The notes under the pieces were generated by a model, which had not been told where the DNA came from, searched no databases, and saw only the letters and a program-made list of their open reading frames with translations. Source: Halostagnicola kamekurae (GTDB taxonomy: Archaea > Halobacteriota > Halobacteria > Halobacteriales > Natrialbaceae). Taken from it: DNA of 64,000 nucleotides. The position numbers were made by a program, and so were the translations under genes. The stretch is taken from the NCBI RefSeq assembly GCF_900116205.1, contig NZ_FOZS01000001.1, positions 1,364,001 through 1,428,000 of the forward strand, in the 5' to 3' direction. Positions 1 to 64,000 of this stretch are shown piece after piece. Each line of letters begins with the position of its first letter. Position 1 is the first letter of the stretch.

Positions 1-648
1 GGACTGCCACTCGGCTCCCAAGAACCGATGGTCGCGCTGGTAAGCGGCGGCATCGACTCGCCCGTCGCCGCCTACGAGATGATGAAACGGGGATCGCCGA
101 TCGTCCCGGTCTACGTCGATCTGGGCGAGTACGGCGGGATCGACCACGAGGCGCGAGCGATGGAAACCGTTCGCGTGCTCTCTCAGTACGCGCCGAACTT
201 CGACCTGCGCGTCTATCGCGTCCCCGGCGGCGAGGCGGTGGCGACGCTCGTCGAGGAGATGGAGACGGGACGGATGCTATCCCTACGGCGGTTTTTCTAT
301 CGGGCCGCCGAACGAATCGCAGAGCAGACCGGCGCGAGCGGGATCGTGACCGGCGAAGCGATCGGACAGAAGTCGAGCCAGACTGCACAGAACCTCGGCG
401 TCACCAGTCGCGTCACCGACCTGCCGATCCACCGTCCGCTTCTCACGCGGGACAAACAGGAGATCGTCGCGCTGGCCCGCGAGATCGGCACCTACTCGGA
501 TTCGACCATCGACGCGGGCTGTAACCGAGTCGCGCCCGATCGAGCCGAAACCAACGCGCAACTCGAGCGCCTTCTGGCGGTCGAACCTGATGGCCTGCTC
601 GAGCGAGCGACGGCGGCGGCCGACGACGCGGATCTGGTCGAACCGTGA
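1..648 (+). CDS. thiI: ThiI-type tRNA 4-thiouridine sulfurtransferase, 5'-truncated by the window edge
   Basis: The frame is open from base 1, so the start lies outside the window; the first ATG seen (base 28) is internal. The visible part is the PP-loop AMP-transferase domain: LVSGGIDSPVA is the ATP-binding SGGxDS motif, and a conserved GEAIGQKSSQT segment follows. ThiI activates U8 of tRNA by adenylation and transfers sulfur; in several archaea it also feeds thiazole synthesis. A Cys in DAGCNRVAP sits near the position of the catalytic Cys of bacterial ThiI. The protein ends about 215 residues after the window starts and has no C-terminal rhodanese domain, as is usual in archaea. The THUMP domain expected upstream cannot be checked. 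Family call is firm. Confidence 0.9.
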   Translation, partial: GLPLGSQEPMVALVSGGIDSPVAAYEMMKRGSPIVPVYVDLGEYGGIDHEARAMETVRVLSQYAPNFDLRVYRVPGGEAVATLVEEMETGRMLSLRRFFYRAAERIAEQTGASGIVTGEAIGQKSSQTAQNLGVTSRVTDLPIHRPLLTRDKQEIVALAREIGTYSDSTIDAGCNRVAPDRAETNAQLERLLAVEPDGLLERATAAADDADLVEP

Positions 649-940
649 TCGAACCGCGGTTGAACCGCGACCGAACACGTAATCTATCTGTGGGAAATCC
701 CATCCTTGCAGTATCATAGTTCGGTCGCCGTCTTCGACTGTCGCGTCTCCGAGGCTATCGACCCGCTTTCGGCTACGATCGTATGCGACGGCTAGCCGGA
801 TGTATGTAACAGTTACTCGATCGTTTCGGGGAGGCTACGCACATATAGCGGCCCGCTAATGTATGTATTTTTGATAGGAACAGGTACCGTCAGTTGTACC
901 ATTCTAATTACAAAGGGTCGATAGCGGCAACGGGGAGGCG

Positions 941-2044
941 ATGCGGGTTCTCGTCTTCACGAATACGCCGGCACACGTCCACACGTACAGAAACGCTATC
1001 GATCGGCTCGTCGACCGAGGGCACGACGTGCTCGTATTGGCCCGCGAGTATGGATGCACAACCGACCTTCTGGATTTTTTTGGTATCACGTACGGAGTGT
1101 ACGGCAGTCACGAAGCAACCGCATACTCCCGACTCGAGTTCGCGCGCGAACTCACCGGTCAACTTGCAGACATTGCACTCGAGGCCCGACGGTTCGAGCC
1201 CGACGTCCTCTTCGGTCGCGGACCCTACGCCGCGTTTTCGGGGCTCGTCACTTCGACTCCTACCGTCCTGTTGCTCGACGACGAACCGGGCGACTTCAAC
1301 CACACCGTCTCCCGGCCGTTCGCCGACGCGATCATCACCCCCCACGCGACGCGACGAGATCTCGGACCGGCTCACTACACCTTCGACGGGTTCAAAGAGT
1401 GTGCGTACCTGCATCCGGCGGTCTACGAGCCGATACCGGACATTCGCGACCGCCTGGGCGTCGACGACGACGAGCGGTACGCGATCGTCCGGTTCAACGC
1501 CTTCGACGCGCTTCACGACGTCGGCGCGGCGGGCTTTTCGCTGACACAGCGCCGGGATCTCCTCGAGGCGCTCTCGGAGGAGGCGACCGTCTTCGTCTCC
1601 GACGAAGCCGGGACGATGGACTTTCGAAACCTCCCGGCGCGCGAGTACGACCTCCATCCGGCGCTGCTCCACGACGCGATCCGCGAGGCACACCTGCTGG
1701 TCGCGGACACGGGAACGATCGTCACCGAGGCGGGATTGCTCGGAACGCCGGCGATCCGCTACGGCGGCACCGAAGACCGCGAGTTCGGCGAGTTCGCCGC
1801 GCTCGCGGACGTCGGCCTGCTCGAGGAGTGCGATCGCTACGAGCGAGTCAGAGGCCGCGCACTCGAGGTGCTCCGGGACGGGAACGCGCGCGCCCGACAT
1901 CGCGAGCGACGCGACGCCTACGTGAGCGGGCTCGTCGATCTCACGGAACTGATCGTCGACGTTGCGGAGGCCCGCGGCGACGTCGAGCACGTCCTCGCGA
2001 GTCCGCGCGCCGAAGCGCAGAGACCGCGGGCGACGACCCAGTGA
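941..2044 (+). CDS. DUF354 family protein (GT-B-like fold)
   Basis: A 367-residue protein that opens with MRVLVFTNTPAHVHTYRN, the Rossmann-like start seen in DUF354 and UDP-GlcNAc 2-epimerase/glycosyltransferase-B folds. GTIVTEAGLLGTPAIR at about residues 258-273 is the family's nucleotide-sugar-binding-like signature. DUF354 proteins often lie in archaeal surface-polysaccharide loci, but no glycan genes flank this one and its substrate is unknown. A strong Shine-Dalgarno (GGGGAGG) lies a few bases before ATG 941, which supports this start. The 292 bp upstream hold no gene I can support. Confidence 0.8.
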   Translation: MRVLVFTNTPAHVHTYRNAIDRLVDRGHDVLVLAREYGCTTDLLDFFGITYGVYGSHEATAYSRLEFARELTGQLADIALEARRFEPDVLFGRGPYAAFSGLVTSTPTVLLLDDEPGDFNHTVSRPFADAIITPHATRRDLGPAHYTFDGFKECAYLHPAVYEPIPDIRDRLGVDDDERYAIVRFNAFDALHDVGAAGFSLTQRRDLLEALSEEATVFVSDEAGTMDFRNLPAREYDLHPALLHDAIREAHLLVADTGTIVTEAGLLGTPAIRYGGTEDREFGEFAALADVGLLEECDRYERVRGRALEVLRDGNARARHRERRDAYVSGLVDLTELIVDVAEARGDVEHVLASPRAEAQRPRATTQ

Positions 2045-2147
2045 CGCTGCGGTTTTCGGATCGGAAGCGATGAGGCGATCGAATCGATCGCGCGAGCGCG
2101 ACGCGGAGGCGAAACCCACATTACCGAGTCCCACGCACAACACACCA

Positions 2148-2798
2148 GTGACCCGCGTCTGTCTCATCGGGGAAGACGGTGTGAACCTCCAGTACGAACT
2201 GCTCTCTCGAGAGACGTCCAGGGAAGCGCTGGCGACGTACGATCTCGAGCGCCCGTTCGAGAACGCACTCGCCGTCCGAACCGTCAGCGTCGGCGCAGCC
2301 GTCTCGTTGCTCAACGACCTGCAGTGGTACCTCACTCGGTTCGTCGAGGAGTGTCTCGTACAGGAACCGAGCATCGACGACGAGGAGTGGCTCTCGCGCG
2401 GGTTAGCTGAACAGCTCCGAAACGGCGACGTCGACCCCGAAGAGACCGGCGAGTTTTGCAAAGTCTACGGGCTCGAACGGCCCGATACTTCCGAAGAGGA
2501 GGACACGGCGCGAGGCCCGGGCTCCGGTTCGCCCGACGACGAGGCTGACGAGGACGGGTCCGGTCACCCTGGCTCGGCTGCTCCCGAACTCGAGTCGACT
2601 GACGAGTCAGCCGACGAATCAACCGAGGAACCGAGCGAACGGTCGTCGGATCGTGGCGTCGCGACTGCGTTCGGCCCGCAACGGCTGGTCGAACCGCTGT
2701 ACGTTCGCCGAACCGACGGCGACCTGCCCGAATACGACCTCCGGGACGTCGAGGAGACCCTCGTCGTCCGACTCACCGAAGCGGAGTTCACCCAATGA
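2148..2798 (+). CDS. Conserved haloarchaeal acidic protein (DUF5804-like), GTG start
   Basis: The frame is open from 1962, but protein-like sequence begins at GTG 2148 (TRVCLIGEDGVNLQYELL). Upstream residues are Arg-rich shadow of the preceding gene. About 216 residues: an N-terminal folded part of roughly 110 residues ending near CKVYGLERP, an Asp/Glu/Ser-rich linker of about 70 residues, and a short conserved C-terminal strand-rich piece (VEPLYVRRTDGDLPEYDL). I recall similar proteins labelled DUF5804 in haloarchaea; that name is a guess. Function is unknown. Its stop overlaps the start of the hydrolase gene as ATGA, so the two are probably translated together. Confidence 0.65.
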   Translation: MTRVCLIGEDGVNLQYELLSRETSREALATYDLERPFENALAVRTVSVGAAVSLLNDLQWYLTRFVEECLVQEPSIDDEEWLSRGLAEQLRNGDVDPEETGEFCKVYGLERPDTSEEEDTARGPGSGSPDDEADEDGSGHPGSAAPELESTDESADESTEEPSERSSDRGVATAFGPQRLVEPLYVRRTDGDLPEYDLRDVEETLVVRLTEAEFTQ

Positions 2799-3739
2799 CG
2801 GGCGGTACCGGCGTCGTGACGATTCGGTCGGACGGGGAAGACGGCCGATCGAAGACTCGTCTCAGCTACCGCCGCGCCGGGACCGGCGGCGACCCCGTCG
2901 TCTTGCTCCACGGCGGCGGCGTCGACGACGCGACGCTCTCGTGGAAACACGCCATCGACGCTCTCGCCGACGACTACCGAGTCTACGCGCCGGACTGGCC
3001 GGGGTACGGCGACAGCGTCGTTACCGGCGGGAACGGCGCCCCCATCGGCGAACAGACGATCGAGAGCTACGTCTCCGTCCTCGAGGGGTTTCTCGACGAA
3101 ACCGGCCTCGCGGACGAGCCGGTTACCCTCGTCGGCATCTCGATGGGCGGCGCCGCGGCGCTCGGGTACGCACTCGAGCACGCAGAAACCGTCGCCAAAC
3201 TCGCGCTCGTCGATAGTTACGGCCTCGGAAAACGGATTCCGGGCGGACAGTTTTTCAAGGGGACGGCGCACGTTCCCGGCGCGAACTCGCTCGGATGGCT
3301 CGCGACGGGACTCTCCGCGGAGACCGCGAGATTCGCGCTGGACGCCGTCGTCGCCGACGCCGGCGCGCTCGAGCCAGCGTTCGTCGACGCGTTTCGTGCT
3401 CGAGCGAGCGAACCCGGTGCCGGGACCGCCTTCGAGGCGTTCCAACGCGCGGAGATAACCGCCGAGGGCGACGCCCGGACGGACTTTACGGACGACCTCG
3501 AGTCGCTATCGGTGCCGACGCTACTCGTCCACGGCGTCGACGATCCGCTCTTTCCCGTCCGCTGGTCGAAGCGGGCTCACGAACTGCTCCCCGACTCGCG
3601 ACTCGAACTCCTCGAGAACTGCGGGCACTGGGTTCCACGCGAGCGACCCGCCGAGTTCGGAGAGTGCCTACAGGACTTTCTCGAGAACGGTACTACCGCC
3701 GAGAAAGGATCCGACGCCGAGAACGGCACCAGCGCCTGA
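2795..3739 (+). CDS. Alpha/beta hydrolase fold protein
   Basis: A 314-residue alpha/beta hydrolase. HGGG (about 39-42) would form the oxyanion hole, GISMGG carries the nucleophile elbow with Ser116, HGVDDPLF supplies the acid near Asp249/250, and NCGHWVPRERP supplies His278. The whole triad is present, so an active esterase, lipase or C-C hydrolase is likely; the substrate cannot be told. Its ATG overlaps the preceding stop (ATGA). The last 15 or so residues are a polar Lys/Glu/Asn tail. Confidence 0.88.
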   Translation: MTGGTGVVTIRSDGEDGRSKTRLSYRRAGTGGDPVVLLHGGGVDDATLSWKHAIDALADDYRVYAPDWPGYGDSVVTGGNGAPIGEQTIESYVSVLEGFLDETGLADEPVTLVGISMGGAAALGYALEHAETVAKLALVDSYGLGKRIPGGQFFKGTAHVPGANSLGWLATGLSAETARFALDAVVADAGALEPAFVDAFRARASEPGAGTAFEAFQRAEITAEGDARTDFTDDLESLSVPTLLVHGVDDPLFPVRWSKRAHELLPDSRLELLENCGHWVPRERPAEFGECLQDFLENGTTAEKGSDAENGTSA

Positions 3740-3788
3740 GATCGGACTCCGGAACGGAACTACTCTCGAGATCGAGAGCGAGGACCGA

Positions 3789-4508
3789 CTAGTCGGACGC
3801 GGTGTCGGTCCCCGAGTCGCCGTCGGAACCGCTCTCCTCCTCGGATCGATTCGTCGAGACGGACTTGGACGCGCTCGCGCTTGCACTGTTGCTCGACACG
3901 CTGGCTCCGCGTCCGTACTCGTTCCCGTCGGCATCGACGATCGTGGTCGAAATCGAGTCGGGTTGCTCACCGCCGATCGACGCGCGAACGAACGCGCCGA
4001 CCGCCGTGAGTTGCTGGGCGCACATCTGGTTCTCGTCAGTCTCGGTGACTTCGGCGTGAACGGTCACCGTCTCGTCCTCGAGACCGACAGATTCGACCGC
4101 GAGTTCGTAGCACGTGGTGTTCGCCCCGGCCTCGAGCGCGATCACGCCCGCCTCCTCGAAGTCCGTCTCGTCGACGAACTCGGAAACGGCGTCGCCGATC
4201 GATCGATCCGAAACCCACCGGTCCGCCTGGTCTTCGCTCGTCAACAGGTCGATCGTGGGATCTTCCGGTCGGTCGCCGTGCTGGAACGCAGTGGTCGTCG
4301 ACTCGAGATCATCGTCGCCCTTGTCGTCGCTGTCGTCGCTCGACTCGGCTTCGCTGTCATCGTTGTCGGCTTCGTCGTCGCTCGTTTCGTTGTCGGCGTC
4401 TCCCGGACCCGGAGAGGCGGCCAGCCCGCTGCTGTCGAGACAGCCCGCGGTGAGCGCGATCAGTCCGGCGCCGCCCGCGAGGAGGTGTCGTCGTGAGGAT
4501 CGTGTCAT
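3789..4508 (-). CDS. Tat-exported lipoprotein of unknown function
   Basis: A 239-residue protein starting at ATG 4508; the longer open frame to 4853 is a shadow of the next gene. The N-terminus MTRSSRRHLLAGGAGLI with LTAGC is a twin-arginine signal followed by a lipobox, so the mature protein should be lipid-anchored at Cys on the outer face of the membrane. About 55 residues of Asp/Glu/Ser-rich linker follow, then a globular domain (about residues 85-215) with two Cys (NTTCYEL and NQMCAQQ) that could form a disulfide, and a Ser-rich tail. The domain is not one I recognise. Many haloarchaeal lipoproteins have this signal-linker-domain layout. Confidence 0.8.
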   Translation of the reverse strand: MTRSSRRHLLAGGAGLIALTAGCLDSSGLAASPGPGDADNETSDDEADNDDSEAESSDDSDDKGDDDLESTTTAFQHGDRPEDPTIDLLTSEDQADRWVSDRSIGDAVSEFVDETDFEEAGVIALEAGANTTCYELAVESVGLEDETVTVHAEVTETDENQMCAQQLTAVGAFVRASIGGEQPDSISTTIVDADGNEYGRGASVSSNSASASASKSVSTNRSEEESGSDGDSGTDTASD

Positions 4509-4672
4509 CGTAACTCCCCCTACACCGCTCGGGGATATGTATCTCTGGCTAGCTAAAAGGCGTCTTTCATCCATCGATCCCGTCTCGTCCACTCCCTCGA
4601 CGGTGAACTCGCGAACGAAGCGGATGTTCGAGAGCCGATCGATCCGACACCAGCGGGCGCGAGCGAGTTCCG

Positions 4673-5578
<906 letters not shown>

Positions 5579-5678
5579 TATACCCCGGATAGGGCGTCGG
5601 GACGTAAACCGGTGCTGGACCTCGGCACGTCCTGCCGGTGTCCCGTTTCCGACGCCGGACGACTGCAACGAGACTCCC

Positions 5679-7001
5679 CTACTCCCAGTTGTACAGCGCG
5701 TCTCGGAATATCGCGGCCACGTCGTCCTCCGTCACGGGCCGCGGGTTACACCGGAGCAGTCGCTGCTGGGTTTCGACGGTCTGGCTCGCGAGCCAGTCGA
5801 TATCTTCCTCGTCGATCCCCGCGAGTTCGTTGAGCCCGCTCGGGATGACGTTCAGATCTTGCTGAAGCCGAACGTACTCCTCGCGAGCGAGATCGGCCGC
5901 TTCTCGGGCGCCAAGGCCGTCCGTGTCGACGCCGAGTAGCCTGCTCACTTCCGCGAACCGCTCCGGGTCGCTCGCGGCGTTGTACCCGAGCGTCGAGGCC
6001 GGCGTGAGGACGGCGATCGTCTCGCCGTGGTACGTGTGATAGCGGTTCCCGACCGGGTAGGCCATCGCGTGACAGAGACTCGCGCCCGCGGTGAGCCCCG
6101 CGATCGCGCCGAACAGCGCGCCCTTGAGCATGGCCGCCCGAGCCTCTATATCGTCGCCGTTGTGGACGGCGGTCCGAACGTTGCTCGAGAGCAGGTCGAT
6201 CGCCTTCTCGGAGAACATCTCGGTGAGCTCCGTTCGGCCGGCGTAGACCGGCCGTTCCTGCGGGTCCGTCGCGCGGAGCAACCCGTCGAAGGGGTGGGTC
6301 GTGTAGCCCTCGATGGCGTGACCGAGCGCGTCCATCGCGGTCTTGGCCGTCATTTCGGGCGGCAGCGTCGTCGTGAACGTCGGGTCGAGCACGGCCGCGT
6401 CGGCGCGGACGTGGTTGCTCGAGATGCCCTCTTTGATCTCCTTTTCCTCGACGGAGAGGATCGCGACGGGCGAGATTTCGGCGCCGGTCCCGGCGGTCGT
6501 CGGCATGAGGACGAGCGGCGGTCCCGACTCGGTCAGCGCCTCGCCGTTCCCCGTCGGTTCGGCGATGTAATCGAGCGCTTCGCCGCCGTTGGCGATCACG
6601 GCGCGCGTCGTTTTTGCAACGTCGATGCAGCTCCCGCCCCCGAACCCGAGGTAGAAATCGTACCCGTCCTCGCCTTCGTTCTCGCGAACGAACGAGATGC
6701 ACTCGCTGACGACCTCGAGCGACGGCTCGCGTTCGACGCCGTCCCAGACGGTCGCGTCGTATCCGGCGTCCTCGAGGTGGTCCGTGACTCGATCGACGTG
6801 CCCGATGTCGACGAGGTTCTCGTCGGTGACGACCAGTCCGCGCGCGCCCGCTTCGACGCCGAGGTCCCGAAGCTGGAACCCAAGTTCTTCGACGGCGTCC
6901 CGGCCGAATCGGATCTGGGGCATCTGTAGGTGCCAGACGGTCTCGGTCTCGAGCGCATGTTGCTCCGCGGAAACCGATCGATCGTAACTCACCGCCCCCA
7001 C
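5679..7001 (-). CDS. Iron-containing alcohol dehydrogenase (hydroxyacid-oxoacid transhydrogenase-like)
   Basis: A 440-residue type III (Fe-ADH) enzyme. The dinucleotide-binding GGGSCIDVAK lies at 121-130, PTTAGTGAEISPV follows, and the metal ligands are visible as MDALGHAIEGY (Asp224, His228), CHAMAYPVG (His311) and HTYHGE (His325). The spacing resembles ADHFE1-like transhydrogenases more than short FucO enzymes; the substrate is not determinable. The start at 7001 lies 13 bp inside the end of the metallo-beta-lactamase gene on the same strand, so the two probably form an operon. Confidence 0.9.
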   Translation of the reverse strand: MGAVSYDRSVSAEQHALETETVWHLQMPQIRFGRDAVEELGFQLRDLGVEAGARGLVVTDENLVDIGHVDRVTDHLEDAGYDATVWDGVEREPSLEVVSECISFVRENEGEDGYDFYLGFGGGSCIDVAKTTRAVIANGGEALDYIAEPTGNGEALTESGPPLVLMPTTAGTGAEISPVAILSVEEKEIKEGISSNHVRADAAVLDPTFTTTLPPEMTAKTAMDALGHAIEGYTTHPFDGLLRATDPQERPVYAGRTELTEMFSEKAIDLLSSNVRTAVHNGDDIEARAAMLKGALFGAIAGLTAGASLCHAMAYPVGNRYHTYHGETIAVLTPASTLGYNAASDPERFAEVSRLLGVDTDGLGAREAADLAREEYVRLQQDLNVIPSGLNELAGIDEEDIDWLASQTVETQQRLLRCNPRPVTEDDVAAIFRDALYNWE

Positions 7002-7795
7002 CCCTCACGGATCTGCTCGAACTGATCTGCGTCGTGACCGTAGACGATCTCCGCGTCATTGCGTCGCTCGAATTTCTCGATTCGTCTGAGGCTCTCGTAC
7101 CACTCGGTTTTGCCCCAGAGCAGCGACGCGCCGAGCGGTTGCTCGTCCTCGTAGTTCGGTGCCTGATAGACCTGATCGCCCGTAAAGACGATCGTTCCCT
7201 CGTCGTCGAGGTGGATCACCGTCCCGGTCAGACCCGGTGTGTGTCCGGGGAAGCGAACGAACTCGACGTCATCGAAGTGCCGTTCGCGATCGCGGTGGAG
7301 GACCCGCCAGTTCAGGTCGTGATCGAAGTCCTCGAGGATGTACGCGCCGCTTCCCTTGTCGGTCTTCGCGCTGTAGTAGGCGAACTTGAGTTCACGTTCG
7401 TGGACGAAAATCGGGACGTCAGTACCGTCGAAAAACTCCAGCCCGCCCGCGTGGTCTAAGTGCAGGTGCGTCTGGAACACGTAATCGATGTCCTCGAGTC
7501 CGTAGCCGTTCTCCTCGAGAACCTCGTCGAGCGGGTGTTCGTGCGCGTCGTACGGGTAAAACGCCTGTTTGAGCCCTTCGGGCCAGTGGCCCTCGAGGGC
7601 GTCGTGGTGCGAGCCGGTATCCCAGAGAATTGTTCCCTCGGGGTGGTCGATGACGAGGTTCCAGACGGGAATCTCGTCGTAGCTCAGGTCCGGGTTCGGC
7701 TCGTCTTTCGTGCCGAGCGTTTCCCCCTCGATCATGTAGTTCTGGTCGCACTCGAGCGCCCCGCGATACAGGACCTCGATGCTAGCATCAACCAT
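6989..7795 (-). CDS. Metallo-beta-lactamase fold hydrolase (N-acyl homoserine lactonase-like subfamily)
   Basis: A 268-residue MBL-fold protein. THLHLDHAGG gives the HxHxDH motif (His110, His112, Asp114, His115), with later ligands in PGHTPG, FTGDQVY and VYGHD. Overall layout and length resemble the AiiA/AttM lactonase group, in which many archaeal members have unproven substrates; I would not claim quorum quenching. It lies first in a two-gene operon with the Fe-ADH gene, overlapping by 13 bp, which suggests a linked hydrolysis-oxidation step. Confidence 0.87.
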   Translation of the reverse strand: MVDASIEVLYRGALECDQNYMIEGETLGTKDEPNPDLSYDEIPVWNLVIDHPEGTILWDTGSHHDALEGHWPEGLKQAFYPYDAHEHPLDEVLEENGYGLEDIDYVFQTHLHLDHAGGLEFFDGTDVPIFVHERELKFAYYSAKTDKGSGAYILEDFDHDLNWRVLHRDRERHFDDVEFVRFPGHTPGLTGTVIHLDDEGTIVFTGDQVYQAPNYEDEQPLGASLLWGKTEWYESLRRIEKFERRNDAEIVYGHDADQFEQIREGWGR

Positions 7796-7878
7796 GGTTG
7801 TGATCCCCGTCGTACTACACGGATTACGAACATAATCGTTCGTGTTGGTCTACGGGCCTGAGAAGCGACCGCGGCCCC

Positions 7879-8256
7879 TCATAGCCCCAGCATCAGCGGC
7901 CCGATGAGCACGCCCATCAGGTGCACGCGGCGCGCCCGAAGGCGGACCGGAACCAGTCCGACCGCGGTCGCGACGACGAACACGCCGATACCGACGAGTC
8001 CGGTGAACAGATAGGAAAGCGCGAGCAACAGCCCGAGGACCACCACCGAGATCTTCCAGTAGGCGAGACGTCCCACGAACTCGAGATACGCGTCACCCAG
8101 CACGATCACGAGGACGAAACCGGCCAGTCCGGCGATGACAATACTCGAGAGCAATATCGGCACGTCGAGCGGTGCGTTCACGTTGTCGAATGCGATCATG
8201 ACGCCGGTTCGGGGCTGTCCGAGCGAGACGAGCGCGAACAGCGCGAAGATCGAGTT
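7879..8256 (-). pseudogene. 3' fragment of a tctA/DUF112-type permease gene split by an integrated element
   Basis: Read on the minus strand, codons NSIFALFALVSLG begin at 8256 and run into MIAFDNVNAPLDVPILL, giving 125 residues with two or three hydrophobic segments to a stop at 7879. This is the C-terminal part of a tripartite tricarboxylate transporter large permease (TctA/DUF112). The missing 288 N-terminal codons are found intact at 13692-14555 on the same strand, beyond the integrated element. Joining at the 11-bp repeat restores one frame of 413 residues. The isolated fragment could at most be translated from ATG 8199 and should not be functional alone. Confidence 0.85.
8246..8256. repeat. 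Left attachment core (attL), 11-bp direct repeat
   Basis: AAGATCGAGTT is found here and again at 13681-13691. It lies exactly at the point where tctA coding sequence ends, encoding N-S-I-F on the minus strand. It marks the left boundary of the integrated element. Confidence 0.85.
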
Positions 8257-8281
8257 GGTGTCTCCTTAGTATTACCTCGTA
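8257..8281. repeat. Left terminal imperfect inverted repeat of the element
   Basis: These 25 bp start right after the attL core. Compared with the reverse complement of 13656-13680 they match at 20 of 25 positions. The inner block AGTATTACcTCGTA (8268-8281) matches 13 of 14. The position directly beside the crossover core fits an integrase binding site. Confidence 0.75.
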
Positions 8282-8314
8282 ACACCCAAGACAACGGGGA
8301 CTAACAACATCACC

Positions 8315-8860
8315 ATGACTGATTGGGAACACATCACGCTGAAGGTTGAACCGGACACGAAAGAGGAATGGAAAAAGTATGCTGAGGAACACCCGGAAGC
8401 GGGGAACTTGAGCCACCTAATCCGGCTTTCTGTTCATAACGAGATGAATACTGAGTCGGAGTTAGATGACGCGCATGTCCCCAAAGAAGATGAGCGGATA
8501 GGTGAGTTGATTGAGAGCGTCAACCAGATTCACGATACTCTTGACACGGTGCAAGCCCGGATTTCTACGCTGGAGCATGATTCAGAAGTCACAGAAGGGT
8601 TTGACATGCAGAAGGCCGTCTTGTCTTTCCTTCCGACTCCGCCGGAATCGGCTCTTGTTCCTAACCCCGATTCCACAGGGTCACACGTCTACAATGACGC
8701 AGACTTTGACGAGTGGGCCGCTACTCCTGAAGGGATTTCCGAACAACTGGGTTCCAACGAGGCTGATGTGAGGGATGCCCTTCAACGTCTTGAGAGCGTC
8801 ACAGGTCTTGTAGATAGTAAGTCGAGTGACAGCCAGATTTACTACTGGAAGAAAGAATGA
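8315..8860 (+). CDS. DNA-binding protein: RHH-like N-terminus, coiled coil, winged-helix-like C-terminus
   Basis: A 181-residue protein, first gene of the element. Residues 1-50 (ITLKVEPDTKEEWKKYAEE and SHLIRLSVHNEM) look like a ribbon-helix-helix unit. Residues about 60-95 (IGELIESVNQIHDTLDTV) should form a coiled coil. The C-terminus from about 125 (EGISEQLGSNEADVRDALQR) reads as a winged helix. Its stop overlaps the integrase start as ATGA, so it is probably made with the integrase. A role as excisionase or directionality/repressor factor is an inference from position. It sits just inside the left attachment site. Confidence 0.75.
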   Translation: MTDWEHITLKVEPDTKEEWKKYAEEHPEAGNLSHLIRLSVHNEMNTESELDDAHVPKEDERIGELIESVNQIHDTLDTVQARISTLEHDSEVTEGFDMQKAVLSFLPTPPESALVPNPDSTGSHVYNDADFDEWAATPEGISEQLGSNEADVRDALQRLESVTGLVDSKSSDSQIYYWKKE

Positions 8861-9864
8861 CTGGGTTAGAAACCCTCACTGACCGCTGGCAGGACGAAGA
8901 TGAGTGGAAGGTCATCAAGAGACTTGAGCGGAAAAAAGGCAAATCTACATTTCAAGAGTATGAGCGGCATTGCCGCCAGTTCCGCGAGTGGTTGGATGGC
9001 AAGAGCCTCTTTGAGGCGGACGAGCTTGACATAGAGGATTGCATCATCGACATGATATATGATGGATACTCTGTTTCGTCGGTAAATATCCGTCATGCCG
9101 CTCTTGGTGAGTTTTTCACCGAAGCTGAGCGGCTTAACGGCAAGCGGATAGACGTGCCCCTCAATGGGAATCCTGTTGAAGAATTGCCGAAGCTGAAGGA
9201 AATTAAGCCGTACAAAGACGCTCTCAATGCCAGAGAAAGCCGAGATGATGGAGTTTGGTTTCTTGAACCAAATGACGTAAGGCAGGTAGCTGAGAATGTT
9301 CCGAAGCCGTACACTCGAAATGAGCTTCTTGTACGACTTTGCTTCCAAACCGGGATGCGAAGGAACGAACTCGTTCAAATCGAACTCGAGCATGTGGACT
9401 TTCAGAACCGTGTTATCACAATCCCGCCCGAGAACGCGAAGAACGGCGAGGAGCGAAAGGTCGGTTACCAATCCACACTTGACGCTCTTATGAGCCATTG
9501 GATTGATACAGTTCGTCCGACCGTTGCAATGGCTTCGGAAAGTGACTATCTATTCCCGAGCAACCGGAGTAAACACATCTCAGGACAGACCTTCAATGAT
9601 GTAGTTGTTGAAGCCGCTGATAACGCTGGAATCCAAGGAACGAGGATGACAAACCGAGCCGGGGAGGAGCGTGCTAAAGTGACTGCTCACGTTCTGAGGC
9701 ATAGTTTTGCGATGGCCGCCAAGTCAAACGGTTGGGATATTTACGCTCTGGCGAAGGCGATGGGTCACTCATCAGTCTCCGTGACTGAGGAAACATATCT
9801 CCACGATGATAATGAGTACATCCTAAACCACTACAGGGATGACGGACCCGGACGGCAGGAATAG
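8857..9864 (+). CDS. int: Tyrosine recombinase/integrase (XerC/D fold, SNJ2-integrase-like)
   Basis: A 335-residue tyrosine recombinase. An N-terminal SAM-like core-binding domain (about 15-115) precedes the catalytic domain with GMRRNE (Arg168), HVLRH (His278, Arg281), MGHSS (His304) and TYLH (Tyr314 nucleophile). All canonical residues are present, so it should be active. It would recombine the 11-bp cores at 8246 and 13681, integrating or excising the element. It overlaps the preceding DNA-binding gene by 4 bp (ATGA). Lower G+C than the host genes fits a transferred origin. Confidence 0.92.
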   Translation: MTGLETLTDRWQDEDEWKVIKRLERKKGKSTFQEYERHCRQFREWLDGKSLFEADELDIEDCIIDMIYDGYSVSSVNIRHAALGEFFTEAERLNGKRIDVPLNGNPVEELPKLKEIKPYKDALNARESRDDGVWFLEPNDVRQVAENVPKPYTRNELLVRLCFQTGMRRNELVQIELEHVDFQNRVITIPPENAKNGEERKVGYQSTLDALMSHWIDTVRPTVAMASESDYLFPSNRSKHISGQTFNDVVVEAADNAGIQGTRMTNRAGEERAKVTAHVLRHSFAMAAKSNGWDIYALAKAMGHSSVSVTEETYLHDDNEYILNHYRDDGPGRQE

Positions 9865-10185
9865 TCAACACACGAACTCCTCGAAAACTTAATCAAAGTA
9901 AATCATATTTTCTTGGGAAAGTCAGGGACGTCATGGGGGTAAAGAAGGCTCCGGCCCCCTCGTTTTCGGCCATTCCAAGCCATTTATTACCGAAATCGGG
10001 GGAATTGGGGTGGGTGGGGGTTGTTTCAATTTAGCAACTTAAAGTCATATCTCTGGCTTTGACTACCGGCCCCATCATTAATATACTATAATTATGAATT
10101 TTATTTCTTTTAAAAAGGGGCTCTTCTTATCACTATAAGTGAGCGGGAGTCGGAGAAAAATAAGACATCCCGTTGGCTAAACAAC
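9865..10185. other. AT-rich intergenic region of the element; candidate replication origin and promoter
   Basis: About 320 bp without a supported gene. It contains a G-run (GGGGTGGGTGGGGG near 10010), then a very AT-rich stretch (about 10075-10125) that would melt easily, then CACTATAAGTG about 50 bp before the ATG at 10186, a possible TATA box. Placement upstream of a rolling-circle Rep operon makes it the best candidate for the element's origin. I could not identify a nick site with certainty. Confidence 0.35.
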
Positions 10186-10344
10186 ATGACTGACTTAGAG
10201 AAAGACATCAAAGTTACGCCGAAAGTTCACAAGAAACTGCAACGTGCAAAACTCGAGATGTATGGAGCAGAGTCCGCCCGGTTCAGCGACGTTATTGAGG
10301 CTCTGACCGACCAAGTACTTAATGAGGGTGAGACGGATGAGTAG
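10186..10344 (+). CDS. Small ribbon-helix-helix-like protein (52 aa)
   Basis: ATG 10186 to TAG 10344. The protein begins MTDLEKDIKVTPKVHKKL and continues through SARFSDVIEAL, a strand-helix-helix pattern typical of small RHH repressors. It comes just before the duplicated-unit protein, whose ATG (10337) overlaps this stop region in a different frame, so the two are likely translationally coupled. A role as copy-number or autorepressor of the Rep operon is inferred from position only. Confidence 0.6.
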   Translation: MTDLEKDIKVTPKVHKKLQRAKLEMYGAESARFSDVIEALTDQVLNEGETDE

Positions 10345-10744
10345 TGATACAACTGTTGCCTCTGGACCGAGGAGGACTTGTATTTATCTTACTGTTGATG
10401 AGTTTAACACTCTCTCTGACGAATTTCGTGCGTCCCCTCTCGCCGAAGATAACCAAGATACGTACGAGAACAACCATCCTACGGCTGAGTACATCCGTCA
10501 ACTTCTCGAAGAACCTGTCGAGATTGATATGAGTGATTATGATGCAACGCCCCCATCGTCGCGGGAGTACAGTCGGAGTATTACGATTCTCTTTCCCGAG
10601 GGCCAATACCAAGACCTCCGAGAGAAATTCGCGCAAACACCATTGCACGATGACAAAAATGCACGAGGGACCTACGCAGGTAACTCTGCGTTCAGTGAGT
10701 ACCTGCGGCGATACCTTCGCCACTACTTGAACAAAGACGAGTAA
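10337..10744 (+). CDS. Unknown protein made of two tandem copies of one short unit (135 aa)
   Basis: Start chosen at ATG 10337, overlapping the previous gene; an in-frame ATG at 10322 is less likely. Residues about 14-57 and 81-127 share one pattern: F, then PL, then D, then TY, then N, then EY(I/L)R and L. F30/F98, PL34/PL102, TY42/TY112 and EY51/EY121 line up with a two-residue indel. The unit begins with a strand (CIYLTV and SITILF), so it may be an RHH-like dimerising fold duplicated in one chain. I do not recognise the family. It lies 36 bp before rep. Confidence 0.7.
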   Translation: MSSDTTVASGPRRTCIYLTVDEFNTLSDEFRASPLAEDNQDTYENNHPTAEYIRQLLEEPVEIDMSDYDATPPSSREYSRSITILFPEGQYQDLREKFAQTPLHDDKNARGTYAGNSAFSEYLRRYLRHYLNKDE

Positions 10745-10780
10745 ACACACGCGGCGCAACCCCAGACGAACTAATTCTAT

Positions 10781-12070
10781 ATGGACCATGAAGTAACGAC
10801 CAGCGGAGAGTACGAGGGCGGCGTGTGTTTACCGTCTCCTGATAGCGACGGGCATACTTGTCCAAGCGCAAAAATTGGTACTCCCCGAAGCGAAACGCAG
10901 TTACTGGCCGAAGACTCACCAGTTGACCTTACCGTCAAGGAGCTTGCAGGGTTGACCCTTGCCGAAGCGACAGACGTCTACAAGGCCCACAGAGCGGGGG
11001 AAGCCGCTAACGAGAGGTATACATCGGGAACCCTTCTCGGGCGAGCAAGACGGCGCTACGGTGCTTTGCTGTCCACTGATAGACAACTCCGACAGGAGTA
11101 CGATAACCCAACAGTGGCCATGCTCACACTCACTGCCAACCCCGTCTTCGGCGGGGAGTGGATTACCCCCCTCGAGCATACTGAAGCTCTTACCGAACCT
11201 CTGAGCAACGTCTTTGCTACGCTCCGCTACCACCTTCGGGAGTACAAGTTTGAGTATGCCGCTGTCCGGGGAGCGACGGACCAAGGCGTTAGCCATTGGC
11301 ACATTGTCATGTGGATTGACGGCAATCCCTCACCCGACACTTTTGCACCTGCTGTCGAGTCATTCATCAACAATTGTGATATAGCGAGCCAAGAACAACA
11401 CCCGCTCGAGGATGCCGTCAAGGTCAACACTATCCCATCGCAGGATTTGAAGCCCATCGGCAAGACCGACCGGGAGCGAGGGACAGTCTCAAAGCTCTCC
11501 CGTTACGTCGCTACGCAAATTCCGCATGTCTCTGGGGTTGACGATATGTCTGAAGCCGAAGCCATGCAGGGAGCGATTGAGTGGGCCGCTTCATCTCGAG
11601 GCTTCCGCACCTCTTCAGGAATCCAACTAACCAATGTTGAAGACAGGAACACTTGTCGAAGCACAAAAAAGTCAAAAAGAACCATTGTTGAGAAACCCTC
11701 GGAGGAACCCCACAACGAGAAAAGCAAGAGCAATCCATGCCATGAGGTATTCGAGATTGGAAGCCAAGTTCAGGAGAGTCCAAGACAGCTTCCACGAGTG
11801 GAACACCGAATCCATAACTTGACCCCACTGCCCACTTGTTCGTGGCCGAAGTGTCATAAAAGTTATAGACATTATCTGTTCCAAAGCCCTGAAAAGAACT
11901 GCTACAAATGGGGCGGTAAGAATAGCCACCAAAGCTTCCCGCCCCCTCATGTTCAGCTTAGGCGGGGTAAAGTCTCCATGCCCAGTTCACTGGAACGGTC
12001 CCATCCGCGATTTGATTTCGGACGAACCGGCGAAGACTTTTCAGTGTCTTCTTCGAGCGTGCCTCGCTAA
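10781..12070 (+). CDS. rep: HUH-endonuclease rolling-circle replication initiator (Rep)
   Basis: The first 285 or so residues are a Rep: motif 1 MLTLTAN (114-120), motif 2 SHWHIVMW with the HUH histidines His172 and His174, and motif 3 LSRYVATQ with the nicking Tyr242, followed by WAASSRGFRTSSG. One catalytic Tyr suggests a plasmid/pleolipovirus-type Rep. It would nick the origin and start replication of the excised circle. Residues 286-429 are Arg/Ser/Pro-rich and overlap an antisense membrane-protein gene and the end of an antisense HTH gene, so the true C-terminus is doubtful; the tail could be run-on sequence after a frameshift. N-terminus from ATG 10781 is plausible. Confidence 0.82.
   Translation: MDHEVTTSGEYEGGVCLPSPDSDGHTCPSAKIGTPRSETQLLAEDSPVDLTVKELAGLTLAEATDVYKAHRAGEAANERYTSGTLLGRARRRYGALLSTDRQLRQEYDNPTVAMLTLTANPVFGGEWITPLEHTEALTEPLSNVFATLRYHLREYKFEYAAVRGATDQGVSHWHIVMWIDGNPSPDTFAPAVESFINNCDIASQEQHPLEDAVKVNTIPSQDLKPIGKTDRERGTVSKLSRYVATQIPHVSGVDDMSEAEAMQGAIEWAASSRGFRTSSGIQLTNVEDRNTCRSTKKSKRTIVEKPSEEPHNEKSKSNPCHEVFEIGSQVQESPRQLPRVEHRIHNLTPLPTCSWPKCHKSYRHYLFQSPEKNCYKWGGKNSHQSFPPPHVQLRRGKVSMPSSLERSHPRFDFGRTGEDFSVSSSSVPR
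11672..11950 (-). CDS. Small membrane protein (92 aa), antisense to the rep tail
   Basis: MRGREALVAILTAPFVAVLF opens a hydrophobic helix (about residues 5-30), and LEYLMAWIALAFLVVGFL (about 67-85) is a second, with a short amphipathic middle part. Hydrophobic segments this coherent are unlikely to be a shadow; the rep frame opposite is Arg-rich, as expected opposite a membrane protein. The ATG lies 7 bp after the stop of the HTH gene on the same strand, so they would be one operon. Function unknown. Confidence 0.5.
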   Translation of the reverse strand: MRGREALVAILTAPFVAVLFRALEQIMSITFMTLRPRTSGQWGQVMDSVFHSWKLSWTLLNLASNLEYLMAWIALAFLVVGFLRGFLNNGSF

Positions 12071-12359
12071 GTCGTTCAGGAGCATACTTCTTGACTGCCC
12101 AGAGTAGCCCCTTTCGGCTCGTTAGAACCTCTAAATCGCTATCGTCGTCATTTCGCTCGAAGACATAACCGATAACTGGAGTATTTCGGTCTCCGTCGAT
12201 TCTGTCTTCTTCCATAGCGTCCATAGCGAGCGAATAGGCGTAACTGTGGCTGATGTCGAGTTCATCAGCGATGTCCGACACAGACACCTTTCCTGATTTA
12301 TTTACGAACTCTACGAGCTGGTCGATTTGGTCTTGACGTGATGCCATATCTTGTGACAT
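11958..12359 (-). CDS. Winged helix-turn-helix DNA-binding protein
   Basis: Start chosen at ATG 12359 (MSQDMASRQDQ), 133 residues; the frame upstream to 12542 does not read like protein. Residues about 8-50 (IDQLVEFVNKSGKVSVSDI then LDISHSYAYSLAMDAM) form a clear wHTH. The rest (LLWAVKKYAPERL, KTLKSLRRFVRNQI) is helical and basic. It is encoded opposite to rep, a common arrangement for an element's regulator, and is followed by the small membrane protein. Control of integrase or rep expression is an inference. Confidence 0.7.
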   Translation of the reverse strand: MSQDMASRQDQIDQLVEFVNKSGKVSVSDIADELDISHSYAYSLAMDAMEEDRIDGDRNTPVIGYVFERNDDDSDLEVLTSRKGLLWAVKKYAPERLSEARSKKTLKSLRRFVRNQIADGTVPVNWAWRLYPA

Positions 12360-12594
12360 ATTTGCCAGCCCGATTTTTTGGGTAAAGCTTACATTGCTCC
12401 TGCTACCAGTCTGTGTCACAACCACACCGACAGGCAACAGTCCCAAGTCGGGCTGAAAGGTTCGGTTCAACCTCATTGGCTCGCTCGCAACTTTGGCAGG
12501 TGGAGAACGAGCCTCAGTCGGTCGGTGCATGGTATCCAACATATTTCTTCAGGGTCCAACCCGCATTAGTGCGGTCTCTTCTGATTCCCAATAG

Positions 12595-13476
12595 GTGATG
12601 GCCGTTAAAAAGACTTTTGTGGAGGTAGTTATGCCATCAGAGATTACTCGATTGTTCTTGATAGTACGGAATCACCCATACTATAAGTGGTTTCGCGACT
12701 CCGGTATAAGTATGCAACAGTCAGAATTTGATTTCAAGGTAGAGAATCGAGTCCATATCATGCCAATCGGGTTTGAGTTTGACCGGGCGCACCTCCCTGC
12801 TAAGGAATTGAAAGCTGATACAGTCATCCTGCTAATGCATGAGTCCGACGATGATGATGAAGAAGACCGAATAAAGGAAATTCAAGATAAGCTGGATGAA
12901 TATGGAATAGACTCCGAGAAGGATAAATGTAGGCTTTTCAATATGTATGATGCTCTCGGCATGATTGCCGAGAAGATTAACGAGTTCAGTTCGGAAGATG
13001 TGTACGTGAATCTATCAACGGGTGGAAAAGTGACCGCGATTGCAGGGATGATTGCCTGTATGGTTGCTGATGCAACTCCTTATTATGTTCAAGCGAAAGA
13101 TTATGGCCCAACACCGCCCGAAGGAGTCGCTGAAATAACAAAGCTACCACGCTATCCAATTGATTCGCCAGATTATCAAGAAATTGCAGTTCTAAATTTC
13201 ATCAAGGAAAGAACGTCAGAGGACTCAGCCCCAACAAAGGGAGAACTAATTGAATTTGGGGAGGAGATAGGTCTACCGTTCATTGCAGACCATGATGTAG
13301 AACAGAAAGGAAAATACCGGCTCTTAGACAACCACGTAATAAACCCCTTGGAAGATGATGGGTATGTTACCACAGAAAAGAAAGGTCGTGAGAAAATCGT
13401 GAAACTCACTTCCGATGGACAGAACACCCTCCATGCATTTCGGTATCTTATCGAGGATGAATATACTGTGGAGTAG
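12595..13476 (+). CDS. HFX_2341/DUF6293-like protein: CARF-type Rossmann domain plus winged helix
   Basis: VHIMPIGFEFDR begins a Rossmann-like domain that includes VILLMHESDDDDE, YVNLSTGGKVTAIAG (the NxSTGGK-type ligand loop of CARF-like domains) and TPYYVQAKDYG. The C-terminal 90 residues (AVLNFIKERT to EKIVKLTSDGQN) form a winged helix. This matches the haloarchaeal HFX_2341 regulators, distant relatives of CRISPR-linked Csa3. Family logic suggests nucleotide-ligand sensing and DNA binding; no cas or cyclase gene is nearby. The start is uncertain: ATG 12712, about 29 bp after a TATA-like ACTATAAG, would fit the family N-terminus better than 12595, which has its own GGTG before ATG. Low G+C; it is cargo beside attR. 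Confidence 0.75.
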   Translation: MMAVKKTFVEVVMPSEITRLFLIVRNHPYYKWFRDSGISMQQSEFDFKVENRVHIMPIGFEFDRAHLPAKELKADTVILLMHESDDDDEEDRIKEIQDKLDEYGIDSEKDKCRLFNMYDALGMIAEKINEFSSEDVYVNLSTGGKVTAIAGMIACMVADATPYYVQAKDYGPTPPEGVAEITKLPRYPIDSPDYQEIAVLNFIKERTSEDSAPTKGELIEFGEEIGLPFIADHDVEQKGKYRLLDNHVINPLEDDGYVTTEKKGREKIVKLTSDGQNTLHAFRYLIEDEYTVE

Positions 13477-13655
13477 TTAATTCCATCCAAATAAAGTTGA
13501 TATATACCGGAAATTTGGACGTGTGTCTGTTAAAAATCTGGACTACCCAATTCGGTTCGAAATTCGTTCCGTTGTTCAAAATATATAAAAAATCACTCTA
13601 CTAACACGGTTATATGATGCACCAACTATTAGTGGTTAGAAGTAATTCTACGTAA

Positions 13656-13680
13656 TACGAAGTAATACTGAGTGGACACA
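13656..13680. repeat. Right terminal imperfect inverted repeat of the element
   Basis: Partner of 8257-8281, lying directly inside the attR core with the same 11-bp spacing between the core and the conserved block (13656-13669). A further copy of the AAGTAAT unit lies at about 13640, so this end may hold two integrase-binding sites. Confidence 0.75.
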
Positions 13681-13691
13681 AAGATCGAGTT
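13681..13691. repeat. Right attachment core (attR), 11-bp direct repeat
   Basis: Second copy of AAGATCGAGTT, in the same orientation as 8246-8256. It sits where the 5' tctA fragment breaks off. Removing one copy with the intervening DNA rebuilds the permease frame. Confidence 0.85.
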
Positions 13692-14555
13692 TGCCGTGTC
13701 GACGCCGCTCGTCGCGACGATGTACCCCCGATTCCCCGATTCGCCTGGAACGAAGACGAGGACGGCGACCGCAGCGATAGCCGCCGAGATACCCGGAACG
13801 TACCCGACGACGGCGCCCGCGAACGAACCCGCAAGCGCCGTTATCCCGACCAGCCGACGCGGCATCCGAATCGCTTCGTCGCGCTGGGGCGGGACGCCGC
13901 CGCCGCGAATCGCTTCGATCAGTACGGGTGCGCCGAACAGTCCGGCGAAAAGCGGCGCGAGCATCCCGCCGGCCTCGAGGGGCGCGTCGGGGGTGAGATC
14001 GAGCGTCGCCGCGCCGAGTGCCGTCGCCAGACCGAACGAGAGGGCGGCCCCCGCACATCGCTTCCAGGTGCGCTCCGAGGCGATCAGTGCGACGACGACC
14101 ATCGCGAGCACGATCGAGAGGTTCGCGCTGATCGTCGGATAGACGGCAGTGACGCCCCAGGTGATCGGGAGCGCGAGCGGGACCGCCGCGAGAACTGCGA
14201 GCAGACTCCCGAGCGCGGAGAGGCGGATCGCCTCGTACCCGCGGCCCTCGAGCACCATTCGGTGTGCGGGCAGCGCGGTGACCGCCATCTCGGCGTCCGG
14301 CACTCCGAGCGCCATCGCCGGAACGGCGTTGACGAACGTGTGGACGACGCCAGCCGCGAGCATCGCACAGCCGACGAAAAGCGGCCGCCCGGGAACCGAG
14401 GGCGCGACGCCCGCCAGCAACAGCGCGAAGTTGTTCGCGTGCAGTCCCGGGATCAGCCCGCTACAGCTACCGAGGGCCGCACCCGCGAGTACCCACGCGA
14501 CGAGCTGGGCCGACAGCGCGGGATCGACCAGCGACTCGAGAACGGGGACGGCCAT
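13692..14555 (-). pseudogene. 5' part of the split tctA/DUF112-type permease gene
   Basis: Minus-strand frame from ATG 14555: 288 codons of a polytopic membrane protein with GLIPGLHANNFALLL, VPDAEMAVTALPAHRM and YVPGISAAIAAV, features of the TctA/DUF112 family of tripartite tricarboxylate transporter permeases. The frame breaks after TSGVDTA, at the right 11-bp core, and runs into about 20 element-encoded residues up to a stop at 13629. The remaining 125 codons are at 7879-8256. No TctB or TctC gene is adjacent, as is common for archaeal single-gene members. The transporter should be inactive while the element is in place. Confidence 0.87.
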
Positions 14556-14675
14556 GCCGGGTCTGGCCGCGGGATCAGTTATTAACTCTCGGGCGTCGAT
14601 CGGTGGCTTCGCTCCCCGCTGGCAGAGCTACGCCCGTATCGTCGAAAGAAAGGGTCGAAATCGTCTCGAGGCGAG

Positions 14676-15026
14676 TTATCCGAAGAGTTCGCCGAGACCT
14701 TCGCCGCCGTCGCCTTCGTCTTCGTCGTCTTCGTCCTCGTCGCCTCCTGCATCGGCGTCGTCGGCTTCGTCGGCTTCGTCGTCTCCACCCTCGTCAGCGC
14801 CACCTTCCGCTGCGGCCGCGCCGCCCGCTGCGCCGCCCGCGGCGGGAACTGCTGCGGCCTCGTCGACGGCCTCGTCGATGTCGACGTCCTCGAGCGCGGC
14901 GACGAGCGCCTTGACTCGAGACTCTTCGACGTCGACGCCGGCCGCGTCGAGTACGTCCGTCAGGTTGTCTTCGTTGATCTCTTCGTCCGCTTCGTTCAGG
15001 ATGAGTGCAGCGTATACGTATTCCAT
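14676..15026 (-). CDS. rpl12: Large-subunit ribosomal protein P1 (archaeal L12, stalk)
   Basis: A 116-residue stalk protein. [17 protein letters not shown] is the archaeal P1 N-terminal dimerisation domain. A Gly/Ala-rich hinge, a long Asp/Glu run and the conserved C-terminal GLGELFG, which recruits GTPase factors, follow. It is last in the L1-L10-L12 operon, starting 14 bp after the P0 stop. Typical length and layout. Confidence 0.97.
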
Positions 15027-15040
15027 TGTTGTAACCTCAA

Positions 15041-16084
15041 TTAACCGAACATTTCGCCGAGCCCTTCGCCGCCACCGGAATCATCGTCTTCGTCGTCTTC
15101 GTCGTCGACGTCGGTGTCAGCGTCGGCCTCGTCGTCTTGGTCGTCAGCCGATTCGTCTTCGTCGTCGGGTTCCGCCTGCGTGGCAGTCGGCGCCTCGACG
15201 CCCTGGAGTTCCTCCGGCAGCGCCTCCTCGTCCTCGATCTGGGCGGCGAGCGCACGAAGCTGTGCGTCCGCCTTGCTCACGAGGTCGTCGGCGAGGTCGG
15301 GGGACTCGATCGCCGCCTGCAGGCCGAGGCTCTTGGCCTCGCCCGTCGCCTTCGCGATGAGCGTCGGCGCGGTCGCGTCGGTCGGGAACGTCGCGTTGAT
15401 CGCGAGGTTCCGTGCGCGGGCCGCGGCCGTCGCCACGTCGCTCTCGTAGGCGTCGACGTCGATGTCGAGGTCTTCGGGGTCGAACTGCACGCCCTCGGCG
15501 ACGACCGAGCGGAGGTCGAGTCCGACCTCCTTCGGTTCGATGCCGAGTTCGTTGAGCACGTTCGAGAGGTCGGCCGACACCTCTTCGCCGGCCTCGAGGA
15601 CCGTCGAGTCCTCCATGACCTGAATCGAACCGTCCTCGATGCGCGCGTTCGCGCCGATGCTCTGGAGTTCGCCGACGAACGGACCGGGATCGACGCCGGT
15701 GTCACCCTCCGGGATGACGATGTCGTTCGGGGCGACCTCGCCCTCGTTGATCGGGGCGGGCGTCTTCGAGGCCTCGAGTTCCTTGTAGAGTGCGAACGGG
15801 TTGCTGTCCGTCGCGACCAGCCCGACCTGTCCCTCGATGTGAGGGACGAGTTCGTCGAGCCCGGCTTCCTCGAGCGCGTGCGTCTGGAGCGTGTTTCGGC
15901 TGACGCGGACCACGGCGGTGCCGTGGAGGCCGCGGCGCATGTCCTGGAGCTGTTTGCTCGGAATGCCGGCGATGCCGACCACGCCGATGCTCTCGTAGTT
16001 CTCGATGAGCTCCGAGAGTTCGGCGACCTCCTGTTCTTTCCACTGCGGCAGGTTCTCAGTTTTGCGCTCGGCTTCTGCGCTCAT
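15041..16084 (-). CDS. rpl10: Large-subunit ribosomal protein P0 (L10)
   Basis: A 347-residue stalk base protein. The N-terminal rRNA-binding domain ([18 protein letters not shown]) is followed by the helical P1-dimer-binding region, a very acidic hinge and a C-terminal GLGEMFG that mirrors P1/L12. It starts 1 bp after the L1 stop. Length is normal for haloarchaeal P0. Confidence 0.97.
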
Positions 16085-16085
16085 C

Positions 16086-16718
16086 TCAGGCCACCTCCAC
16101 GGACGGGCCCATCGTCGTCTTCAGGAAGACCGAATCGATGTTCTGTGGACCCTTCTCGAGGTCGGCGTGGAGTCGGCGAAGGATAACGTCGACGTTGTCG
16201 GCGATGTCCTCCGCGCTCATGTCTTCGGCACCGACGCGCGTGTGGAACGTGCGCCGATCCCGCGAGCGGATCTGAACCGTGTTCTTGAGTCTGTTGACGG
16301 TCTCGACGACGTCCTGGTCGTGCGAGAGCGGGTCCGGCATCTTCCCTCGCGGACCGAGAATGGTCCCGAGGTGCCGGGCGATATCTTGCATCATCTCCTC
16401 TTCGGCGATGAAGAAGTCCGTCTCGTCTGCGAGGTCTTTGGCCTCGTCGTCGTCCAGATCGGCCACGTCGTCGCCCGAGAGAACGTCGTCCGCGACCTCT
16501 TCGGCGCGGACTGCGGTTTCTCCCTCGGCGATGACGATAATTTGGGTTTCCTGGCCGGTTCCGGACGGCAAGACGACGGACTCGTCGACACGATTCGACG
16601 GTTCGTCTAAATCTAGGTCGCGCAAGTTGACTGCGAGGTCGACCGTCTCGGTGAAGTTCCGATCCGGCGCGTCCTCGAGCGCTCGAGCGACTGCTGTTTC
16701 GATATCCGAATTTGCCAT
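16086..16718 (-). CDS. rpl1: Large-subunit ribosomal protein L1
   Basis: A 210-residue L1. It begins [20 protein letters not shown] and contains the [10 protein letters not shown] signature and the [17 protein letters not shown] strand. L1 binds 23S rRNA at the L1 stalk and, in archaea, represses its own operon by binding the L1-gene mRNA leader or early coding region. Here it is the first gene of the L1-L10-L12 operon and is preceded by a structured leader and GGAGGTG Shine-Dalgarno. Confidence 0.97.
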
Positions 16719-16783
16719 CGTTCACCTCCGTAGTACGCAGGGATGCTCCTACGGGTCAGTGAAACAGGCGAAGCCTGTCTCCT
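16719..16783 (-). promoter_or_regulatory. L1-operon mRNA leader; candidate L1 autoregulatory site
   Basis: Read on the minus strand, the leader holds a perfect hairpin ACAGGC-TTC-GCCTGT (16764-16778) and a second pairing CCGTAG...CTACGG whose 3' arm runs into the GGAGGTG ribosome-binding site. Closing the second stem would hide the start site. Archaeal L1 is known to repress translation by binding such structures, which mimic its 23S rRNA site; the assignment here is inferred. Confidence 0.5.
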
Positions 16784-16802
16784 TTGAGAGAAATCCCATG
16801 AC

Positions 16803-16814
16803 GAACTTAAAACC
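16803..16814 (-). promoter_or_regulatory. TATA-box-like element of the L1-L10-L12 operon
   Basis: The minus strand reads GGTTTTAAGTTCG here, a good haloarchaeal TATA box. Transcription would start about 25 nt on, near 16783, giving a leader of about 65 nt before the L1 start at 16718. Confidence 0.45.
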
Positions 16815-16887
16815 GTCGAACCGCGCGCTCGCGGACGACAACGCCATGCGAGGGACTAACGGGGTCGTGAAAATCGCGCCCGTTCGG

Positions 16888-17175
16888 TTACTCTTCGACG
16901 ACGTCGAGTTCGGGGAGCGGATCCTCTTCGTCGGTGCGCATCCACTCGAGCTCGAACTCGATGCTTCGCTCGACGCCGTCGTCCTCGGGTTCGTCCTCGA
17001 GTTCGAGTTCGAACTCGAGCGACTCGGGCGGTGCGAGGGCGACCGTTTCGTCGCCTATTTCGAGGTCGAATCCCTCTGTGGAACGCAGGTTCTCCGCGAA
17101 CGTCTCGAAGTGGGTCGCGATTTCTTCGCGTGAGAGCGTGCTTTCGTACTCGAGTTCTGTCTCATCGTCGGACAT
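16888..17175 (-). CDS. amphi-Trp domain-containing protein
   Basis: A 95-residue protein from ATG 17175; the longer frame upstream is shadow of L11. It has the short amphi-Trp layout: STLSREEIATHFETFAENL, then DFDLEIGDETVAL-type strands, then SIEFELEWMR, in which alternating acidic and aromatic residues form an amphipathic strand. Function is not established for the family. It sits between L11 and the L1 operon on the same strand but with its own spacing. Confidence 0.82.
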   Translation of the reverse strand: MSDDETELEYESTLSREEIATHFETFAENLRSTEGFDLEIGDETVALAPPESLEFELELEDEPEDDGVERSIEFELEWMRTDEEDPLPELDVVEE

Positions 17176-17311
17176 AGACGTGGCTTTCGGGCCCAGAAAA
17201 ATAACGCTACCCCCGGTCCGTGCCGGTTGCTGGAAGTGCGATCTATTACCGAACGATGTGTCTCGAGAAACGAACAACGAAAACCGCGAGCTCGACCGGG
17301 GAGCTCTCGAG

Positions 17312-17788
17312 TTACTCGACGAGGACGTCGTCGTACTCGCCGTCGTCGACCTTCGCCTTGAACTCGCGGGCGTCCTCACCCTCGATGGTGACGCCCATCG
17401 AAGCGCAGGTGCCGACGACCTCTTTGGCGGCGTTTTTCGTGTCGTAGGCGAGCAGGTCCGGATGTTTCTGCTCGGCGATCGTTTTGACCTGTTCGACCGA
17501 GATGTCGGCGACGAAATCCGTTTGTGGTTCGCCGCTTCCCGTCTCGAAGCCGGCCTCGTCTTTGACGAGCGCCGCCGTCGGCGGGACGCCGACGTCGATC
17601 GAGTAGGAGCCGTCTTCGTCGTACTCGACGGTGACGGGTACTTCGGTGCCGTCGAACGCTTCGGTCTGTTCGTTGATGTCGTTGACGACCGACTGCACGT
17701 CGACGGGCGTCGGTCCGAGCTCGGGACCGAGCGGTGGGCCAGGGTTGGCCTGGCCACCCGGAACGAGCACTTCGATGGTTCCAGCCAT
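17312..17788 (-). CDS. rpl11: Large-subunit ribosomal protein L11
   Basis: A 158-residue L11. IEVLVPGGQANPGPPLGPELG-type N-terminus is the Pro-rich ribosome-switch domain, and the C-terminal part (KHPDLLAYDTKNAAKEVVGTC) binds the 23S GTPase centre. It lies upstream of the L1 operon, separated by the amphi-Trp gene. Typical length for haloarchaea. Confidence 0.97.
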   Translation of the reverse strand: MAGTIEVLVPGGQANPGPPLGPELGPTPVDVQSVVNDINEQTEAFDGTEVPVTVEYDEDGSYSIDVGVPPTAALVKDEAGFETGSGEPQTDFVADISVEQVKTIAEQKHPDLLAYDTKNAAKEVVGTCASMGVTIEGEDAREFKAKVDDGEYDDVLVE

Positions 17789-17890
17789 ACCCGAATGAAT
17801 CCTCGCTCGAGTTTTAAGGGTTGCTTTTTCGGGCAGTCCGATCCTGTGACAGTCTGACAGGGAGAAAGACCGGCGGCCCGACGACCGTCG

Positions 17891-18193
17891 TCAATCGACG
17901 TTCTCGGCCCGCCAGGTCGCGAACGACTCGAGCACGTTATCCTCGTCGAAGCGCTCGATGCAGGGTACCTCGTGAGGGTGAACGTCCTGAACGCGTGAAA
18001 CGAGGTCGTCGTAAGCCTCGTCGGTCGTCTTCGCGAGCAGGATGGCTTCCGCCTCTCGTTGAATCTCACCGTCCCAGCGGTAGATCGACTCCGACGGGAG
18101 TCGATTCACGCAGGCGGCGAGGCGCTCCTCGAGCAGGGTTTCGGCGATCTCCGCGGCCGCGTCCGGCGGCGATGTGAGATAGACTGTCGGCAC
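17891..18193 (-). CDS. cutA: CutA1-type divalent-cation tolerance protein
   Basis: A 100-residue trimeric ferredoxin-like protein. It has LLEERLAACVNRLP, IYRWDGEIQREAEAILLAKT and the conserved HPHEVPCIERF segment. Implicated in divalent metal tolerance in bacteria; archaeal function is not well settled. Complete and of normal length. Confidence 0.93.
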   Translation of the reverse strand: MPTVYLTSPPDAAAEIAETLLEERLAACVNRLPSESIYRWDGEIQREAEAILLAKTTDEAYDDLVSRVQDVHPHEVPCIERFDEDNVLESFATWRAENVD

Positions 18194-18283
18194 GGATCGA
18201 GAGACGGCTCAGCGGCGGAAAAACGTCGCGGCTCGAGAAGAAAGTCTCCGGCGACGCACCTGCCCTCCCGGCGTTGCAACGGG

Positions 18284-18469
18284 TTAGTTCCCCTGGATCG
18301 GATTGAACGCGCCGTTTATGTCCCACTCGTGGAGACAGTGCGGATTTCCGACCTTCTTTTCGCCGTCTTCGGTTGCGAGTTGCCAGGCCTCGAGCGTTTC
18401 GTCCCACCGTTCGCCGCGACCACACCGCTCGCAGACGCGGGCGGTCGGGGTTCGAAGTTCGACACTCAT
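18284..18469 (-). CDS. HEWD family protein (61 aa)
   Basis: Start chosen at ATG 18469 (MSVELRTPTARVCERCG), not the longer frame to 18565. RVCERCGRGERWDETLEAW carries a CxxC, and CLHEWDINGAFNPI near the end carries the HEWD motif that names this small haloarchaeal family. The CxxC with the later Cys/His suggests zinc binding. Function unknown. Confidence 0.8.
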   Translation of the reverse strand: MSVELRTPTARVCERCGRGERWDETLEAWQLATEDGEKKVGNPHCLHEWDINGAFNPIQGN

Positions 18470-18677
18470 TGGCGGGTATGCGAACTGGACACATATAACC
18501 GTGACTGTGTTCGGCAAACGCTGCATGTATCGGCGAAAAATCGTGAAGAATTCAGCGAGTCCCATCGAGACGGAGCCACTATTGGAATATCGTCAATTCG
18601 AAGAAACCGAACAGGTTTCGAGCGCCGCCCGGGTCGCAGAACCGGATCGATCGTCAATCCCACTCCGATTCGAGCGG

Positions 18678-20195
18678 TCAGTAGACGGCGTCGACGATCT
18701 CGTCGCAGAGTTCGTCGAACTCCTCGAGATAGTCGCGTCGGTCCGCTCGCAGCGAAGAGAGGGCGTCGTCGTAGTCGTCGACGTGGTCGGGGACGTAGTA
18801 CTCCTCGATGGCGAGTCCCGGCACCGACTCGGGGATGGTCAGTCCGGTCCGTTCGTCGTCGGTCCACTCGATCGTTCCGCGCGCGACTTCCGTGAGGATC
18901 GTCACGGACTCGGTGACGCCGATATCCTTGGACTCGTCGCCGAGATAGCCGGTGTTGATCACGTAACAGTCGACCTCAAGGTCGTCGATCAGGTCCCGGA
19001 AGATGTTGCCCTCCTCGCCCTCCGGCCCGATGATGAACGGGTTCGTCCCCACGACGCGGATCGATTCGCCCGCGCGAGACGGGTCGCCCGCGCTGGTCTC
19101 GATCGATTCGCCGAGCATGAACGCGGCGGCGGCCTGCTCGGTGTCGAGTTTCGCAACGGGTGGCATCAGCGGGTTGCGCGTAATGAAGAAGACCTGGTCC
19201 ATCCGGTCGAGGTCGATCTCCTCGTCGGCGCTCTCGAGTTCGTCGCGCTGGACGACCGCACGGGAGTTCGAGGTGTATCGCGGCTCATCGAAGTCGACCG
19301 TTCCGTCGTCGTCGACGGCGACGTTCTCGAGGACGGCGGATTCAGCCGTTGCCGCCTCGTAGAGGCCCGGTTGTTCGTCGGGATCGAGACCGATGGTTTT
19401 GATGAACAGCCCGCCGCCCTCGCTTCCGGGGACGGAGCCGTCGGGCAACAGTCCGCAGACGTCGTCCTGGACCATCACGGCCGCCTCGGGCTCCTCGAGC
19501 CAGCAGCCGTGTGAGGTTAGGGTCGACTTACCGGTCGCCGAGAGGCCCATGAAGACCTGGCCGACGGTCCGGAGGTCGTCGTCCTCGTCGCGGACGCGAA
19601 CGCGCTTGCTGCCCGCGTGGAGACCGAGGCCGCCGCGTTCTTTGATGCGACGCATGAACAGCCGGAGGAACGACTTCTTCGCCTCCCCGAGGTAATCGGT
19701 CCCGAGGACGGCGGTGAACCCCTCGTCGGGGAGGACGCGGATCGCCCGCTCATCGTAGTCGGGAGCCTGGACGGTCACGAAGTCGGGGTCGCGGCCGTCC
19801 GTCGGCTCGAACAGCTTCGCCCACGCCAGCGCGATCCGAGCGTGTTCGACCGGAACGAACAGCCGACAGCAAAACGTCGCGTCGGGGTGGCGACCCAGCA
19901 GCCGATCGACGCAGAGCATCTCCCGCTCGTCGGCGATGGCGACGGCGTCGGCGAGCAGATCGGAGTCGTCGTCGGAGAACTCGGCGTCGATCGCGTTTTT
20001 CGTCCGGTCCGCGCTTCGAGATCGCACCTCGCTGACGTACGACGGCGACCCGTATTCGGTCGTCGTCTCGTCCGGGCTCGCGAGTTCGCGAAGCTCCTCG
20101 AGCGACGGGTTGGTTCGAACGTTCGACGCTGTGGTCGGATCGGGAAGCTGTCTGACCAGCGGACGGGACTCCGCCCCGGTTTCGGACATATACAT
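18678..20195 (-). CDS. pckA: Phosphoenolpyruvate carboxykinase (ATP)
   Basis: A 505-residue PckA. GLSATGKSTL (217-226) is the kinase-1a loop, QDDVCGL (243-249) the Asp-containing metal loop, and YTSNSRAV and TRNPLMPPVAKL follow. It interconverts oxaloacetate + ATP with PEP + CO2, the first gluconeogenic step, and would be used during growth on amino acids and organic acids. Start could be the ATG at 20195 or the next (MSETG, 20189). Transcribed away from the MOSC gene; about 300 bp between them hold both promoters. Confidence 0.93.
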   Translation of the reverse strand: MYMSETGAESRPLVRQLPDPTTASNVRTNPSLEELRELASPDETTTEYGSPSYVSEVRSRSADRTKNAIDAEFSDDDSDLLADAVAIADEREMLCVDRLLGRHPDATFCCRLFVPVEHARIALAWAKLFEPTDGRDPDFVTVQAPDYDERAIRVLPDEGFTAVLGTDYLGEAKKSFLRLFMRRIKERGGLGLHAGSKRVRVRDEDDDLRTVGQVFMGLSATGKSTLTSHGCWLEEPEAAVMVQDDVCGLLPDGSVPGSEGGGLFIKTIGLDPDEQPGLYEAATAESAVLENVAVDDDGTVDFDEPRYTSNSRAVVQRDELESADEEIDLDRMDQVFFITRNPLMPPVAKLDTEQAAAAFMLGESIETSAGDPSRAGESIRVVGTNPFIIGPEGEEGNIFRDLIDDLEVDCYVINTGYLGDESKDIGVTESVTILTEVARGTIEWTDDERTGLTIPESVPGLAIEEYYVPDHVDDYDDALSSLRADRRDYLEEFDELCDEIVDAVY

Positions 20196-20492
20196 GATCG
20201 GCCACCATCCGGCCGTATAAACCCGGAGGTTTTTGATCGAAGTATGTCACTACCTACCCTGGTCGAAATTGTCAGATGGGATCTACTACCGAGTAACCGC
20301 TTAAACGGCCCGAATCCGGTTTCCGATACAAATGGTAATGTATCTGTTTTGTTTGAGATTTAACTCGGATCAGAGATAAGATATTCCGAGAGCAGTATCT
20401 CGTTCGAGACGCCCGGAAAACCGACGGCGTCACTCGAGTAAAAAACCGTGATATAGGTACTGATTTCAGCGGTGATCCCGTTAGAACAGCCA

Positions 20493-21302
20493 ATGGGTCG
20501 CCTTGAGGGAATACACGTTTACCCCGTCAAATCGCTCGACGGAACGACGGTTGAAGCGGCGTCGATTCGCGAACGCGGCGGGCTCGAGTGGGATCGTCGG
20601 TACGCGATCGTCGACGAGGACGGAGCCTACGTCAACGGGAAAGGTGAGCGCGCCGTCCATCGACTGCGCGCATCGTACGATCTCGAGCGGAAGACGATCA
20701 CCGTCCGGAACCAGGGGAGTGACGACTCCTTCTCCTTTCACCTCGACGTCGACCGGGACGCCTTCGCCTCGTGGCTGACGTGTTTTTTCGGATACGAGGT
20801 CGACGTCGTCCGCGCCGACGAGGGCGGATTTCCGGACGATACCGACGCCGCCGGGCCGACGGTGATCAGTTCGGGAACGCTCGGGACCATCGCGTCGTGG
20901 TTCGACGGCATCGACCCCGCGGAAATGCGCCGTCGTCTCCGGCCGAATCTCGTCGTCGGCGAGACGGAGCCGTTCTGGGAGGATCGCCTCTACGATCGGC
21001 CGGGGACGAGCGTCCCCTTCGAGATCGGCTCGAGTCGGCTCGAGGGGGTCAACCCGTGCCAGCGGTGTGTCGTTCCGACGAGAGATCCCGATACCGGCGA
21101 ACCGACCGACGGGTTCCGCGAACGGTTCGTCGACCGGCGCGAGGCGACGCTTCCGGAGTGGGCGAACCCGGCCTGGTTCGACCATTACTACCGAGTGATG
21201 GTCAACACGCGAGTCCCCGAGCGCGTCTGGGGCGACCGTTTGACCGTCGGAGACCCGGTCACGGTCGAATCTCACCAAGAATCGTCCGCGCCCTCGCGCT
21301 AA
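20493..21302 (+). CDS. MOSC-domain protein (YcbX/mARC-like)
   Basis: A 269-residue protein from ATG 20493 (MGRLEGIHVYPVKSLDG). The N-terminal beta-barrel (residues 1-100) precedes the MOSC domain with NPCQRCVVPTRDPDTG, where Cys189 or Cys192 would ligate molybdenum cofactor by analogy with YcbX and mARC. WGDRLTVGDPV near the end is typical. Likely a molybdenum enzyme reducing N-hydroxylated compounds; it lacks the C-terminal ferredoxin domain of YcbX, so it needs a separate electron donor. Confidence 0.85.
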   Translation: MGRLEGIHVYPVKSLDGTTVEAASIRERGGLEWDRRYAIVDEDGAYVNGKGERAVHRLRASYDLERKTITVRNQGSDDSFSFHLDVDRDAFASWLTCFFGYEVDVVRADEGGFPDDTDAAGPTVISSGTLGTIASWFDGIDPAEMRRRLRPNLVVGETEPFWEDRLYDRPGTSVPFEIGSSRLEGVNPCQRCVVPTRDPDTGEPTDGFRERFVDRREATLPEWANPAWFDHYYRVMVNTRVPERVWGDRLTVGDPVTVESHQESSAPSR

Positions 21303-21362
21303 CAGCGCCGGCGATCCCGCTCGAAAACGGTCGAAATCGATCTCGGTCGGTGACGACGGATC

Positions 21363-21827
21363 TCACTCGAAGTCGGGGAGGTCCTCCGGCGGTTCGTACT
21401 GGGCTTCCCAGTCGATGTACTCCTCTTTGAGCAGGACCGAAACGGTCTGTCCGAACTCGGTCAACTCCGCGTTGATCGACGAGACGGTTCCCCACGAATC
21501 GAGGTCCGGGTGGTACTCTCGCGCCTGCCAGTCCTCGGGGATCCCCGGCGCGTGATAGCCGACCCGGTCAGCGAAGTCGTCCCAGAAGAAGTCGAACCCG
21601 GCGAAGAGATCGAGGTCGCGGGCGATCTCGAACTCCCGTCGCTCGAGGTCCGTGTCCGCGAGCCACTCGTCGAAGGCCTCCTCCCACGCTCCGTCCTCGA
21701 GAAATCCCTGTAGCGCTTCGCGCCGATAATCGATGTCGCCCCCGCCGCTGATCGTCGCGTCGTCGTACTCGTTCGGATCGACGAACGACAGTTCGGGCGG
21801 ATCCGGGGGCTCGACCTCCAGTCCCAT
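21363..21827 (-). CDS. Conserved haloarchaeal protein of unknown function (154 aa)
   Basis: Start at ATG 21827 (MGLEVEPPDPPELSFVDP). A soluble acidic protein with many aromatics (FAGFDFFWDDFADRVGYHAPG), ending in a long helix-rich region. I recognise no catalytic motif. It converges with the MOSC gene and diverges from the HAD gene, with 87 bp to the latter. Confidence 0.7.
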   Translation of the reverse strand: MGLEVEPPDPPELSFVDPNEYDDATISGGGDIDYRREALQGFLEDGAWEEAFDEWLADTDLERREFEIARDLDLFAGFDFFWDDFADRVGYHAPGIPEDWQAREYHPDLDSWGTVSSINAELTEFGQTVSVLLKEEYIDWEAQYEPPEDLPDFE

Positions 21828-21914
21828 GGAGCAGCCTACGCGCCGTCCCCGGATAAGAATTCCCTCCGCGAGCGAACCCGAACGCTCAACCTCCCGCCGG
21901 TCGTTGATCGGACG

Positions 21915-22700
21915 ATGACCGGGTTCGAGGCCGCGATTCTCGACGTCGACGGAACGATCCTGCGCGGCGAGCGGGTGATCCCCGGCGCGATCGACGCGCT
22001 GGCGACGCTCGAGACGGCCGGAATAGACGTGGTACTGTTCTCGAACAACCCCACGCGAGGGGCGCCCCACTACCAGACGAAACTCGGCAATCACGGGATC
22101 GATATCTCCTCGGATGCCGTGCTCACGTCCGCCGTCGTCACCGCCGAATTTCTCCGGGCGAACCACCCTGACGAGCCGATCTTCCTGGTCGGCGATGATC
22201 GGCTGGAAACGCTCCTCGAGGAGTACGACCTCACGATAACCGCCGATCCGGACGAGAGCGGCGTGGTCCTCGGATCGATCGACCGGGAGTTCTCGTACGG
22301 AACGATCTGGGAGTCGCTGCGGGCCCTCGAGGGATCGACCCCGTTCTACGGAACCGACCCGGACGCGACGATCCCGACGGAGGGCGGCGACATTCCGGGA
22401 TCGGGATCGATCCTGGCGGCGATGGAAGCGGTGGCGGGCCGCGAGCCGGATGCGATTCTTGGCAAACCCTCCGCGGTCGCGGCCGAGGCCGCGATGGGGC
22501 GACTCGAGGCGTCACCAGAACGAACCCTCGTCGTCGGCGATCGGCTCGATACCGACATCGCACTGGGGGAGCGGACCGGAGCGGCGACCGCCGTCGTCCT
22601 CACGGGGATCACCGATCGAAGCGATATAGAGCGCGCCGCCGTCGACCCGGATTACGTCCTCGAATCGATCGGCGAACTCGGGGAACTAATCGAAGGATAG
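21915..22700 (+). CDS. HAD-superfamily subclass IIA phosphatase (NagD-like)
   Basis: A 261-residue protein. DVDGT (10-14) is HAD motif 1, FSNNPTRG (42-49) motif 2 in its class IIA form, a lysine in ILGKPS is motif 3, and VVGDRLDTDIALG is motif 4. NagD/4-nitrophenylphosphatase/phosphoglycolate-phosphatase-like enzymes share this layout; the substrate cannot be told. It converges closely (5 bp) with the thioesterase gene. Confidence 0.9.
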   Translation: MTGFEAAILDVDGTILRGERVIPGAIDALATLETAGIDVVLFSNNPTRGAPHYQTKLGNHGIDISSDAVLTSAVVTAEFLRANHPDEPIFLVGDDRLETLLEEYDLTITADPDESGVVLGSIDREFSYGTIWESLRALEGSTPFYGTDPDATIPTEGGDIPGSGSILAAMEAVAGREPDAILGKPSAVAAEAAMGRLEASPERTLVVGDRLDTDIALGERTGAATAVVLTGITDRSDIERAAVDPDYVLESIGELGELIEG

Positions 22701-22705
22701 CGCCA

Positions 22706-23149
22706 TTAGCGCGTGCTTTCGCCCGTACGCGCTTCGCGCCGCAGCCGCTCGCCCTCCTCGGTGCTGACGGTGAGTTCGGGGACGCTCGTCGGCCGTTCGT
22801 CCTCGTCGATAGCGACGTACACGAAGTACGACTCCGTCGTCCGTTCGCGCTCGTGAGTCCGGAGGTCCTCGCGCTCGGTGACGATTCGAACCTGCACGCT
22901 CGAGTCGCCAACGTCGTAGACGTAGGCGGTGATAAACGCGGTATCGCCGACTGGGATCGGCCGCTCGAAGTTCATCTGATCGACGCGGGCGGTGACGCAG
23001 GTCTCGCCGGCAAAGCGCATCGCGGCCATCGCGCCGACCTCGTCCATCCACTTCATCACGTTGCCGCCGTGGGTCACGTCGAGCGCGTTCGCGTGGTGGG
23101 GCTGGACCATTTCCCGGTTTTCGACCACGGTCTCGAGGAGATCGGTCAT
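22706..23149 (-). CDS. Acyl-CoA thioesterase (hotdog fold)
   Basis: A 147-residue single-hotdog protein from ATG 23149 (MTDLLETVVENREM). NALDVTHGGNVMKWMDE holds the helix with the catalytic Asp, and VDQMNFERPIPVGD and SYFVYVAIDED are typical of the YciA/ACOT group. It would hydrolyse acyl-CoA to free acid and CoA. Divergent from the TraB gene, 109 bp away. Confidence 0.88.
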   Translation of the reverse strand: MTDLLETVVENREMVQPHHANALDVTHGGNVMKWMDEVGAMAAMRFAGETCVTARVDQMNFERPIPVGDTAFITAYVYDVGDSSVQVRIVTEREDLRTHERERTTESYFVYVAIDEDERPTSVPELTVSTEEGERLRREARTGESTR

Positions 23150-23258
23150 CGCCCGGTCTTTTCCCACGAGTGCAATCAATCTCTCGACACGGCTTCGGGA
23201 ACGTTGTCGATTGACACGCTTCGATACTGGTAAAAGTCGCGCCCGAGTTGATTCGGTA

Positions 23259-25031
23259 ATGAGCGATGCAGGTGACGTCGACGTCCGCGACGCAGCCGAC
23301 CCGCCGGACGGCGAGAGCGGATCCGTACAGGTTCTCGGGACCGCTCACGTCTCTCAGGCCAGCGTCGACGAAGTCAGGGAGACGATTCAGGACGAATCCC
23401 CCGACATGGTCGCCGTCGAACTCGACGAGGGCCGATACCGCCAGATGCAAGGCGGGGCTCCCGACGACGTACAGGCGGAAGATCTCCTCTCCGGCAACAC
23501 CGTCTTTCAGTTTCTCGCGTACTGGATGCTTTCGTACGTCCAGTCTCGGCTCGGCGACCAGTTCGACATCGAACCCGGCGCGGATATGCGAGCGGCGATC
23601 GAGTCGGCCGAGGCGAACGGTCACGGCGTCGCGCTCGTCGACCGGGACATCCAGATAACGATTCAGCGGTTCTGGGCGCGATTATCGGTCATCGAGAAGT
23701 TAAAGATGGTCGGCGGGCTGGCCCTCGGCGCGACCGACCCCCGAACGATCGGAATCACCTTCGGTGCGGTCGTCGGGGCGTTTTTCGGATTCGTCTTCGC
23801 GGCGATGGTTGCACCATTCTTAGGCCTGGGAGATCTCCTGTTGCTCGGGGTCACCGGAACGACCGGACTGCAGTACGCCGGCGCTGTCAGCGGCGGAACG
23901 GTCCTCGGCGGACTCGTTGGGCTGATCTTCCTTCCCTCGCTCGATAACGCCGGGAACGCAACTGGCGGCTTCCTCAACGGGTTTTCCGTCCGAGTCCTCG
24001 CCGGTATCGCACTCGGTCTCCTCGCGAGCGTCGCTATCGTCGTGACCGAGACGTTCGTCGGCCCCGTCTCGGCCGGACTGTTCGAGAACGTCGGCACGTA
24101 CTCGATCCGCGGAGCCGTCGGCGTCCTCGCCGGACTCGGAATCGGGGTGATCGTCGGCGGGCTCTGTGGAATCGCCCTTGACGTGTTCACGGCGGACGTA
24201 GAGGACGTGGACGAAATCGACATCGAGGAGATGACCGACGGCGACGTCGTCGCGGCGATGATGGAGGAGTTTCGCCGGTTCAGCCCCGGCGGCGCGGAGG
24301 CACTGATCGACGAGCGAGACGCCTACATCGCCCACAACCTCCACACGCTCTCGAAACAGGGATACGACGTTCTCGCTGTCGTCGGGGCGGGCCACAAAGC
24401 GGGTATCGAACGGTATCTCGAGGACCCGGAGACGCTGCCGCCGCTCGAGTCGATCAGCGGAACGGACCCCGGTCGGCGGTTTTCGGTCATGAAAGTGTTC
24501 GGCTACCTCGTGATGGCCGTCTTCGTGGGGTTTTTCGCCCTGTTGATCATGGCTGGCGTGCAGGACGCGTTCCTGTTCCGACTGTTCGCGGCCTGGTTCC
24601 TGTTCAACGGCTTTTTCGCCTTCACGCTCGCTCGCCTCGCCGGGGCGCGCTGGGACAGCGCGGGGCTGGGCGGCGCGGTCGCCTGGCTCACCAGCATCAA
24701 CCCGCTGCTCGCACCGGGCTGGTTCGCGGGTTACGTGGAACTCAAACACCGGCCGGTCAACGTCCGCGATATCCAGCTGTTGAACGAGATCATCGACGAC
24801 ACGGAGCGGCCGCTGGGCGAAGCCGTCGAAGACATGTTCGACGTGCCGCTGTTCCGACTCATCATGATCGTCGCGCTGACCAATATCGGGAGCCTGATTG
24901 CGACGGTGCTGTTCCCGTTCGTCGTGCTCCCGTGGATCGCCCCAGGGATCGGCGGCGTCGACGCCCTCTTCGCAGAACTCCTCCAGGGCGCAGAGAACAG
25001 TCTCGAGCTAATCCGGGGGTACCTCGCATGA
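23259..25031 (+). CDS. TraB/TIKI-family membrane protein
   Basis: A 590-residue protein from ATG 23259; the frame upstream is shadow. The N-terminus has LGTAHVSQASVDEV and VAVELDEGRY, the TraB-fold motifs with conserved His and Glu of the EreA/ChaN/TIKI metalloprotease-like group, and ALVDRDIQITIQRFW completes the domain. The rest has about eight membrane segments in two groups, with a cytoplasmic helical part (AYIAHNLHTLSKQGYDVLAVVGAGHKAG) between. Named after a bacterial pheromone-shutdown protein; archaeal function is unknown. Coupled by overlapping codons to a tiny frame and the M50 protease. Confidence 0.87.
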   Translation: MSDAGDVDVRDAADPPDGESGSVQVLGTAHVSQASVDEVRETIQDESPDMVAVELDEGRYRQMQGGAPDDVQAEDLLSGNTVFQFLAYWMLSYVQSRLGDQFDIEPGADMRAAIESAEANGHGVALVDRDIQITIQRFWARLSVIEKLKMVGGLALGATDPRTIGITFGAVVGAFFGFVFAAMVAPFLGLGDLLLLGVTGTTGLQYAGAVSGGTVLGGLVGLIFLPSLDNAGNATGGFLNGFSVRVLAGIALGLLASVAIVVTETFVGPVSAGLFENVGTYSIRGAVGVLAGLGIGVIVGGLCGIALDVFTADVEDVDEIDIEEMTDGDVVAAMMEEFRRFSPGGAEALIDERDAYIAHNLHTLSKQGYDVLAVVGAGHKAGIERYLEDPETLPPLESISGTDPGRRFSVMKVFGYLVMAVFVGFFALLIMAGVQDAFLFRLFAAWFLFNGFFAFTLARLAGARWDSAGLGGAVAWLTSINPLLAPGWFAGYVELKHRPVNVRDIQLLNEIIDDTERPLGEAVEDMFDVPLFRLIMIVALTNIGSLIATVLFPFVVLPWIAPGIGGVDALFAELLQGAENSLELIRGYLA

Positions 25032-25093
25032 TCGACGAGGCAACCGCCGACTTCGCCTGCGAATCGCTCGCGACGAGGGTGAACTGTCGATGA
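25028..25093 (+). other. 21-codon frame bridging two genes by ATGA overlaps
   Basis: ATG 25028 overlaps the TraB stop (ATGA), and the frame's TGA (25091-25093) overlaps the M50 start ATG 25090 the same way. The peptide starts MIDEATADFACES and resembles nothing I know. It may only carry ribosomes from one gene to the next, or be chance. Confidence 0.25.
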
Positions 25094-25710
25094 GTTATCC
25101 GACGCAGTCGGAGCTGCAGTTCAGCGACGAGGAACTGATCGATCTCGCCGCCGCGTGGATCACTCTGAGCGTCGCGTTCGCGTTGCTCTTGAATCCGATC
25201 CACCTGGGCGTCGGGACGCCGACCGAGTTCGTTTTGAGCGTCGGGTTAAGCTTCGTGACCGTCGGCGTCGGCTTTCTCTGTCACGAACTCGCACACAAGG
25301 TCGTCGCGATCCGGTACGGACAGATCGCAGAGTTTCGCGCCGACTACCAGATGCTCTTTCTGGCCATCATGAGCGCGCTGATCGGGTTCCTCTTCGCCGC
25401 GCCCGGAGCCGTCTATCACGCCGGCCGAATCACCGAACGCGAGAACGCGATGATCGCCCTCGCGGGGCCGCTGACGAACCACGGCCTCGCGCTGTTGTTC
25501 TTCCCCCTGATGGTCCTTCCAGGGATCGGGATCGTCGGTCACATGGGCGTCCTCATCAACCTCTTTCTGGCCGCGTTCAACATGGTCCCGTTCGGCCCGC
25601 TCGACGGTAAGTCGGTCTGGAACTGGAACAAAGGCGTCTTCGCCGGCATCTTTGTCACGAGCGGCGCGCTTCTGATCGGATTTCTCTTCATGTTCGGGAC
25701 TGGATTCTAG
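25090..25710 (+). CDS. Site-2-type (M50) membrane metalloprotease
   Basis: A 206-residue polytopic protein. CHELAHK gives the zinc site HExxH (His65, Glu66, His69) inside a membrane helix, and MVPFGPLDGK near residue 172 gives the third ligand (Asp of the LDG motif). About six hydrophobic segments. There are no PDZ or CBS domains, so it is a minimal rhomboid-sized S2P. It should cut membrane-embedded substrates. Follows the TraB gene, probably in one operon; the two could act together at the membrane, which is inference. Confidence 0.88.
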   Translation: MSYPTQSELQFSDEELIDLAAAWITLSVAFALLLNPIHLGVGTPTEFVLSVGLSFVTVGVGFLCHELAHKVVAIRYGQIAEFRADYQMLFLAIMSALIGFLFAAPGAVYHAGRITERENAMIALAGPLTNHGLALLFFPLMVLPGIGIVGHMGVLINLFLAAFNMVPFGPLDGKSVWNWNKGVFAGIFVTSGALLIGFLFMFGTGF

Positions 25711-25831
25711 CGGCCCCTCGAGGACGACGACTCCGCAGTGAACTGCGTTCGAGGTTCGACTCGCTGGCCGTCTCGAGTCGTCTCAGGCCCGGACCGGTGA
25801 CCTTTTAGCCGATCCGCGAGGTCTGTCAGGT

Positions 25832-26833
25832 ATGACCGACCAGACGGACGGATCCGAGTCCGCGTCCGAGGACGGACTCACCTACGCCGAGACGGGCGTC
25901 GATATCGAGGCGAGCGAGGACGCGACCGCGGCGTTGCTCGAGGCCTTCGGGAGCGACCTGACGACGGAGTACGCCGGCCTGCTCGACATCGGCGATCGGT
26001 ACCTCGCGCTGGCGACCGACGGCGTCGGCACGAAACTGCTCGTCGCCGAAGCGATCGAGGACTTCTCGACGATCGGTATCGACTGCATCGCGATGAACGT
26101 CAACGACCTCGTCGCGGCCGGCGTCGAACCAACCGGGTTCGTCGACTACCTCGCGATCGACGAACCGGACGACGAAATTACGAACGAGATCGGCGAGGGA
26201 CTCGCCGTCGGCCTCGAGCAGGCCGATCTCACCCTCCTCGGGGGCGAGACCGCCGTCATGCCCGACGTCGTCACCGGATTCGACCTCGCGGGTACCTGCG
26301 TCGGACTCGCGCCGAAAGACGAGATCCTCGACGGCGAGGCCGCCGTCGGCGACGCGCTCGTCGGTTTCCCCTCGAACGGCATCCACTCGAACGGACTCAC
26401 GCTCGCACGCGAGGCCGTCACGCGAAACCACGACTACGCGGACACGTTCCCGCTCGATCCCGAGGTGACGATCGGCGAGGAACTGCTCCGGCCGACGCGC
26501 ATCTACACGGACTTACTCGAGCCGATGGTCGAGACCGACGTGCGCGCGGCGGCCCACGTGACCGGCGGCGGCTGGACCAACCTGCTCCGGATGGGCGAGA
26601 ACCGGTACGTCGTTGACGATCCGCTCCCCGCACAGCCGATCTTCGAGTTCGTCCAGACCGAAGGTGACGTGACCGACGAGGAGATGCACCGGACGTTCAA
26701 CATGGGCACCGGTTTTGTCGTCGCCGTCCCGCCCGAGCAGGCGGACTCGCTCGTCGAACGGACGGGCGGGCAAGTAATCGGACGGGTCGAAGACGGCGAG
26801 AGCGTCGAGATCCGCGGGCTCTCGCTCTCTTGA
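25832..26833 (+). CDS. purM: Phosphoribosylformylglycinamidine cyclo-ligase (AIR synthase)
   Basis: A 333-residue PurM. LTYAETGVDIEA, ATDGVGTKLLVAE, CIAMNVNDLVAAGVEP, LLGGETAVMPD, AHVTGGGWTNLLRMG and FNMGTGFVVAV are all in place. It closes the imidazole ring (FGAM + ATP to AIR), step five of purine synthesis. PurD and PurL are elsewhere in this window, so pur genes are dispersed. Confidence 0.95.
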   Translation: MTDQTDGSESASEDGLTYAETGVDIEASEDATAALLEAFGSDLTTEYAGLLDIGDRYLALATDGVGTKLLVAEAIEDFSTIGIDCIAMNVNDLVAAGVEPTGFVDYLAIDEPDDEITNEIGEGLAVGLEQADLTLLGGETAVMPDVVTGFDLAGTCVGLAPKDEILDGEAAVGDALVGFPSNGIHSNGLTLAREAVTRNHDYADTFPLDPEVTIGEELLRPTRIYTDLLEPMVETDVRAAAHVTGGGWTNLLRMGENRYVVDDPLPAQPIFEFVQTEGDVTDEEMHRTFNMGTGFVVAVPPEQADSLVERTGGQVIGRVEDGESVEIRGLSLS

Positions 26834-26887
26834 GCCTTCGCGACGGTCGCTTTCTTAATCGCGCGTTCCCGGGCGGAACGACGCGTG

Positions 26888-27442
26888 CTATCGATCCGCT
26901 TCGCTTTCGGCGTGCGATTCTGTTCCCGGAACGTCTTCGTCCGTATTCTCCTCGAGCGCGCTCCTGATCGTATCGTACTCCTCGTCGCTATATACGATGA
27001 ATCGGACGTCCTCGAGCGCGTCCGGCCGATAGCTCGCCAGTTCGTCTCCGATTATCCGCGCGCCGTCCGCGAGATCGAATCCCGCGACCCCGCAGCCGAG
27101 GGCGGGGATCACGAGCGACTCGCAGGTGAGGTCGTCGGCGGCCTCGAGGCTGTTCCGGGTCGCATTCCGAACGCTCTCCGCGGTCGCCCGGCCGTCTCCG
27201 TAGTGGGGCATCGCGGCGGCGTGGATCACGTACTCGGCGTCGAGGTCGTAGGCGTCGGTCACGGCCGCGTCACCGAGGTCAACGGGACCGTTCGCTTTCG
27301 CTTCCTGGTTCAGTTCCTCGCCACCACCCCGACGCAGCGCGCCCGCGACGCCGGATCCCATCTCGAGGCTCGTCCCCGCGGCGTTGACCAGCGCGTCGGC
27401 TGATCGGCTCGCGATGTCTCCTTGAACGACGTCGAACTCCAT
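26888..27442 (-). CDS. Macro domain protein
   Basis: A 184-residue protein from ATG 27442 (MEFDVVQGDIASRSADALV NAA). The start DIxxxxxDALVNAA with GSGVAGAL, then IPALGCGVAGFD, are the ADP-ribose-binding loops of the macrodomain. A polar Glu/Ser tail of about 25 residues ends it. Probably an ADP-ribosyl or O-acetyl-ADP-ribose hydrolase. No partner DarT-like toxin gene is adjacent. Divergent from a 55-aa gene. Confidence 0.88.
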   Translation of the reverse strand: MEFDVVQGDIASRSADALVNAAGTSLEMGSGVAGALRRGGGEELNQEAKANGPVDLGDAAVTDAYDLDAEYVIHAAAMPHYGDGRATAESVRNATRNSLEAADDLTCESLVIPALGCGVAGFDLADGARIIGDELASYRPDALEDVRFIVYSDEEYDTIRSALEENTDEDVPGTESHAESEADR

Positions 27443-27536
27443 GCGTCGGACGTGGACCGCCACCCGCTTGAAAGTGAACCGCGCGAATCACGGCCGAACC
27501 GACCGCACTCTTAGGCCGACCAAAACCTTTTTAGAT

Positions 27537-27550
27537 TTAGGGTCGCCTAA
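27537..27550. promoter_or_regulatory. Palindromic operator-like site before the 55-aa gene
   Basis: TTAGG-GTCG-CCTAA is a perfect 5-4-5 inverted repeat placed about 10-23 bp before ATG 27560, just after a TATA-like TTTTTAGA. A related half, TTAGGCCGACC, is at 27511-27521. TTAGG...CCTAA resembles DtxR/IdeR/SirR-type metal-regulator boxes; binding over the transcription start would repress. Confidence 0.45.
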
Positions 27551-27559
27551 CTCCACGCG

Positions 27560-27727
27560 ATGGACGCCCCCGTTCCAGAACAGGATACTGACACCGAACG
27601 CGTCGAGGCAGAATCGGCGACGGTCATCTCATCTCACGAACCACGACCCGGCAAGCTAGTCGTCACCGAGCGAAACAATACGGACGGCTGGATCGCGAGC
27701 GATACAGCCGTCGATCTCGAGCCGTAG
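27560..27727 (+). CDS. Small haloarchaeal protein of unknown function (55 aa)
   Basis: ATG 27560 to TAG 27727, too short for a usual gene call. The peptide starts MDAPVPEQDTDTERVEAES and ends DGWIASDTAVDLEP, strongly acidic like haloarchaeal proteins, with a conserved-looking PRPGKLVVTERNN core. A TATA-like element about 30 bp upstream and a palindromic site support a leaderless gene. Possibly metal-regulated, given the site and nearby DpsA. Confidence 0.6.
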   Translation: MDAPVPEQDTDTERVEAESATVISSHEPRPGKLVVTERNNTDGWIASDTAVDLEP

Positions 27728-27888
27728 TTGATCGGTCGGTAGTTTCGGTCGATCGATACTGTCTCAATCGATACCGACGCCTCGGAAGGCTTCACCGACT
27801 GCTGAGTTCGGTTCTCTGTCTTACGGATACGATCGGCAACAAAAAGCGGCCGCAGATTCGACGACCGTTACGGGTTCTTCGCAGGCGT

Positions 27889-28434
27889 TTAGTGGGTCGC
27901 TTCTTCGAGGACCAGCGTGTCGTCCTCGAGGTAGTGCTCGAAGTGGTGGCCGTCGTCCTCGAGCTCGACCAGGATCTCCCGGAGGATCTCGGCCGTCGCG
28001 TAGTCGCCGAGGTTCTCTACGAGTTCGATGCTATCGCGCATCGACTCGATGATGTCTCCGTACATCTCGAGGTCGTTCTCGAACATCGTCCGGACGTCGT
28101 AGACGTCCTCGCCCTCGAACTCGACGGTCGCGCGCTCCTCGAGGTTCGTCGGCCCCGATACCGGAACGCCGCCGAGGGCCTGTGCGCGCTCTGCCATCTC
28201 GTCTGCGCCCTCTTCTGCGTGCTCGTAGGCTTCCTCGAGGAAGACGTGGAGGTCGAGGAACTCCGCACCCTCGACGACCCAGTGGTGTTTCTTGAGCTGG
28301 TGGTACAGGACGTACGCGTTCGCGAGTTCCGTATTCAACGCGTCGACGACCTGTTCGGCTTTCTCACGGTCAAGTCGAAGCTCGTTCTCCTCGACGTGAT
28401 CTGCCTGCTGTCGGACGGTCTTTTGGGTGCTCAT
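27889..28434 (-). CDS. dpsA: DNA-protecting ferritin-like protein (DpsA)
   Basis: A 181-residue protein from ATG 28434 (MSTQKTVRQQADHVEEN), almost the length of Halobacterium DpsA. LKKHHWVVEGAEFLDLHVFLEEAYEHAEEGADEMAER holds the Dps ferroxidase ligands across the dimer interface. It oxidises and stores iron and protects from peroxide. A TATA box (CTTTAAG, minus strand, near 28466) lies upstream, and a palindrome sits further up at 28491-28504. Confidence 0.95.
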   Translation of the reverse strand: MSTQKTVRQQADHVEENELRLDREKAEQVVDALNTELANAYVLYHQLKKHHWVVEGAEFLDLHVFLEEAYEHAEEGADEMAERAQALGGVPVSGPTNLEERATVEFEGEDVYDVRTMFENDLEMYGDIIESMRDSIELVENLGDYATAEILREILVELEDDGHHFEHYLEDDTLVLEEATH

Positions 28435-28490
28435 CTCGTTTCTACATACAGGAGCATTCCACTTAAAGCTTCCCCATGGAGAAAATATTC

Positions 28491-28504
28491 TTTGGGTAGC
28501 CAAA
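28491..28504. promoter_or_regulatory. Palindromic site upstream of dpsA
   Basis: TTTGG-GTAG-CCAAA, a 5-4-5 inverted repeat with the same geometry and central GG-N4-CC as the one at 27537-27550. It lies about 25 bp upstream of the dpsA TATA box, an activator-type position. An iron-responsive DtxR-family factor is a plausible binder; this is inference. Confidence 0.4.
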
Positions 28505-28646
28505 ACTAATGTTATCTATTGCCGAGCTATGGTTCGGGTGACTCCCTCTCGAGCGTGACTTCTCGGTTGGGCAGACTGTAACGGACAGATCGCCGTTTTT
28601 TCACGCTTGAGTAAATATTTTCAAGGTGGAGGTCCTAGAGGGAGGT

Positions 28647-30116
28647 ATGGAAACGAGGACAGCACAGCGGACGGAGCGGATTTACGTCGACGGCGAGTGG
28701 CTCGAGACCGGTGAGACGATTCCGGTCTCGGATCTCGCCGACGGTGGCACGTTCGCGAACGTCGCCGCAGCGGGGCCGGCCGAAGCGCGTAACGCACTCG
28801 CGGCCGCACACGAGGTGAAATCCACGATGCGCCAGACGACCGTCGTCGAGCGCGCCGAGTGGTGTGAAGCGATCGCCGAAGGGCTGCGCGAGCGCGAAGA
28901 GGAACTGGCCGAGATCATCGTTCGCGAGGCGGGCAAGCCAATCTCCTCGGCGCGCGGTGAGGTCGGCTCGGCCGCGGAACGATTCGACCGGGCCGCGGAG
29001 GAAGCCCGAAACATCGTGAGCAAAGGCGAGTTCCGCGAGGGCTCAACGGCGGGCCACGAGGGCTGGCAGGCAATCGTCAAACACGAGCCGATCGGCTCGG
29101 TCCTCTGTATCACGCCATACAACTACCCCCTCGCGACGACCGCGCTGCAGGTCGCGCCGGCGCTGGCGGCGGGCAACAGCGTGTTGCTCAAGCCCGCGAG
29201 CAAGACGCCGATCTCGGCCGCGATTCTCGCAGAGGTCATCGCGGACGTCGACGGCATTCCCGAGGGCGCGTTCAACTTTGTCCCCGGCGAGGCGAGCGTC
29301 ATCGGCGACATCCTCACTGGCGACGACCGCATCAACGCCATCGCGATGACCGGCTCGTCGGGCGCGGGCAAACACGTCGCGAACGAGAGCGGCATGGTCA
29401 ACCTCCACATGGAACTCGGCGGAAACGCCCCGGCCATCGTCTTCGACGACGCCGATCTCGAGGAGGTCGCCGGCGCCTGTACGTCGGGCTCGCTCAAGTA
29501 CGCCGGACAGCGCTGTTCGGCCGTCTCCCGCGTCCTCGTCGAGGAATCGGTCCACGATGACCTCGTCGAGCGCATCGACTACAACATGAGCACGTGGCAA
29601 GCTGGCGACCTCTTCGACGAGGACACCGCCTTCGGGCCGCTGATCTCCGAAGACCAGGCCGAGTGGGTCGAAGAACTCGTCGAGGACGCCGTCGAGAAGG
29701 GCGCGGATCTGGTCCGGGGCGGCACCAGAGAGGCACCCGACGGCGTTCCGGACGAACTCGGCAGCCAATTCTTCGAACCGACGCTGCTGGCGAACGTGCC
29801 CCACGACGCCAGGATCGTCGACGAAGAGCAGTTCGGTCCCGTTGCCGTCGTGACCACCTTCGAGGGCCGCGAGGAGGCCCTCGAGATCGCCAACGGCTCC
29901 GACCTCGCGCTCGACGCCGCCGTGTTCACGAGCGACTACAACCGCGCGATGGACGTCGCGGAGCGTGTCGACGCCGGCGGCGTTCGAATCAACGGCGCAC
30001 CGAGCCATGGACTTGGCGACGTGCCCTTCGGCGGCAACAAGGACTCTGGCATCGGCCGCGAAGGCCTCGACGCCTCGATCCACGAGATGATGCGCAAGAA
30101 GAGCATCGTGCTCTAG
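28647..30116 (+). CDS. Aldehyde dehydrogenase family protein (GapN/lactaldehyde dehydrogenase-like)
   Basis: A 489-residue ALDH from ATG 28647. PYNYPL (158-161 core), KPASKTP, MTGSSGAGK, MELGGNAP (Glu256) and the catalytic GQRCSAV (Cys290) are all present, with GDVPFGGNKDSGIGREG near the end. The motif style resembles archaeal non-phosphorylating glyceraldehyde-3-phosphate and lactaldehyde dehydrogenases; substrate unproven. A TATA-like TAAATATTT lies about 30 bp upstream. Confidence 0.88.
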   Translation: METRTAQRTERIYVDGEWLETGETIPVSDLADGGTFANVAAAGPAEARNALAAAHEVKSTMRQTTVVERAEWCEAIAEGLREREEELAEIIVREAGKPISSARGEVGSAAERFDRAAEEARNIVSKGEFREGSTAGHEGWQAIVKHEPIGSVLCITPYNYPLATTALQVAPALAAGNSVLLKPASKTPISAAILAEVIADVDGIPEGAFNFVPGEASVIGDILTGDDRINAIAMTGSSGAGKHVANESGMVNLHMELGGNAPAIVFDDADLEEVAGACTSGSLKYAGQRCSAVSRVLVEESVHDDLVERIDYNMSTWQAGDLFDEDTAFGPLISEDQAEWVEELVEDAVEKGADLVRGGTREAPDGVPDELGSQFFEPTLLANVPHDARIVDEEQFGPVAVVTTFEGREEALEIANGSDLALDAAVFTSDYNRAMDVAERVDAGGVRINGAPSHGLGDVPFGGNKDSGIGREGLDASIHEMMRKKSIVL

Positions 30117-30462
30117 ATCGGCTCAATTCCCACTACAACGCCGCTGTCGCTGTCTTTTCTCGAGGGATGTTCCGATCCTGATCGGTATCGCTATCAATTG
30201 CAACCGAAATTATGCCTCCTTGGCGCGCGCTGGTGGGTCGCTCGCGGCCCACCGAAGCCGCGCGAGGGCGGCGGTGAACGCGAGGGCTGAACGAGAAGTG
30301 AAGCCCTCAAACGAGTGAACCGCCGCGGCTGGGGAGGACGAGGCTGGGAAGAGAGAGGCTGTAGGCAGGGCTTTCAGAAGTGTTCGGTTCGAATGAAGCC
30401 GTTGAACCACATCGGCTCGAGAAGCCCAGACCGCCACCGAATACCGCTCGAGTCCGCCGAAT
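30117..30462. other. Intergenic region, no gene seen
   Basis: About 345 bp between two convergent genes (aldehyde dehydrogenase and purD). A hairpin-capable GGTGGG...CCCACC lies near 30232-30253. I see no coding frame, tRNA or repeat family. Confidence 0.5.
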
Positions 30463-31755
30463 CTACTCGTTTCGAAGTTCGGCAACGTGGTCGATTCGCT
30501 GTTGAACCAGCGCGGCCTTGCCGATGTCGTGGCGCATGTGCAGCCCTTCCTCGCCGGCGACGGCGAGTGCGTCCTCTGCGATTTCCTCCGCTTCACTGAT
30601 CGAGTCTGCGACACCGACGAGCGCGAACGACCGCGAGGTCGTCGTGTAGATGCCGTCGTCTCGTTCGTCCACGCTGGCGTAGTACAGCAGGGCGTCGCCG
30701 GCGCTCTCTTCGTCGACCTGCACTCTGGCTCCGGCGGACGGATCCGTGGGGTAGCCCTCCGGAACCGCGTACTTACAGACCGTCGCCTGCTCGGCGAACT
30801 CGAGTGCCGGCGGCTCGTCGCCGTCTCGAGCGGCCACGAGCACGTCGAGCAAGTCGGTCTCGAGCACCGGCAGGGTGTTCATCGCCTCCGGGTCGCCGAA
30901 GCGAGCGTTGAACTCGATGACCTTCGGCCCCTCGGCGGTCAGCATGAACTGGCCGTAGAGGATGCCCCGATAGTCCTCGAGGGCGTCGACCGTCGCCTCG
31001 ATGATCTCGACGGCGTCGGCGTAGTCGCCCTCGGTCATGAACGGTAGTTCGAACGTCGCGTCGGTGTAGGACCCCATCCCGCCGGTGTTCGGCCCCTCGT
31101 CGCCCTCGTAGGCGCGCTTGTGGTCCTGGACCGCCGGCGCGGTCTCGAGGCCGCCGTTGGCGACGAACGCCTGGACGGTGAACTCCTCGCCGATCAGCCG
31201 CTCCTCGAGGACGATCCTGTCGTACTCCGACTCGCGGATGTATTCCTTGCCCTCCTCGGGAGTCACTTGATCGCCGATGACTTTCACGCCCTTTCCGCCC
31301 GTGAGCCCGGCGGGTTTGATCGCGAGGTCGCCGTCGTACTCGTCGATGAATTCACACGCGGCGTCCATGTCCTCAAACGTCTCGAAGTCGGGACAGCCGG
31401 GGATGTCGTTGTCCGCCATGAACCGGCGCTGGAACGCTTTGTCCGTCTCGATTTTCGCGTCGGCTCGCTTCGGTCCGAAGGCGTAGACGCCCGCGTCCTC
31501 GAGCGCGTCCGAGACGCCCGCGTCGAGGGGCGCTTCGGGACCCACGACGGCGATGGTGGCCTCGATCTCCTCGGCGTACTCCGCGACCGCCGCCGGATCG
31601 GTCGTCTCGAGCGTTTCGAACTCGGCCGCGAGCCGAGCGATACCCGGATTCTTGTTCCCCGCGCAGGCGGAGAGCTTCGCCTCGCTTTCCGCGAGTTCGC
31701 GAGCGATCGCGTGTTCGCGCCCGCCGCCGCCGATCAGCAACACGTGTTCGCGCAT
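30463..31755 (-). CDS. purD: Phosphoribosylamine-glycine ligase (GAR synthetase)
   Basis: A 430-residue ATP-grasp enzyme from ATG 31755 (MREHVLLIGGGGREHA). It has VVGPEAPLDAG, KPAGLTGGKGVKV, EEFTVQAFV, PNTGGMGSYT and EFNARFGDPE, all typical PurD. It makes GAR in step two of purine synthesis. Complete, normal length. Confidence 0.96.
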   Translation of the reverse strand: MREHVLLIGGGGREHAIARELAESEAKLSACAGNKNPGIARLAAEFETLETTDPAAVAEYAEEIEATIAVVGPEAPLDAGVSDALEDAGVYAFGPKRADAKIETDKAFQRRFMADNDIPGCPDFETFEDMDAACEFIDEYDGDLAIKPAGLTGGKGVKVIGDQVTPEEGKEYIRESEYDRIVLEERLIGEEFTVQAFVANGGLETAPAVQDHKRAYEGDEGPNTGGMGSYTDATFELPFMTEGDYADAVEIIEATVDALEDYRGILYGQFMLTAEGPKVIEFNARFGDPEAMNTLPVLETDLLDVLVAARDGDEPPALEFAEQATVCKYAVPEGYPTDPSAGARVQVDEESAGDALLYYASVDERDDGIYTTTSRSFALVGVADSISEAEEIAEDALAVAGEEGLHMRHDIGKAALVQQRIDHVAELRNE

Positions 31756-31959
31756 GTTCGATAGCCGGACGCACGAACCTGTAAGCGTTGCTCTTTTCGC
31801 GGCGTCGATATCGACACGTTTGTGCACAATCCGGCCGGCGGCGCGTACGCCACGACCGGCAGCGTTTCGCGGGGCGGTGTCAGCCGCGATCGGATCGAGC
31901 GCTGTGACAATCACAATCTACTAACAACATCGTCGCGTATTCGCGCTCGTGATGCGCGT

Positions 31960-32643
31960 ATGAGCCGGTGGAAGCGTGACTTCGCGAGCGGACTCATCGT
32001 CCTCGGTCCGATCCTCGCGACCCTGTTCATCTGTTACGTGCTGTATTCGTTCATTGCGAACCTCCTACCCGCCGTCCTGATCAACGCGGAGTTCCTCGAA
32101 GGATTCTTCCCGACTGTCGGGGAGCCGGCCCGGAGAGAACTCGCGCGCTTCCTGCGAGTCGTGGTCTTTCTGTCGCTCCTCGCCGCCCTGATGATCGTCG
32201 TCGGCCCGCTGGTCAGAACGAAACTCGGAGCGCTGTTCGAGGACTTTGTCGATTACGGAGCCAATCGCGTTCCGGGCCTGCGGCTGGTCTACAACGCGTC
32301 GAAGACTGCGACGGAAACGACCGTCGGCGAGAACGACGCGTTGCAGACGCCGGTCAAAGTCGAGACGTGGAAGGGGGCCCGCATGACGGCGTTCAAAACG
32401 GGCCGGACCACCGAAAGCGGGAAGATGCGACTCTTCGTTCCGACGTCGCCGAACATCGCGAGCGGCTTCGTCGTCGAGGTCTCGCCGGAGCAGGTGACGA
32501 CGCTCGACGAATCCCTCGAATCGGCGCTCACTCGAGTCGTCAGCGCCGGCTTCGGGGACGCCGACAGCGCCGATACGAAACTCCGGGAGGGGACCGAGAT
32601 CAGAGTTATAGACGAGATGAACATGGAACGAGACGAGAAGTGA
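31960..32643 (+). CDS. DUF502 family membrane protein
   Basis: A 227-residue protein from ATG 31960 (MSRWKRDFASGLIVLGPILA). Two membrane helices (about 9-35 and 58-85) precede a soluble domain with VPGLRLVYNASKTATET, FVPTSPNIASGFVVEV and TRVVSAGFG, the DUF502 signature. Widespread in haloarchaea and some bacteria; function unknown. Confidence 0.88.
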   Translation: MSRWKRDFASGLIVLGPILATLFICYVLYSFIANLLPAVLINAEFLEGFFPTVGEPARRELARFLRVVVFLSLLAALMIVVGPLVRTKLGALFEDFVDYGANRVPGLRLVYNASKTATETTVGENDALQTPVKVETWKGARMTAFKTGRTTESGKMRLFVPTSPNIASGFVVEVSPEQVTTLDESLESALTRVVSAGFGDADSADTKLREGTEIRVIDEMNMERDEK

Positions 32644-32742
32644 GCGGCGGCGCGGTATCGAGCGTGAGCGGTGTTACGACGACGAGTGGTGGAGGATAGC
32701 AACACCCTATGCCGGCCGACTCGCGGTATCCCCTCGGCCGAC

Positions 32743-35517
32743 CTACGCGAAAAACAGCGGCGGCCGTCGCTGGTCGTCGCGCTCGTCCGAACCCGCGCCG
32801 GATTCGACGGCCTCGCCCGAACCGGCGTGGTCGGGACTCTCACTCGAGTCGCCAGCAGCGTCGAGAAGCCGATCGAGCACGTCGATCGCCGCACCGCGGT
32901 GTAAGGGCTGGTTGTCGTTCCCGCACTGTTCGTCCATCACGCAGGCTGGACAGCCGTCGATTCGCCCGCACTCGCAATCTGCGATGTGTTCGCGGGCACG
33001 GCGTGCGATCCGCTCGAAATTCTCGTAGATCGAGCGCGAGAAGCCCAGGCCGCCCTCGATCCCGTCGTAGATGAACCAGCCGCTCGAGGGCGTCTCCTCG
33101 AGACGGGCCGCGGTCGCCCGAACCGTCGCCTGCGCCGCGGCGAGGTTCTTCGGTTCGTCGTCGATCGACGCGCCCGCGTGGGCGACTTCGGACGTGGAAA
33201 CAGACCGGTCGTCCGCCGCCTCGGGATCGAGGTGCGAGTCGATCGTCAGCGTCGCGAGCCCACCGAGATCGCGTTTGTCGACCATGAGCTCAAGCGGCGC
33301 GACGCCGATCGTGGCGTGTTCTGCCGCGTGGAGCCCGGCGGCGTAGCCCAGATGCGGGCTGTCGGCGAGCTCCGAGTCGAGCCCGGGGACCGCGAAGTCG
33401 CGATACTTCTCGACGAGTTGCCGTTCGGTCCTCCTGGGGACCTCGAGCCAACAGAGTTGTGTCTCCATCGAGAGCGGCGGGTTATCTGTCGGGACGCCCT
33501 GCGCCCGGCGCTTGCCCCCGTGGACCCCCACCTCGTCGTAAGTGCCGTGGTAGACCAGCACCCGGCCGCGTCCGTAGTGAAGCGTAAAGTCGCCGACGTC
33601 GCGGCTCTCTTCGGACACCGCGTCCAGCACCGTCACGTCGCTTCGCGTGACCGTGTAGTAGTCCACGTCCGTCGGCCGCACCGTGACGTGCGGGGTGGGC
33701 CCGCTGTGGACCACCTCGGTGACCTCGTACTGGCGGCCCTCGTGGAGTCTGACGGCCCCTTCGTGGAAGTCCCTGTAGACGCGTTCGCGCGCGAGCGGTT
33801 CCATCTCCGGATCGTGCGCCTCGTCGACGTCGGCGGCGAGTCGAACCTCGTACTCCTCGCCGCGAGTCGCGTAGAGCGAGATCGTCGACTGCGGACGAGG
33901 CGGCCCGCAGTAGGAGACGCCCGTCTCGAGCGCGCCGGTCACTTTCCCCGCCCGCCGCCACATCTCGAGGCCGCGCTCGAGCCGACCCCGATCGGCGAAC
34001 GACCCGACGTCCTCTTCGGCGATCGCGAGTTCGTCCGCCGCACACAGCAGGTGCTGGGCGAAGACGGCGTCGTTTTCGACGTCCGCGACGGCGTCCTCGA
34101 CGTCGCTCTCGAGCAGGAACTCGGGATTCGAGACGACGTACTGATCGAGCGTCCGGTGTTCGGCGACGAGAACGGAGAGCGCTCGATCCGTTCCCCGCCC
34201 CGCGCGGCCGATCTGCTGCCAGAACGACTGGCGCTGGCCGGGATAGCCCATCTGGACCGTCGCGTCGATCTCGCCGACGTTGATCCCGAGTTCGAGGGCG
34301 TTCGTCGAGGCGACGCCGTCGAGCAGCCCGTTCTTTAGCTGGTGTTCGGTCCCGTGGCGTTTCGGCCTCGAGTGGCCCGCGTGGTAGGGCTCGATGGCGC
34401 TGCCCCGTTCGGGATCCGCGTAGTACCGGCTGCGATCGGTCCGGTGCTTGCTCGCTCGCTTGACCGAGAGCTCGGCGAGCTTTCTCGAGGGCGTAAACAG
34501 GAGCGTCTGGGCGTCGTGATACGCGAGGTGCGAGAGGAGTTTCGGGGCCTCGACGGTCGCCGGAACGCGCTCGAGGACGCCCGACTCGGAGTCGGACGCG
34601 TCGTCGGTGTCGGGAACGGCGTCAACGTCCGCACTGTCCTCCGGACCGTCGGTTTCGTCCTCGCGCGCTCGAGGCGGCGGGTTCCAGAGGACGATGTCGC
34701 GCGGGCCGCGCGGCGAGCCGTCTTCGTCCACGACCGTCACCGGCTCGTCGACCAGCGTCTCGGAGTGTTCTCTGGGATTGCCGATCGTCGCGCTCGTCAG
34801 GGCGAACTGCGGCTCCGAGCCGTAGTACTCGAGAACCCGTCGAAGCCGTCGGAGGATCCACGCGACGTGCATGCCGTGGACGCCCGTGTAGGTGTGAGAT
34901 TCGTCGATGACGACGAGGTCACACGCCGAGAAGAATCTCGCCCAGCGGTCGTGGTCGTGGAGGTACGTGTTCACCCCCGCGAAGTTCGATATGATGACGT
35001 CCGCCTCCTCGCGGATCTGCCGTCGCTCGGTCCCGCGTTCGGTGTCTCCGTCGTAGACCCGCACCGTGATGTCGAGTCCCAACTGGTCGTAGAAGTCGTT
35101 GAGTTCGCGCTCCTGATCCCGTGAGAGGGCCTTCGTCGGGTAGAGGACGTACGCAGTCGAATCGGTCGGTTCGGAACCCGTCGGCTCGCTCTGGGCCTCG
35201 AGATAGTTCCGGGCGATCTGGAGCGCGTAGATCCGGGTCTTGCCCGAGGACGTACTCGTCGCCACGCAGACGTTCTCGCCGCGCTCGAGCGCCTCGAGGG
35301 CCTCGGCCTGGTGCGTGTAGCAGTCGTTCTCGAGCGGCGCTGCGAGTTCGGGTCGCAGGAGGTCGTCGTTCGGGACCGTCTCCGGGTCACGACCCGGCCG
35401 CTCGAGGACGGTTGCGTCCGCCGAGTCGCGATATCGCGGGAACGTCTCGCGGACATCGTCGCCCGTTACCGCCCCGTCGATACGCGTCTCGTCTGTTCTG
35501 CGTGTGGAATTCGTCAT
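32743..35517 (-). CDS. DEAD/DEAH helicase with C-terminal DUF1998/MZB zinc domain (YprA/MrfA/Hrq1 family)
   Basis: Start taken at MTNSTRR (35517); another ATG lies at 35529. About 924 residues. ATSTSSGKTR (Walker A, Lys93), a DESH box, TSATIGNP, SVKRASKHRT region, and QQIGRAGRG (motif VI) define an SF2 helicase. The C-terminal CECGRIDGCPACVMDEQCGN gives the four-Cys MZB/DUF1998 zinc site of MrfA and Hrq1. MrfA is a 3'-5' helicase for mitomycin-type damage in Bacillus. The next gene upstream encodes an exonuclease like MrfB. Confidence 0.92.
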   Translation of the reverse strand: MTNSTRRTDETRIDGAVTGDDVRETFPRYRDSADATVLERPGRDPETVPNDDLLRPELAAPLENDCYTHQAEALEALERGENVCVATSTSSGKTRIYALQIARNYLEAQSEPTGSEPTDSTAYVLYPTKALSRDQERELNDFYDQLGLDITVRVYDGDTERGTERRQIREEADVIISNFAGVNTYLHDHDRWARFFSACDLVVIDESHTYTGVHGMHVAWILRRLRRVLEYYGSEPQFALTSATIGNPREHSETLVDEPVTVVDEDGSPRGPRDIVLWNPPPRAREDETDGPEDSADVDAVPDTDDASDSESGVLERVPATVEAPKLLSHLAYHDAQTLLFTPSRKLAELSVKRASKHRTDRSRYYADPERGSAIEPYHAGHSRPKRHGTEHQLKNGLLDGVASTNALELGINVGEIDATVQMGYPGQRQSFWQQIGRAGRGTDRALSVLVAEHRTLDQYVVSNPEFLLESDVEDAVADVENDAVFAQHLLCAADELAIAEEDVGSFADRGRLERGLEMWRRAGKVTGALETGVSYCGPPRPQSTISLYATRGEEYEVRLAADVDEAHDPEMEPLARERVYRDFHEGAVRLHEGRQYEVTEVVHSGPTPHVTVRPTDVDYYTVTRSDVTVLDAVSEESRDVGDFTLHYGRGRVLVYHGTYDEVGVHGGKRRAQGVPTDNPPLSMETQLCWLEVPRRTERQLVEKYRDFAVPGLDSELADSPHLGYAAGLHAAEHATIGVAPLELMVDKRDLGGLATLTIDSHLDPEAADDRSVSTSEVAHAGASIDDEPKNLAAAQATVRATAARLEETPSSGWFIYDGIEGGLGFSRSIYENFERIARRAREHIADCECGRIDGCPACVMDEQCGNDNQPLHRGAAIDVLDRLLDAAGDSSESPDHAGSGEAVESGAGSDERDDQRRPPLFFA

Positions 35518-35710
35518 TTGGCTTCCCACCGTCCTTTAGCTCCCCGCTGTCCTCGAGTTTCGTCTCTCCACCGCCATGGATCGATATCTCCCGATCGCGC
35601 TCGAGCCGCTCTGGCACGCGACGTTCGATACGATTCTGACAATCGCGTTCGGTCCGCCCCTAACGATCGCGTTCGATCCGTCCCCGACGCTCGTGTCTTC
35701 GTAGTTCTCA

Positions 35711-37285
35711 TCAGAAATCACCGAGTCCGGTCTGTGACCCCCCTCGAGAGCGGTCGTTCGTCGTCGCGATCTCGTCTTCGCCCGCAGTTCCTGCGAGTTC
35801 GGCGGCCGTCGGAACGTCGCGGAGCCGTTCGTAGACGTGCCACAACGCCCGGCAGTCGTCCTCGCAGTAGGCCTCGTGGCGGTCCCACTCGAGTTCTGAG
35901 CCGGTTCGAATAAACCGCTGGTACGCAGCGGCGGTTCGTGCGCCGTCGAGGCCGGTGGCCGTCCCCTCGTAGCCGAGCGCCGCCGAAACGTCCTCGAGCG
36001 CGTTCGTCCGACCGGGGAGGACGGCGTTATCGTCGCCGACTGCCCACCCGTAGAGATCCAGCTTCGGTACGTTGTCCCACGCGTCCAGATACCGCGGGAC
36101 GTACCGGGTGAGAAACGACTCGAGGTGCCGGTAGTCGAAGCGCCAGCCGTTCCAGGTGAGAAGCGCCCGGTCGGGGTGGACGCCGAACAGCCAGTCGCAG
36201 AACGACTCGAGGACAGCGCTCGGGTCCGTCGGGTCCGAGCGCTCGACGAAGGCGTGGTATTCGTCGGTCGCGGGGTCGTACGCGCCTATCTGCCAGATGA
36301 TCGTCGGTGAGAGCCCGTCAGTCTCGATGTCGAGACACAGCGGCGGCCGCGGTCGATCCGCCGCGGGGAGCGGCTCGTCCGAGAGTCGACGCGGCGCTCC
36401 CGACTCGAGAACCGTCGCATGCTCGCGCATCCGCACCGCGGTTTGCCGGCCGATCCCTGGCATCGACGCGAGCGTTTCGATCGAGGTCTCGAGGAGGTCG
36501 GCCCGACTCGTTACGCCGCGGCCCTCGAGTTTGTCGACGGTTTTCGGGCCGACGCCGGAGACGGCCTCGAGCCCGAACTCGTCCGCCGCGAGCGTCTCGA
36601 TCGGCCCTACGCTGCGGTTCTCGAGACCCCCATCGGGACCGGCGCCGACGGCTATCGACGAGAGCGACCCCGCGGAGCCGTATCCCTCTCGGGAGCCAAT
36701 TCCGACGATTCGGACGGCGATCGTGGTGTCTACCGTCGATTCCGTTTTCGAATTCCCGCCGTCGACCCCGACGCCGACGACAGCACCGTCGTCCGCCGCG
36801 AGCCGCCAGCGTTCGTCATAGCCGGCGGCGAGTCCGCCGGTTAGAACGGTCGTCGTTTCGCCGGCGGGCAACGCGGCGGACAGCTCGCTTCGGCGGGCGA
36901 GGTCGGTCTCGAGTGCCGTCGGGCGAACCGTCGTCGTCACGTCGTCACAGACGACGGCGGCGATGGAGGCGTCGGTCTCGAGGCGGCGCTCGGGTGCCGG
37001 TTCGGCGTCGACCAGCGCGTCGGCTCCGCGTGCGGTGAGGAGCGACGTCGCGCCGATATCGTGTCGTCGGACCGGTTCGGCGGCGTCCGTCAGCGGCGGG
37101 TGGACGACCGGCACCTCGAATACGTGGCGGGCGCGCGCGTCGGCTTGCGGCGCTCGAGAGGGGCCGGGAACGAGCACGAGATCCGGGTCGAAATGATCTC
37201 GGGCGTCCCGCAACGCCGCGAGCGACTGGCTCGAGAGAACCTCGGGCGAAATGGAGAGCACGCGGGACCCGCCTCGGTTGCTCAT
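35711..37285 (-). CDS. Helix-hairpin-helix + RNase H-like 3'-5' exonuclease (YprB/MrfB-like)
   Basis: A 524-residue protein. Residues 1-230 are a family-specific region; 235-295 hold two HhH motifs (VSGVGPKTVDKLEGRG and MPGIGRQTAV); 315-490 form a DEDD-type exonuclease with CLDIETDG (Asp319, Glu321), WNGWRFDYRHLE (Asp384) and YCEDDCRALW (Asp476/477). This matches the YprB_RNaseH domain of MrfB, which works with MrfA in DNA repair. The helicase gene follows on the same strand 194 bp away, so the pair is the archaeal version of yprA-yprB in reversed order. N-terminal third unrecognised. Confidence 0.85.
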   Translation of the reverse strand: MSNRGGSRVLSISPEVLSSQSLAALRDARDHFDPDLVLVPGPSRAPQADARARHVFEVPVVHPPLTDAAEPVRRHDIGATSLLTARGADALVDAEPAPERRLETDASIAAVVCDDVTTTVRPTALETDLARRSELSAALPAGETTTVLTGGLAAGYDERWRLAADDGAVVGVGVDGGNSKTESTVDTTIAVRIVGIGSREGYGSAGSLSSIAVGAGPDGGLENRSVGPIETLAADEFGLEAVSGVGPKTVDKLEGRGVTSRADLLETSIETLASMPGIGRQTAVRMREHATVLESGAPRRLSDEPLPAADRPRPPLCLDIETDGLSPTIIWQIGAYDPATDEYHAFVERSDPTDPSAVLESFCDWLFGVHPDRALLTWNGWRFDYRHLESFLTRYVPRYLDAWDNVPKLDLYGWAVGDDNAVLPGRTNALEDVSAALGYEGTATGLDGARTAAAYQRFIRTGSELEWDRHEAYCEDDCRALWHVYERLRDVPTAAELAGTAGEDEIATTNDRSRGGSQTGLGDF

Positions 37286-37439
37286 TGGTCGCCGGAAGAC
37301 GGGCCGCGGGTATGAGCGTTTGGAGACCGTGGTGAAAGTATCTCGAGTGTTCCTCGAGTATCCCGCCCGAAACCGAATATTCGGCCCTCGACCGCCGGAA
37401 CCGAATCCGTTTTGGGATCCCCGCCGAAACGGGGGTACA

Positions 37440-38456
37440 ATGCGTCAGTACCTCGAGCTGGTCGAGTCGGTCCTCTCGGGCGGGGCACACAAGCCGAATC
37501 GGACCGGCGTCGACACGATTTCGTCGTTTAGCGAGCACTACGAGGTCGATCTGCAGGCGGGCTACCCGCTGTTGACGACCAAGGCGATGGACGGCTACCG
37601 CTGGAACTCGATGATCCACGAGGTCTGCTGGTACCTCTCCGGCGAGGAACACGTCAGAAACCTGCGCGAGGAGACGAAAATCTGGAACGCGTGGGCCGAC
37701 GACGCCGGTCGCCTCGACACCGCCTACGGCCGCTTCTGGCGTCGGTATCCAGTCCCGGACGAAACGGGACAGCTCGAGGGCGAGTCCTGGCCCGAGGACG
37801 GCCACCGGTGGGTGACCGAGGAGGCCGACGGGCGGCGGACGTTCGACCAGCTGCAGTACGTGATCGACACGCTCTCTGAGAACCCGAACTCGCGTCGGCT
37901 CGTCGTCAACGCCTGGCACCCGGCGAACGCGGCGGTCTCGACGCTCCCGCCGTGTCACTACACCTTCGTCTTCAACGTGCAGGGAGACCGGCTCAACTGC
38001 CACCTCACGCAGCGCTCGGGCGACATCGCGCTGGGCGTGCCCTTCAACATCGCGGCGTACGCGCTCCTGACGAAGGTGGTCGCCGCCCAGACCGGCTTCG
38101 AACCCGGGACCTTCGCCCACACCGTCGTCGACTCGCACGTCTACTGCGGTCGCGGCGAACGCGGCGAGTGGTACGCGGATAACCTCGAGGCGCTGCAGTC
38201 GCGGCTGGCGGCGGTCGACGAGCCCGAAGCGTACCGGGACGTGAAATCGTGGCTCGAGTCGACCGCCCCGGCCGAGGCCGAGGGAGACGAACGCCTCGAC
38301 CACGTCCCCGGCCTGCTCGAGCAACTCGCCCGCGAACCGCTCGAGCGACCGACGCTCTCCGTCGCCGACGTCTCGATCGACGAACTCACCGCCGAGGACG
38401 TCACGCTCGAGGACTACGAGTCCCACGACGGACTCGAGTTCGCGGTCGCCGAATGA
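37440..38456 (+). CDS. thyA: Thymidylate synthase
   Basis: A 338-residue ThyA from ATG 37440. NRTGVDTISSF, LTTKAMDGYRWNS, LPPCHYTFVFNV with catalytic Cys172, LTQRSGDIALGVPFN, and HVYCGR-type dUMP contact are present. It converts dUMP to dTMP with methylene-THF. It is longer than E. coli ThyA because of haloarchaeal insertions and an acidic C-terminal extension. Overlaps the DHFR gene by ATGA, so the folate product is recycled by its operon partner. Confidence 0.96.
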   Translation: MRQYLELVESVLSGGAHKPNRTGVDTISSFSEHYEVDLQAGYPLLTTKAMDGYRWNSMIHEVCWYLSGEEHVRNLREETKIWNAWADDAGRLDTAYGRFWRRYPVPDETGQLEGESWPEDGHRWVTEEADGRRTFDQLQYVIDTLSENPNSRRLVVNAWHPANAAVSTLPPCHYTFVFNVQGDRLNCHLTQRSGDIALGVPFNIAAYALLTKVVAAQTGFEPGTFAHTVVDSHVYCGRGERGEWYADNLEALQSRLAAVDEPEAYRDVKSWLESTAPAEAEGDERLDHVPGLLEQLAREPLERPTLSVADVSIDELTAEDVTLEDYESHDGLEFAVAE

Positions 38457-39067
38457 GCGAAAGAGACGGGCGGGCCGCCGAGAGCACCGCCGCGACGAAC
38501 GAAGCAGATTCGAACGGCGCGGGCGCGCTCGAGACCGACCGCGAACTCGTCGGGATCGTGGCCGTCGCGGACAACGGCGTCATCGGCAGGGACGGGGACA
38601 TGCCGTGGCACATCCCCGCAGACCTCGAGCACTTCAAGGAGACGACGATGGACCACCCGGTCATCATGGGCCGGGTCACCTACGAGGGGATCCTCGAGGC
38701 GCTTGGCAAACCGCTCCCCGGCCGGACGACCGTCGTTCTGACGAGTCGGGATCTCGAGACACCCGAGAACGCCGTGGCGGCCGCCGGACTCGAGCCAGCA
38801 CTCGAGGCGGCCGAGACCGCCGCACGAGACCGCCACGACGACGCCGACCGGATCTTCGTCGCGGGTGGTGCGACCGTCTACGGGCAGTTCCTGCCCGCGC
38901 TCGACCGGTTGATCGTCACGGAGGTACACGAGGAGCCGGCGGGCGACACCACCTTCCCGTCGTGGGACCGGGCGGCGTGGAACGAACTCGCTCGCGACGA
39001 GCGCGACGGGTTCGCGTTCGTGGAGTACGGCCGACGAGCGCGCGAAACCGGACAGCAGAGACGATAG
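38453..39067 (+). CDS. folA: Dihydrofolate reductase
   Basis: A 204-residue DHFR from ATG 38453. A polar extension of about 30 residues precedes VGIVAVADNGVIGRDGDMPW, the family start, then IMGRVTYEGI, PLPGRTTVVLTSR, VAGGATVYGQFLP and ITVTE-like VTEVHEEP. It regenerates tetrahydrofolate after ThyA. Translationally coupled (ATGA) to thyA. Confidence 0.94.
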   Translation: MSERDGRAAESTAATNEADSNGAGALETDRELVGIVAVADNGVIGRDGDMPWHIPADLEHFKETTMDHPVIMGRVTYEGILEALGKPLPGRTTVVLTSRDLETPENAVAAAGLEPALEAAETAARDRHDDADRIFVAGGATVYGQFLPALDRLIVTEVHEEPAGDTTFPSWDRAAWNELARDERDGFAFVEYGRRARETGQQRR

Positions 39068-39755
39068 CCTGTTAGGAGGACCAAGCATCGATCGTCGACG
39101 AAGCCAAATCCGTCGTATTCGTTTCAAGGCGGTCGTCGCGTTCGTTTCAGCGTGGTAATCGATAATTTGGCGTTCCTCTGCAGGCCGTTGACCTCGCGGT
39201 CGGAACCGTCCACCGACTCGATCACTGTCGAGGCGGATGGCCGTTCCGGCGAATCGAATCAGCCGTCGGATGTCCGTGAGTCGGAACGTTCCCGACCAAC
39301 GACGACGATCACTCCAGACGATCAGTAACGTGATTCGATCGGTTCCGGGTGGTGATTTCCGGACGAATGGTTCGCGTAAATTGTCTGTTTTGCTGTGAGA
39401 ACGTTCCGGTCCGAGTCACGGTTGTCGCGTGGAGGAAGCGTGCGGCGTCTATCGCCGCCGAATTGTCGACTCTCGAGGGGCGTTTATCGTCGGTAACTCG
39501 GCCGACTTCGTTCGCTCGAGAGAACGACCGGATGCCGTCGAAACAGGTACCTACAGTCCAGTTTCGCCCGACAAACGATCGTTGCTCGCCGTCGCCGTTG
39601 TCGAGTCACGAACCGGCGTAACAGGGAGGAAGAACCGCCAGCGAAACCTTCTCGAGTGAGAAAGCGATCGTAGACGGTGAAACGATAGCCCGTACTTATG
39701 CGAAAATTAGGTCAAGAACCGTCTACCCCGAAGAGGGGAACTCAGAGTGAGAGAC
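39068..39755. other. Intergenic region, no supported gene
   Basis: About 690 bp. Two overlapping open frames (39349-39621 and 39429-39659) read as mixed Cys/Arg/Ser sequence without family features, and I reject them. The stretch has no clear repeat, tRNA or terminal inverted repeat. It may hold decayed sequence and the promoter of the following Tat-secreted protein. Confidence 0.5.
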
Positions 39756-40322
39756 ATGACAGAACAACCAGATAGCGGACTGTTCGACGATACGCGGCGA
39801 TCGTTTATGAAGAAAGGAGCCCTCGCTGCGGGTGCGGTCGCGCTCGGAACCGCGGGTGCGAGTACTGCGGCCGCACAGGATAACGGCGATGGGACAGTCG
39901 TGGTGTTCGGAGACGACTACGAACCCGGTGTCGACTTCGAAGTCGCATCGAGCCTGGATCAGGGAACCAAAGACGAGGTGTTCGAGGCCGCCGAACTGAC
40001 GGACGAGTTCGACACGCCGGACGACTGGAACCTCTACCTGATCAACTACGATATGGGCTCGGCGCCGTCGCTCGGATACCTGATGTCCGAGGAGGACTTC
40101 AGCGCGGGCGACAGCGAAACCATGGGCGAAGACGGATCGTTCCGAAACGCCCAACTGGACCTCGTTGAGGCTACGCCCGGTGAGACCGGTGGCAATGGCG
40201 GTAACGGTGGTAACGGCGACAACGGTGGTAACGGCGATACTGGTACCGATGGCGCTGATCCCGGCGCTGGTAACGAGAGCGACGGCGGAATGAATGGCGG
40301 CGGCGGTGGCGGCGGCAACTAG
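39756..40322 (+). CDS. Tat-secreted protein with Gly/Asn-rich C-terminal repeat
   Basis: A 188-residue protein from ATG 39756 (an in-frame ATG at 39747 is possible). TRRSFMKKGALAAGAVALG is a twin-arginine signal ending near ASTAAAQ, with no lipobox Cys. Residues about 50-135 are a small acidic domain (VVVFGDDYEPGVDF, DDWNLYLINYDMG). From about 145 the chain is GGNGGNGGNGDN-like repeats and ends in a poly-Gly run. Repeat-type tails of this kind usually lie in the cell surface or outside it. Family unknown. Confidence 0.75.
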   Translation: MTEQPDSGLFDDTRRSFMKKGALAAGAVALGTAGASTAAAQDNGDGTVVVFGDDYEPGVDFEVASSLDQGTKDEVFEAAELTDEFDTPDDWNLYLINYDMGSAPSLGYLMSEEDFSAGDSETMGEDGSFRNAQLDLVEATPGETGGNGGNGGNGDNGGNGDTGTDGADPGAGNESDGGMNGGGGGGGN

Positions 40323-40489
40323 CTCCACCACTCGTCCAATTCTTTCCGTTTCTTTTATGCGTACTGTCGCTGCTCTCGAGAGCCTTAATGTCGAGTTATC
40401 GACGTACCTCTCTCGTTCGTGGCGTCCAGTACCGTCACCCGACATCCGATCACCAGTCCCTTTTATTCGCGTCGACCGTACCCCCGGCT

Positions 40490-42670
40490 ATGACGACCCC
40501 AACCCGCCGGAACCGGCTCGAGGACGAACAGAGCCCGTACCTGCGCCAGCACGCTGACAATCCCGTCAACTGGCAGCCGTGGGACGAGCAGGCTCTCGAG
40601 ACCGCACGCGAACGCGACGTGCCGATATTCCTCTCGGTCGGCTACTCGGCGTGTCACTGGTGTCACGTCATGGAAGACGAGAGCTTTTCCGACCAAGAGG
40701 TCGCCGAAGTCCTCAACGAGAACTTCGTTCCGATCAAGGTCGACCGCGAGGAGCGCCCTGACGTCGACAGCGTCTACATGACCGTTTCCCAAGTCGTCAC
40801 CGGCCGCGGCGGCTGGCCGCTCTCTGCGTGGCTCACGCCGGAGGGAAAACCGTTCTACGTCGGGACCTACTTCCCGAAGGAACAAAAGCGGGGAATGCCG
40901 GGCTTTCTCGACTTACTCGAGAAGACGAGCGAGTCGTGGGAGCAGGATCGAGAGGCGATCGAAAACCGGGCCGAAAAGTGGACCGACGCGGCCAGAGACC
41001 AACTCGAGGGAACGACGGGCGGTGAGCGGGCCGACGTGGGTGAATCGACGCCGCCCTCGAGTGACACGCTCGAGAGCGCGGCGCGGACGGCCCTGCGAAG
41101 CGTCGATACGCAGTACGGTGGGTTCGGCTCCGACGGGCCGAAGTTCCCGCAACCGGGTAGACTCCACATCCTCGCTCGAGCGGCCGATCGGACCGACCGG
41201 GACGGCTACCGCGACGCCCTCGAGAAGACCCTCGATGCGATGGCCGCAGGCGGGCTATACGACCACGTCGGCGGCGGCTTCCATCGCTACTGCGTCGATC
41301 GCGACTGGACGGTGCCCCACTTCGAGAAGATGCTCTACGACAACGCCGAAATTCCGCGCGCATTCCTCGCGGGCTACCAGTTGACCGGCACCGAGCGCTA
41401 CGCCGAGGTCGTCGAGGAGACGCTCGCGTTCGTCGAACGAGAACTCACCCACGACGGGGGCGGCTTCTTCAGCACGCTCGACGCCCAGAGTCTCGACGAA
41501 GACGGCGAGAAAGAGGAAGGTGCGTTCTACGTCTGGACACCCGCAGAAGTCGAAGCCGCCCTCGAGGACGAACGCGCGGCGGAACTCGTCTGTGCGGCCT
41601 ACGACATCACCGCGTCGGGGAACTTCGAGGGATCGAACGTGCTGAACCGCGACGCGACCCTCGAGGAACTCGCCGAGGAGTTCGAGCTTGACGAACAGGA
41701 AATCGACCGGCGACTCGAGAGCGCGCTCGATACGCTGTTCGAGGTGCGAGAGGATCGCCCCCGTCCGAACCGCGACGAGAAGGTCCTCGCCGGATGGAAC
41801 GGGATGATGATCTCCGCGTTCGCCGAATCCGCGCTCGTCCTCGGCGAGGATTCCTACGCCGACGCGGCGATCGATGCCCTCGAGTTCGTGCGGGAAACCC
41901 TCTGGGACGAGGAGACGGGACGACTCTCGAGGCGGTACAAAGACGGGGACGTCGCCGTCGACGGCTACCTCGAGGACTACGCGTTTCTCGCTCGCGGGGC
42001 GCTTCACTGCCACGAGGCGACCGGCGACGTAGACCATCTCGCGTTCGCGCTCGAACTCGCCGAGACCATCGAAGCCGAGTTCTGGGACGCGGAAGGGGAA
42101 ACGCTGTATTTCACCCCCGAACACGGCGAGTCGCTGGTGGCCCGACCCCAGGAACTCGACGATAGTTCGACGCCCTCGTCGATGGGCGTCGCGATCGAAA
42201 CGCTGCTCGCGCTGGACGGCTTTACCGACTCGTCGTTCGAGGAGATCGCGGCCGGCGCGCTCGAGACCCACGCCGACACGATCGAGTCGAACCCGCTCCA
42301 GTACGCGACGCTCTGTCTCGCCGCCGACCGACTCGAGAACGGCCTGCTCGAGATCACGGTCGCCGCCGATGGCCTGCCCGACGCGTGGCGAGATCGGCTC
42401 GGCGAGCGGTACCTCCCCGACAGACTCATCGCGCGGCGACCGGCCACCGACGACGAACTCGAGTCGTGGCTCGACCGGCTCGGACTCGCGGATGCGCCGC
42501 CGATCTGGGCCGCCCGCGAGGCTCGAGACGGCGATCCGACGCTGTACGTCTGTCGAGACCGGGCGTGCTCGCCGCCGACGACGGAGATCGACGAGGCGCT
42601 CGAAGTCCTGGCCGAGAAACGCCGAGAGACGGAAATAGACGGTATCGACGAGGACGACGTTCCGTTCTGA
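40490..42670 (+). CDS. Thioredoxin-domain protein of the YyaL/DUF255 (SSP411) family
   Basis: A 726-residue protein from ATG 40490. NRLEDEQSPYLRQHADNPV and the thioredoxin-like YSACHWCHVMEDESF (Cys55, Cys58) are hallmark sequences. The C-terminal 500 residues form an (alpha/alpha)6 barrel like N-acylglucosamine epimerases (PHFEKMLYDNA, KVLAGWNGMMISAFA). Biochemical role unsettled. A TATA-like TTTTATTC about 30 bp before ATG suggests a leaderless transcript. Two more thioredoxin-fold genes follow on the other strand. Confidence 0.92.
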   Translation: MTTPTRRNRLEDEQSPYLRQHADNPVNWQPWDEQALETARERDVPIFLSVGYSACHWCHVMEDESFSDQEVAEVLNENFVPIKVDREERPDVDSVYMTVSQVVTGRGGWPLSAWLTPEGKPFYVGTYFPKEQKRGMPGFLDLLEKTSESWEQDREAIENRAEKWTDAARDQLEGTTGGERADVGESTPPSSDTLESAARTALRSVDTQYGGFGSDGPKFPQPGRLHILARAADRTDRDGYRDALEKTLDAMAAGGLYDHVGGGFHRYCVDRDWTVPHFEKMLYDNAEIPRAFLAGYQLTGTERYAEVVEETLAFVERELTHDGGGFFSTLDAQSLDEDGEKEEGAFYVWTPAEVEAALEDERAAELVCAAYDITASGNFEGSNVLNRDATLEELAEEFELDEQEIDRRLESALDTLFEVREDRPRPNRDEKVLAGWNGMMISAFAESALVLGEDSYADAAIDALEFVRETLWDEETGRLSRRYKDGDVAVDGYLEDYAFLARGALHCHEATGDVDHLAFALELAETIEAEFWDAEGETLYFTPEHGESLVARPQELDDSSTPSSMGVAIETLLALDGFTDSSFEEIAAGALETHADTIESNPLQYATLCLAADRLENGLLEITVAADGLPDAWRDRLGERYLPDRLIARRPATDDELESWLDRLGLADAPPIWAAREARDGDPTLYVCRDRACSPPTTEIDEALEVLAEKRRETEIDGIDEDDVPF

Positions 42671-42772
42671 ACGAACGGTCCGATTTCGTCGGGGACGGTC
42701 ACGCGGCGGTGAAAACCAGTCGGCTCGAGCGTCGACTAACGACTAATTTGCGGGTTCGAGTCTCTCGAGCGA

Positions 42773-43156
42773 TTAGTTCGCCGGCTCGAGCGTCGCCTCG
42801 AGCTGATCCGCGAGCCAGACCGCTGGCGGTTGGTCTTCCGATTCGACGAATCGAGTGACTTCCTCGCCGTCGTCGTCGAGGACGACGACTGTTGGAATGT
42901 ATTCGATGCCGTATTCGTCGACGCCGGGGCCCTGCTTGTCCTCGTCGACGGCGATCTCGTCGATCCGGTCGTCGGGGACGCCCGCAGCCTCGAGGGCCGC
43001 GCCGAAGTCGGGCAAGAGCGCGCGACAGTCCTTACACCAGTCGCCGCCCCAGACTTTGTAGGTCAGTTCGTCGCGGTGGGATTCGAGCGTTTCGACGGTT
43101 CCCTCGTAGGACGCCGCATCCCACGTCGGGTTCGGTTCCATAGTCTCGAGACTCAT
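42773..43156 (-). CDS. Thioredoxin-family protein with WCKDC active site
   Basis: A 127-residue thioredoxin fold from ATG 43156 (or 43162). GGDWCKDCRALLPDF carries the active CxxC (Cys41, Cys44), and YIPTVVVLDDDGEEV gives the cis-Pro loop. The Lys-Asp between cysteines differs from classical GP, suggesting an altered redox potential. A disulfide reductase or thiol donor is likely. Confidence 0.87.
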   Translation of the reverse strand: MSLETMEPNPTWDAASYEGTVETLESHRDELTYKVWGGDWCKDCRALLPDFGAALEAAGVPDDRIDEIAVDEDKQGPGVDEYGIEYIPTVVVLDDDGEEVTRFVESEDQPPAVWLADQLEATLEPAN

Positions 43157-43213
43157 ACGCACACGTTGTGGATCGGGACGCTTAACCGCCGTGTTTCTGG
43201 CAGGCGTTTCCAG

Positions 43214-43777
43214 TTACTGCTCGATCCACTTGATCGAACAGCCCTGCGAGGGCTTCCACTCGAGATCGACGGACTCGCCGGCAAGCACGGCGTCGATGGC
43301 CTCGCGAATCTGGAATCGAGTCGGTTCGTCTTCGGGGTTCAACGCGTCGTCGAGTCGTCCCTGATAGGCGAGTCGGAACTCCCCGTCCCGGTTCTCGAAC
43401 AGGAACGGATCGGGGGTACAGACCGCGCCGTAGGCCTCGGCGACCGACTGGCTCTTGTCTCGCAGGTAGGCGTCGAAGTCGATCGGCCCCTCGCCCGCGT
43501 ACTCGCGCATCTTCTCGAGTGAATCCTCGGGGTACTCCTCGGCGTCGTTGGGGTTGATGCCGACGACGGCGACGTCGTCGTACTCGGCGGCCAGTTCGTT
43601 CAGCAGGTCGAACTTGGCCTGGGCGTACGGACAGTGGTTACACGTAAAGACGACCAACAGCGCCTCGTTGTCGGCGAAGGATTCGAGCGAGTACGTCTCG
43701 CCGTCGGCTCCCTCGAGTTCGAACGACGGGGCGGGATCGCCCTCGTCGAGTTCGGTCTCAGATTCTTTCAGGACCAT
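43214..43777 (-). CDS. Redoxin/thioredoxin-family protein with CNHC motif
   Basis: A 187-residue protein. DPAPSFELEGADG and VVFTCNHCPYAQAKFD (Cys46, Cys49) define the AhpC/TSA-TlpA-like group known for the CNHCPY motif; CTPDPFLFE holds another Cys before a cis-Pro position. Probably a thiol peroxidase-like or resolvase protein. Adjacent to the WCKDC thioredoxin on the same strand (57 bp). Confidence 0.87.
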   Translation of the reverse strand: MVLKESETELDEGDPAPSFELEGADGETYSLESFADNEALLVVFTCNHCPYAQAKFDLLNELAAEYDDVAVVGINPNDAEEYPEDSLEKMREYAGEGPIDFDAYLRDKSQSVAEAYGAVCTPDPFLFENRDGEFRLAYQGRLDDALNPEDEPTRFQIREAIDAVLAGESVDLEWKPSQGCSIKWIEQ

Positions 43778-43984
43778 ATCGAGAGGGTATTACTCGTCGG
43801 GCCTTAAGCGTCGGGTTCGTCGCTTCTGCGCTTTGGTCGAAAGCAGGTTGAACCACCGAGCCGCTCGCTGATAGTGACCCTGCTAGGTCGTCTGCAGGCG
43901 AAGGAAGCTGAACGCCTCGGGGAAAGCTTCGAGGGAATTCACCGCAGTCGCCAAGTGTAAACCCGAACTCGGTCAAGTTTCTGT

Positions 43985-45121
43985 ATGCACGCGTCCCCCA
44001 CCGAGTACTCTCCGCGAGAGCTCTACGCGGAGGCCGACGCCTTCGTCCGTGCGTGTTACCCGGAACTCGGTCGCGAGTCCGAGATCGAGGACCGACTCGA
44101 CGAGATAGCCGACGAGATCGAGCGACGAGGCCGGTACGAGCACACGTCCTTCGAGCTCGAGCACGGCGCGAAGATGGCCTGGCGCAACAGCAACCGCTGT
44201 GTGGGCCGCCTGTTCTGGCAGCAGCTGAACGTCGCCGACGCGCGCGATTGCGAGACGGCTCGAGCGGTACACGAGGCCTGCTGCAGACACCTCGAGCGGG
44301 CGCGAAACGGGGGTAATATCAGACCGCTGATCACGGTGTTCAAACCGATGATCGACGGGGAACACCAGGTCAGGCTCTGGAACTACGAACTGTTGCGGTA
44401 CGCCGGATACCGAACGGAAGACGGCGTCGTCGGCGATCCCGACGAGGTCGAGCTGACCGAGTACTGCCAATCGCGCGGCTGGGAGGGCGAAGGAACTCGA
44501 TTCGACATTTTGCCCCACGTGATACAGATTCGAGACGAGCAACCGGAGCTGTTCGAGGTCCCCGAGTCGGTCGTCGGCGAGGTGCGACTTCGCCACCCCG
44601 ATTACGAGTGGTTCGAGGATCTCGGCCTCAAGTGGTACGACGTCCCCGTCGTCACGAACATGCGCTTGGAAATTGGCGGCATACACTACACGGCCGCCCC
44701 GTTCAGCGGGTGGTACGTGTCGACTGAGATCGGAGCGCGAAACCTCGCGGACCGCGATCGCTACGATATGCTGCCGGCGGTCGCCGAGCGGCTCGGGCTC
44801 GATACGCGCAACGACCGGACCCTCTGGAAAGACGAGGCGTTAGTCGAGTTGAACCGCGCGGTGTTACACTCCTTCGCCGAGGACGGCGTCCAGATCGTCG
44901 ATCACCACACCGTGACCGACCAGTTCGAGCGGTTCGAGGAAAACGAAGCGGCGGCCGGACGGGCCGTGACTGGCGATCGATCGTGGTTGTTACCACCGAT
45001 GAGTCCGGCGACGACGCACGTGTTCGAGAACGACTACGATAACACCGTCGAGAAACCGAACTTCTTCTATCAGGACCCTCCTGCGGGGCTAACCGAGCGA
45101 CGGGAATCGCTCGGTCGGTGA
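43985..45121 (+). CDS. nos: Nitric oxide synthase oxygenase
   Basis: A 378-residue NOS oxygenase domain. MAWRNSNRCVGRLFWQ holds the proximal heme Cys72, RPLITVFKP and WNYELLRYAGY follow, and SGWYVSTEIGARNLAD holds Glu248, which binds the arginine guanidinium in bacterial NOS. RSWLLPPMSPATTHVF is the pterin/heme-edge segment. No flavin reductase domain is fused, as in most prokaryotic NOS, so it must borrow electrons. It would oxidise arginine to citrulline and NO. NOS is uncommon in archaea. Nothing obvious for pterin supply adjoins, though DHFR/ThyA are 5 kb away. Confidence 0.94.
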   Translation: MHASPTEYSPRELYAEADAFVRACYPELGRESEIEDRLDEIADEIERRGRYEHTSFELEHGAKMAWRNSNRCVGRLFWQQLNVADARDCETARAVHEACCRHLERARNGGNIRPLITVFKPMIDGEHQVRLWNYELLRYAGYRTEDGVVGDPDEVELTEYCQSRGWEGEGTRFDILPHVIQIRDEQPELFEVPESVVGEVRLRHPDYEWFEDLGLKWYDVPVVTNMRLEIGGIHYTAAPFSGWYVSTEIGARNLADRDRYDMLPAVAERLGLDTRNDRTLWKDEALVELNRAVLHSFAEDGVQIVDHHTVTDQFERFEENEAAAGRAVTGDRSWLLPPMSPATTHVFENDYDNTVEKPNFFYQDPPAGLTERRESLGR

Positions 45122-45261
45122 GCGGGGTCGACCACGGGCGCATCGCCCCGTGGAACTCCCGGAGTATTCGCATCTGCGATCGAGACGCTCCGACACGGTT
45201 TCGAACGGACGACAGTTCACGACGACTCACATATTTGTACCCCCCGCAACATCCGTGTAGT

Positions 45262-45858
45262 ATGAAGTCACTCGAGGTCACGGACGAACAGTACGCCTTC
45301 GTACAGCACCTCCGCGAGGAGATCTCCGAGCAGGTCGTCGGGAAATACGGCCACGTTCGCGAGAAAGACGCCGTCCAGTTCCTGATCGACAATCTCGATG
45401 GCGACCTCGAGATCGAGGGCGAGTTCGACGCGGCAGACGTTTCGGTAGATTCACTCGAGGGTGACGGGCTCGAGGAAGTCTCCTACGACGAGAGCGATAC
45501 CGACGCCGAAGCGGACGGCGACGGCGCTGAATCCGATGGAGGAGACGGCGAATCGGACGATGGAGACGACACCGGACCGGACGGTGAGGGCGACGAATCG
45601 GCGGGCGGAGACGATGCCGATGGGGACGACGACGACGGGACCGACGAAGACGACGATGAACCCGACGAGGGCGACGGCGCGGCCGACGACGACGAGATGT
45701 TAGACGAGATGATGTCCCTGCTCGAGACCCACGACGACAAGTGGGAGGAGTCCGATTCCGGCGACCACCGCTACAGCGTCGAACTGCCGGACGGCTCGAC
45801 GGAGGACGTCCAGACCAAAGACGACGTGCGGGCGATTCTCTTCAAGAACTACCGCTGA
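45262..45858 (+). CDS. Haloarchaeal acidic protein of unknown function (198 aa)
   Basis: ATG 45262 (MKSLEVTDEQYAFVQHLREE). An N-terminal helical region of about 60 residues that may be a small DNA- or protein-binding module, a run of about 90 residues almost entirely Asp/Glu/Gly/Ser, and a C-terminal domain (DHRYSVELPDGSTEDVQTKDD) with a strand pattern. Function not recognised. Confidence 0.75.
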   Translation: MKSLEVTDEQYAFVQHLREEISEQVVGKYGHVREKDAVQFLIDNLDGDLEIEGEFDAADVSVDSLEGDGLEEVSYDESDTDAEADGDGAESDGGDGESDDGDDTGPDGEGDESAGGDDADGDDDDGTDEDDDEPDEGDGAADDDEMLDEMMSLLETHDDKWEESDSGDHRYSVELPDGSTEDVQTKDDVRAILFKNYR

Positions 45859-45957
45859 ACGCGGGGCGTGACGAACCCCGGACGACCACCCGTCGGCGTA
45901 TGTGAACCACCGACACGAGTCCGGAAGAAATTTACTCGCGCTCGCGCATCCGTCCGT

Positions 45958-46443
45958 ATGAGCGAACGCGAAGTTCTCGAGTTGCTCCGTGAGAACGCGC
46001 GATACAGTACCGCGGATATCGCGCGAATGACCGACCTCGAGGAGTCGGCGGTCGAGGCGACGATCGAATCGCTCGAGGAGGCGGGCGTAATTCGCGGCTA
46101 CCAGCCCGTCGTTGACTGGGACGAACTTGAGGACGAACGGGTCCGCGCGGAAGTCGAGTTGAACGTCATGCTCGATCGAGAGACGGGCTACGGCGACATC
46201 GCGGAACGGCTCTCGCGATTCCCGCAGGTGACGGCCCTGCGACTGGTCAGCGGGGATTATGACTTCGACATGGAAGTCGAGGGCGACTCGATCCGCGAGG
46301 TGTCCCAGTTCATCAGCGAGAAGGTCGCGCCCGTCCCCGAGATCACCCAGACGGTCACCCACTACGTGATGACCTCCTACAAGGAAAACGGGATCGAACT
46401 CGGCGACGGCGACGACGACGACCGGCTGTCTGTGTCCCCATGA
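45958..46443 (+). CDS. Lrp/AsnC-family transcriptional regulator
   Basis: A 161-residue protein from ATG 45958. The N-terminal HTH (VLELLRENARYSTADIARM, ESAVEATIESLEEAGVI) precedes a RAM ligand domain (VTALRLVSGDYDFDMEVEGD). Its stop overlaps the aminotransferase start (ATGA), so it likely senses an amino acid and controls that gene and itself. Confidence 0.92.
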   Translation: MSEREVLELLRENARYSTADIARMTDLEESAVEATIESLEEAGVIRGYQPVVDWDELEDERVRAEVELNVMLDRETGYGDIAERLSRFPQVTALRLVSGDYDFDMEVEGDSIREVSQFISEKVAPVPEITQTVTHYVMTSYKENGIELGDGDDDDRLSVSP

Positions 46444-47621
46444 CGATCGACCTATCCGAACGCGTCGAGTCGGTGGGCCCCTCCGGGATCCGCCGGTTTT
46501 TCGAGATCGCAGAAGAGCGCGACGACGTCATCTCGCTCGGCGTCGGCGAACCGGACTTCTCGACCCCGTGGGCCGCCCGAGACGCTGCGATCGCCTCCCT
46601 CGAGCAGGGGAAAACCTCCTACACCGCGAATCGGGGGAAACGCGAGCTTCGCGAAGCCATCTCGGAGTACGTCGACGACCGCTTCGACCTCGAGTACGGC
46701 GCCGACGAGGAGATACTCGTGACGGCCGGCGCGAGCGAGGCGGTCGATCTGGCGTTTCGGGCCGTCGTCGACCCCGGCGACACGGTCGCGATCGCCCAGC
46801 CGTCATACATCTCCTACGAGCCCGGCGTGATCTTCGCCGGCGGCGAGGTACTCCCGGTGCCGACCCTCGAGGAAGACGACTTCCGGCTCACCGTCTCCCA
46901 GCTCGAGGCCGCCGGCGCGGCCGACGCAGACGTGCTCGTCATCTGTTATCCCAACAACCCAACCGGGGCGATCATGACGCGCGAGGACCTCGAGCCGGTC
47001 GCGGCCTTCGCGCGAGAACACGACCTAACGGTGCTGGCCGACGAGATCTACGCCGAGTTGACCTACGACGAGGACCACACCTCGATCGCCACCCTCGAGG
47101 GGATGCGCGAGCGGACCATCGTCTTCAACGGGTTCTCGAAGGCCCACGCGATGACCGGGCTTCGACTGGGATATGCGCTCGGTCCCGCCGAGACGATCGG
47201 TGCCATGAACCGGATCCACCAGTACACGATGCTTTCGGCGCCGACGACGCCCCAGTACGCCGCCCTCGAGGCGCTCGACACCTGCGCGGACGACGTGCGA
47301 GAGATGGTCGAACAGTACGACCGGCGGCGGCGATTCGTCCTCTCGCGCTTTCGCGAGATCGGCATGCCCTGTTTCGAAGCGAAGGGTGCGTTCTACGTCT
47401 TCCCCGAGGTGCCGGCGGGGTGGAGTTCTGAGGAGTTCGCCGAGACGCTGCTCGAGGAACAGGGCGTCGCGGCCGTTCCGGGCGACGTGTTCGGCGAGGG
47501 CGCCGCCGGTCACCTCCGGGTGTCCTACGCGACGGGGCTCGAGGACCTCAAAGAGGCGCTGAATCGGATCGAGGCGTTCCTCGAGGAGCGCGAGACGATT
47601 CCAAGCGGCGTGGATTCGTAG
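46440..47621 (+). CDS. Class I/II aminotransferase (PLP-dependent)
   Basis: A 393-residue fold-type I enzyme. GVGEPDF, YPNNPTGAIM (Asn173), ADEIYAELTY (Asp201, Tyr204) and FNGFSKAHAMTGLRLGY with PLP Lys234 are typical of the aspartate/aromatic aminotransferase-like group (AspC-like, I-gamma). The exact amino acid is not determinable. Coupled to the Lrp gene. Confidence 0.93.
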   Translation: MTIDLSERVESVGPSGIRRFFEIAEERDDVISLGVGEPDFSTPWAARDAAIASLEQGKTSYTANRGKRELREAISEYVDDRFDLEYGADEEILVTAGASEAVDLAFRAVVDPGDTVAIAQPSYISYEPGVIFAGGEVLPVPTLEEDDFRLTVSQLEAAGAADADVLVICYPNNPTGAIMTREDLEPVAAFAREHDLTVLADEIYAELTYDEDHTSIATLEGMRERTIVFNGFSKAHAMTGLRLGYALGPAETIGAMNRIHQYTMLSAPTTPQYAALEALDTCADDVREMVEQYDRRRRFVLSRFREIGMPCFEAKGAFYVFPEVPAGWSSEEFAETLLEEQGVAAVPGDVFGEGAAGHLRVSYATGLEDLKEALNRIEAFLEERETIPSGVDS

Positions 47622-48277
47622 CCGGTTGGGTCGTCTTTCCGGCGGGGCGCCAGCTCTCAGTGTGTCGCGCCTGTGATGGGGCGTTCGACGCTGACGCGAA
47701 GCGGGGTAAACAACATCCGTTTTATGTATCAGCTGTTTGGTTCGAGTGTGTCACCTGTCTGACGTACACTGAAGTAGTACCCGTCCGTAGTTCGAATATG
47801 GTCCGAATCACCTCGTTAGGGTCAGTCACCACTCTCCTCTCCGACGAATCCGGATTCGACAGCGGTTCCGAAATCGTTTCGACGCGGCCGACATCCGACG
47901 GTCGGCCGACCGCTCAGATAGCAGCGGCGAGTATCAACTCGAGCAGGTTCTCGGCTACGGCGACATCGAAACGTGGCGTCGACGAGGGCGTCGGGACGGT
48001 CGTTGGACCGTGACACAGCACCGCCAATTCCGGTGGAACGTCGCGTCCAAGAGATCCCACTCGCGGTTACCACGCCCGTCGCGTTTCGGCGTCTGCGATC
48101 CGATTCGAGGGGGTCGCGTCGACAACCCGAGGAGTACCGGCCACGAAACTCAAATAGTGCTCGCTCGAAACTCCGTTAGGCGCCAACAGCCGATGAAAAA
48201 CCTGCTAAAAGGGCGCGCGTCGAGTGATCGGGCGGCGAATACCAGCGGGTCGTCACAGCACTCACCGGTGGTAGACC
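47622..48277. other. Intergenic region, no supported gene
   Basis: About 655 bp between the aminotransferase and the sensor gene. Open frames here are broken or read as low-quality sequence. A short stretch at about 47910-48020 reads SGEYQLEQVLGYGDIETWRR in one plus frame and could be a decayed fragment, but too little is left to name. Promoter of the sensor gene is expected near the end. Confidence 0.45.
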
Positions 48278-50143
48278 GTGGCGAGTAAGGCGATTCCCGT
48301 CGTCGACCGCGTGACGGATGCGTTTTTTGCCCTCGACTCCGGCTTTCGGTTTACGTACATCAACGAACGAGCCCAGGCACTTCTCAAGCGCTCTCGAGGC
48401 GAACTCATCGGCCGCGTCATGTGGGACGAGTTACCGCGGACGATCGAGACCCAGTTCCCCGACGGGTTCTACCGAGCGATGGACGAGCAGATCCCCGTCT
48501 CGTTCGAGGTCTATCACACCCGACTGGAAACCTGGTTCGAGGCGCGCGCGTACCCGTCGGAAGACGGGCTCTCCGTCTTCATGCGGGACATCACCGAGCG
48601 GAAAGACCGAGAGACCAAACTCGCACAGAACGCCGCCGTCGTCGAATCGATCCGCGACGGCGTCATCGTTCTCGACAACGGCAACCGAATCGTCTCGGTC
48701 AACGAAGCGATCGAGGCCAACTTCCGACTCGACCGATCGGCGTTACTCGGCGAACACGTCGATATCGTCCCGGAATTAGCCTCGGTCGACGACGAACACG
48801 CACTTGAGATCGACCGAGCGATCGACGACGTCGCGGTCGGCGCCGCGGACTTCCGTGAACTCGAGATCCCGTTTACCGACCTCCACGGGAACGAGCGCAT
48901 CTGCGAACTTCGACTCGTTCCGATCGAGGACGAACGGGCGAACGTTGCGGGGATTATCCGCGACGTGACCAAACAGCGAGCCCACGAGCAGATCATCGAA
49001 TCCCTACACGAACTCACTCGGTGGCTGTTTCAGTCCGACGATCCCGAGGAAATCTGCTCGATCGCCGTCCACGCCGGCAGCGACCTCCTCGAGTTGCCGA
49101 TCAGCGGTATCTGGCTGCTCGACGATACGCAGGGGTATCTCGATCCCGTCGCCGGAACGGCGAAAGCCCACGACGAGTTCAACGGACTGCCGCGCTTCCG
49201 GCCCGGCGAAGGGCTCGCCTGGGACGTCTATCAGTCCGGTGAACTGGCGTACTACGACGATCTAAACGAAGTCGACGACCTCTATAACTCCTCCACGGCG
49301 CTTCAATCGGAGATAATCGCCCCCGTCGGAACTCATGGCGTACTCATGACCGGTTCGTTCGAGTCGAACCAGTTCGACGAAACCGATCTCGACCTCGTGT
49401 CGACGCTCGTCGAGAACACCACCGTCGCGCTCGACCGCGCAGAACAGGACCGACTGCTTCGCGAACGAACGGAGCAACTCGAGCGACAGACCGAGCGACT
49501 CGAGGCCGTCGCGAACGTCCTCTCGAACGATCTCAAAGAACAGATTCGAACGATTTCGGACGCACTCGAGATCGACCGGACGGAGGCGTCCGACGGTTCG
49601 ATCTCGGTCCCCGACGAGTCGGTCGAAGCGACGCTCGGTCGAACCGAACGGCTGGTCGACGACGTTCGCGAGTTCGCGCGCAACTCTCGGAGCGTCGGAA
49701 AGCGTACGCGGATCGACCTGCGATCGGCCGCCCAGGACGCGCTCGAGCGGTCCGAACTCGATTCGGCGAGCCTCGAGGTTGAGACGGACGCGACGCTCAG
49801 AGCCGACGCCGATCGGTTCGGTCGCCTCCTCGAGTCGGTCTTCGAGGACGTTGCGGCCCGTTCGACCGGCGAAACGACGGTCAGGATCGGACCGATCGGC
49901 GACGACGAGGATCCGGTGCGCGGGTTCTTCGTCGCCGACGATGCCGAAACGAGATCGAGCGACCCGCAGGACCGGAGTCTCGACCCGATCGAGCCGGAAG
50001 ATCTCACGCTACCCGGACTGGGGCTGGTACTGGCTCGAGCCATCGCCGAGGCACACGACTGGACGATCACCGTCGAAACGGCCGGTAGCGGTGAGAGAAC
50101 CCGAATCGAATTCCGCGACGTAACGACCTTCGACGACGACTGA
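48278..50143 (+). CDS. PAS-PAS-GAF sensor with degenerate histidine-kinase module
   Basis: A 621-residue protein from GTG 48278. PAS about 5-110 (ending FMRDITERKDRE), second PAS 115-235 (ending IIRDVTKQRAHE), GAF 245-390, then a long helix and an HATPase-like region to the end. The H-box reads VLSNDLKEQI, with Asn417 where haloarchaeal kinases have the phospho-His (SHDLRNPL), and the N-box region (RLLESVFEDVAARS) lacks the metal-binding Asn. GLGLVLARAIAEAH remains as a relic G-box. It is probably a non-phosphorylating sensor or adaptor. No membrane segment, no adjacent response regulator. Confidence 0.85.
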   Translation: MASKAIPVVDRVTDAFFALDSGFRFTYINERAQALLKRSRGELIGRVMWDELPRTIETQFPDGFYRAMDEQIPVSFEVYHTRLETWFEARAYPSEDGLSVFMRDITERKDRETKLAQNAAVVESIRDGVIVLDNGNRIVSVNEAIEANFRLDRSALLGEHVDIVPELASVDDEHALEIDRAIDDVAVGAADFRELEIPFTDLHGNERICELRLVPIEDERANVAGIIRDVTKQRAHEQIIESLHELTRWLFQSDDPEEICSIAVHAGSDLLELPISGIWLLDDTQGYLDPVAGTAKAHDEFNGLPRFRPGEGLAWDVYQSGELAYYDDLNEVDDLYNSSTALQSEIIAPVGTHGVLMTGSFESNQFDETDLDLVSTLVENTTVALDRAEQDRLLRERTEQLERQTERLEAVANVLSNDLKEQIRTISDALEIDRTEASDGSISVPDESVEATLGRTERLVDDVREFARNSRSVGKRTRIDLRSAAQDALERSELDSASLEVETDATLRADADRFGRLLESVFEDVAARSTGETTVRIGPIGDDEDPVRGFFVADDAETRSSDPQDRSLDPIEPEDLTLPGLGLVLARAIAEAHDWTITVETAGSGERTRIEFRDVTTFDDD

Positions 50144-50211
50144 TCGACGCTCTCGACATATTTCGGCAACGAACCGGAGAATACAGCTCTACTTTGTCGA
50201 CGCCGGTGTCG

Positions 50212-52479
50212 TCACTCGAGCTCTCGTTCGATCGTGTTCCGGAGCTCCCGAACGGCCTCTGAACCGAGCTCGAGCGTTTGCTCGCCGGTTTCGATCCGAA
50301 CGACGCCGTCGCCGGTGGGCGTCCCGATCGAGACGACCGGCGTCTCGTCGGGGACGGCCGCGCGGAGGCCGTCCGGGTCGGTGGTCTGTACGAGCGCGCG
50401 ACCGGGCTGTTCGTGGAACAGCGCCCCGGCCGGGTCCTCGCTCGGAAGTTCGACCTCGAGACCGACCGCTGGTGATGCCATCTCGGCGAGGGAGACGGCG
50501 AGTCCGCCGTGGCTCACGTCGTGGACGGCGCGGGTCGCCTCGTCGTCTGAGATTTCGGCGAGCGCGTCGACGAACGCCGCGGGCGACTCAGGAAGCGCCG
50601 GGAACCGGTCGCTGCCCGAGAACTGGGCGAGGTACTCGGACCCGCCGAGGCGGTAGGAATCCGACGCCATCGCGAGGTCGCCGACGAGGAGCAGTTCGCC
50701 CTCGGGGGTCGCCTCGAGCGGCGGCGCGTCGTAGCCGGCTTTCGTGCCGACGACGGCGAGCGTCGGCGTCGGCGGAATCGGCCCGGCGACCGAATCGTTG
50801 TACAGCGAGACGTTGCCGCCGACGACGGGAATCGAAAGCGCCGAACACATATCGGCGAGCCCGTCGACGATTTGCTTGAATCCGCCGTACACGTCGGGTT
50901 TCTCCGGGTTGCCGCCGTTGAGACAGTCGACGGCGGCGAGCGGGGTCGCGCCCTTCGCCGCGAGGTTCGTCGCGTTCTCGAGCGCGATGGCCTTCGCTCC
51001 CTCGAGCGGGGCCGCCTCGGTCCAGTTCGGCGCGGCACCCGAGGAGATCGCCAGCCCGGTCCCGCACTCTCTGATGGCCATCACCGCCGCGTCGTCGCCC
51101 GGCGGGACGCTCGTTCGAACGCCGACCTCGTGGTCGTACTGTCGGTAGACCCAGCGTTTCGACGCCGTGTTCGGGCTCGAGACGACCGATTCGAACGCCG
51201 CCTCGAGGTCTGCTGTCGGGCGGTCGACGTCCGGTCGCGGCGGGTCCTCGGCGGGCAGATCGTTCATCGGCGCGCCGTCGCCGAGGAAGGACGCGTCGAC
51301 GTCGACGACGGTTTCGCGCTCTCGCGGCTCCCCATCGTCGCCGCTCGAGTCATCCGAGGCGCGTCGCGCCTCGCTCCCCTCGAAGGAACAGACGTAGTTG
51401 CCGTCGGTGACCTCTCCGATCACCGAACAGCCGAGATCGAACCGCTCGGCGATCTCGGCCACGCGATCGACGTTTTCGGGTTCGACCTCGTAGCACATCC
51501 GCTCTTGGGACTCGGCGAGAAGGATCTCGAGTGCGTTCATGTTCGGTTCACGCTGGTGGACACGATCGAGGTCGATTCGCGCGCCGAGACCGCCCTTGGC
51601 GACGAGTTCGCTCGAAGCGCCGCCGAGCCCGGCGGCGCCCAGATCGCGCGCGGATTCGATCAGGTCCTCCTCGATCAGGACCTCGTTGGCCTCGATGAGC
51701 AGCTTTTCCGCGTAGGGATCGCCCACCTGCACGGCGGGCCTGTCCTCGGTCTCTGCGTCTTCGGCCAGATCCTCGCTCGCGAAGCTCGCACCGCCGAGGC
51801 CGTCGCGACCGGTCGCGTTCCCGACGAGGACGAGTTTGTTGCCCGGTTGTTGGGCCTCCGCGGTGACGAGTCGGTCCTCCTCGAGCAGGCCGACGCAGGC
51901 GACGTTGACGAGCGGGTTCCCCTCGTACTTCGCGTGAAAGTCGACGCTTCCGGCGACGGTCGGGACGCCGATGCAGTTTCCGTAGTGGCTAATTCCTTCG
52001 ACCACCCCGTCGAACAGGTACTGGGAATGTTCGCGATCGAACTCGCCGAAGTAAAGCGAGTCGGCGAGCGCGATCGGGTACGCCCCCATCGAGAGCGTAT
52101 CGCGGACGATCCCGCCGACGCCGGTGGCCGCGCCGTCGAACGGATCGACGTAGGAGGGGTGGTTGTGGCTCTCGATCCCCATCGTGATGTAGGTCGAGTC
52201 GCCGTCGTCCTCGCTATCGCCCTCGCCTTCGCGTTCGGTTCCATCCACGCTGTTCGTCCCCGCGTCGTCGTGCGACGGCAGTTCGACGACCGCGGCGTCG
52301 TCGCCGGGGCCGACGACGACCTGTTCGCCCTCGCTCTCGAACGCGGAGAGCAGCGGTCTCGAGGAGCGATACGCGCAGTGTTCACTCCAGAGGTTCTCGA
52401 ACAGCGCCGCCTCGGCCGGGGTGGGATCGCGACCCAGTTCCTCGACGACGAGTTCGCGGTCCGAATCGGCAAGACTCAT
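50212..52479 (-). CDS. purL: Phosphoribosylformylglycinamidine synthase, subunit PurL
   Basis: A 755-residue small-type Pur[65 protein letters not shown] and [12 protein letters not shown] are all present. With PurS and PurQ (not in this window) it makes FGAM. An acidic insert of about 30 residues near 380 ([14 protein letters not shown]) is haloarchaea-like. Confidence 0.95.
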
Positions 52480-52653
52480 TCATCCCCATGTTGAAAGCGA
52501 CCCGGTAAATGGATTTCCATATCCACGTTCGTGGATATCGTCGGAGGCCTCCGCGGTTGCATCGAGTTCCGAACGGCAGTGCGGGACAACAGAGGTTCTC
52601 GGCCACCACGTCGTACCGAGGCGCTTTTGATCAGTCGGGCTAAAGGTCGACGC

Positions 52654-53340
52654 GTGCTGTCGGTCGAACTTCACACCCACTCGTCGCTGTCGTACGACGG
52701 TCGAGATCCGGTCGACCTCATCCTCGAGCAAGCCGCCGCCGTCGGCCTCGATGCGATCGCGATCACGGACCACGACGAAATCGACGCGAGCCTCGAGGCC
52801 GCCCGGCGCGCGCCGGAGTACGACCTGCTCGGCATCCCCGGCATCGAAATCTCGAGCAAAGCGGGCCACGTTCTCGGCCTCGGCGTCGAACAGGCCGTTC
52901 CGCCCGGACTATCCTACGGCGAGACGCTCGAGGCGATTCGCTCCCAGGGCGGGATCGCGGTGGTCCCACACCCGTTTCAGGAGTCTCGCCACGGCGTCAT
53001 GGCTCGAATCACGCGCGAGGATCTCGCCGAGGCAGACGCGATTGAGGTCTACAACTCGCGACTGCTGACCGGCCGCGCCAATCGACAGGCCGAACGCTTC
53101 GCCGAGTCTCACGACCTCCCGATGACAGCGGGAAGCGACGCCCACATCAGCGAAATGGTCGGCCAGGCGGTGACCCGCGTGGACACCGATCAGCGGACGG
53201 TCGACGCGGTCCTCGAGGCGATCGGCGAGGGGAAAACCTCCGTCGAGGGCAAGCGGACCCCCTGGCACATCAGCTTTCGACAGGCCGCGGGCGGCGTGAC
53301 CCGCCGCGTTCGAAAAGGCCTCGGCACGCTCTTTCAATGA
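52654..53340 (+). CDS. PHP-domain phosphoesterase
   Basis: A 228-residue protein from GTG 52654; sequence upstream in the frame is not family-like. ELHTHSSLSYDG (His7, His9), AITDHDEIDA (Asp39, His40), VVPHPFQESRHG and TAGSDAHISEMVG are the four PHP metal motifs. PHP proteins hydrolyse phosphoesters such as histidinol phosphate or nucleotides; substrate unknown. Its stop overlaps the next ATG (ATGA), so it is coupled to the asparagine-synthase-like gene. Confidence 0.9.
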   Translation: MLSVELHTHSSLSYDGRDPVDLILEQAAAVGLDAIAITDHDEIDASLEAARRAPEYDLLGIPGIEISSKAGHVLGLGVEQAVPPGLSYGETLEAIRSQGGIAVVPHPFQESRHGVMARITREDLAEADAIEVYNSRLLTGRANRQAERFAESHDLPMTAGSDAHISEMVGQAVTRVDTDQRTVDAVLEAIGEGKTSVEGKRTPWHISFRQAAGGVTRRVRKGLGTLFQ

Positions 53341-54455
53341 CCCTTCGCGGAACCGACCCCGCGACCGTTCGAACCGCCCTCGACGATCGAGATCCGCTTC
53401 CCGGAACAGCGGGATTCGCCGGAGTCGTCGACGATCAACTCGTTCGCGATGTCCTCGGACGGGTCCCGCTGTTCGTCGAAGGAGAGTCGGATTCGGTCGC
53501 GGATCGAGGTCGCGCTCCGGGACAGTCACGCCGGTGGGCGTTCGATCCGACCGACCTCAGTTCGCCCGAACTCTTTCCGGCCGGCTCCGTCGCCGCCGGG
53601 ACGGACGACCGGCGACCGGACCGAGTCTGGGAGCTTCCCGACCCAACGCCCGAAGCCGATCACGAGACCGCGATCGGGACTCTCTCGAAGGCGCTCGAGA
53701 CGGCGACCGCGTCTCTGAAGACCGACGACGCGGCCGTCGCGTTCTCGGGCGGCGTCGACTCAGCGCTGGTCGCGGAACTGCTCGACGCGCCGCTTTACGT
53801 CGTCGGCTTTCCCGACAGCCACGACGTCGACGCCGCCCGCACGGCTGCGGCCGCGATGGACCGGGACCTCACCGTCGTCGAACTCGAGCCCGCGGACCTC
53901 GAGCGCGCGGTTCCCGCCGTCGCCCGCGCAATCGGACGGACGAACGCGATGGACGTCCAGATCGCGCTGGGGCTGTATCTGGTCGCCGATCGAGTCGCGG
54001 CGGACGGCTTCGACCGGCTCGCGGTCGGACAGGGTGCCGACGAACTGTTCGGCGGCTACGAGAAGGTCGTCCGCCTCGACCACCGCGTCGAGGCCGAAAC
54101 CGTCCGCGGCGCCGTCCGCGAGAGCATCGCGACGCTTCCGGCACAGCTACCCCGCGACGTGTGCGCGATTACGGCGGCGGGCGTCGACCCCGTCGCGCCG
54201 TTGCTCCACGATGCCGTCGTCGATGCGGCGCTTCGGCTCCCGGACGATCTCCTGGCCGACGAGCGAACGCGCAAGAAGGGACTGCGAGCCGTCGCAACCG
54301 ACTATCTGCCACAGTCGGTCGCCGAGAGGGACAAAAAGGCCGTCCAGTACGGGAGTCTGATCGCTCGAGAGCTCGACCGACTCGCCAGACAGGCGGGGTA
54401 CAAACGCCGCATGGACGACCACGTCACGAAGTACGTCGAATCGCTGCTCGAGTGA
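53337..54455 (+). CDS. Asparagine synthase-like protein lacking the glutaminase domain
   Basis: A 372-residue protein. FSGGVDSALVAELL (SGGVDS 137-142) is the PP-loop, and VGQGADELFGGYEKV is the AsnB signature GADELFGGY. RDKKAVQYGS resembles the C-terminal ATP/substrate loop. The first 110 residues are not an Ntn glutamine amidotransferase: there is no Cys2, and the region is short. It would use ammonia or another amine donor, or make a modified product. Coupled by ATGA to the PHP gene. Confidence 0.85.
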   Translation: MTLRGTDPATVRTALDDRDPLPGTAGFAGVVDDQLVRDVLGRVPLFVEGESDSVADRGRAPGQSRRWAFDPTDLSSPELFPAGSVAAGTDDRRPDRVWELPDPTPEADHETAIGTLSKALETATASLKTDDAAVAFSGGVDSALVAELLDAPLYVVGFPDSHDVDAARTAAAAMDRDLTVVELEPADLERAVPAVARAIGRTNAMDVQIALGLYLVADRVAADGFDRLAVGQGADELFGGYEKVVRLDHRVEAETVRGAVRESIATLPAQLPRDVCAITAAGVDPVAPLLHDAVVDAALRLPDDLLADERTRKKGLRAVATDYLPQSVAERDKKAVQYGSLIARELDRLARQAGYKRRMDDHVTKYVESLLE

Positions 54456-54521
54456 GAACACGCCCGGAGGTCCGATCCGCGAGCGTGCCGGAATCGGCGG
54501 TCGCAGTCGAAATCGACCGGC

Positions 54522-55619
54522 TCAGCTTTCGGTGTCGGTCGGAACCGCGTTCGCTCGCTGTTGCTCGCGATAGTCGGCGACCATCCGTCTGTTGATCTCG
54601 CCGATCCGATCGGCCGTCGCGCCGACGAGTTCGTCGATCCGGTCGTAGACGTCGCTGTCTTCGTTTTTCGCGACCGTCCCCTCGCCGCCGTCGGCGCCGA
54701 AGTCCGGATGCATCGGAATCCGGTTGAGGATCGGGATATCGAAGTCCTCGACGATCTTGTCGACGCCCTTGCCCTGGTCGCCGAACAGTTCGTGTTCGTC
54801 GTCACAGCTCGGACAGATGAACGAACTCATGTTCTCGACGACGCCGACGATCGGCGTGTCGTGTTTCTGGAACATGTTGATCCCCTTTCGGGTGTCCTCG
54901 AGTGCCATCTCCTGTGGCGTCGTGACGACGACCGCGCCGTCGACCGGCATCGACTGCAACAGGTTCAGCGAGGCGTCGCCGGTCCCCGGCGGCAGGTCGA
55001 CGATGAGGTAATCGAGCCGACCCCACTCGACGCCCTCGAGGAACTTCATCATGAACTTGTTGACCATCGGCCCCCGAAGGATCGCCGGGTCGTCCTCGTC
55101 TTCCATCATGAATCCCATGCTCATGATGCGGACGCCGTCTGAACGCGGCGGAACGAGGTCCTCGTTCGGCATCACGCCCGGTTCGCTCTCGACTGGCAGG
55201 ATTCGGGGGATGTTCGGACCGTGAATGTCGGCGTCGAGAATGCCGACCATCGCGCCGCGGTCCTCGAGTCCGGCGGCGATGTTGGCCGCCACCGTCGTCT
55301 TGCCGACGCCGCCTTTCCCCGAGGAGACGGCGATGACGTTTCTGACGTCCGGTAAGACCTCGTCGTCGAATCCCATCGCGCCGCTGACGGCCGCCGAGAG
55401 GTCCGCCTCGATACCCTCCTCGGCGAGTACCTCTCGGATCTCGTTTCCGATCTCCATCTCCGCCGGCGAGTACGGCGCGTTGAACGCGAGGGAGATGTCC
55501 GCGGTCCCGTCCTCGAGTTCGAGGTCGTTGACGAGGCCGAGCGAGACGATGCCCTCGCCGATCATCGGGTCCTCGACGCTCTCGAGTTTGATCTTGAGTT
55601 CGTGTTCTGTAATACTCAT
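54522..55619 (-). CDS. Mrp/Nbp35-type Fe-S cluster carrier ATPase
   Basis: A 365-residue protein from ATG 55619 (MSITEHELKIKLES). An N-terminal MIP18/DUF59 domain (to about 85) precedes the P-loop domain with VSSGKGGVGKTTVAAN (101-110) and the CPSC pair that binds a bridging cluster (FICPSCDD). It delivers Fe-S clusters to target proteins; the Fe-S respiratory subunit is 2 kb away on the same strand, though a link is not shown. Confidence 0.93.
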   Translation of the reverse strand: MSITEHELKIKLESVEDPMIGEGIVSLGLVNDLELEDGTADISLAFNAPYSPAEMEIGNEIREVLAEEGIEADLSAAVSGAMGFDDEVLPDVRNVIAVSSGKGGVGKTTVAANIAAGLEDRGAMVGILDADIHGPNIPRILPVESEPGVMPNEDLVPPRSDGVRIMSMGFMMEDEDDPAILRGPMVNKFMMKFLEGVEWGRLDYLIVDLPPGTGDASLNLLQSMPVDGAVVVTTPQEMALEDTRKGINMFQKHDTPIVGVVENMSSFICPSCDDEHELFGDQGKGVDKIVEDFDIPILNRIPMHPDFGADGGEGTVAKNEDSDVYDRIDELVGATADRIGEINRRMVADYREQQRANAVPTDTES

Positions 55620-55766
55620 GGTATCTCTGGCTGGTACACGAAATGAGGGCATCGAGCGGGATACGTGTACTGGTTCGGGGTAGTCCGCTGGGACGAACTG
55701 AAAGCGAAAGCGGAGCCTACACGACCGAAAACGGAAGACGCGATCGAAAAATCGAGTCGGCGTTTC

Positions 55767-56060
55767 TTACGGACCGGGCTGAGTGATCGGTTCGGGCATG
55801 CCGCCGTAGAAGAGCACGCCGATGAGCATCGTGATGACGAACATCCCGCCCCACATCATGGTGGTCAAGCCGACGAGATAGGTCACGCCAAGCACTTGCG
55901 ATTTGACGTCGCGCGGTTTGCCGACGAACCAGGCGATGAGCATTATGTAGACCGGAACCAGGATCAACGCGAAGATGACCCAAGTCCCTTCGTTGACGAA
56001 CCCGGTGAACCCGCTGGTCCCGTCGTAGCCGTGATACAGGAGCGTCGAAGCGAGACTCAT
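55767..56060 (-). CDS. Small membrane subunit of the NrfD/Fe-S respiratory module (97 aa)
   Basis: Two hydrophobic stretches, VIFALILVPVYIMLIAWF and LGVTYLVGLTTMMWGGMFV, span the membrane. The ATG overlaps the NrfD-like stop (ATGA), so it is the third gene of a tightly coupled operon. A structural or quinone-pocket role is an inference from context; I know no family name. Confidence 0.78.
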   Translation of the reverse strand: MSLASTLLYHGYDGTSGFTGFVNEGTWVIFALILVPVYIMLIAWFVGKPRDVKSQVLGVTYLVGLTTMMWGGMFVITMLIGVLFYGGMPEPITQPGP

Positions 56061-57415
56061 GCTTTCACCTCCTCTGGTTTGGCCTCGGTTGGTTCTTCCT
56101 GGCCGTGGTCATCACGAAGGTGTTCGATCGCGTGGAGTTCGACCACGGGAACGAGCTTCGAGATATTGAGGAACAGGAGTGCAACGAGACCGGCCGTTCC
56201 AGCGAGCGACATGAACTCGATTATGCTCGGGAAGTACTCTCCCGGGGTCGCCGCGTAGATATCGAAGGTCGGGTGCAAGAACCCTTCGACGACGAACAGG
56301 ATCTTCTCGGTCAGCGTGCCGAGCAAAATTGCACAGCTAGCGATGAGCGCCCGCGTCTTGCTGAACAGTTTTGGTCGGATCCCCTGCAGGAATATGTACA
56401 CGAGTGTCAGGAAGACCATTCCCATCGCGACGCGATACACCGGATGGGCGATCTTCGCTTCGGCCGCTTTTGACGTGTTTATTGGGCCGAGGAAGACACC
56501 GTTGAGGACTGACTGAAGCTGGAACCAGAGGAACAGTAGAGTGAAGAATCCGAGCCAAAGGAGCAGTCCACGGAAGATGTCGTCCGTGATGATATGCTCC
56601 CAGTTGTAGGCGCGGCGGAACGCGTACGAGATGATCGTTATTCCGCTGATCGCCGACATGAGCGCGATGCTGAGGAACATTGGTCCCTGAATTCCACCGG
56701 TCCAACCTGGCATCGCTGGAAGCAGCGAGAACAACCACGGAATAACACCGCCGTGGAGGAGAAGTGGAGCCATGATGATGACCGCCGCGGCGAGCCACCA
56801 GACCATCTTCTCGATGACCTCGTCTTCTTTCTCAGTGTATCCGATCGTCATGATCTTGTACACCGGCTCGAAGTGGTCCGGCAGCTGATCACGCAGTCGG
56901 ACGACGTCGTATCGCAGCGTCAGACCGAGGTAGGTCGCCGACAGCACGAAGTACGCCGTGATGACGGTAACGTCCCACACCAGCGGCGAATTGTTGACCG
57001 TGATGTGGAAGTGACCGAGAACGCTCGTGACCATGCGGTCTGGCCGACCCATGTGGACGAGAATGTAAAACCCGGCAGCCGAGAGTCCGCCGATCGTCGT
57101 AATCTCTGCGATACGCGCGACCGGCATGTATCGGTCCATCCCGAGGAGTCGAACGGCGGCCGAGAGGATGATCCCGCCGTGGGCGACGCCGACCCACCAG
57201 ATGAACGCGCCGATGTACAGTCCCCAGGTCACACCGCCACCGGAGCCCCAGTCGCCGAGACCGGTGACGATCAGTCCCTTCTGAAGCTGATATCCCCACG
57301 CGACGAGGAAGGCAACGAGCGCCACCGTCGCAACACCGTACAGGGCGATGTACTTCTTCGTGAACGTGTTTATCGGTCGGAGGATATCCTCCTCGGTAGG
57401 GGTCTTGGTGCTCAT
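56057..57415 (-). CDS. nrfD: NrfD/PsrC-type quinone-binding membrane subunit
   Basis: A 452-residue polytopic protein with nine or ten hydrophobic segments. Features include HGGIILSAAVRLLGMDRYMP, HFHITVNNSPLVWDV and GIQGPMFLSIALMSA, the pattern of NrfD/PsrC/HybB menaquinone-interacting subunits. It passes electrons between the quinone pool and the Fe-S subunit encoded just upstream (ATGA overlap at both ends). No catalytic molybdoenzyme subunit is adjacent, so the electron partner is unknown. Confidence 0.92.
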   Translation of the reverse strand: MSTKTPTEEDILRPINTFTKKYIALYGVATVALVAFLVAWGYQLQKGLIVTGLGDWGSGGGVTWGLYIGAFIWWVGVAHGGIILSAAVRLLGMDRYMPVARIAEITTIGGLSAAGFYILVHMGRPDRMVTSVLGHFHITVNNSPLVWDVTVITAYFVLSATYLGLTLRYDVVRLRDQLPDHFEPVYKIMTIGYTEKEDEVIEKMVWWLAAAVIIMAPLLLHGGVIPWLFSLLPAMPGWTGGIQGPMFLSIALMSAISGITIISYAFRRAYNWEHIITDDIFRGLLLWLGFFTLLFLWFQLQSVLNGVFLGPINTSKAAEAKIAHPVYRVAMGMVFLTLVYIFLQGIRPKLFSKTRALIASCAILLGTLTEKILFVVEGFLHPTFDIYAATPGEYFPSIIEFMSLAGTAGLVALLFLNISKLVPVVELHAIEHLRDDHGQEEPTEAKPEEVKA

Positions 57416-59037
57416 AAGGACACCCCAAAGTCACCCACGGTCTCCTCTTCGAGAACGTCCATGCGGTTGTCGACGAGCTGGATCGACTCGCCGTTAGCAC
57501 GCTCGGCTTCTATGTCGCTGTACATGACCGGCGTTTCGGTCTGTTCTGCGTTCGGACCGGGCTCGTTCCCGAAGTAGACGACGTTCGGGTTGGTTCCGAT
57601 GTCCTCGAGGAGCTTGAAGTTCGAGGAGGGCGACCCCGCGTAGTCGACGAGCGCTCCCTGGGCGGCGTCTTCGTCGGCGCCCTCGAACTCCTCGTCCTCG
57701 CCGGGTTCGCTGGCGAGTTCGAGTTCGACGAGGACCTCCTGACTGTCGAGGTCGAGGCCGTGGCTCTCGAGCACGTCGAAGAGATCGAGGATGCTCTGTT
57801 CGTACTGAACGGAGTCGGCGTCGTCCTCGCCGAAGTTCTCGGTGACGATCTCCGCCGCCTTCATCACGGTGAGCAGTTCTTCGTCGAGGTCTTCGGCCGC
57901 CTCGAGAACGGACTGGAGATCCGAGCCAGCGCCCGAGAGATCTTCCTCGAGTCCGGATGCAGACGGGATAGATTCGCTTATTTCGACGAGCGCGCGACCC
58001 CGCGCCGGATTGTTGATGTACCGCTGTGGGTCGCTCGTCTCGCGTTTCATGTCGCCGAACTGGATCGCGTCGGGCGGACAGGCGTCCTCGCAGGCCGTCG
58101 TTCCGACCTTCTCCTCGCCAGCGAAACCGTCCTGGCGAGACGGACAGAACGTACATTTGCTCATGACGCCGCGGGGAGCGCGGCTGTCGACCCAGCGACC
58201 TCGCTCGTCGACCATCATGTGACCTTCCGTATCGGGGTGGTCCTCCTCGATCTGCTCGGTGGAGATGTCCGGTTCGTCCCACTGGAAGTAGTTGACGCCG
58301 TACGGGCAGGCGACCTGACAGTACCGGCAGCCGATACAGACGTCGTAGTCGGTCAGAACCAGTCCGTCGCTGTCCCGCGTGTGGCGGGCCGTCGTCGGAC
58401 AGACCTTCTCACACGGGGCGTCGGTGCAGTGCTGGCACGGGCGGACGAGCCGGTTTCGGCTGGAGTCCGGACCGTCTTCCTCGTACTGGAGGACGTACAT
58501 CCAGTTGACGCCCTTGTCGAGGTTGTTCTCACTCGTACAGGCCTGCACACAGGAGAGACAACCGTCACAGCGCTCCAGATCGATCGTCATGCCCCACTGG
58601 GTATCGAACTCTTCGGTGGTTTCCGTGGTCCCCGTGTCAGCCGCACTGACGCTGGGTTCCTCGCCGCTTTGGGTGGTTCCCCACGCACCGATACCCATCG
58701 CGGCGCCGGCTCCCATCTTCTTCATGACGCCGCGTCGGCTGTCCCCGCCGTCGCCGCCGAGGCCTTTCAGCATCTCGGCGAAGCCGCCGGCGTTCTTCTT
58801 GGCTTCCTCGTAGGCCTCTTCTGTCGGCCGGTCGTCCTGGCCGAACTCGTCCATCATCTCGTCGTGGTACTTCTCGTGGAAGTCGGCCTCCGAGAGTTCG
58901 CCCTTCGTGACCCGCATGGCATCCTCGGCCATTTTCATACCGAGATCGGTGTCGTACTCGGTATCGTCGAGCATATCTTCGAGGTCGTTCTCCCAGTCCT
59001 GTCCGAGCGGGTGGAACGACTCGTCGTCTGCGCTCAT
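57412..59037 (-). CDS. NrfC/DmsB-like four-cluster Fe-S subunit with long N-terminal extension and acidic insertion
   Basis: A 541-residue protein, about twice the usual size. Residues 1-100 are an acidic helical extension. RRGVMKK (101-107) with AGAAMGIGAWG then gives an internal Tat-like motif. Cys groups follow at 157-167, 201-213, 234-244 and 295-320, enough for four [4Fe-4S] clusters, with PYGVNYFQW between. After INNPARGRAL an insertion of about 120 residues (351-470, acidic helical) precedes NFKLLEDIGTNPNVVYFGNEPG, the normal C-terminal segment. It feeds electrons to or from the NrfD subunit. First gene of its operon. Confidence 0.9.
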   Translation of the reverse strand: MSADDESFHPLGQDWENDLEDMLDDTEYDTDLGMKMAEDAMRVTKGELSEADFHEKYHDEMMDEFGQDDRPTEEAYEEAKKNAGGFAEMLKGLGGDGGDSRRGVMKKMGAGAAMGIGAWGTTQSGEEPSVSAADTGTTETTEEFDTQWGMTIDLERCDGCLSCVQACTSENNLDKGVNWMYVLQYEEDGPDSSRNRLVRPCQHCTDAPCEKVCPTTARHTRDSDGLVLTDYDVCIGCRYCQVACPYGVNYFQWDEPDISTEQIEEDHPDTEGHMMVDERGRWVDSRAPRGVMSKCTFCPSRQDGFAGEEKVGTTACEDACPPDAIQFGDMKRETSDPQRYINNPARGRALVEISESIPSASGLEEDLSGAGSDLQSVLEAAEDLDEELLTVMKAAEIVTENFGEDDADSVQYEQSILDLFDVLESHGLDLDSQEVLVELELASEPGEDEEFEGADEDAAQGALVDYAGSPSSNFKLLEDIGTNPNVVYFGNEPGPNAEQTETPVMYSDIEAERANGESIQLVDNRMDVLEEETVGDFGVSL

Positions 59038-59286
59038 CGGGTTAGAACACCCCCGATGTGGCTGTTGAGTTCACGTGCGTTAAACATGTCTGCACGTAAT
59101 CATATTCGTTCATTTGTGGAACCTCTACACCGTTTTCACCACTAGATGTGTTTCAAGCATCGAGCCGATTGCCAGCGTGCGAGAATTGACGCGAACATGA
59201 TCGTGTATTTATAACCTACTCCGGGACGATGCCCGATAATTGAACGTTGAGACTACGACGGGAACGAAAACCACTACAGTAACCGC

Positions 59287-59961
59287 TTACTGCGGCGTAA
59301 TCGGTTCTTGGGGCGCTGCCGTTTCATCGACACCGGAGAGATCGTCGACGAACTGCTTGACGACCGTCTCTTCTGCCCGGTGAAGCGTCTCGCTGCAGGT
59401 GGATTTCGCGATGTCGAGGTGGTCGGCGAGTTCGGTCAACGAACACCGCCGCGGCGTATCGTAGTATCCCTCGTCGACGGCCGCGACCACGACCTCGAGC
59501 TGGCGTTCCGAGAGCACCTGTCGATCGTGGGACGCCTCGCGGATCGTCTCGATCCGATACTGGATGCCGAACTGCTCGAGTTGGGTCGCGAGTTCGGCGA
59601 GTCGCTGGCGAGTGCCAGTTACCTCGATTGTCGCCGTACCGTCTCGGATCTCGACCGGGAGTTCGATCGGCATCCCCGAATCGCGCGAGGAAAACAGCAA
59701 CAGCGGCTTCGTCGTTTCGAAATAAACGGTGACGTCGTTCTCGCCGCGCTCTAACGTGGACAGTTCCGTGATCTGGTCGTGTCCGGCCATCGCCTCGAGG
59801 ACGCCGGGGATATCGGGTCCGGTTACCTCGACCAGCGCGAATCCGGAGTGAGAGCTGGGGACGGCCGCGAGCACGCGAAACATCGACTCCGGGTGTGCGG
59901 TCGACACCTGCTGGATCCACGCCTGTTCCGGCAGCGTAATTGCGAGTGTTGCCTGTGCCAT
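59287..59961 (-). CDS. Bat/DmsR-type HTH transcriptional regulator
   Basis: A 224-residue protein. The N-terminal 150 residues are the sensor half of haloarchaeal bacterio-opsin-activator-like regulators; the C-terminus (LSERQLEVVVAAVDEGYYDTPRRCSLTELADHLDIAKSTCSETLHRAEE, shortened here to its key words LSERQ, GYYDTPR, ELADHLDIAKST) is the HTH_10 domain. It lies upstream of the Fe-S/NrfD operon on the same strand (249 bp), as DmsR does for dms genes, so it is the likely local regulator. No PAS or GAF is present. Confidence 0.88.
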   Translation of the reverse strand: MAQATLAITLPEQAWIQQVSTAHPESMFRVLAAVPSSHSGFALVEVTGPDIPGVLEAMAGHDQITELSTLERGENDVTVYFETTKPLLLFSSRDSGMPIELPVEIRDGTATIEVTGTRQRLAELATQLEQFGIQYRIETIREASHDRQVLSERQLEVVVAAVDEGYYDTPRRCSLTELADHLDIAKSTCSETLHRAEETVVKQFVDDLSGVDETAAPQEPITPQ

Positions 59962-60126
59962 GGTGCCCGTTCTCTTCTAGGGTGGGGACTCCGCCTACCA
60001 ATAGGTTCGGCCCGTTGCAACCAACTGGGAATGATCGAAAGGACGTCTGCAAACGGCCGTTAGCGTCGATAGTCGGTTCGATGACCACCGCCACCGTTAT
60101 GCAAGCAGGCAAAGAACCTCCGCGAT

Positions 60127-60660
60127 ATGAACATCTACACCGGCCGAGGAGACGACGGCCAGACCGACCTGCGGACGATGGACCGGGTGTCGAAAGCGAG
60201 CCACCGCATCGAGGCCTACGGCACGGTCGACGAACTGAACGCCGTGGTCGGCACGACTCGCCCCGCCGAATACGACGACCTCGAGTCGAAACTCCGAGAG
60301 ATTCAGAACCACCTCCACATCGTCCAGGCCGATTTCGCCAACCCCGACCCGGACGAGGACGACCCGAAGATCGAGGCCGAACACGTCGAGCGCCTCGAGT
60401 CCTGGATCGACGAGTACGACGAGGAACTCGAGCCCCTGACCTCGTTTATCCTCCCGAGCGGCGGCGACCTCGGCAGCAGTCTCCACTACGCGCGGACGAT
60501 CTGTCGCCGAGCGGAGCGACGCGCCGTGGCGCTGGCCGGCGAAGAGGAGATCAACGAGACCGCCGTCACGTACCTCAATCGACTCTCCGACGCGCTGTTC
60601 GTGTTCGGTCGCGTCGCCAACGCTCGAGACGACGTTCCCGAGGAGAGCCCCACCTACTGA
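60127..60660 (+). CDS. Cob(I)alamin adenosyltransferase (PduO type)
   Basis: A 177-residue enzyme. YTGRGDDGQTDL (4-15) is the ATP-binding N-terminus, and RIEAYGTVDELNAVVG and ARTICRRAERRAVAL (Arg-rich active helix) are conserved. It adenosylates cob(I)alamin to coenzyme B12. Divergent from the Bat-type regulator. Confidence 0.95.
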   Translation: MNIYTGRGDDGQTDLRTMDRVSKASHRIEAYGTVDELNAVVGTTRPAEYDDLESKLREIQNHLHIVQADFANPDPDEDDPKIEAEHVERLESWIDEYDEELEPLTSFILPSGGDLGSSLHYARTICRRAERRAVALAGEEEINETAVTYLNRLSDALFVFGRVANARDDVPEESPTY

Positions 60661-61094
60661 GAGGTCGGTGTCGAACTCAAAGCGCCGCTACAACTCTGCC
60701 GGCGGGATGACGGTCAATTCACAGCGGCAATCGGCCGAACAGAACCGACCTTCGATCGCCGACGAACGCCCCACCAGCCTCGGATTCGAGGGCGTCTCCG
60801 ACGGCGGTCGTTCCCGATCGTTCGGCTCGGGTCGTTCTCGTGCCTTTCGACGTCCATGAACTCGTCTCGAGACAGACACTGAGGAGTACATGACGATTGC
60901 TTCGAGTAAGGAGCGTCTACCGGGCGGCTACGCCGGTCGAATAACAACGCTTCGCCAGTTTCCGTACTAGGTTCGTGTGGTGGCAAAGCGGTGATAGGAA
61001 CGGTTTCGAGACTGGTTCTATCGCGCTACCGGCGGTCGTGCGATTCGTCGGTCGTATCGAAACGCTTACTCCCGACAGGCCGGTGCACTCCTGT
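60661..61094. other. Intergenic region, no supported gene
   Basis: About 430 bp. Minus-strand frame near 60688-60891 ends GRFCSADCRCEL, which looks slightly like the second half of a haloarchaeal zinc finger, but the partner CxxC is missing. I see nothing else but the gatC promoter region. Confidence 0.45.
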
Positions 61095-61373
61095 ATGAGC
61101 GACGACGCCGTTACGCCCGAGGACGTTCGCCACGTCGCGTCGCTGGCCCGGGTCGATCTCGCGGACGACGAGATCGAGCAGTTCACCGGCCAGTTCGCGG
61201 ACATCCTCGAGTACTTCGAGACCCTAGACGAGGTTCCGTCGGTCGACCAGGACGCCGAACTCACGAACGTCATGGAACCCGACGAGGTTCGCGACTCGCT
61301 CGACCGCGAGTCGGCGCTCGAGAACGCCCCCGAAACCGAAGACGGCTACTTCAAAGGCCCGAACGTCTCCTGA
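61095..61373 (+). CDS. gatC: Asp-tRNA(Asn)/Glu-tRNA(Gln) amidotransferase subunit C
   Basis: A 92-residue GatC from ATG 61095. VTPEDVRHVASLARVDLADDEI, FADILEYFETLDEVPS and GYFKGPNVS are typical. It stabilises GatA and GatB. gatA follows after 2 bp; gatB is not in the window. Confidence 0.93.
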   Translation: MSDDAVTPEDVRHVASLARVDLADDEIEQFTGQFADILEYFETLDEVPSVDQDAELTNVMEPDEVRDSLDRESALENAPETEDGYFKGPNVS

Positions 61374-61375
61374 TC

Positions 61376-62668
61376 ATGTCCGAGAATATCTTCATCACCG
61401 AGGAGACCCTCGAGGGCGACGAGGACGGCCCGCTGGCCGGAACGACGGTCGCCGTCAAGGACAACATCTCGACCGACGGCGTTCGGACCACCTGCGGGTC
61501 AAAGATGCTGGAGGACTACGTCCCGCCCTACGATGCGACGGTCGTCTCCCGGCTCAAAGACGCCGGCGCGACCATCGTCGGCAAGACGAACATGGACGAG
61601 TTCGGGATGGGAACGACGACCGAAACCTCGTTTTTCGGCTCCACGGACAACCCCGCCGCGCCCGGTCACGTTCCCGGCGGCTCCTCCGGTGGCTCGGCCG
61701 CCGCGGTCGCCGCGGGCGAGGCCGACCTCGCGCTCGGGTCCGATACCGGCGGCTCGATCCGCTGTCCCGCCGCCTTCTGCGGCGTCGTCGGCATCAAGCC
61801 GACCTACGGACTGGTCTCCCGGTACGGGCTGGTCGCCTACGGCAACAGTTTAGAGCAGATCGGCCCCTTCGGCTCGAGCGTCGAGGACGCCGCCTCGCTG
61901 CTCGACGTCATTGCCGGTCCCGACGGCCGGGACGCGACGACTCGAGAACCGCCACGTGCCGACGGCGCTGCCGACAGCTCCTACGCCGCGGCGGCCGACG
62001 GCGACGTCGACGGATTGACCATCGGCGTCCCCACGGAACTGCTCGAGGGCGCAGACGAGGGCGTCGTCGAAACGTTCTGGGACGCCATCGACGACCTCGA
62101 GGACCAGGGCGCGACGTACGAGGAAGTCAGCCTGCCGTCGGTCGAACACGCCGTCGAGGCCTACTACGTGATTGCGATGTCGGAAGCCTCCTCGAACCTC
62201 GCGCGGTTCGACGGCGTCCGGTACGGCCACGCCGCCGGCGAGAAGGGCGAGAACGACAACTGGAACGAGGCCTTCTCGAAGGCGCGACAGGAAGGGTTCG
62301 GCGACGAAGTCAAACGCCGAATCCTGCTCGGAACGTACGCCCTCTCGGCGGGGTATCACGACAAGTACTACAAGAAGGCACAGGACGCCAGAGCGTGGGT
62401 CAAACAGGACTTCGACGAGGCGCTCTCGAACGCCGACGTGCTCGCCTCGCCGACGATGCCCGTGCCGCCGTTCGAACTCGGCGAGAGCCTCGAGGACCCG
62501 TTGACGATGTACCTCGCGGACGCCAACACGGTGCCGGTGAACCTCGCGAACCTGCCCGCGATCTCGGTGCCGGCGGGCGAGACCGACGGGCTCCCGGTTG
62601 GGATCCAACTCGTCGGACCAGCCTTCGGCGAGCGCGAGATTATCCGGGCCGGCAGCGCGCTCGAGTAA
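61376..62668 (+). CDS. gatA: Asp-tRNA(Asn)/Glu-tRNA(Gln) amidotransferase subunit A
   Basis: A 430-residue amidase-signature protein. VAVKDNIS carries the catalytic Lys, PGGSSGGSAAAVAAG the cis-Ser, and GSDTGGSIRCPAAFCG the nucleophilic Ser. IGIKPTYGLVSRYG-like sequence follows. It releases ammonia from glutamine for tRNA-dependent amidation. Operon with gatC. Short acidic inserts around 190 and 200 are haloarchaeal. Confidence 0.95.
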   Translation: MSENIFITEETLEGDEDGPLAGTTVAVKDNISTDGVRTTCGSKMLEDYVPPYDATVVSRLKDAGATIVGKTNMDEFGMGTTTETSFFGSTDNPAAPGHVPGGSSGGSAAAVAAGEADLALGSDTGGSIRCPAAFCGVVGIKPTYGLVSRYGLVAYGNSLEQIGPFGSSVEDAASLLDVIAGPDGRDATTREPPRADGAADSSYAAAADGDVDGLTIGVPTELLEGADEGVVETFWDAIDDLEDQGATYEEVSLPSVEHAVEAYYVIAMSEASSNLARFDGVRYGHAAGEKGENDNWNEAFSKARQEGFGDEVKRRILLGTYALSAGYHDKYYKKAQDARAWVKQDFDEALSNADVLASPTMPVPPFELGESLEDPLTMYLADANTVPVNLANLPAISVPAGETDGLPVGIQLVGPAFGEREIIRAGSALE

Positions 62669-62789
62669 GCACGTCGACCGAACGGCGACTCGAGTTGCGG
62701 TCTCTTGTTACCGATCGTCCACCGCTCGACGACGATCCCACTTGGTGACGAGCCCCGCTCGAGCGGTGCTCGTTACTCGAGGGATCCCC

Positions 62790-63128
62790 TTACTCGAGTG
62801 ACTCCCCTTCGACCGGACAGCCACAGGGGTAGGCGGTGCGGTGGGTCGGGACGAGTTGGATGACGGTGGTGACCGGGCGTCCACATCGCGGGCACTCGGG
62901 CGGGGACGACGGCGGGTCGTCGGACACCCGGACGCCGCGGTTCGTCACGGCGAGCGAGACGCCCTGTACCTCGAGGCGAACCTCGATCGCACTGTCGGCG
63001 GACTCGAGCAACCGGGCGAGCGCTTCGGGATCGATTTCTCGGCCGAGCTGGTAGGACTCGCGAGGAATGCCCTCTTTCTCGAGCGTGCGGACGATTTCGA
63101 GGACCAGACTGTTCGTCGATGTCGTCAT
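62790..63128 (-). CDS. HalOD1-like domain plus C-terminal zinc-binding motif (112 aa)
   Basis: The N-terminal 65 residues (SLVLEIVRTLEKEGI, EIDPEALARLLESA, VRLEVQGVSLAVTNRGVRV) follow the HalOD1 output-domain pattern common in haloarchaea. The C-terminus has CPRCG and CGC, a likely zinc site, which is unusual for plain HalOD1 proteins. HalOD1 is thought to be an output module; this small version may be an adaptor. Domain call is tentative. Confidence 0.6.
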   Translation of the reverse strand: MTTSTNSLVLEIVRTLEKEGIPRESYQLGREIDPEALARLLESADSAIEVRLEVQGVSLAVTNRGVRVSDDPPSSPPECPRCGRPVTTVIQLVPTHRTAYPCGCPVEGESLE

Positions 63129-63251
63129 GGCTCGCGCTCACCCTCGAGTGCGTGTGTTATCGCTAACGATGAGTACACAACTGCTGGCGGTCGTTGACTT
63201 CGATTCGTCTGTCGGACGGGATGTTTAAGCCCGCGGAGAAGATATCCAATC

Positions 63252-63386
63252 ATGGCAACCAAGCCGCATCGGTTTGGAAGCCACGTCTCGGGTGCTGTAA
63301 CCACCCGGGGCATTTCAATACAAAACGCCCCCGTGCCGCGGAGTGTGTGGCTTCCATTCGACCCAATGCCCTGTAGTGTCATATAA
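63252..63386 (+). CDS. Possible small protein (44 aa), low confidence
   Basis: ATG 63252 to TAA 63386. A TATA-like TGTTTAAGCC lies about 27 bp upstream, so a leaderless start would fall on the ATG. The peptide begins MATKPHRFGSHVSG and ends with PFDPMPCSVI; no family recognised. The promoter fit is the only support. Confidence 0.25.
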   Translation: MATKPHRFGSHVSGAVTTRGISIQNAPVPRSVWLPFDPMPCSVI

Positions 63387-63772
63387 CTACTGTTTCTGGC
63401 CGGGAATAATGTGTCACGAAACGTGCAGGGATGCAGCCAAGTTGTAGAGTACAGCCGCTGGGATGCTCGAGAACACCACTATCGCTGGCAACTATGATTT
63501 CCACACCCTCCCCACCCGATTCGCTCACTCGTACCCTCGTTCGCTCATCCCTCGCACGACTTTCGATCACGGGTCGCAGATAGCGACCCGCTCCTGAGCG
63601 CGCGCCGCCGCACGTGGTTTCCTCGATATAGCTCTCCCTCGTTGCTGTCTGGACCCGCGGTTCAGAAGTGGCTGAACGGGTGGCCCTCGTCGACGGCGAC
63701 GACTCTCCGTCTCGAGAAACAGACGCGGCTACCAGCTATCGACAGTCGGCGGTGCTGAAAGAAACGCTCGCG
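63387..63772. other. Intergenic region, nothing found
   Basis: About 385 bp with no supported coding frame, tRNA or repeat. It separates the possible small gene from the convergent truncated gene at the edge. Confidence 0.4.
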
Positions 63773-64000
63773 TCAGTCCTGATACGCGAGGTTCATGATC
63801 CACTGCGAGAAGGCGTCGCTGTTGGGGTCTACCTCCTCCTCGCCGATGAACGGCGAGAGCATGTCGCCGGCCATCAGGAGTCGGAAGTCCAGATCTCGAG
63901 CGGTCGGCGTGATGTAGTAGGTGTTGTGCCCGTTGTACACCGTATCCTCGCGATCGACGAGTTCCTTTTCGACGAGCGATTCGATGATCCGGCTTCCCTT
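63773..64000 (-). CDS. C-terminal part of a winged-helix-like protein, cut by the window edge
   Basis: The minus-strand frame is open from base 64000 to the TGA at 63773-63775: 75 residues, with the start outside the window. GSRIIESLVEKELVDRE then VYNGHNTYYITPTARDLDFRLL resembles the recognition helix, wing and following helix of a MarR/phiH1-repressor-like winged helix. It ends FSQWIMNLAYQD. Family not certain. Confidence 0.65.
   Translation of the reverse strand, partial: KGSRIIESLVEKELVDREDTVYNGHNTYYITPTARDLDFRLLMAGDMLSPFIGEEEVDPNSDAFSQWIMNLAYQD

Follow-up and report, generated by a model that had tools for sequence, protein, structure and literature searches.

A small integrated element splits the tctA gene of Halostagnicola kamekurae at a recurrent protein-coding attachment site of Halobacteriales

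The window analyzed here, a 64-kb stretch of the Halostagnicola kamekurae genome, contains a low-GC element lying between two minus-strand frames that both resemble a TctA permease. This arrangement raises the questions of whether a mobile element has cut a single protein-coding gene in its middle and, if so, what made that position an attachment site. Integration in archaea has been portrayed as directed mostly to tRNA genes, with scattered examples of sites in protein genes, and a 2021 review raised the question of whether such protein-gene sites show the dyad symmetry required by tyrosine recombinases (PMC8371274).

The longest direct repeat between both boundary regions is an 11-bp core, AAGATCGAGTT, found at 8246-8256 and 13681-13691. 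The 5435-bp element that it bounds carries genes for both a tyrosine integrase and a Rep of the rolling-circle type, and the GC fraction drops from 0.60-0.70 outside the element to 0.42-0.55 inside. The split gene and its junctions are arranged as follows:

7879-8256, minus strand: C-terminal part of tctA, comprising the core and the codons to the stop
8246-8256, minus strand: core repeat between the element and the C-terminal half of tctA, with gene-strand sequence AACTCGATCTT
13681-13691, minus strand: core repeat between the N-terminal half of tctA and the element
13681-14555, minus strand: N-terminal part of tctA, comprising codons 1-288 and the core; the open reading frame runs on to 13629 as an element-encoded tail

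In silico deletion of the element together with one core joins 875 and 367 nt into an open frame of 1,242 nt (413 codons) encoding TctA, bearing out the first-pass annotation, which had proposed that an integrated element interrupts a single permease gene whose frame would be regained on excision. The two halves match adjacent positions of the Pfam TctA profile PF01970 (2-298 of 423 for the N half, 296-422 of 423 for the C half), and over ~4,565 bp the window minus the element aligns gap-free across the junction to the genomes of two congeners, G019 (93%) and G018 (88%). Both of these relatives carry the uninterrupted gene, the protein of G019 being 97% identical. Adjacent profile positions, uninterrupted 413-aa orthologues and gap-free empty sites refute the notion that the two frames are separate genes rather than halves of one, for which no support was found. 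The cut falls at codon 289 of 413 and the element does not restore the gene: from codon 289 onward the N half reads through 20 aa, mostly element-encoded, to a stop. The interrupted gene is near-universal, with a TctA match in 124 of the 125 genomes of the family and in 381 of the 392 sampled in the order. A single copy of the element is present in the host genome assembly, in integrated form only, and neither a circle nor a second copy was found there.

The gene content and the flanking repeats of the element were annotated as follows:

8269-8275, minus strand: arm-type repeat GTATTAC/GTAATAC adjoining the left core
8315-8860, plus strand: 181-aa partner protein, overlapping the integrase start
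8857-9864, plus strand: 335-aa tyrosine integrase, with PF00589 and a sub-threshold SAM-like match and the motif R...HxLRH...GH...Y
10186-10344, plus strand: 52-aa open reading frame with a weak VAPB_antitox match (E 0.05, below cut-off)
10322-10744, plus strand: 140-aa open reading frame with no family
10781-12070, plus strand: 429-aa HUH rolling-circle Rep (PF07232/DUF1424) with an HWH motif
11958-12542, minus strand: 194-aa winged-helix-like regulator with sub-threshold HTH matches, overlapping rep tail to tail
12595-13476, plus strand: 293-aa HFX_2341/DUF6293 protein with a CARF-like Rossmann domain and a winged helix
13652-13668, plus strand: two arm-type repeats, GTAATAC-NNN-GTAATAC, adjoining the right core

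The integrase matches PF00589 with 116.1 bits against a cut-off of 27.1, identifying it as a tyrosine recombinase, and its catalytic residues (the R168/R169 region, H278-xx-R281, GH304 and Y314) are invariant across the alignment of its closest group, defined below as group I. When it was compared with the XerA/XerC/pNOB8-like group, its best NCBIfam model was XerA_Arch, at 124 bits and thus under the model cut-off of 220, and the SAM matches were likewise sub-threshold. The overlapping partner protein gave weak Pfam matches and probably combines a ribbon-helix-helix-like N-terminus, a coiled coil and a winged-helix-like C-terminus. The Rep match (45.3 bits, cut-off 23) identifies a rolling-circle Rep; this protein resembles those of small haloarchaeal plasmids at 27-30% identity and had no match in IMG/VR or phage records. 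The HFX_2341/DUF6293 protein, for which a relation to Csa3 fell below threshold, may be cargo or a regulator. Searches of the element proteins revealed no virion genes and no members of the pleolipovirus spike/VP and NTPase families. With direct-repeat cores, an integrase near one end and an empty site in relatives, the sequence has the features of a site-specific integrated element.

Haloarchaeal tyrosine integrases adjoining genes for DNA-binding helper proteins are also found in SNJ2-type and pleolipoviral proviruses, and the Rep family of the element, PF07232, is that of the alphapleolipovirus HHPV1 (PMC13107129). An SNJ2-type identity for the window integrase was nonetheless rejected. The HHPV4 integrase, which is ~71% identical to IntSNJ2 (PMC5867852), was used as a proxy under the review criterion of 30% identity over 60% of the protein, and its best local match to the window integrase spans 18 aa (E 4.4), whereas true SNJ2-type copies in the same host genome match it at 43-47%. 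The attachment sites differ as well, the SNJ2 attB being a tRNA-Met gene and that of the virion-gene-free window element lying inside tctA, with no tRNA gene found anywhere in the 64-kb window.

A search with the joined protein revealed that the same tctA codons (A-N-T/S-I-F) are split in 11 of ~420 Halobacteriales genomes, the window included. The remaining cases come from the same family as the window (G066, G111, G114, G119 and G090) and from other families (G137, G278, G406, G416 and G236). In every case with both junctions located, the core falls on the same nucleotides of codons 289-292; for G236 the C-side core was placed from a separate reading of the junction, having been missed by the automatic placement. 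The distance between the two tctA halves is 3.4 kb in G278, ~5 kb in G416, ~6.4 kb in G137 and 6.7 kb in G406, and reaches 38 kb in G111, 54 kb in G114, 59 kb in G066 and 121 kb in G119. The G066 insert encodes a portal, a head protease, a tail tube and an MCM helicase, and is therefore a tailed provirus. In G119, two ~60.7-kb units follow each other in tandem, with an attP-type junction inside the insert at this same core; the arrangement represents either a real tandem or assembly read-through of a circle. Broken tctA genes in, for example, G151, G209, G301, G336 and G259 were left uncounted, as they reflect frameshifts or contig ends and not insertions at this site. The first-pass reading of a split permease thus holds for the window and proves too narrow for the site, which is a recurrent attB of several integrase groups.

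The first-pass annotation also held that the element acts as a reversible off-switch for the transporter. Spelled out as a rival explanation, the element would excise under some condition to turn the permease on and re-integrate to turn it off, to the benefit of the host, much as in active lysogeny. Exact in-frame restoration on excision speaks for such a switch, which would be mechanically possible, and the Sa3int prophages in hlb provide documented switches of this kind (PMC6597384, PMC13123087). The prophages in hlb of Staphylococcus aureus and comK of Listeria likewise insert in mid-gene and repair the gene by precise excision (PMC6597384, PMC13123087, PMC6872733); in those systems excision has been shown to be regulated and consequential, whereas at tctA regulated excision would be hypothetical. 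Both halves of the gene are still open in 9 of the 11 cases, and tctA has been under purifying selection on the window branch, where 24 silent and 4 replacement changes were counted (19 and 7 on the sister branch). The lack of any excess of amino-acid changes indicates that tctA was functional until recently and that the insertion is recent, but any recent precise insertion would give the same picture, and open halves with a low replacement count fit recent independent insertions as well as they fit a maintained switch. In 2 of the 11 cases, G114 and G416, a frameshift in the N half means that excision would not restore the gene, and some complete genomes lack tctA or have it broken elsewhere along its length, indicating that its loss is tolerated. 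With only the integrated form in the assembly, the off-switch proposal was not borne out and we regard it as improbable. The broader version, in which the site is a maintained on/off locus, repeatedly occupied and left, with hosts gaining from transient loss of the permease, appears just as doubtful; if true, occupation of tctA would amount to population-level phase variation across haloarchaea.

The integrases encoded beside split tctA genes form three supported groups. Group I comprises the window integrase and that of G137, with G259 as a relative, group II those of G278, G406 and G416, and group III the four sequenced integrases of G066, G119, G236 and G114, which belong to ~60-kb tailed proviruses. 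In G090, which ends at contig edges, and in G111 no integrase was found directly beside the split gene, and their probable group was read solely off their junction sequences. The tctA-site integrases of groups I and II are about 31-37% identical; homology between the two groups extends over the full length, at 31-41% identity, and each of the seven group I/II-type elements compared has, next to its integrase, a homologue of the 181-aa partner (25-39% identical to that of the window). Group III aligns to groups I or II at about 15-21% identity and differs in architecture, carrying a C-terminal zinc-ribbon-like CxxC...CxxC segment. The arm repeats also differ between groups. GTAATAC arms are common to the window and G137, where core-adjacent copies make up 3/4 of those in the window element and 4/4 of those in the 16-kb G137 locus.

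Site specificity follows the integrase phylogeny. Group II integrases, at 69% identity or more, occur in only 3 of 392 genomes, in all three at tctA, and group III integrases, at 54% or more, in four genomes, all four at tctA, with their next relatives (46% or less) located elsewhere. The group I relative in G259 (49-51%) splits a gene for a phytoene-desaturase-like FAD protein and that in G145 (42-43%) a TspO-like gene, both of which join in frame; these target names are readings of the joined sequences made without a family search. No relatives of the group I integrase were detected in IMG/VR or in the GTDB r220 contig collection. The expectation of the first-pass annotation that integrases of this kind usually sit in tRNA genes does not fit this clade, since ARAGORN located a tRNA within ~1.5 kb in only 1 of 64 related-integrase loci and the nearest group I relatives reside in protein genes.

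The recurrence could also stem from shared ancestry or module swapping, with one ancestral specificity for tctA passed among elements in place of independent choices of the same site. The full-length homology and common partner-protein architecture of groups I and II speak for such a history. Against it stand the other target genes of the group I relatives in G145 and G259, the different arm repeats of the groups, and the low identity and distinct architecture of group III. We therefore consider a single inherited specificity unlikely, though better placed than the switch.

The consensus over 67 intact tctA genes, GCGAACACGATCTTCGC, contains the arms GCGAA and TTCGC around 7 bp, and the site ranks first among 1,187 positions in these genes for a 5-bp inverted repeat with a 7-bp spacer, arm and spacer lengths having been chosen after the site had been seen. 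With spacers of 6 or 8 there is no dyad at the site. The window attP, GGAGACACCAACTCGATCTTTGTGTCCACTC, follows the same layout (ACACCAA-CTCGATC-TTTGTGT, 6/7 arm positions), as do the targets in G259 (CTCGAA-CACCTTC-TTCGAG, 6/6) and G145 (GCCAAA-CTGGGTG-TTCGGC, 5/6). The attB of the window itself is imperfect, matching at 4/5 positions (GCAAA/TTCGC, one mismatch), and a search of the window as it stands for the exact GCGAA-N7-TTCGC motif found none, which says little with 0.33 expected. In lambda, too, inverted core sites are known to flank a 7-bp overlap, a layout that has been given as one reason why tRNA anticodon stem-loops are used (PMC8371274). Given the first rank of the tctA dyad, its likeness to the lambda layout and the same layout in attP and in the two relatives' targets, we infer that the A-N-T-I-F-A codons were chosen for their dyad, which is most likely the recognition element. 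Conserved protein sequence and high-GC codon choice probably keep this dyad in place.

Extreme nucleotide conservation was rejected as the sole reason for the choice of site, which lies only within about the top 8-13% of tctA in this respect, a level insufficient to explain the choice by itself. Another integrase element, in G413, lies elsewhere in the gene, at codons 269-272; this counts against the dyad reading and suggests that the gene itself may also matter.

Taken together, we favor, with a probability of about 0.82, the reading that the element is a small integrative plasmid residing in tctA, a recurrent protein-coding attB of at least three integrase groups that was probably selected for its dyad. 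The 5.4-kb element, with its HUH Rep, would be able to circularize, and the Xer-like tyrosine integrase and its DNA-binding partner would recombine the element attP with the chromosomal attB formed by codons 288-293 (A-N-T/S-I-F-A) of haloarchaeal tctA. At least three integrase groups would have come to use this site independently, on elements ranging from small plasmids up to ~60-kb tailed proviruses, because the sequence of the conserved codons, GCGAA-N7-TTCGC, places inverted half-sites on either side of a 7-bp overlap, the same arrangement to which tRNA anticodon stem-loops owe their suitability as attB sites. Integration would disrupt the permease and precise excision would restore it; the element itself is probably still mobile.

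Parts of this picture have precedents. Tyrosine-integrase elements inside archaeal protein genes are known singly, from virus BJ1 in an HMG-CoA reductase gene, Msmi-Pro1 in a metal-efflux gene and NitGar-E6 in an AsnC regulator gene (PMC8371274). These are single cases for which the review left the dyad question open, whereas the tctA site recurs across several families within one order, is used by several integrase groups and has had its dyad measured. Repeated use of one conserved protein gene by elements in many genomes is known from the dusA integrases of bacteria (PMC4482086). There a single integrase family cuts the gene at its 5' end, in contrast to the archaeal tctA, which is cut at codon 289 by several integrase groups and left unrestored by the element. 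A literature search, conducted mostly without subscription papers, turned up no mention of tctA serving as an archaeal attB. The novelty lies in the recurrence, with three or more integrase groups and elements of widely differing type using a single 11-bp stretch, and in the dyad measured there.

A near-universal protein gene thus serves several integrase groups at its best conserved 5-7-5 inverted repeat. This suggests a rule, from which other such sites may be predicted: conserved codons become attB when by chance they make up a core-type dyad. Given the very different sizes of the elements involved, the tctA systems may also offer ready-made integration tools for halophile genetics.

The permease gene tctA has a second attachment site, as indicated by a separate integrase element that splits the gene at codons 269-272 in genome G413 (locus L080; G413:C1:296447-309581) and is bounded by the core CCCGGTCGGTACG. 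The tctA gene of G119 holds two provirus units in tandem, each of ~60.7 kb (L066, L067 and L156; G119:C1:519500-644000). These units show 100% identity over the parts compared, and an attP-type junction lies within the tandem. Either the lysogeny is genuinely tandem, or the assembly read through a circular form. Two integrases in G073 with equal scores (38% to group III), located ~72 kb apart (G073:C1:634531-635715 and 706342-707526), possibly mark another tandem provirus.

Other protein genes are also occupied. A phytoene-desaturase-like gene of G259 contains a ~9-kb element of integrase group I (L075:6726-15680) with core AACACCTTCTT, whose rebuilt chromosomal site, attB, forms a perfect 6-7-6 dyad, and a TspO-like gene of G145 contains a 4.2-kb element encoding a PF07232 Rep (L076:4238-8442), with core AACTGGGTGTTCG. 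Among 64 loci of haloarchaeal Xer-like integrases (L032-L061, L091-L124), a tRNA gene was found within ~1.5 kb of only one, and this wider set may reside mostly at non-tRNA sites.

The cargo of the window element includes:
HFX_2341/DUF6293 protein (12595-13476), which contains a CARF-like domain
Relatives of this possible nucleotide-sensing regulator (39-49%) occur on many haloarchaeal megaplasmids.

A tctA match is absent altogether from three complete genomes (G242, G255 and G383), and the nearly universal tctA is therefore dispensable.

Follow-up and report, generated by a model that had tools for sequence, protein, structure and literature searches.

In a 64,000-nucleotide stretch of the Halostagnicola kamekurae genome (the window), two 11-bp cores bound a 5.4-kb element (8246–13691) that, judging from its gene content, we read as an integrated small rolling-circle-type plasmid. 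Inside the cores lie inverted arms, which diverged relatives have at the same distance from their cores. We consider it probable that the plasmid has a symmetric attP, with the integrase working on the core and adjoining spacers and the outer arms occupied by a partner protein whose gene immediately precedes that of the integrase. We read this pairing of symmetric arms and partner as a new form of tyrosine-recombinase integration.

The element and its ends

Table 1. Positions in the window of the element's ends, its genes and the host gene it interrupts.
Feature	Position	Strand	Basis or remark
Host tctA, 3' part	7879..8256	-	joined frame, Pfam, sister-species alignment
attL core AAGATCGAGTT, copy 1	8246..8256	+	direct 11-bp repeat
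Left inner inverted-repeat arm	8257..8281	+	13/14 block 8268-8281; also recurs in relatives
Partner gene, 181 aa	8315..8860	+	directly 5' of integrase gene, 4-bp overlap
Tyrosine integrase, 335 aa	8857..9864	+	PF00589
Small ORF, 52 aa	10186..10344	+	no family match
ORF, 140 aa	10322..10744	+	no family match
Rep protein (DUF1424, REP_ORF2-G2P)	10781..12070	+	family match
ORF, 194 aa, weak HTH match	11958..12542	-	family search
HFX_2341/DUF6293 regulator-like cargo gene, weakly Csa3-like	12595..13476	+	family match
Right inner inverted-repeat arm	13656..13680	-	13/14 block 13656-13669
attR core AAGATCGAGTT, copy 2	13681..13691	+	direct 11-bp repeat
Host tctA, 5' part	13681..14555	-	joined frame, Pfam

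The element's Rep is of the rolling-circle type and akin to the Reps of small plasmids: its relatives in the plasmid collection are only small Natrinema and Haloferax plasmids (1.7–2.5 kb), and it is 27–30% identical to the proteins of four small haloarchaeal plasmids over about 40% of the query. The two short ORFs that precede Rep overlap each other, and the HFX_2341/DUF6293 cargo protein shows weak kinship to the Csa3 CARF family. G+C content is 0.42–0.57 inside the element and about 0.60–0.71 in the flanks.

The core AAGATCGAGTT is present at both boundaries, as the initial annotation had it, and nowhere else in the window, where shuffling predicts 0.04 copies; two further copies in the 4.1-Mb genome are close to chance expectation. 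The 25 bp directly inside each core match one another in inverted orientation at 20 positions, with a 13/14 block at +12 to +25 that begins exactly 11 bp from each core, and our recount confirmed this earlier description in full. Among 200,000 inverted pairs of 25-mers drawn at random from the element, none matched at more than 17 positions, and the binomial probability of 20/25 is about 1e-8. The right arm carries more GTATTAC-like repeats at ~10-bp steps, as far as about 13642. An 11-bp direct repeat by itself is not significant in 64 kb, for which a rough estimate gives more than 1000 chance pairs. This frequency of short direct repeats would favor the view that the inverted repeats are fortuitous or regulatory and that the ends are set by the direct repeat alone, a view which the binomial probability and the presence of arms equally far from the core in diverged relatives, also in an arm-blind control (see below), leave with next to no credibility. 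We assigned the ends from features taken together, namely the cores, the inverted arms, a TctA frame that is restored on joining and a homologous site that is unoccupied. The ends given in the earlier description are supported; the point of strand exchange is placed only within the 11-bp core and not to a single base. Most archaeal integrases that have been studied use tRNA genes; no tRNA gene was found in the window, and no tRNA gene end lies at either boundary. The initial view of symmetric sites that come from the element, unlike tRNA-type att sites, is supported.

When the element and one core copy are removed, a TctA frame remains that is open from its ATG for about 414 residues. The Pfam matches to the N-terminal (2–298) and C-terminal (340–422) parts of TctA are separated by the element in the window, and the core reads AACTCGATCTT on the tctA coding strand, encoding NSIF. 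The joined flanks align with the unoccupied tctA of a species of the same genus at 93.2% over 2100 bp, in a single alignment that runs through the junction, and, along their entire length, with the sequences of two more congeneric species (85% and 81%). TctA is present in 38 of 41 related genomes, and a regular-expression search found the intact site in 26 of the 30 tctA loci returned. The remaining four are the occupied gene described here, a second occupied gene (L226, in genome G170), and two full-length open frames (L208, L221) whose site the expression missed. As the element offers the C-terminal part no start codon in frame, tctA is broken here. Beside the interrupted gene, a minus-strand ORF (14676–15026) resembles ribosomal protein P1/L12 by eye.

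The integrase is a tyrosine recombinase by its match to PF00589 (Phage_integrase; E 1.9e-33) and by R168, K195, H278, R281, H304 and Y314, which are invariant in an 11-row alignment and which we take to be the catalytic set of these enzymes. A weak SAM-like N-domain begins already at residue 24, and the N-terminal arm-binding domain of lambda-type heterobivalent integrases is absent. By sequence, the closest solved structures are XerA, an XerC-like protein and XerD; the XerA equivalog (NCBIfam NF040815) scored 124 bits, below its cutoff of 220, and single-sequence structure modeling returned no confident fold. An SSV-type (suicide) integrase was ruled out, as the gene is intact inside the element. 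The integrase is single-copy in its own genome. Counting that genome, matches occur in 12 of 125 genomes of the same family (E <= 1e-30), 13 of 391 of the same class (E <= 1e-50) and, with an 11-row profile, 61 of 392 of the same order (E <= 1e-60). Elsewhere, the genome_contigs collection gave no relative with the integrase alone as query and 80 loci, none haloarchaeal, with the integrase alignment; IMG/VR gave no match, and plasmid and phage collections gave distant matches only.

Recurrence of the arms in related elements

To follow the ends beyond the window we analyzed it together with the surroundings, at most 20 kb in each case, of 60 of the matched integrases, 61 loci in total. The partner gene lies directly upstream of the integrase gene in 58 of the 61, of which 44 were recognized by motif search and 14 by reading the ORFs of the 17 loci that the search had missed; in the other three no partner was found. 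No tRNA gene lies within 4.4 kb of the expected left end at any of the 61 loci, and only four stretches contain any tRNA at all. Some relatives appear to have moved recently: the integrases of L173, L175 and L177 are separated by nearly zero branch length and come from three genera in two families, which suggests recent interfamily transfer, as does the 99% identity in the catalytic part between L036 and L037, likewise from two families.

The plan shared by many of the diverged relatives (50% identity or less) consists of a core of ~11 bp, a spacer of about 11 bp and, at +12 to +31, inverted arms that carry 10–11-bp repeats. The partner start follows the left core by 44–69 bp, mostly about 60 bp, in the well-scoring loci of the 44. 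We scanned these 44 loci and 392 control windows for a direct repeat combined with an inner inverted repeat. Nine loci exceeded all 392 controls and 20 reached an empirical p < 0.05, one of which (L170) we regard as weak; the other 24 fell within the null, two of them without any candidate. Two candidates were rejected: L188, among the 20, whose long 43-bp repeat is the start of a pilin-like gene (its N-terminus), and the core AGAATGAACTGGTT at L043, a match between similar ABC-permease genes (another core was found there). The inverted repeats that the initial annotation proposed to look for at the ends of related elements were thus found, though about half of the scanned loci lack significant ends.

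As a control that ignores the arms, the direct repeat was chosen without them in the expected 38-bp interval, at the 44 loci and in 308 control windows. This yielded repeats of at least 11 bp at 25 of the 44 loci and in 44 of the 308 control windows. Between +12 and +31, inverted identity then averaged 11.4/20, compared with 7.6 (sd 1.4) under the null; 13 of the 25 loci had p < 0.03, and at the other 12 the arms alone did not reach significance. This control misses the window and L033, where another, chance repeat was selected instead of the right one, a 12-mer in the case of the window.

We also profiled 19 loci, picked partly on their arms, after removing L170, L169, L044 and L188 by hand (L044 was displayed separately). 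In these, inverted identity is about 0.52 at +1 to +5, 0.36 at +6 to +10, 0.68–0.78 at +11 to +30 and 0.24–0.29 at +36 to +45, and the center of arm symmetry is the center of the 11-bp core. Both copies of the core fit AA[CG]N5[CG]TT at 8 of the 19 loci, and the right copy only at a ninth. The arms match themselves at a lag of 10–11 bp (0.38 versus 0.263, sd 0.022), a spacing that would fit two sites on one helix face per arm.

Target genes and arm binding

Target genes were called from the joined frame plus Pfam, or from the joined frame only for L032 and L037. tctA is the target in the window, L032, L041 and L165, and in L167 by its left end only, as the right end was not found. Four elements target the gene for archaeal release factor 1, aRF1 (L034, L035, L039, L040), three an FMN oxidoreductase gene (L036, L037, L162), one an amine oxidase gene (L161) and one the volactin gene, which encodes an archaeal actin-like protein (L049). 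Further targets, some tentative (including the calls for L164, L046 and L182), are TspO, a GNAT acetyltransferase, a type II/IV secretion ATPase, KptA, enoyl-CoA hydratase ends and others. Most internal insertions receive no in-frame start from the element, according to a check that used the longest frame, which is the wrong one for L035, L041, L162, L164, L182 and L046. At aRF1 the elements sit at the gene's 5' end. In L034, L039 and L040 the element contributes both the start codon and a new N-terminal segment, which runs into the core, and the DNA of L035, read by eye, shows the same arrangement; part of the arm repeat lies inside this new coding sequence. The replacement start and N-terminus would keep aRF1, presumably an essential gene, readable.

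Two separate integrase clades, {window, L032} and {L041, L165, L167}, have tctA as their target. In the integrase tree, which omits L190 and L174 (very short or redundant rows), the second clade is starred with support 100/100, and the window joins L032 at 96/49 within a starred clade that includes L161. Both orientations of tctA relative to the integrase occur within each of the two clades. A transposon, with inverted repeats at its termini and a target duplication of 11 bp, would also present inverted ends and a short duplicated flank. However, the element gave no match to a transposase family and encodes a complete tyrosine integrase, elements of both integrase clades occupy one and the same conserved position in tctA, and the arms are centered on the core. 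We regard a transposon as very improbable and retain the reading of an integrated plasmid with a symmetric attP.

Elements with related integrases can also use different genes: L036, L037 and L162, for example, differ in target from L044, despite 64–71% identity in the catalytic part and closely similar arms. Similar arms at different target genes suggest that the core may be swapped while the arms stay. It is possible, if doubtful, that the ends form a retargetable module in which symmetric arms, carried by the element and occupied by a dedicated partner, let the same type of integrase take different 11-bp cores from conserved coding motifs in either orientation, with targets changing by core swap and aRF1 elements carrying a replacement 5' end.

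The core half-site of a tyrosine recombinase is normally ~13 bp; by analogy, such a half-site would here comprise two bases of the core and the 11-bp spacer, so that the arms would lie just outside the recombinase. The initial annotation had suggested that the symmetric block represents integrase binding sites. This we do not support, since the block at +12 to +25 lies beyond the half-site and the SAM-like domain of the integrase starts at residue 24. Since no N-terminal domain of the integrase is left over to hold the arms, the partner is the better candidate, and we infer that it is more likely than the integrase to bind the strongest arm repeat. A single-sequence model (pLDDT 42) predicts for the partner a strand-helix-helix N-terminus, a coiled coil and a winged-helix-like C-terminus. 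No ribbon-helix-helix (RHH) Pfam family matched it; an Arc-like PHROG matched marginally in 3 of 12 partner members (best E 0.013), and the best PDB profile match (E 0.14) was ArtA, which we take to be an RHH protein. The partner is perhaps an RHH protein on this evidence from prediction.

Alternatively, the arms may be secondary sites of the integrase, in the heterobivalent manner of lambda or Tn916, with the neighboring protein serving only to regulate the operon, through an operator that overlaps the left end. The similarity of arms follows that of the integrases no less closely than that of the partners: partial correlations were 0.162 for arm with integrase given partner and 0.129 for arm with partner given integrase, in a Mantel-type test for which five of the 44 loci (L190, L188, L173, L175, L177) had been set aside beforehand. 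The left arm also lies about 25–50 bp before the partner start, where an autoregulatory operator could sit. However, the integrase has no extension ahead of its SAM-like domain and its nearest solved relatives are of the Xer type, and the right arm, which is distant from the start of the operon, has these repeats too, so that they are not merely an operator. We judge secondary integrase sites to be unlikely and favor the partner as the arm binder.

In the mechanism that we propose, the circular attP would be nearly symmetric, with arm repeats, 11 bp, the core AAGATCGAGTT, another 11 bp and the arm repeats inverted. The integrase would bind the core and adjoining 11-bp spacers, and strands would be exchanged within the core, between attP and the matching tctA stretch AACTCGATCTT. 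Integration would split tctA and leave one core copy at each end. The partner would most likely sit on the arms (+12 to +31), at two helically phased sites per arm, where it may help to assemble the complex and possibly set its direction.

Comparison with known integration systems

The family offers compact, clearly bounded att sites, a partner that is nearly always adjacent and many ordinary genes as targets. This makes it a testable system for target change by a tyrosine integrase and a possible source of integration tools for haloarchaea, and draws attention to genes, tctA among them, that have been interrupted repeatedly and to the repair-by-replacement arrangement at aRF1. We found no description of the arm-and-partner architecture among the open-licence papers searched, and we make no claim that none exists. 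Among systems with likenesses, archaeal XerA/dif has an integrase of similar domain make-up, again with no separate arm-binding domain, but the present system differs in its mobile-element setting and in having arms outside the core half-sites.

Nearest in kind is IntSNJ2 of pleolipovirus SNJ2, which also combines a short core with helper proteins (PMC8371274). The partner and the SNJ2 helpers Orf2 and Orf3 may be analogous in domain make-up. By sequence, the window integrase was rejected as a member of the IntSNJ2 family, for which a review gives 30% identity over 60% of length (PMC8371274): we detected no BLASTP similarity to the HHPV4 integrase, our proxy for that of SNJ2, to which it is reported to be ~71% identical (PMC5867852). 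HHPV4 integrase matches occur in 172 of 194 genomes, including the window's own, so that the two types of integrase coexist. SNJ2 integrates at tRNA-Met, unlike the element in the window and its family, which have no tRNA within 4.4 kb of their ends. The review also asks if the short IntSNJ2 att site suffices for recombination (PMC8371274).

Attachment sites in protein-coding genes have been reported, in 14 of 68 thaumarchaeal elements and in the HMG-CoA reductase gene for a Halorubrum virus (PMC6563490, PMC8371274). The thaumarchaeal sites are 3'-distal, whereas many sites of the present family are internal at conserved motifs and those in aRF1 are 5'. Like the lambda-type attP outlined in the review (PMC8371274), the attP proposed here would combine a short shared core with outer sites carried on the element only. 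It would differ from that of lambda in its symmetric arms close to the core, in an integrase with no arm-binding domain and in the protein that likely binds the arms.

Follow-up and report, generated by a model that had tools for sequence, protein, structure and literature searches.

HFX_2341 (Crr), a global repressor of the haloarchaeon Haloferax mediterranei, reduces the level of cas mRNA; it is chromosomal and mostly vertically inherited, and the accessible part of its published description mentions no operator (PMC11434293). CARF domains frequently act in CRISPR defence as sensors of small nucleotide signals. Csa3, which is CRISPR-associated, is built of a CARF domain followed by a winged helix, with a G-F/Y motif in the first loop and a glycine in motif 2; its cA4 motifs are G-F-(N/D) and G-hydrophobic-R98 (PMC8844856), and a palindrome (CAPPa) has been linked to it. 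MM_0565 of Methanosarcina mazei, a stand-alone CARF regulator that the host encodes beside a CRISPR locus, acts on a gene of a mobile element (casposon cas1-solo) and also binds the promoter of its own gene, with no distinct binding motif found (PMC7465815).

The gene considered here comes from Halostagnicola kamekurae and lies in the window, that is, the whole 64-kb stretch of DNA that was analysed. In contrast to HFX_2341 and MM_0565, it is the cargo of a small integrative element, and unlike Csa3, it has no adjacent cas genes. It is preceded by a predicted 24-bp dyad operator, which parallels the palindrome linked to Csa3.

A CARF and winged-helix protein of the DUF6293 family

The original prediction had read the product of a plus-strand open reading frame at 12595–13476 (293 aa, containing VNLSTGGK) as a CARF-type, HFX_2341-like protein that joins an NLSTGGK ligand loop to a C-terminal winged helix, and searches with DUF6293 and CARF profiles bear this out. 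HFX_2341_N (PF19810) matches residues 52–170 (E 3e-36; 124.9 bits against a Pfam gathering score of 30), and the winged helix DUF6293_C (PF22665) matches residues 183–282 (E 7e-33; 113.6 bits against 27), both of which place the protein in the DUF6293/HFX_2341-like family, while its best PADLOC match is CARF3 (CARF clade 3; E 2e-85). The ligand-loop motif N-x-S/T-x-G-x-K is conserved in the protein and its relatives and, together with the profile match, assigns it to clade CARF3 of the CARF superfamily; more broadly, two CARF-pocket motifs are conserved, P-x-G-F/Y-E-xx-R and N-x-S/T-x-G-G/S-K. A search of PDB sequences with the single protein gave no match, and profiles of its relatives gave weak ones, the best of which included two CARF proteins, Card1 and SSO2081, the latter a ring nuclease; the CARF fold is assigned from sequence profiles. 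Judged in this way, the protein is a CARF and winged-helix regulator of the DUF6293/HFX_2341 family, for which a signal-sensing function is plausible.

HFX_2341 has the same two Pfam domains in the same order and, like the window protein, is likely a transcription regulator. Nevertheless, the window protein occupies a separate branch of the tree and scores 14.9 bits with the HFX_2341 equivalog NF051475 (NCBIfam), against a cut-off of 500. It also falls below the thresholds of the Csa3 models, TIGR01884 (32 versus 60.2 bits) and Csa3_N (25.3 versus 27 bits), and has G-F/Y-E and G-G/S-K in place of the cA4 motifs of Csa3. By these measures it is a DUF6293 member, but neither an HFX_2341 orthologue nor a Csa3. 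Of 125 genomes from the host's family (Natrialbaceae), 90 encode a member of the DUF6293 family, and the host itself has two further copies.

The gene probably starts not at 12595 but at the in-frame ATG 12712, giving 254 aa, because the block of operator and TATA-like box (12661–12687) falls within codons 1 to 39 of the long frame and because relatives, with N-termini near 'M..(V)ENRVHI', start there. This ATG is about 28 nt downstream of the TATA-like box, a distance expected for a leaderless haloarchaeal transcript, and we infer that the promoter is leaderless.

The integrative element and the carriers of related genes

The proposal that the gene is cargo of a small integrative element stands, given the boundaries found (Table 1). 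The 11-bp AAGATCGAGTT occurs in the window as two copies only, and when the flanks beyond them are joined, a single uninterrupted 413-aa TctA permease ORF appears on the minus strand, its two parts matching TctA positions 2–298 and 340–422. Since excision between the cores restores TctA, the element comprises 8246–13680 plus one core (13681–13691). The integrase, the attL/attR direct repeat, and the restored empty site identify it as a tyrosine-recombinase integrative element, and its GC content is 48.5% (43% in the CARF gene) compared with 61–69% in the flanks. As anticipated, the CARF gene lies just inside attR, and no cas, cyclase, or effector genes are found inside the element. The host's TctA-type transporter gene, split by the insertion, is probably inactivated. 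On contig C6 the host has a CRISPR array whose spacers, the ones compared, do not match the element.

Table 1. Features of the element, its insertion site, and the CARF locus (positions in the window)
Feature	Positions	Strand	Remarks
Host TctA permease gene, 3′ part, interrupted	7879–8245	−	
Integrative element including both core repeats	8246–13691		5435 bp between equivalent core positions
attL core AAGATCGAGTT	8246–8256	+	11-bp direct repeat
Left arm repeat GTGTCnnCTnAGTATTACnTCGTA	8258–8281	+	inverted relative to right arm
181-aa ORF paired with integrase	8315–8860	+	homologues precede related integrases
Tyrosine recombinase (integrase), 335 aa	8857–9864	+	Pfam Phage_integrase 2e-33; PHROG integrase 8e-46
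52-aa small protein	10186–10344	+	ribbon-helix-helix-like by eye
140-aa ORF, no family	10322–10744	+	
Rolling-circle Rep (DUF1424), 429 aa	10781–12070	+	Pfam DUF1424 7e-12
Divergent small HTH partner gene, 133 aa	11958–12359	−	ORF open to 12542
Intergenic gap, 352 nt	12360–12711		length conserved; partner-proximal part folds better than shuffles
Dyad operator (predicted) ATAGTACGGAATCACCCATACTAT	12661–12684		−51 to −28 from ATG 12712
TATA-like box ACTATAAGT (inferred from sequence)	12679–12687	+	overlaps right arm of operator
CARF and winged-helix regulator, 254 aa	12712–13476	+	probable true frame; open frame from 12595
Right arm repeat, inverted copy of GTGTCnnCTnAGTATTACnTCGTA	13656–13679	−	
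attR core AAGATCGAGTT	13681–13691	+	11-bp direct repeat
Host TctA permease gene, 5′ part, interrupted	13692–14555	−	

The Rep of the element has distant homologues in small haloarchaeal rolling-circle plasmids (DUF1424 Rep, 1.7–2.5 kb), which, judging by their size, would have no integrase, whereas the element has one. None of the related loci tested combines a CARF relative with a related Rep.

In a tree of 60 proteins, the window protein belongs to a six-member clade (support 100/96) together with proteins from Halomicrococcus, Haloplanus, Halobaculum, Halogeometricum, and Halogranum, and this clade is carried largely by mobile DNA. The Halomicrococcus copy resides in an integrated tailed provirus with tape-measure, neck, and primase genes, whose integrase is 42% identical to that of the element and has ahead of it a 240-aa ORF that corresponds in position to the window's 181-aa ORF. 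The Haloplanus and Halobaculum copies are plasmid-borne, the Halogeometricum copy is near an integrase and an ArdC-like gene, and this carrier and that in Halogranum are contigs of uncertain type. Related mobile DNA therefore does carry the gene: close kin are found on the provirus, on plasmids, and next to an integrase, but not on host-family elements with a related Rep or integrase, in the stretches taken from them. Searches of viral contigs and of phage records for relatives gave none.

Genes of the sister branches stand in varied surroundings. Depending on the branch, the divergent neighbour is a ubiquitin-like operon, an Argonaute locus, SHMT genes, or E2/E1 genes with an integrase next to them; in other cases the gene lies downstream of an EamA transporter gene. 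In Natrinema (L077, 3108–5870, and L037), a dyad-bearing DUF6293 gene is divergent from an apparent ubiquitin-like operon with an 86-aa gene, a DUF7665-like E2 candidate, JAB, and an E1 with a BilD match. E1, E2, DUF6293, and often an integrase form a block in L084, L085, L090, L103, L105, L107, and L046, the proteins of which are 91–99% identical across several haloarchaeal genera, so that the block is probably a recently spread mobile unit. In L106 and L117, the DUF6293 gene and a prokaryotic Argonaute locus point away from each other, and in L117 a DUF2797 gene separates the two.

Predicted dyad operator, divergent partner, and the gap between the genes

The dyad, 24 bp of the form ATAGT-N14-ACTAT, has its sole perfect copy in the window upstream of the CARF gene, and it is present at that place in all six clade members. 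When gaps of 13–15 are allowed, the 1.06 Mb of collected neighbourhoods contain 14 occurrences, of which nine lie in the 180 nt around a DUF6293 gene start, a zone that makes up 1.4% of the sequence (odds ratio 129, Fisher p 3e-14; the dyad was discovered on part of these data, the host C4 paralogue, L079, and L172 being later confirmations). The partner contexts differ among the nine, which also include an occurrence in a Nitrosopumilus genome. The exact dyad is rare in the 125 host-family genomes and absent from most chromosomal DUF6293 genes, and thus marks some branches of the family. Within the 4.1-Mb host genome there are six dyads, two of which are at promoters, those of the window gene and the C4 paralogue, both DUF6293, while the other four could not be assigned clearly to the promoter of any called gene; the evidence points to self-regulation and a divergent partner gene rather than to a broad host regulon. 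Self-regulation by a dimer would be the simplest reading of the dyad. A second conserved dyad, ATAGTnnnTATACAnATGnTACTAT, is found in L086 (about 6057), L125 (about 8487), and L130 (about 7466), about 41 bp upstream of a hypothetical gene in L086 and L130, and may be a second site at which a DUF6293 regulator acts.

A small gene on the opposite strand faces the CARF gene in 6/6 members of the clade. The window partner is homologous to those in Haloplanus and Halogeometricum, and a pairwise BLASTP match has E 1e-11. In the whole plasmid collection it finds a single match, to the gene partnered with the best DUF6293 hit; the partners of three other members look unrelated. A homologue of the window partner is also encoded in L205 (8272–8628), in whose genome no DUF6293 relative was found.

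The gap between the two genes measures 352, 385, 350, 354, 356, and 351 nt in the six clade members and 343–358 nt in the sister group, apart from one of 405 nt. Overall, 9 of 11 loci fall within 343–358 nt, the loci including the window (12360–12711), L076, L078, L094, L098, L100, L083, L118, L129, and L081. Unlike its length, the sequence of the gap is hardly conserved. The 150 nt nearest to the partner fold better than their dinucleotide-shuffled versions, with mean z values of −2.1 and −1.6 on the two strands compared with −0.4 for intergenic controls (p 2e-6, pooling both strands, which are not independent). An Rfam search of the gap gave no match, and a covariance model built from three gaps recovered only its own members and so gives no sign of a shared RNA family; an RNA encoded in the gap is a possibility. 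Outside the closely related pair L078/L100, no conserved peptide was found in the gap.

Proposed regulation and candidate signals

The model that we consider reasonably probable as a whole is that of a CARF and winged-helix switch that represses itself. A dimer would bind the 24-bp dyad, which overlaps the TATA box in the protein's own leaderless promoter, and with the dyad occupied the CARF gene would be repressed; the CARF pocket, in turn, would probably bind a nucleotide-type ligand that changes DNA binding, thereby switching the CARF gene and the divergent HTH partner. Precedents exist for several of these steps, such as the binding of MM_0565 to its own promoter (PMC7465815), the action of HFX_2341 mainly as a repressor (PMC11434293), and the link of Csa3a to an 18-bp palindrome, Csa3a itself showing non-specific DNA binding in vitro (PMC8699464). 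Control of the partner is uncertain, since about 300 nt separate the dyad from the start of that gene, and the switch may also control the element. A more elaborate version is doubtful: the small, fast-evolving HTH-type partner, a non-coding stretch of about 350 nt that is structured as RNA or DNA and constant in length, and the CARF and winged-helix switch might form a three-part mobile module, in which the CARF protein would respond to a nucleotide signal of infection or stress and thereby turn the module and the element on or off independently of CRISPR.

As for the signal, the protein might sense cyclic di-AMP or another host nucleotide and couple the element to host physiology, a reading that is possible, albeit unlikely. 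The host encodes a diadenylate cyclase domain, relatives of the gene are found beside metabolic genes (SHMT, EamA), and c-di-AMP has been suggested for HFX_2341 (PMC11434293); however, no CARF pocket is known to bind c-di-AMP.

The original prediction had proposed that a host-made (cyclic oligo)nucleotide could be sensed and so set the response of the element or the host to infection; sensing of a cyclic oligoadenylate produced by a type III CRISPR system of the host is improbable. CARF-type motifs are conserved in the protein and Csa3 binds cA4 (PMC8699464, PMC8844856), but Arg98 in motif 2 of Csa3 is replaced by Lys, and the family is common in haloarchaea, including CRISPR-negative species (PMC11434293). 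Moreover, the only cas genes seen in the host are type I-B-like, at a locus on contig C13, and searches for Cas10 gave no match to the palm2 model and only a sub-threshold fragment with the Csm1 model, so that such a signal is unlikely in this host. Separately from that locus, contig C6 carries the host's second CRISPR array (L183, 8896–9664), which is short, has repeats of 37 nt, and stands beside Cas1/Cas2-like fragments and an SbcCD-like gene pair.

Very improbable is a counter-defence role, in which a CARF ring nuclease or sponge would remove cyclic nucleotide signals in those hosts that possess them and the winged helix would serve self-control. The profile similarity to SSO2081 and the motif-2 lysine, in place of the arginine of Csa3, make ring-nuclease activity a minor possibility, and such a lysine is common to many other CARF proteins. 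Sso1393 is a CARF and winged-helix ring nuclease (PMC8699464), and the location of the clade on mobile DNA would be consistent with counter-defence; on the other hand, the present host lacks a detectable Cas10, and HFX_2341, a relative encoded on the chromosome, acts as a regulator (PMC11434293). Finally, despite the many chromosomal family members in host-family genomes, a usual host gene standing beside attR by chance is ruled out by its position between the two cores, the restoration of TctA upon removal, the low GC content, and the nearest kin on a provirus and plasmids.

While the DUF6293/HFX_2341 family was already known, the novelty lies in a clade borne mainly by mobile DNA, whose members share a conserved operator, a divergently oriented partner gene, and a nearly constant spacing between the two genes. 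DUF6293 regulators are present in most haloarchaea, and the accessible part of the literature reports no DNA site for them; the conserved operator makes both their ligand and their DNA site directly testable, and a defined 24-bp DNA with a reporter is usable for ligand screening. A clade whose carriers are largely viruses, plasmids, and a 5.4-kb integrative element, together with sister genes divergent from ubiquitin-like and Argonaute genes or beside transporter genes, suggests that archaea make wide use of CARF signalling beyond CRISPR.
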